Made by a program: the position numbers and the translations under genes | The notes under the pieces: generated by a model | Database searches by the model: none | Seen by the model: only the letters and a program-made list of their open reading frames with translations | Told to the model about the DNA's origin: nothing | NCBI GenBank assembly: GCA_016928525.1 | Contig: JAFGKO010000140.1 | Coordinates: forward strand, 1 to 9,794 | DNA from: Anaerolineales bacterium | GTDB taxonomy: Bacteria; Chloroflexota; Anaerolineae; Anaerolineales; Villigracilaceae | DNA: 9,794 nt | Reading direction: 5' to 3' | In this document: piece by piece, positions 1 through 9,794 of the stretch | How positions within the stretch are numbered: the stretch's first letter is position 1 | Layout: the number at the start of each line of letters is the position of its first letter

Positions 1-50
1 AAATTTGACTTCTTTCCCCGCCTTAATGTGTGAGCGTTCTCATGAAATAC

Positions 51-80
51 TTGACAAATGCTCAGAACTTGTCATACGAT
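51..80 (+). promoter_or_regulatory. Candidate promoter of the LacI-family gene, within an inverted repeat
   Basis: A perfect -35 hexamer TTGACA (51-56) is followed after 18 bp by TACGAT (75-80, 4 of 6 matches to the -10 consensus). The perfect inverted repeat TGACAA (52-57) / TTGTCA (69-74), spaced by 11 bp, lies over the -35 box and spacer, so a dimeric regulator bound there would block RNA polymerase. An exact TATAAT also occurs at 112-117, but without a recognisable -35 box. Seen directly: the hexamers and repeat. Inferred: promoter function. Confidence 0.4.
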
Positions 81-198
81 GTAAGAAATGTGAAAACGTC
101 TGCAATAAGATTATAATGATCGAGCCATCATTCAACCCATTTCTTAAGGGAAAATAATGGTACCACGAATATGGCCACGCTTTTTTTTGCTTGATCAA

Positions 199-212
199 TG
201 GCAACGTTGCCA
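199..212. promoter_or_regulatory. Perfect 14-bp palindrome, likely LacI-family operator
   Basis: TGGCAACGTTGCCA is a perfect palindrome with the central CG and AACGTT core typical of LacI/GalR-family operators. It lies 23 bp before the ATG of the LacI-family gene and downstream of both promoter candidates, where a bound repressor would act as a roadblock. This suggests autorepression. The 8-bp palindrome TTGATCAA (191-198) abuts it. No second copy of the full palindrome was found in the window by eye, so control of the transporter operon by the same site is not shown. Confidence 0.5.
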
Positions 213-235
213 AACTGTCAGCAAGAGACAACCCT

Positions 236-1264
236 ATGGCTAAGACCGATCCTACTATAACAATCATTGACGTGGCTCGTGAAGCGAGTGTTTCCAACTC
301 TACAGTGTCCCGGGTTGTGAACAACAGCGAACGGGTTAAACCTGAAACCCGTGAGAAAGTCCTCAGTGCGATGGCACGGCTGGGTTATGTCGCCAATCAG
401 CAGGCGCGGAGCCTGCGCGGAGGCCGGTCGCGAATTGTTGGCTTGGTTGTGCATGAGGTTGGCAATCCATACATTGGGGAGATCATTCGTGGCATTGATG
501 AGGAATTAGCCGCCAACAACTATAGACTGATGCTCTACACCACCCGCCGCCACAAAACACGTGAGTCTACGTTTGTCGCAGAGATCTTGGGTGGCATGGC
601 TGACGGTCTGCTCGTGCTGTTACCGCGCGATCTTGGTTCGTATGTCAAAAAGCTCAAACAGCAGCGATTCCCTTTCGTTCTCATTGATTACCCCGGCGAT
701 GAAAATGGGTTTTCATCGGTCATAGCCACAAACTGGCAAGGGGCATACGACGCTACAGCCTATTTGATCGGGCTTGGTCATACACGCATCGGGTTTATCA
801 CCGGGTTAATGGAAGTCTCTGCTGCTGTCAAGCGTCTTGAAGGGTACAAAGATGCTCTTTCCAACCATAACATCGAATATGATGCAAGTCTGGTCTACGA
901 AGGCGATTTTTTCCAACCGGATGGGTTTGCTGGCGCGGAGTACTTGCTGGATTTACCCGAGCGACCCACGGCTATTTTTTCCTCCAATGATGTATCCGCT
1001 TTTGGTGCAATCGACGCGATTCGCAATCGCGGGTTGCGTATTCCCGACGACATATCAGTAATAGGCTTTGATGACATCCCACAGGCTGAATACGGCATTC
1101 CTAGACTGACGACGGTTCGACAACCTTTAGCATATATGGGGCGGGTTGGCATTCAAATGCTATTGCGGCGCATTAACGAACCTGATATTCCCACCGAACA
1201 ACTTGTGGTTTCCACAGAATTAATCGTGCGCGACTCTTGCCGCCCCATTTTTCCTGATGATTAG
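236..1264 (+). CDS. LacI/GalR-family transcriptional regulator
   Basis: This 342-aa protein has the standard LacI-family layout and length. The N-terminal helix-turn-helix covers about residues 9-30, with recognition segment SNSTVSRVVNN (20-30). The hinge helix lies around QARSLR (56-61), and a periplasmic-binding-protein-like sugar-sensing domain starts near residue 66 (RIVGLVVHEVGNPY). Late family signatures are present: PTAIFSSND (244-252) and ISVIGFDD (273-280). The ATG at 236 is preferred over an in-frame TTG at 191 because the family begins a few residues before the TIIDVA motif, and the longer form would translate through the operator palindrome. The ribosome site is weak (AAGAGA, 223-228). 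Placed just before a sugar ABC operon and near a GH43 enzyme, it probably represses those genes until a sugar ligand binds. The ligand cannot be read from sequence. Confidence 0.93.
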   Translation: MAKTDPTITIIDVAREASVSNSTVSRVVNNSERVKPETREKVLSAMARLGYVANQQARSLRGGRSRIVGLVVHEVGNPYIGEIIRGIDEELAANNYRLMLYTTRRHKTRESTFVAEILGGMADGLLVLLPRDLGSYVKKLKQQRFPFVLIDYPGDENGFSSVIATNWQGAYDATAYLIGLGHTRIGFITGLMEVSAAVKRLEGYKDALSNHNIEYDASLVYEGDFFQPDGFAGAEYLLDLPERPTAIFSSNDVSAFGAIDAIRNRGLRIPDDISVIGFDDIPQAEYGIPRLTTVRQPLAYMGRVGIQMLLRRINEPDIPTEQLVVSTELIVRDSCRPIFPDD

Positions 1265-1524
1265 GCGAACAGGTAGCTGCAGAAACTGATGAAACTCAGC
1301 CCAACGCCACCGGAAATCGACTTTCGTTCTGGTTTGTTCTATTTAAAAATCCCTTGGACAAAATGAGGGGAAACCTAAGAGAGACCTTCAACGCCAAATC
1401 AGTACAAAACGGAGTACAAAAATGGCGAAGGAAGGTTTTGAGGAAAGGAGGTTGGTCCACAGCGAAGAATCCTAAAAGCAATACATATATGTATATACCG
1501 TTTAGTTCACTAGGAGACATTACT
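1265..1524 (+). promoter_or_regulatory. Leader of the transporter operon: unused Shine-Dalgarno, direct repeat, AT palindrome
   Basis: No classical promoter is convincing here. Visible elements are a 9-bp direct repeat AGTACAAAA (1401-1409, 1413-1421), a near-perfect Shine-Dalgarno AAAGGAGGT (1444-1452) with no start codon at a usable distance, and a perfect 14-bp palindrome ATACATATATGTAT (1481-1494). The frame of the binding-protein gene is open from TTG 1354, but the Tat signal and a proper GGAG (1513-1516) place the start at 1525. Promoter and operator presumably lie in this stretch. The AT palindrome lacks the central CG expected of a LacI-family operator. Confidence 0.4.
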
Positions 1525-2853
1525 ATGAAAAAGACGCTGAGTCGTCGCGATTTTCTGAAACTCGCTGGCGCTACAACCGCCGGGCTGGCCATCAGCCAGG
1601 TCGCTCCGCTTACCCCCGCTATGGCATTGGTTGCACGCCGGGATGCTACGCCGATCCTGATGTGGTTCCAGGCTGAAAACCATGCGCCGGAATATGATCG
1701 CCGCAAAGCAGAATTGGAAGAAAAATTCGGCGTGGCGATCACCTATGAACTTCTGGGCCGCGAAGCCATGACCGAGAAGTTCCCGGCCACCTTGATGGCG
1801 GGCGAGGGTTTCCCGGACATCATCGAGCAGAACGCCGATGACATCATCAAATTCCTCAAGGGCGACGATAGAGCGATCCCGTTCATCGCCCTCAACGAAA
1901 CCATTGACAATGGCCCCTACGCTAACGATGTTCTGGAAAGCCGCTGGGCACGTTACACCAAAGACGGCAACCGGTACGGTGCTCCCCACGACGTCCATCC
2001 CATCGTCATGCTCTACCACGAAGAAGCCTGGGCCGAATTCGGTATCGATATGGAAACTGTTGAGACCTGGGAAGACTTCCTGGCCGCTTGTCAAGTCGTT
2101 GGCGAAACCGCCGAAATGGAAGACGGTCGCCCGCGCTATGCGTACATGGACTGCCTGGGCTGCGCCGGGTTACTGACGCTTATGCTTCAGAACGGCGTGT
2201 GGTGGCACAATGAAGCCGGTGATATGCAGCTCGGCGAGCCTGGGTTCCGCGCTGCTATCGAGACCTTGCTGATGCTTGATCCCTACCGGGTTGATATCGA
2301 CTGGGGCAACCAGGTCGCGATGTTCAAGGACGGTCAGTACCTGACAGCCCTTACCCCGGATTGGCTCTACGGCATCCATAAACAGGGCACCGCCGAGGAC
2401 GCCGAATGGATGGCGGACTCACCGATCCGCATCCGTCAGATGCCGAGCGGCCCGGCCACCGGTAGCTGGGGCGGCACCGCAGCCTCGGTCACCAAACCGT
2501 CCAAGGTTGCCAACGCGGCCCTCGAACTGCTGATGTACCTGTACTTCGACAATACCGAAGGTCAGCTTGCCCAGCGCTTCGTCGACATCGGCATCCTGCC
2601 GCCTGTCGTCAGCGCCTGGGACGATCCGATCTTTAACGCAGAAGAACCCTATACGGGTGGTCAGGTTGCCGGTCAGGCGTTCCAGGAAGCCGCCAAGAAC
2701 CTGCCGGCTTACTATGAAAGCTGGAAGACCTCGTTGATCGCCGCCGCCTGGGGCGAGCAAGCCACCCTGCTCTTCGCGGACGAAATCAGCCTTGACGAAG
2801 CGATCGATGCCGCTGTCAAACAGGCCGAAGCGGATATCGAACGCCAGGCATAA
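1525..2853 (+). CDS. Tat-exported sugar ABC transporter substrate-binding protein (family 1)
   Basis: This 442-aa extracellular solute-binding protein captures a carbohydrate outside the membrane and delivers it to the two permeases encoded downstream. The N-terminus is a Tat signal: MKKTLSRRDFLK with consensus SRRDFLK at residues 6-12, a hydrophobic stretch around 13-30, and an AMA cleavage motif at 32-34. There is no lipobox cysteine, so it is not a classical lipoprotein. The mature part starts with PILMWFQAEN and resembles MalE/UgpB-type family-1 binding proteins, for example YHEEAWAEFGIDMETVETWEDF and the GSWGG segment. GGAG at 1513-1516 sits 8 nt before the ATG. Codon use looks more GC-rich than in the regulator and may reflect high expression. 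The attenuator hairpin just after the stop fits higher output of this subunit than of the permeases. Substrate inferred from the nearby GH43 only: pentose oligosaccharides. Confidence 0.9.
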   Translation: MKKTLSRRDFLKLAGATTAGLAISQVAPLTPAMALVARRDATPILMWFQAENHAPEYDRRKAELEEKFGVAITYELLGREAMTEKFPATLMAGEGFPDIIEQNADDIIKFLKGDDRAIPFIALNETIDNGPYANDVLESRWARYTKDGNRYGAPHDVHPIVMLYHEEAWAEFGIDMETVETWEDFLAACQVVGETAEMEDGRPRYAYMDCLGCAGLLTLMLQNGVWWHNEAGDMQLGEPGFRAAIETLLMLDPYRVDIDWGNQVAMFKDGQYLTALTPDWLYGIHKQGTAEDAEWMADSPIRIRQMPSGPATGSWGGTAASVTKPSKVANAALELLMYLYFDNTEGQLAQRFVDIGILPPVVSAWDDPIFNAEEPYTGGQVAGQAFQEAAKNLPAYYESWKTSLIAAAWGEQATLLFADEISLDEAIDAAVKQAEADIERQA

Positions 2854-2870
2854 GTCGTGGGTTAGCGTAT

Positions 2871-2899
2871 CGTGCGGGGACGCGTGCCCCGCACGTTTT
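2871..2899 (+). terminator. Attenuator / partial terminator hairpin after the binding-protein gene
   Basis: Perfect 9-bp GC-rich stem CGTGCGGGG (2871-2879) / CCCCGCACG (2887-2895) with a 7-nt loop, followed by TTTT. It begins 17 nt after the TAA stop. The short T-run suggests partial termination and 3'-end protection of the binding-protein mRNA, a common arrangement in sugar ABC operons. The right arm CACGT (2892-2896) could alternatively pair with ACGTG (2902-2906). Confidence 0.6.
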
Positions 2900-2930
2900 C
2901 GACGTGAATGATAAATGCATTTTGGCATAA

Positions 2931-3020
2931 ACTGGGGGAAACCGGGATGGCACATGGACACATCGCCTCCGTGCAGCCCATCGTAGGGGGGGACTATCTA
3001 TTCCCCCGGCTTCCCCCAGT
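2931..3020. repeat. Long imperfect inverted repeat with competing G/C-run hairpins
   Basis: ACTGGGGGAA (2931-2940) is the exact reverse complement of TTCCCCCAGT (3011-3020). After one A/C mismatch the pairing continues as CCGGG (2942-2946) / CCCGG (3005-3009), giving 15 of 16 paired positions around a 58-nt loop. An alternative stem GGGGGA (2988-2993) / TCCCCC (3002-3007) would use the same C-run, so the two folds are mutually exclusive. A 6-C run at 3059-3064 could pair with the 7-G run at 2986-2992. It is probably an mRNA structure lowering or tuning permease expression. No similar copy was found elsewhere in the window. Confidence 0.5.
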
Positions 3021-3090
3021 CCCAAGACATATGCGCCCGTTCGCGTCTACGCCCTCATCCCCCCACGAGAGTTGAGAGGTATTGTTTTCT

Positions 3091-4038
3091 ATGGAAGCAC
3101 AAATCATTTTGACGCCAGTTCGACGAGTAGGCCATTTCTTCTCTAAACAAAAGAACTGGATGCCATACGTTTTTGTCGCGCCGTTTTTCATCACCTTCGC
3201 CGTGTTCCAACTCTATCCCATGATCCGCTCGATCCAGATGAGCTTTCAAGAGATCTCTGGTTTCTGGAACCCGGTATGGGAGGATGTCGGCTTCGATCAC
3301 TACAAAGAGATTATCAGCAACGACGAGCGTTTCCGCACTGCGCTGATGAACTTCGTGCAGTATTCGAGTATCTCGCTTGTTACACAGGTGCCAGCCGGTT
3401 TTTTCCTGGCGATGTTATTGGCGTCGCCATTTTTGCGCGGACGGCGATTTTTCCGCGTGGCCCATTTTTTACCGTCGGTATTGCCGGGATTGACCATCGG
3501 CGTCCTCGGTTATTGGGCGTTTAGCGAGTCGCGCGGCATCGCGAATGAGCTTCAGATGGCGTTGGGAGGGGAGAAGCGGATTCAGTTCATGGCCCTGCCT
3601 CGTTACATCATGCCAATGTTGACATCGATGGCTTTCTGGCAGTGGACGGGCAACCACGCGGTCTTCTTCCTAGCGGGCATCACCTCTATCGACCGCACAT
3701 TGCTAGAAGCAGCGACCATTGACGGTGCCGGGTACTTTGGGCGAATCCGTTTCGTCATATTGCCGCTGCTCAAACCGGTCATGGCTTTTGTCACCATCAA
3801 CATCGCCATCGGGTCGTTGATGATGTACGACGTACCCATCTTGTTGTTCGCCGATGGCACAACTGGCGGCGGTCCGGGTGGCAGCGGTTGGTTCTTTATC
3901 CCCTACATCAAGTGGCAGGCGTTCGACCAGTTCCGTATGGGCTATGCCACTGCTATTGGCTGGCTGGTCTTTTTCATCGCCCTCATCATTGCGATTGTCC
4001 AGCTTCGGCTCTATAAATTCGGGGAGGGTGAATCATGA
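3091..4038 (+). CDS. Sugar ABC transporter permease, MalF/UgpA-like
   Basis: This 315-aa inner-membrane subunit forms half of the sugar channel. Six hydrophobic segments are visible at about residues 25-45, 91-111, 122-144, 173-197, 222-245 and 284-305. The cytoplasmic EAA loop that docks the ATPase reads EAATIDGAG from residue 206 and ends in ILP at 223-225, matching the MalF-type consensus EAA---G---------I-LP. The ATG at 3091 is preferred over an in-frame TTG at 3082, because AGAGGT (3075-3080) is 10 nt from the ATG and only 1 nt from the TTG. The 237-nt gap from the binding-protein gene is long and highly structured. The stop codon overlaps the start of the next permease. Family is confident; the transported sugar is not determined. 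Confidence 0.93.
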   Translation: MEAQIILTPVRRVGHFFSKQKNWMPYVFVAPFFITFAVFQLYPMIRSIQMSFQEISGFWNPVWEDVGFDHYKEIISNDERFRTALMNFVQYSSISLVTQVPAGFFLAMLLASPFLRGRRFFRVAHFLPSVLPGLTIGVLGYWAFSESRGIANELQMALGGEKRIQFMALPRYIMPMLTSMAFWQWTGNHAVFFLAGITSIDRTLLEAATIDGAGYFGRIRFVILPLLKPVMAFVTINIAIGSLMMYDVPILLFADGTTGGGPGGSGWFFIPYIKWQAFDQFRMGYATAIGWLVFFIALIIAIVQLRLYKFGEGES

Positions 4039-4922
4039 CTGTTAGAGACCAAGCACAGATCCGCGGTGATCGTACACCGATCCAACGTATGCTTTCGTCT
4101 GCAAACCGCAGTACTATACTGACGACAGCATTCGCGATTGTCTTCACCATCATATTCATGTGGCCCGCTTTCACATTGATTGCACAGAGTCTCAACAGCC
4201 TCGACACCTACATGGACCCTTTGATCCCCTGGCCGAAAGAATTCAGTCTGAAGTTGTATCAAAAAGTATTCACCGAATACGAGTTGCACCATCATATTCG
4301 GAACACAGTGTATGTGGTACTGATGAGCACCGCACTGGGCACTTTTGCTTCGGCGTTGAGCGGCTACGCGCTGGCGAAACTGAACTTTCCCGGACGACAA
4401 GCGTTGTTCATCGTGGTGATCGCCTTTATGCTGCTTCCACTGGAAACGATGATGGTACCGCGCTTCATCGTTCTGAAGGACCTCAACCTCATCAACTCCT
4501 ACTGGGGTTTGATTTTGCCAGCAGTGGGCGGTAACGCTTTCGGCATTTTTTTGATGCGCCAATTCATGCTACAGATTCCCAACGAAATGTTGGACGCCGG
4601 GCGCGTCGATGGATGCAGCGAGTTTGGCCTGTTCTGGCGGTTGGTGCTGCCCAACATGAAGGGCCCCCTCCTGGTGCTGGTCACGTTCTCCGTGCGCGGT
4701 GGTTGGAACGCTTTCCTATGGCCGCAGATCGTCGTCACCGAGGAGAACAAACAGCTTATTATGCCCGCCATCGCCCGCATCAATCAGCTTACGGTGGCTG
4801 ATCCATATGCACGCCATGTTGTGCTGGCAGCGGCGTTGTTGAGCGCATTGGTGCCATTGGCGTTTTATATGTATTCACAGAAGTTCTTCGTCTCGGCGCT
4901 GGCCGGATCGATCAAAGGCTAA
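4035..4922 (+). CDS. Sugar ABC transporter permease, MalG/UgpE-like
   Basis: This 295-aa inner-membrane protein is the second half of the channel. Hydrophobic segments lie at about residues 28-50, 90-112, 122-142, 153-175, 205-228 and 261-281. The EAA loop is EMLDAGRVDGCSEFG from residue 184, ending LVLP at 203-206. The C-terminal QKFFVSALAGSIKG is typical of MalG-type permeases. Its ATG overlaps the TGA of the upstream permease (ATGA, 4035-4038), with GGGGAGGG at 4021-4028, so the pair is translationally coupled. No ATP-binding subunit follows, so the importer probably uses a shared MsmK/UgpC-type ATPase encoded elsewhere, which is common in this transporter family. Confidence 0.93.
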   Translation: MTVRDQAQIRGDRTPIQRMLSSANRSTILTTAFAIVFTIIFMWPAFTLIAQSLNSLDTYMDPLIPWPKEFSLKLYQKVFTEYELHHHIRNTVYVVLMSTALGTFASALSGYALAKLNFPGRQALFIVVIAFMLLPLETMMVPRFIVLKDLNLINSYWGLILPAVGGNAFGIFLMRQFMLQIPNEMLDAGRVDGCSEFGLFWRLVLPNMKGPLLVLVTFSVRGGWNAFLWPQIVVTEENKQLIMPAIARINQLTVADPYARHVVLAAALLSALVPLAFYMYSQKFFVSALAGSIKG

Positions 4923-5109
4923 GGTTGGTGAGTTTGTCATTCACCGATTGGTGAGCACGACTGCCCAGAGCCAAAGCGGTCCAATAATTAGGGGTGACAA
5001 ATACTAACGTGCCTTATAAGCGGCACTAGGTCGTCCGTGTCCACCGGCCAGCAAATCGGCGTTGAGCCGGTGGGGCGCCTTATCGGCGCGAGTGGCGATG
5101 AAATAAGTT

Positions 5110-5139
5110 TTGATCATCCAAAACCGGATAATGTATTAG
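5110..5139 (+). promoter_or_regulatory. Weak candidate promoter for the chaperonin-propeller operon
   Basis: TTGATC (5110-5115, 4 of 6 matches) is separated by 18 bp from TATTAG (5134-5139, 4 of 6). GATAAT (5127-5132) and TATAGT (5162-5167) are better -10 hexamers but lack a correctly spaced -35 box. A promoter somewhere between 5090 and 5170 is plausible; which hexamer pair is used cannot be decided by eye. Confidence 0.22.
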
Positions 5140-5176
5140 CTTACTGTCGAGCTCGGATAGGTATAGTACAGGTTGA

Positions 5177-5191
5177 GCTGTTCAAAACAGC
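5177..5191 (+). promoter_or_regulatory. Small hairpin in the 5' leader of the chaperonin-like gene
   Basis: GCTGTT (5177-5182) and AACAGC (5186-5191) form a perfect 6-bp stem around a CAA loop, 26 nt before the start codon. A T6 run (5202-5207) follows after 10 nt, too far for a standard terminator. It may influence leader stability or translation. Confidence 0.3.
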
Positions 5192-5217
5192 ATGACTTAG
5201 ATTTTTTGAGGAAGCTT

Positions 5218-6849
5218 ATGACCAAGAATAACCATCAGCGTCAAGTCCCGGGAGTGGTGTTTCAGCCACAAGTTCGACAGGGAATAGGAAATGGGATCGA
5301 CAGCCTCGTTGATGCCATTGCTCCCACACTCGGACCGTTACCACGCATGGTCGCCAACGAGAAAATCAATCGTAGTAAACGTCCGGAATTACTCGATAAT
5401 GGGGCTGTTATCGCCCGCCGTATCTTGATGCTGCCCAATCGGACCGATGATGTCGGCGCAATGTACCTGCGACAGATGCTCTGGCGAGTAAGTGAACTCG
5501 TGGGTGATGGTACCGCAACCGCCGCCGTCTTGTTTCGGTCAATTTTTAACCACGGGGTTCGCTACCTTGTCGCCGGGGGCAATGCAATGCGCCTGCGGCG
5601 CTATCTTGAAAGCGCAGTACAACCGCTCCTTGATGCGCTGGATGAGATGGCAGTCAGTATCGACACACAGGAACAAATCGAAGGACTGGCACTGTCCGTA
5701 TGCCACGATGGTCCCGTTGCCAGCGCGCTGGCGCAGGCGTTCGCAACAATTGGGGTATATGGACGTCTGGAAATCCGCTCCGGACATGGGCGTGAAATCG
5801 AGCAAGAGTATTTTGAAGGCACTTATTGGGATCATGGCCTGGTGAAGCCCGCTGGCATCTCGCCGCAGCAGGAAATCGCGCTGGCCGATGCGCCAATACT
5901 GGTCACGGATTTTGACGTAGAGAATCCACACCAATTGATTCCTCTCTTTGTATTGGCGGTGCGTGCGGGTATCAAGCAACTCATTGTGTTGGTGGCGAAC
6001 ATATCCGATGCCGCGCTGACAGCCCTGACGACGCCGAAAAATAAGGAGCGGGTGGAATTAATCTTCGTCAAAGCGCCTATTTCGCTCAAATCTAGCTCCC
6101 GCGATGAATTGAACGATCTGGCGCTTTTGGTCGGGGCCAACCCCTTCATTGAAAAAGGGGGATTGCCCCTGGAAAACATTCAGTTAAGTGATCTTGGCTA
6201 TGCACGGCGTTTTTGGGCCAATAAAACATCTTTCGGGGTAATTGGCGGACAGGGTGATTCATGCCAACTGCGACAGCATATCACCCGACTCAAGCAACTG
6301 CACTGGAGTGCGGATGATGGTGAGACTCGCCAACAGCTATACAACCGCCTGAACAAGCTAATTAGCGGGACGGCTATCCTACAAATAGGGGCACTGTCAA
6401 CCATTGAGGTGGAAAATCGGCGGGACACGGCTCAAAATACAGCGGAAACCGTCAGAACCGCGTTGAGTGAAGGGGTTGTTCCCGGCGGCGGGGTCGCCTT
6501 ATTAAGATGCATCGCAGATATGCAGCACAAAGCCGGGCAGACTCATGATGCCGATGAACGCGCGGCCTATCACCTACTCCAACAGGCGCTTGAAGCGCCG
6601 TTCCGAGCAATTTTACAGAATGCGGGTTATGCGCCGGATTTTGTCCTGGCACGGTTGAGTCAGTACCCCGAAAATTATGGTTTTGATGTCATACGTGGTG
6701 AGGCCGTGGATATGATTCAGTCGGGAATTGCCGACTCGGTATCAGTTATAAAAACGGCACTGCGTAGTGCGGTATATAGTGCGGCACTGGCCTTGACAAT
6801 TGATACCGTTGTTCACCGTGCTAATCCCCCGGAGGCAGTACAGCCATGA
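5218..6849 (+). CDS. Divergent GroEL/Cpn60-like chaperonin paralogue with altered ATPase residues
   Basis: This 543-aa protein aligns with group I chaperonins along its length: PTLGP (36-40), GDGTATA (96-102), an apical-like region about 195-385, EGVVPGGGVAL (418-428) and a closing equatorial segment near SGIADSVSVIKTAL (502-515). D97 matches GroEL D87. Gapless by-eye alignment places N61 at GroEL D52 and N407 at GroEL D398, both needed for normal ATP hydrolysis. The apical region is poorly conserved, and the GGM tail is absent. Start: ATG 5218 has GAGGAAG at 5208-5214; an in-frame TTG at 5173 lies ahead of the leader hairpin and is less likely. The TGA overlaps the ATG of the propeller gene. 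There is no groES or CIRCE nearby, so this is unlikely to be the housekeeping GroEL. Family assignment is strong; role as a slow or non-cycling holdase is inference. Confidence 0.85.
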   Translation: MTKNNHQRQVPGVVFQPQVRQGIGNGIDSLVDAIAPTLGPLPRMVANEKINRSKRPELLDNGAVIARRILMLPNRTDDVGAMYLRQMLWRVSELVGDGTATAAVLFRSIFNHGVRYLVAGGNAMRLRRYLESAVQPLLDALDEMAVSIDTQEQIEGLALSVCHDGPVASALAQAFATIGVYGRLEIRSGHGREIEQEYFEGTYWDHGLVKPAGISPQQEIALADAPILVTDFDVENPHQLIPLFVLAVRAGIKQLIVLVANISDAALTALTTPKNKERVELIFVKAPISLKSSSRDELNDLALLVGANPFIEKGGLPLENIQLSDLGYARRFWANKTSFGVIGGQGDSCQLRQHITRLKQLHWSADDGETRQQLYNRLNKLISGTAILQIGALSTIEVENRRDTAQNTAETVRTALSEGVVPGGGVALLRCIADMQHKAGQTHDADERAAYHLLQQALEAPFRAILQNAGYAPDFVLARLSQYPENYGFDVIRGEAVDMIQSGIADSVSVIKTALRSAVYSAALALTIDTVVHRANPPEAVQP

Positions 6850-7775
6850 TGGACCATACCGTTCCAACAGATAACGAACAGATCGCTAATCTCGTCTACG
6901 ATCTGGCCGCTTGTCCACCATCAGCATCTAGTGCGAACCTTACCTGTCTTGCCGCACGGATGTCCGGTTTATATCGTTCTGATGATGCAGGCCATACCTG
7001 GCAGTTTATGTATGATGCCCTCAATTTGCCTGAACCATTGCCCACGTTTGCTGTAGCGGCAGCGCATGATTCACAGGGACGGATGATTGTGTTGGCGGGT
7101 ATTTCAGGGGGAATTTTGCGCTCTGATGATGGGGGACATACGTGGGAAAAAGTTTTCCTGCCAACACCCCCAGCAACAATCACAGACCTACTGTTGTCCC
7201 CTAATTATGCGAAAGATGGCCTGGTGTTTGCTGGTACGCTTGATGATGGTCTGTACTACTCTTCTGACCTGGGCCTGACATGGCAGCACTGCAATTTCGG
7301 TCTGTTGGATTATCACGTGTTCTGTGTAACAGCATCGCCGAAGTTCTCGGAGAACAAAACGTTATTTGTCGGCACCCAGAGTGGGATTTTCAAAAAAACT
7401 GGTGAAGGATGTTCCTGGCTTGAAGTTGACATGCCGATGGGCTATACGGATGTCCTGAGTATTGCAGTATCACCTAATGGGGTACTGTATGTTGGCACAG
7501 AGGAGCATGGCCTCTGGCAAACGCCGGACAATGGAGTGACTTGGAGACAGCTTGCTGAAGATAGCTTAAACGCAGCCATCGACAAAATTGTTCTTATGTC
7601 AGATAAACTCCTTGTCCTGACACAAGGACAGCTATTTGAGTCCAAAGATGACGGCGCGACATGGAGTCTATGGCGAAAAGATCATTTCTCCGGTTCACAA
7701 ATAACAGCTATCTATGTGTCTCTGGTATCAATCTTAGTTGGAGATATGGCTGGTCAAATTATTATCACAGAGTGA
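6846..7775 (+). CDS. Asp-box (BNR) repeat beta-propeller protein, likely cytoplasmic
   Basis: This 309-aa protein contains about six Asp-box turns of the S-x-D-x-G-x-T-W type: RSDDAGHTW (44-52), RSDDGGHTW (92-100), SSDLGLTW (139-146), a degenerate KKTGEGCSW (183-191), TPDNGVTW (226-233) and SKDDGATW (266-273). Spacing of about 40-48 residues fits one per propeller blade, as in Ycf48/HCF136 and Vps10-type folds. No signal peptide or membrane segment is visible, and no sialidase arginine triad is evident, so no enzymatic activity is assigned. GGAGG at 6831-6835 lies inside the chaperonin gene, and ATG 6846 overlaps its TGA; a second ATG follows at 6849. The coupling suggests the propeller is a partner or client of the chaperonin-like protein. 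It looks more AT-rich than the transporter genes. Confidence 0.85.
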   Translation: MMDHTVPTDNEQIANLVYDLAACPPSASSANLTCLAARMSGLYRSDDAGHTWQFMYDALNLPEPLPTFAVAAAHDSQGRMIVLAGISGGILRSDDGGHTWEKVFLPTPPATITDLLLSPNYAKDGLVFAGTLDDGLYYSSDLGLTWQHCNFGLLDYHVFCVTASPKFSENKTLFVGTQSGIFKKTGEGCSWLEVDMPMGYTDVLSIAVSPNGVLYVGTEEHGLWQTPDNGVTWRQLAEDSLNAAIDKIVLMSDKLLVLTQGQLFESKDDGATWSLWRKDHFSGSQITAIYVSLVSILVGDMAGQIIITE

Positions 7776-7874
7776 CAGAATCCAGCTTGTCTTCAACGTA
7801 AATCCTGGGTACTTGTCGGCTACATCATTCGGACAACATTATCTTGACAGAAAACAAGGGAGTAGAAATTAACA
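7776..7874 (+). promoter_or_regulatory. Short intergenic gap with a weak promoter candidate
   Basis: TTGTCG (7813-7818) and CATTAT (7837-7842), 18 bp apart, each match 4 of 6 consensus bases, so the DUF362 gene could have its own promoter. AAGGGAG (7856-7862) is a long 12 nt before the ATG at 7875. No hairpin terminator was seen after the propeller gene, so read-through is equally possible. Confidence 0.2.
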
Positions 7875-8972
7875 ATGACAAATAAGAAACAGAACTTTTC
7901 GCTATCACGGCGGCATTTTTTGCATGTGGCCGGTGCCCTGACCGGTGGCTTTGTCATTCCTCAATGGATTGCAAGGCCTGCTCAGAGTGCAGCATCTTTT
8001 GAAGTCGCTTTGACCCAGGCTTCAACGTATGAGTATGATGAACTTCGAAACACTATCTTCGCCATGCTAGACAGTCTTGGCGGACTGAGTGATGTCGTCC
8101 GTCCGGGCGATAAGGTTGCCATCAAAACCAACTTGACCGGCGGTACCTGGAGTATGCAAGATCTGCCTGTTCCCGCCGCTGAATATACGTTGACTCATCC
8201 TGACGTCGTGCGTGCCTTAGGGGAAGCTGTGCGCGATGCGGGGGCCAGTGAATTGTATCTGGTTGAAGCGATTTGGGATCCACAATCGTGGAAAAGTTCG
8301 GGGTATGCGGATGTCGCCAAAGACCTCGACGCACAACTTATCAACTTGAATGAGCCCGCTCCGTACGATAATTTTATTGAACTGCCCGTGGGCGAGCAAG
8401 GGCTGATTTACCAGGCGTTCACGGTAAACGGAATACTGGCCGACGTGGACGTGTTTATGTCCGCCGCGAAGATGAAATGCCACTCTGGTTGTGGGGTTAC
8501 ACTCTCGATGAAAAATCTGGTTGGTATGGTGCCTATTTCGAAATATAAAATCAAGGCTGATGATAATCGCCGTTCTGCTTTGCATGGCACAGGCACCGAC
8601 TACCAAATGCGCTTGCCACGAGTAGTTGTTGATCTCAACCAAGCGCGTTCCATCGACTTTGCCTTAATCGACGGGATACGCACTGCTCAAGCAGGTGAAG
8701 GTCCCTGGGTGCCGAGCATCAGTCAGATCACGCCCAATGTGCTGATTGCTGGCAAGAATCCAGTCGCCGTGGATGCGGTTGCCACGGCGGTGATGGACTT
8801 CAACCCTGAAGGTGAATCGCTAGCGGAAACCCCATTCGACCATTGTGAAAATCACCTGCAACTCGCCGCAAATATCGGACTTGGTTCAAATAGCCTTGAT
8901 GACATTGAAATTCTGGGGATGACTCTGGACAGCGCCCGTATACCATTTCAGGCATCTGTGGCGTTGGGATAG
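7875..8972 (+). CDS. Tat-exported DUF362 domain protein
   Basis: This 365-aa protein belongs to the DUF362 family (PF04015), whose biochemical role is not well settled. The N-terminus is a Tat signal with SRRHFL at residues 11-16, a hydrophobic stretch about 17-30 and an AQSAA cleavage region at 36-40. Family marks follow: VAIKTNLT (81-88, cf. IKPNL), KMKCHSGCGVTLSMKNLVG (199-217, the KxKxH...KN motif), IDGIRTAQAGEGP (265-277) and IAGKNPVAVDAVA (291-303). Cysteines C202 and C206 sit inside the KxKxH motif, with another at C324; no ferredoxin-type cluster domain is attached. Tat export suggests folding, possibly with a cofactor, before transport. It follows the propeller gene by 99 nt and precedes the GH43 gene. 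Its link to either is unknown. Confidence 0.85.
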   Translation: MTNKKQNFSLSRRHFLHVAGALTGGFVIPQWIARPAQSAASFEVALTQASTYEYDELRNTIFAMLDSLGGLSDVVRPGDKVAIKTNLTGGTWSMQDLPVPAAEYTLTHPDVVRALGEAVRDAGASELYLVEAIWDPQSWKSSGYADVAKDLDAQLINLNEPAPYDNFIELPVGEQGLIYQAFTVNGILADVDVFMSAAKMKCHSGCGVTLSMKNLVGMVPISKYKIKADDNRRSALHGTGTDYQMRLPRVVVDLNQARSIDFALIDGIRTAQAGEGPWVPSISQITPNVLIAGKNPVAVDAVATAVMDFNPEGESLAETPFDHCENHLQLAANIGLGSNSLDDIEILGMTLDSARIPFQASVALG

Positions 8973-9162
8973 TATTGGCATATTCAAAGTCAACTACAAG
9001 TGGAACCAGATGCCCATTATACTGGAGGTCTAGAAGGAACTTGTTCAGACATCAGCCAAAAACGTGAGAGTAAGTATCCCTGTATACATGATTCTTCCGC
9101 TTTCAGTGAGAAGCTCAAACTGTCTCCCCTTTGAGTCCCTTCACCAACTAAAGGAAAATGAC

Positions 9163-9794
9163 GTGACATTTCGAAACCCAATCTTGCCCGGCTTTTACCC
9201 CGATCCATCCGTATGTCGGGTCGGTGAAGATTATTACCTGGTGACCTCCACTTTTGAATATTTCCCTGGGCTGCCGATATTCCACAGCCGCGATCTCGTT
9301 CATTGGCAGCAACTGGGACACGTCATCGACCGCCCCACGCAACTTAGTCTGGATGGTCTGAAGTATTCAAGAGGCTTGTATGCACCCACTATCCGGTATT
9401 ATGATGGCACGTTTTATGTCATCAACACGTTGGTGCCCAACTTCGAAAATCCGACGCCACCCTATGGTAATTTCATCGTGACGGCAACCAATCCGGCAGG
9501 CCCCTGGTCTGATCCGTATTGGCTCGACGATGCACCGGGGATCGACCCCTCGTTGCTGTTTGATGATGATGGGCGTGTCTGGTATACCGGCAACCGCGTT
9601 CCTCCGGCGGGCGAAAGTTACTCTGGACATCGCGAAATCTGGTTGCAAGAACTCGATTTGAACTCCATGCAACTTATCGGGGAAAAATACGCCTTATGGG
9701 ATGGTGCGGCCAAATTTGCCATTCATCCCGAAGCGCCCCACCTGTACCACATCGGAGACACGTACTACCTGATGATCGCCGAAGGGGGCACCCA
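9163..9794 (+). CDS. GH43 glycoside hydrolase, beta-xylosidase/arabinofuranosidase-like (3' end outside window)
   Basis: The first 210 codons of a GH43 five-bladed-propeller hydrolase are present; the gene runs off the window. The opening NPILPGFYPDPS (5-16), VGEDYYLVTSTFEYFPG (20-36) and IFHSRDLVHW (39-48) are typical of the beta-xylosidase branch. Candidate catalytic residues are base D14 (YPDPS), pKa-tuning D128 (GIDPS) and acid E190 (HPEAPH), close to D14, D127 and E186 of Selenomonas XynB-type enzymes. Start: GTG 9163 has AAAGGA (9150-9155) at 7 nt and puts the base at residue 14, as in that family. An in-frame ATG at 9088 would add 25 residues but lacks a ribosome site. No signal peptide is seen, so it probably acts in the cytoplasm on imported xylo- or arabino-oligosaccharides, fitting the upstream transporter. 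Confidence 0.9.
   Translation, partial: MTFRNPILPGFYPDPSVCRVGEDYYLVTSTFEYFPGLPIFHSRDLVHWQQLGHVIDRPTQLSLDGLKYSRGLYAPTIRYYDGTFYVINTLVPNFENPTPPYGNFIVTATNPAGPWSDPYWLDDAPGIDPSLLFDDDGRVWYTGNRVPPAGESYSGHREIWLQELDLNSMQLIGEKYALWDGAAKFAIHPEAPHLYHIGDTYYLMIAEGGT

Follow-up and report, generated by a model that had tools for sequence, protein, structure and literature searches.

A chaperonin branch in Chloroflexota that has lost the catalytic Asp398, encoded beside a propeller gene and, at many loci, importer genes

The window analyzed here, a 9,794-nucleotide stretch of Anaerolineales bacterium contig JAFGKO010000140.1 (assembly GCA_016928525.1), encodes a GroEL-like protein between the genes of a sugar importer and a propeller gene. 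A sequence-only reading had proposed that two of its three catalytic aspartates are asparagine, and that the protein would bind ATP, barely hydrolyze it, and act as a long-lived cage, scaffold or holdase. Most work on whether chaperonins need ATP hydrolysis, as distinct from mere binding, has used laboratory mutants. The locus raises the question of whether nature has made a comparable protein and, if so, what it might do in this setting. The gene and the residues that bear on this are as follows.

5208..5211, + strand: GAGG, read from the sequence as the probable ribosome-binding site of the chaperonin-like gene, ending 6 nt before the ATG
5218..6849, + strand: chaperonin-like protein (543 aa), catalytic Asp398 replaced
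5398..5400, + strand: N61, at the position of GroEL D52 (codon AAT, alignment)
5506..5508, + strand: D97, at the position of GroEL D87, kept (codon GAT, alignment; in GDGT)
5515..5517, + strand: A100, at the position of GroEL T90 (alignment; Ala in 195/199 rows)
6436..6438, + strand: N407, at the position of GroEL D398 (codon AAT, alignment; Arg in 171/200 rows)
6733..6735, + strand: D506, at the position of GroEL D495 (alignment; kept in 199/199 rows)

The translated frame has no internal stop. Its product matches Pfam PF00118 (Cpn60_TCP1) over residues 31-533 (133.1 bits, gathering score 34.3), full length and across the equatorial, intermediate and apical domains of the chaperonin fold. The score against the NCBIfam GroEL equivalog TIGR02348 (312.6 bits) is below the cut-off of 582.1, and every NCBIfam cut-off listed exceeds the protein's score. 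Among solved structures, its sequence comes closest to T. thermophilus Cpn60 and other GroELs, and identity to Cpn60 structures is about 30%. The GGM tail is absent from the window protein. At the residues that we take to form the GroES and substrate groove of GroEL (Y199, Y203, F204, L234, L237, L259, V263 and V264) it reads L, A, G, I, F, L, T and T.

MAFFT alignment with E. coli GroEL pairs K51, D52, D87 and D398 with D60, N61, D97 and N407, and HMMER alignment to solved Cpn60 chains gives the same register. The placement of asparagines at positions 52 and 398, with their AAT codons, and the retention of D97 are therefore borne out. A caveat had been that D60 might itself occupy the D52 position. 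By sequence, D60 instead falls at position 51, because G62 and R68, which are invariant in a 120-row alignment, fix the register. In addition, the residues at 51 and 52 are D51-D52 (L135, L140, L152) or N51-D52 (L134, L137-L139) in stem relatives with D52 intact.

Relatives were collected in two ways. A protein search scored 7997 candidates, of which 2711 matched; the best 120 of these 2711 (window included) were aligned, the others being 44-51% identical to the window protein. A scan of species genomes with the single window protein as query gave no match; the 120-row profile confirmed 157 of 222 stretches. The locus counts given below rest on the best 80 of the 157, which are mostly Anaerolineae, Anaerolineales or Chloroflexi records. 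Together the 120 proteins and 80 loci make 200 rows, 197 of them distinct (window included). A C-terminal proline was considered as a mark of the clade and set aside as weak (24/120 proteins, 47/79 loci).

Aspartate is absent at position 398 from all 200 rows, which have R (171), E (13), Q (6), H (3), Y (2), A (2), N (2) or K (1). Asparagine is thus not fixed at both columns across the clade: N398 occurs in two rows (window included), and the N/N pair is found in the window alone (1/200). Loss of D398 holds clade-wide, but the key change is to arginine, and the loss of D52 is looser (D 97, N 43, S 33, K 15 and E 8 in 198 rows). Judged from the alignment, the catalytic residue has been lost throughout the clade, and the two asparagines of the window are one local form of that loss. 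Most of the pocket is kept. D87 is present in 198/199 rows and D495 in 199/199, and the GDG and GGG motifs are nearly fixed; position 90, T in GroEL, is Ala in 195/199. Over 24 nucleotide-pocket columns the commonest residue has a mean frequency of 0.87, as against 0.65 at the remaining equatorial positions. Position 479 is D in 197/199 rows, but it is not special to the divergent clade, because some canonical GroEL genes of the carrier genomes share it. These proteins resemble GroEL/Hsp60 in their full-length fold, their pocket (TLGP, GDG, GGG, D495) and their nearest solved structures, which are Cpn60s. They differ in the loss of D398, the T90 to Ala change, an unstable D52, a partly polar groove and the lack of a groES neighbor among the loci searched. 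Thus, as far as sequences can tell, a branch of group I chaperonins in Chloroflexota keeps the fold and most nucleotide-binding residues and has lost catalytic D398.

T90 of GroEL is a ligand of K+. From its loss, together with the replacement of D398 by Arg or Asn, ATP binding without turnover is predicted, and a hydrolysis defect in the clade is likely. With the pocket conserved and D398 lost throughout, the earlier suggestion of ATP bound and barely hydrolyzed would be the natural prediction. The same catalytic residue is reportedly lost in the GroEL D52A/D398A laboratory mutant. It is also lost in D398A, which binds ATP normally, has 3% of the steady-state ATPase and, with GroES, still encapsulates and folds proteins (PMC3326522). 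Unlike in both mutants, the change in the clade is natural, clade-wide and mostly a charge reversal to Arg, and the clade has also lost T90 and has no GroES gene alongside. The encapsulation by D398A leaves the proposed cage conceivable; a long-lived cage of the GroEL type is doubtful, given the missing GroES neighbor and the partly polar groove (large hydrophobics at a mean of 5.7 of 8 groove positions in the 200 rows versus 7.9 of 8 in 22 canonical rows).

What such a protein might serve is suggested by the genes around it.

191..1264, + strand: LacI-type regulator (NCBIfam RbsR/CytR-like models, best 244 bits, cut-off 382; first possible start, the true one may be later)
1525..2853, + strand: probable solute-binding protein with a twin-arginine signal, MKKTLSRRDFLKLAG (Pfam TAT_signal above cut-off, TIGR01409, Tat test positive)
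3082..4038, + strand: ABC importer permease 1 (PF00528, 54.5 bits)
4035..4922, + strand: ABC importer permease 2 (PF00528, 54 bits)
6846..7775, + strand: cytosolic seven-bladed BNR/Asp-box propeller, its ATG overlapping the chaperonin-like stop (ATGA, 4 nt)
7875..8972, + strand: DUF362 protein with a twin-arginine-like N-terminus (LSRRHFLHVAG, read from the translation; PF04015, 117.6 bits)

The two ORFs flanking the chaperonin-like gene thus encode a permease and the propeller, and groES is not beside it. A gap of 295 nt separates permease 2 from the chaperonin-like gene, with no further + strand ORF of at least 60 aa listed between them, and co-transcription across it is only putative. A promoter and terminator scan of 4700-9200 gave values within about one standard deviation of shuffles, and no tRNA was found in the window. 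The DUF362 gene stands directly after the propeller gene. A glycosyl hydrolase family 43 gene (9064-9792, 223.7 bits) runs off the window end, and fits a carbohydrate-use island. A plasmid or mobile origin was rejected: tblastn matches on plasmids were below 60% identity, the five shown being about 33% identical and one of them annotated groL.

The window's propeller scores 28.8 bits against Pfam PSII_BNR (cut-off 27) and 29.2 bits against NCBIfam Ycf48 (cut-off 326). Among the best 80 of 157 places, 55 of 75 loci have a same-strand propeller gene no more than 600 nt downstream, and for 50 of these the distance is at most 30 nt. Conversely, 22 propeller-profile matches of at least 238 bits were found in 20 genomes; 21 adjoin a divergent chaperonin gene, and one is 11 kb off on the same contig. 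No propeller, permease or binding-protein match was found near canonical groEL at 22 loci (21 distinct genes), where the flanks searched reached no further than about 1.4 kb, except at one locus with 1.8 kb upstream. Ycf48/HCF136 is likewise a seven-bladed BNR-type propeller, and serves photosystem II assembly. Unlike it, the window propeller has no obvious signal peptide and is encoded with a chaperonin, and a strongly hydrophobic N-terminus was seen in none of 46 examined propellers of 265-330 aa. Neither a propeller nor a membrane-protein partner (see below) was found in 9/75 loci, one of which has the propeller inverted.

An ABC permease lies at most 600 nt upstream in 33 of 72 loci among the best 80 of 157. 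The 39 loci with none count against reading the transporter as the client, and the varied genes at permease-less loci (12 upstream genes scanned, with some glycosidases, a sulfatase, SMC or DUF2330) indicate that such a client would not be universal. The product of 1525..2853 has no Pfam SBP domain; it is identified as a solute-binding protein because of its gene position and its match (89 bits) to L065:965-2275, itself SBP_bac_1. At 26 of the 33 permease loci (gene >300 aa; the other 7 had insufficient room or no ORF), the gene before the permeases, chosen by place alone, is Tat-positive in 24. The two failures are L066, which is without its N-terminus, and L048, which reads SRHEF. The Tat test is likewise positive for the window's own binding protein and for six that are transcribed divergently. 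By comparison, a control set of 70 other SBP_bac_1 proteins, drawn from four of the genomes, has 12 Tat-positives (3 of the 30 best-scoring; 9 of 40 hand-picked down the list, L207 among them being an apparent false positive). The Tat test was a regular expression plus hydropathy, and part of the linked proteins belong to a family other than that of the SBP_bac_1 controls. A linked set chosen by similarity gave 18/20 (Fisher p 3e-9), which is biased in that the queries carried Tat signals, and which overstates independence because the linked Tat proteins form few related families, perhaps six to eight independent cases.

The idea that the chaperonin stands in for a missing ABC ATPase was rejected. 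The MalK OB domain is above cut-off in 20/20 genomes (1-6 matches per genome at E <= 0.001), so the importers can share one MalK-type ATPase.

We tentatively favor an ATP-binding, non-cycling, GroES-independent chaperonin whose dedicated task, shared with the propeller, would be the biogenesis of sugar-binding proteins exported by Tat; the holder role for these proteins derives solely from gene order and the Tat bias. A cycling ATPase would have been converted into a static, ATP-gated holder. The protein would assemble into rings and bind ATP-Mg through D87, helix M would swing over the pocket, and the ring would close without turnover, residue 398 (Arg; Asn in the window) replacing the catalytic base. 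The propeller may dock clients or substitute for the lid, and before export the pair would hold and check either the Tat-exported binding protein of the operon or the importer under assembly. The retained pocket, the lost catalytic residue, the propeller neighbor and the sugar-import operons together suggest a chaperonin turned dedicated scaffold, with the propeller as candidate replacement partner for GroES. We know of no earlier chaperonin tied to sugar-import operons and Tat export, and no description of such a clade was found in the literature searched (subscription papers and preprints fell outside that search).

The propeller could instead be the client of a dedicated folding chaperonin, for which slow or single-turnover encapsulation would be enough, as with CCT, which folds WD40 proteins. 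The near one-to-one pairing of the two genes fits this, as does the propeller gene's place immediately after the chaperonin-like gene, which it touches or overlaps in 19/55 loci. However, the K52/E398 subclade has a membrane-protein gene in the propeller's place (11/75 loci; 11 of the 12 E398 loci), both hydrolysis and the groove should have been retained in a folding machine, and the sugar operon and Tat bias would be left without a reason. We consider this rather unlikely. Downstream genes of this membrane-protein family were noted at L037, L047, L050, L052, L055, L058, L062, L063, L064, L067, L072, L120 and L128. Their proteins are about 280-320 aa and ABC-2-permease-like by eye, and the two members scanned gave no Pfam match.

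An ATPase that is still active, with a rearranged site in which D60 (position 51) or another acid serves as base, is unlikely. Position 51 is D in 183/198 rows and position 397 is often Glu, as such a site might require. However, D51 already occurs in D398-intact stem relatives (L135, L140, L152), and so is not compensatory. Moreover, the attacking water of GroEL is seen between D52 and D398 (PMC10723157), a site that Arg398 would face.

A more specific version of the favored static holder is distinctly unlikely. Arg398 would pair with acidic 51/52 (or K52 with E398, swapped) in a salt bridge at the water site, locking an ATP-gated static assembly without a hydrolytic cycle. The propeller would be its lid or adaptor, its seven blades symmetry-matched to the seven-membered ring in place of GroES. 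The pairs at 52 and 398 in 198 rows are D-R (95), N-R (37), S-R (28), E-R (8), K-E (13) and others; both are K/R in none, and K52 is present in 13/13 E398 rows. Column 52 ranks 20th of 540 in mutual information with 398. The co-variation is thus indistinct from background and the charge swap is essentially that of one subclade; a salt bridge between 52 and 398 could stand where GroEL has its catalytic water.

Ordinary chaperonins are present in the same cells. A search of 20 carrier genomes gave canonical GroEL in 18, the exceptions G008 and G020 being drafts and maybe incomplete, and GroES in 19/20. There are 24 GroES (Cpn10) matches in total; 20 adjoin canonical groEL and none adjoins a divergent gene. 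D52, D87 and T90 are intact in each of the 21 distinct canonical genes fetched (22 rows, since L132 and L091 are pieces of one gene), and D398 in 20 of them, compared with 0 of 200 rows of the divergent set. The other, L092 of genome G003, has Tyr at 398 (RVEYALS versus RVEDALS in its sister L084), which may be real or a sequencing error, and is otherwise an ordinary GroEL. In 151 genomes sampled from the phylum, the bit scores of canonical and divergent forms overlap and give no clean prevalence.

Hetero-oligomeric Cpn60 is known from chloroplasts, and canonical GroEL in 18/20 genomes makes it conceivable that divergent chains join its rings and tune its cycle for particular clients. However, at about 30% identity and behind a long stem branch, the interfaces have probably diverged, and G010, G011 and G012 each carry three or four different divergent paralogues; we regard such mixed rings as decidedly improbable. 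The nearest known idea is the chlamydial GroEL2/GroEL3 pair (PMC1892554), natural paralogues with differences in their ATP and GroES regions, which stand beside ordinary GroEL1, as the divergent paralogue here stands alongside ordinary GroEL. The window protein belongs to a separate family, scoring 96.1 and 137 bits against NF038370 and NF038369 (cut-offs 600). No propeller or transporter link of GroEL2/GroEL3 is known to us.

In a 59-row tree the divergent genes form one branch (100/100), reached by a long stem. Decay of a paralogue under relaxed selection, with D398 and D52 lost and no function left, would suit the long branches and the variable position 52, but is highly improbable with frames open across many genomes, a pocket more conserved than the rest, Arg398 in 171/200 rows and conserved neighbors. 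Near the base are L137-L139, L140, L152, L135 and L134, with D52, D87, T90 and D398 intact. L134, whose placing is weakly supported (90/57), already has a propeller gene downstream, as has L136, which keeps D398 and has T90A (branch 98/93; rows beyond 100/93). The pairing with the propeller therefore probably came before the loss of D398. No propeller match was found at the other six of the eight basal D398-keeping loci (L135, L137-L140, L152). The propellers of L134 (1855-3840) and L136 (4524-6542) have 661 and 672 aa, compared with about 300 aa in the main clade, and 11 Asp-box motifs each (regular expression); apparently they are tandem double propellers. L136 is followed by L141-L143, where 398 is A or S, next by L117, L127 and L115 with K, Q and R, and finally by the main clade with mostly R. 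Of 20 next-best places fetched, 16 have Asp at 398 and four do not (L133, L141, L142, L143). With these intermediates, from fully catalytic to charge-reversed within one phylum, the clade would be a natural experiment on the need for hydrolysis. In a tree from which columns 52 and 398 were omitted, the nearest row to the window is D52/K398 (support 0.80), and residue 398 varies among R, Q, K and N within a 12-row set (0.999). The genes of six loci (L010, L031, L033, L035, L056, L079) with records titled Acidimicrobiia, Bacteroidetes, Falkowbacteria, Actinomycetota or Trueperaceae nest among Chloroflexota in the trees, indicating mis-binning or transfer.
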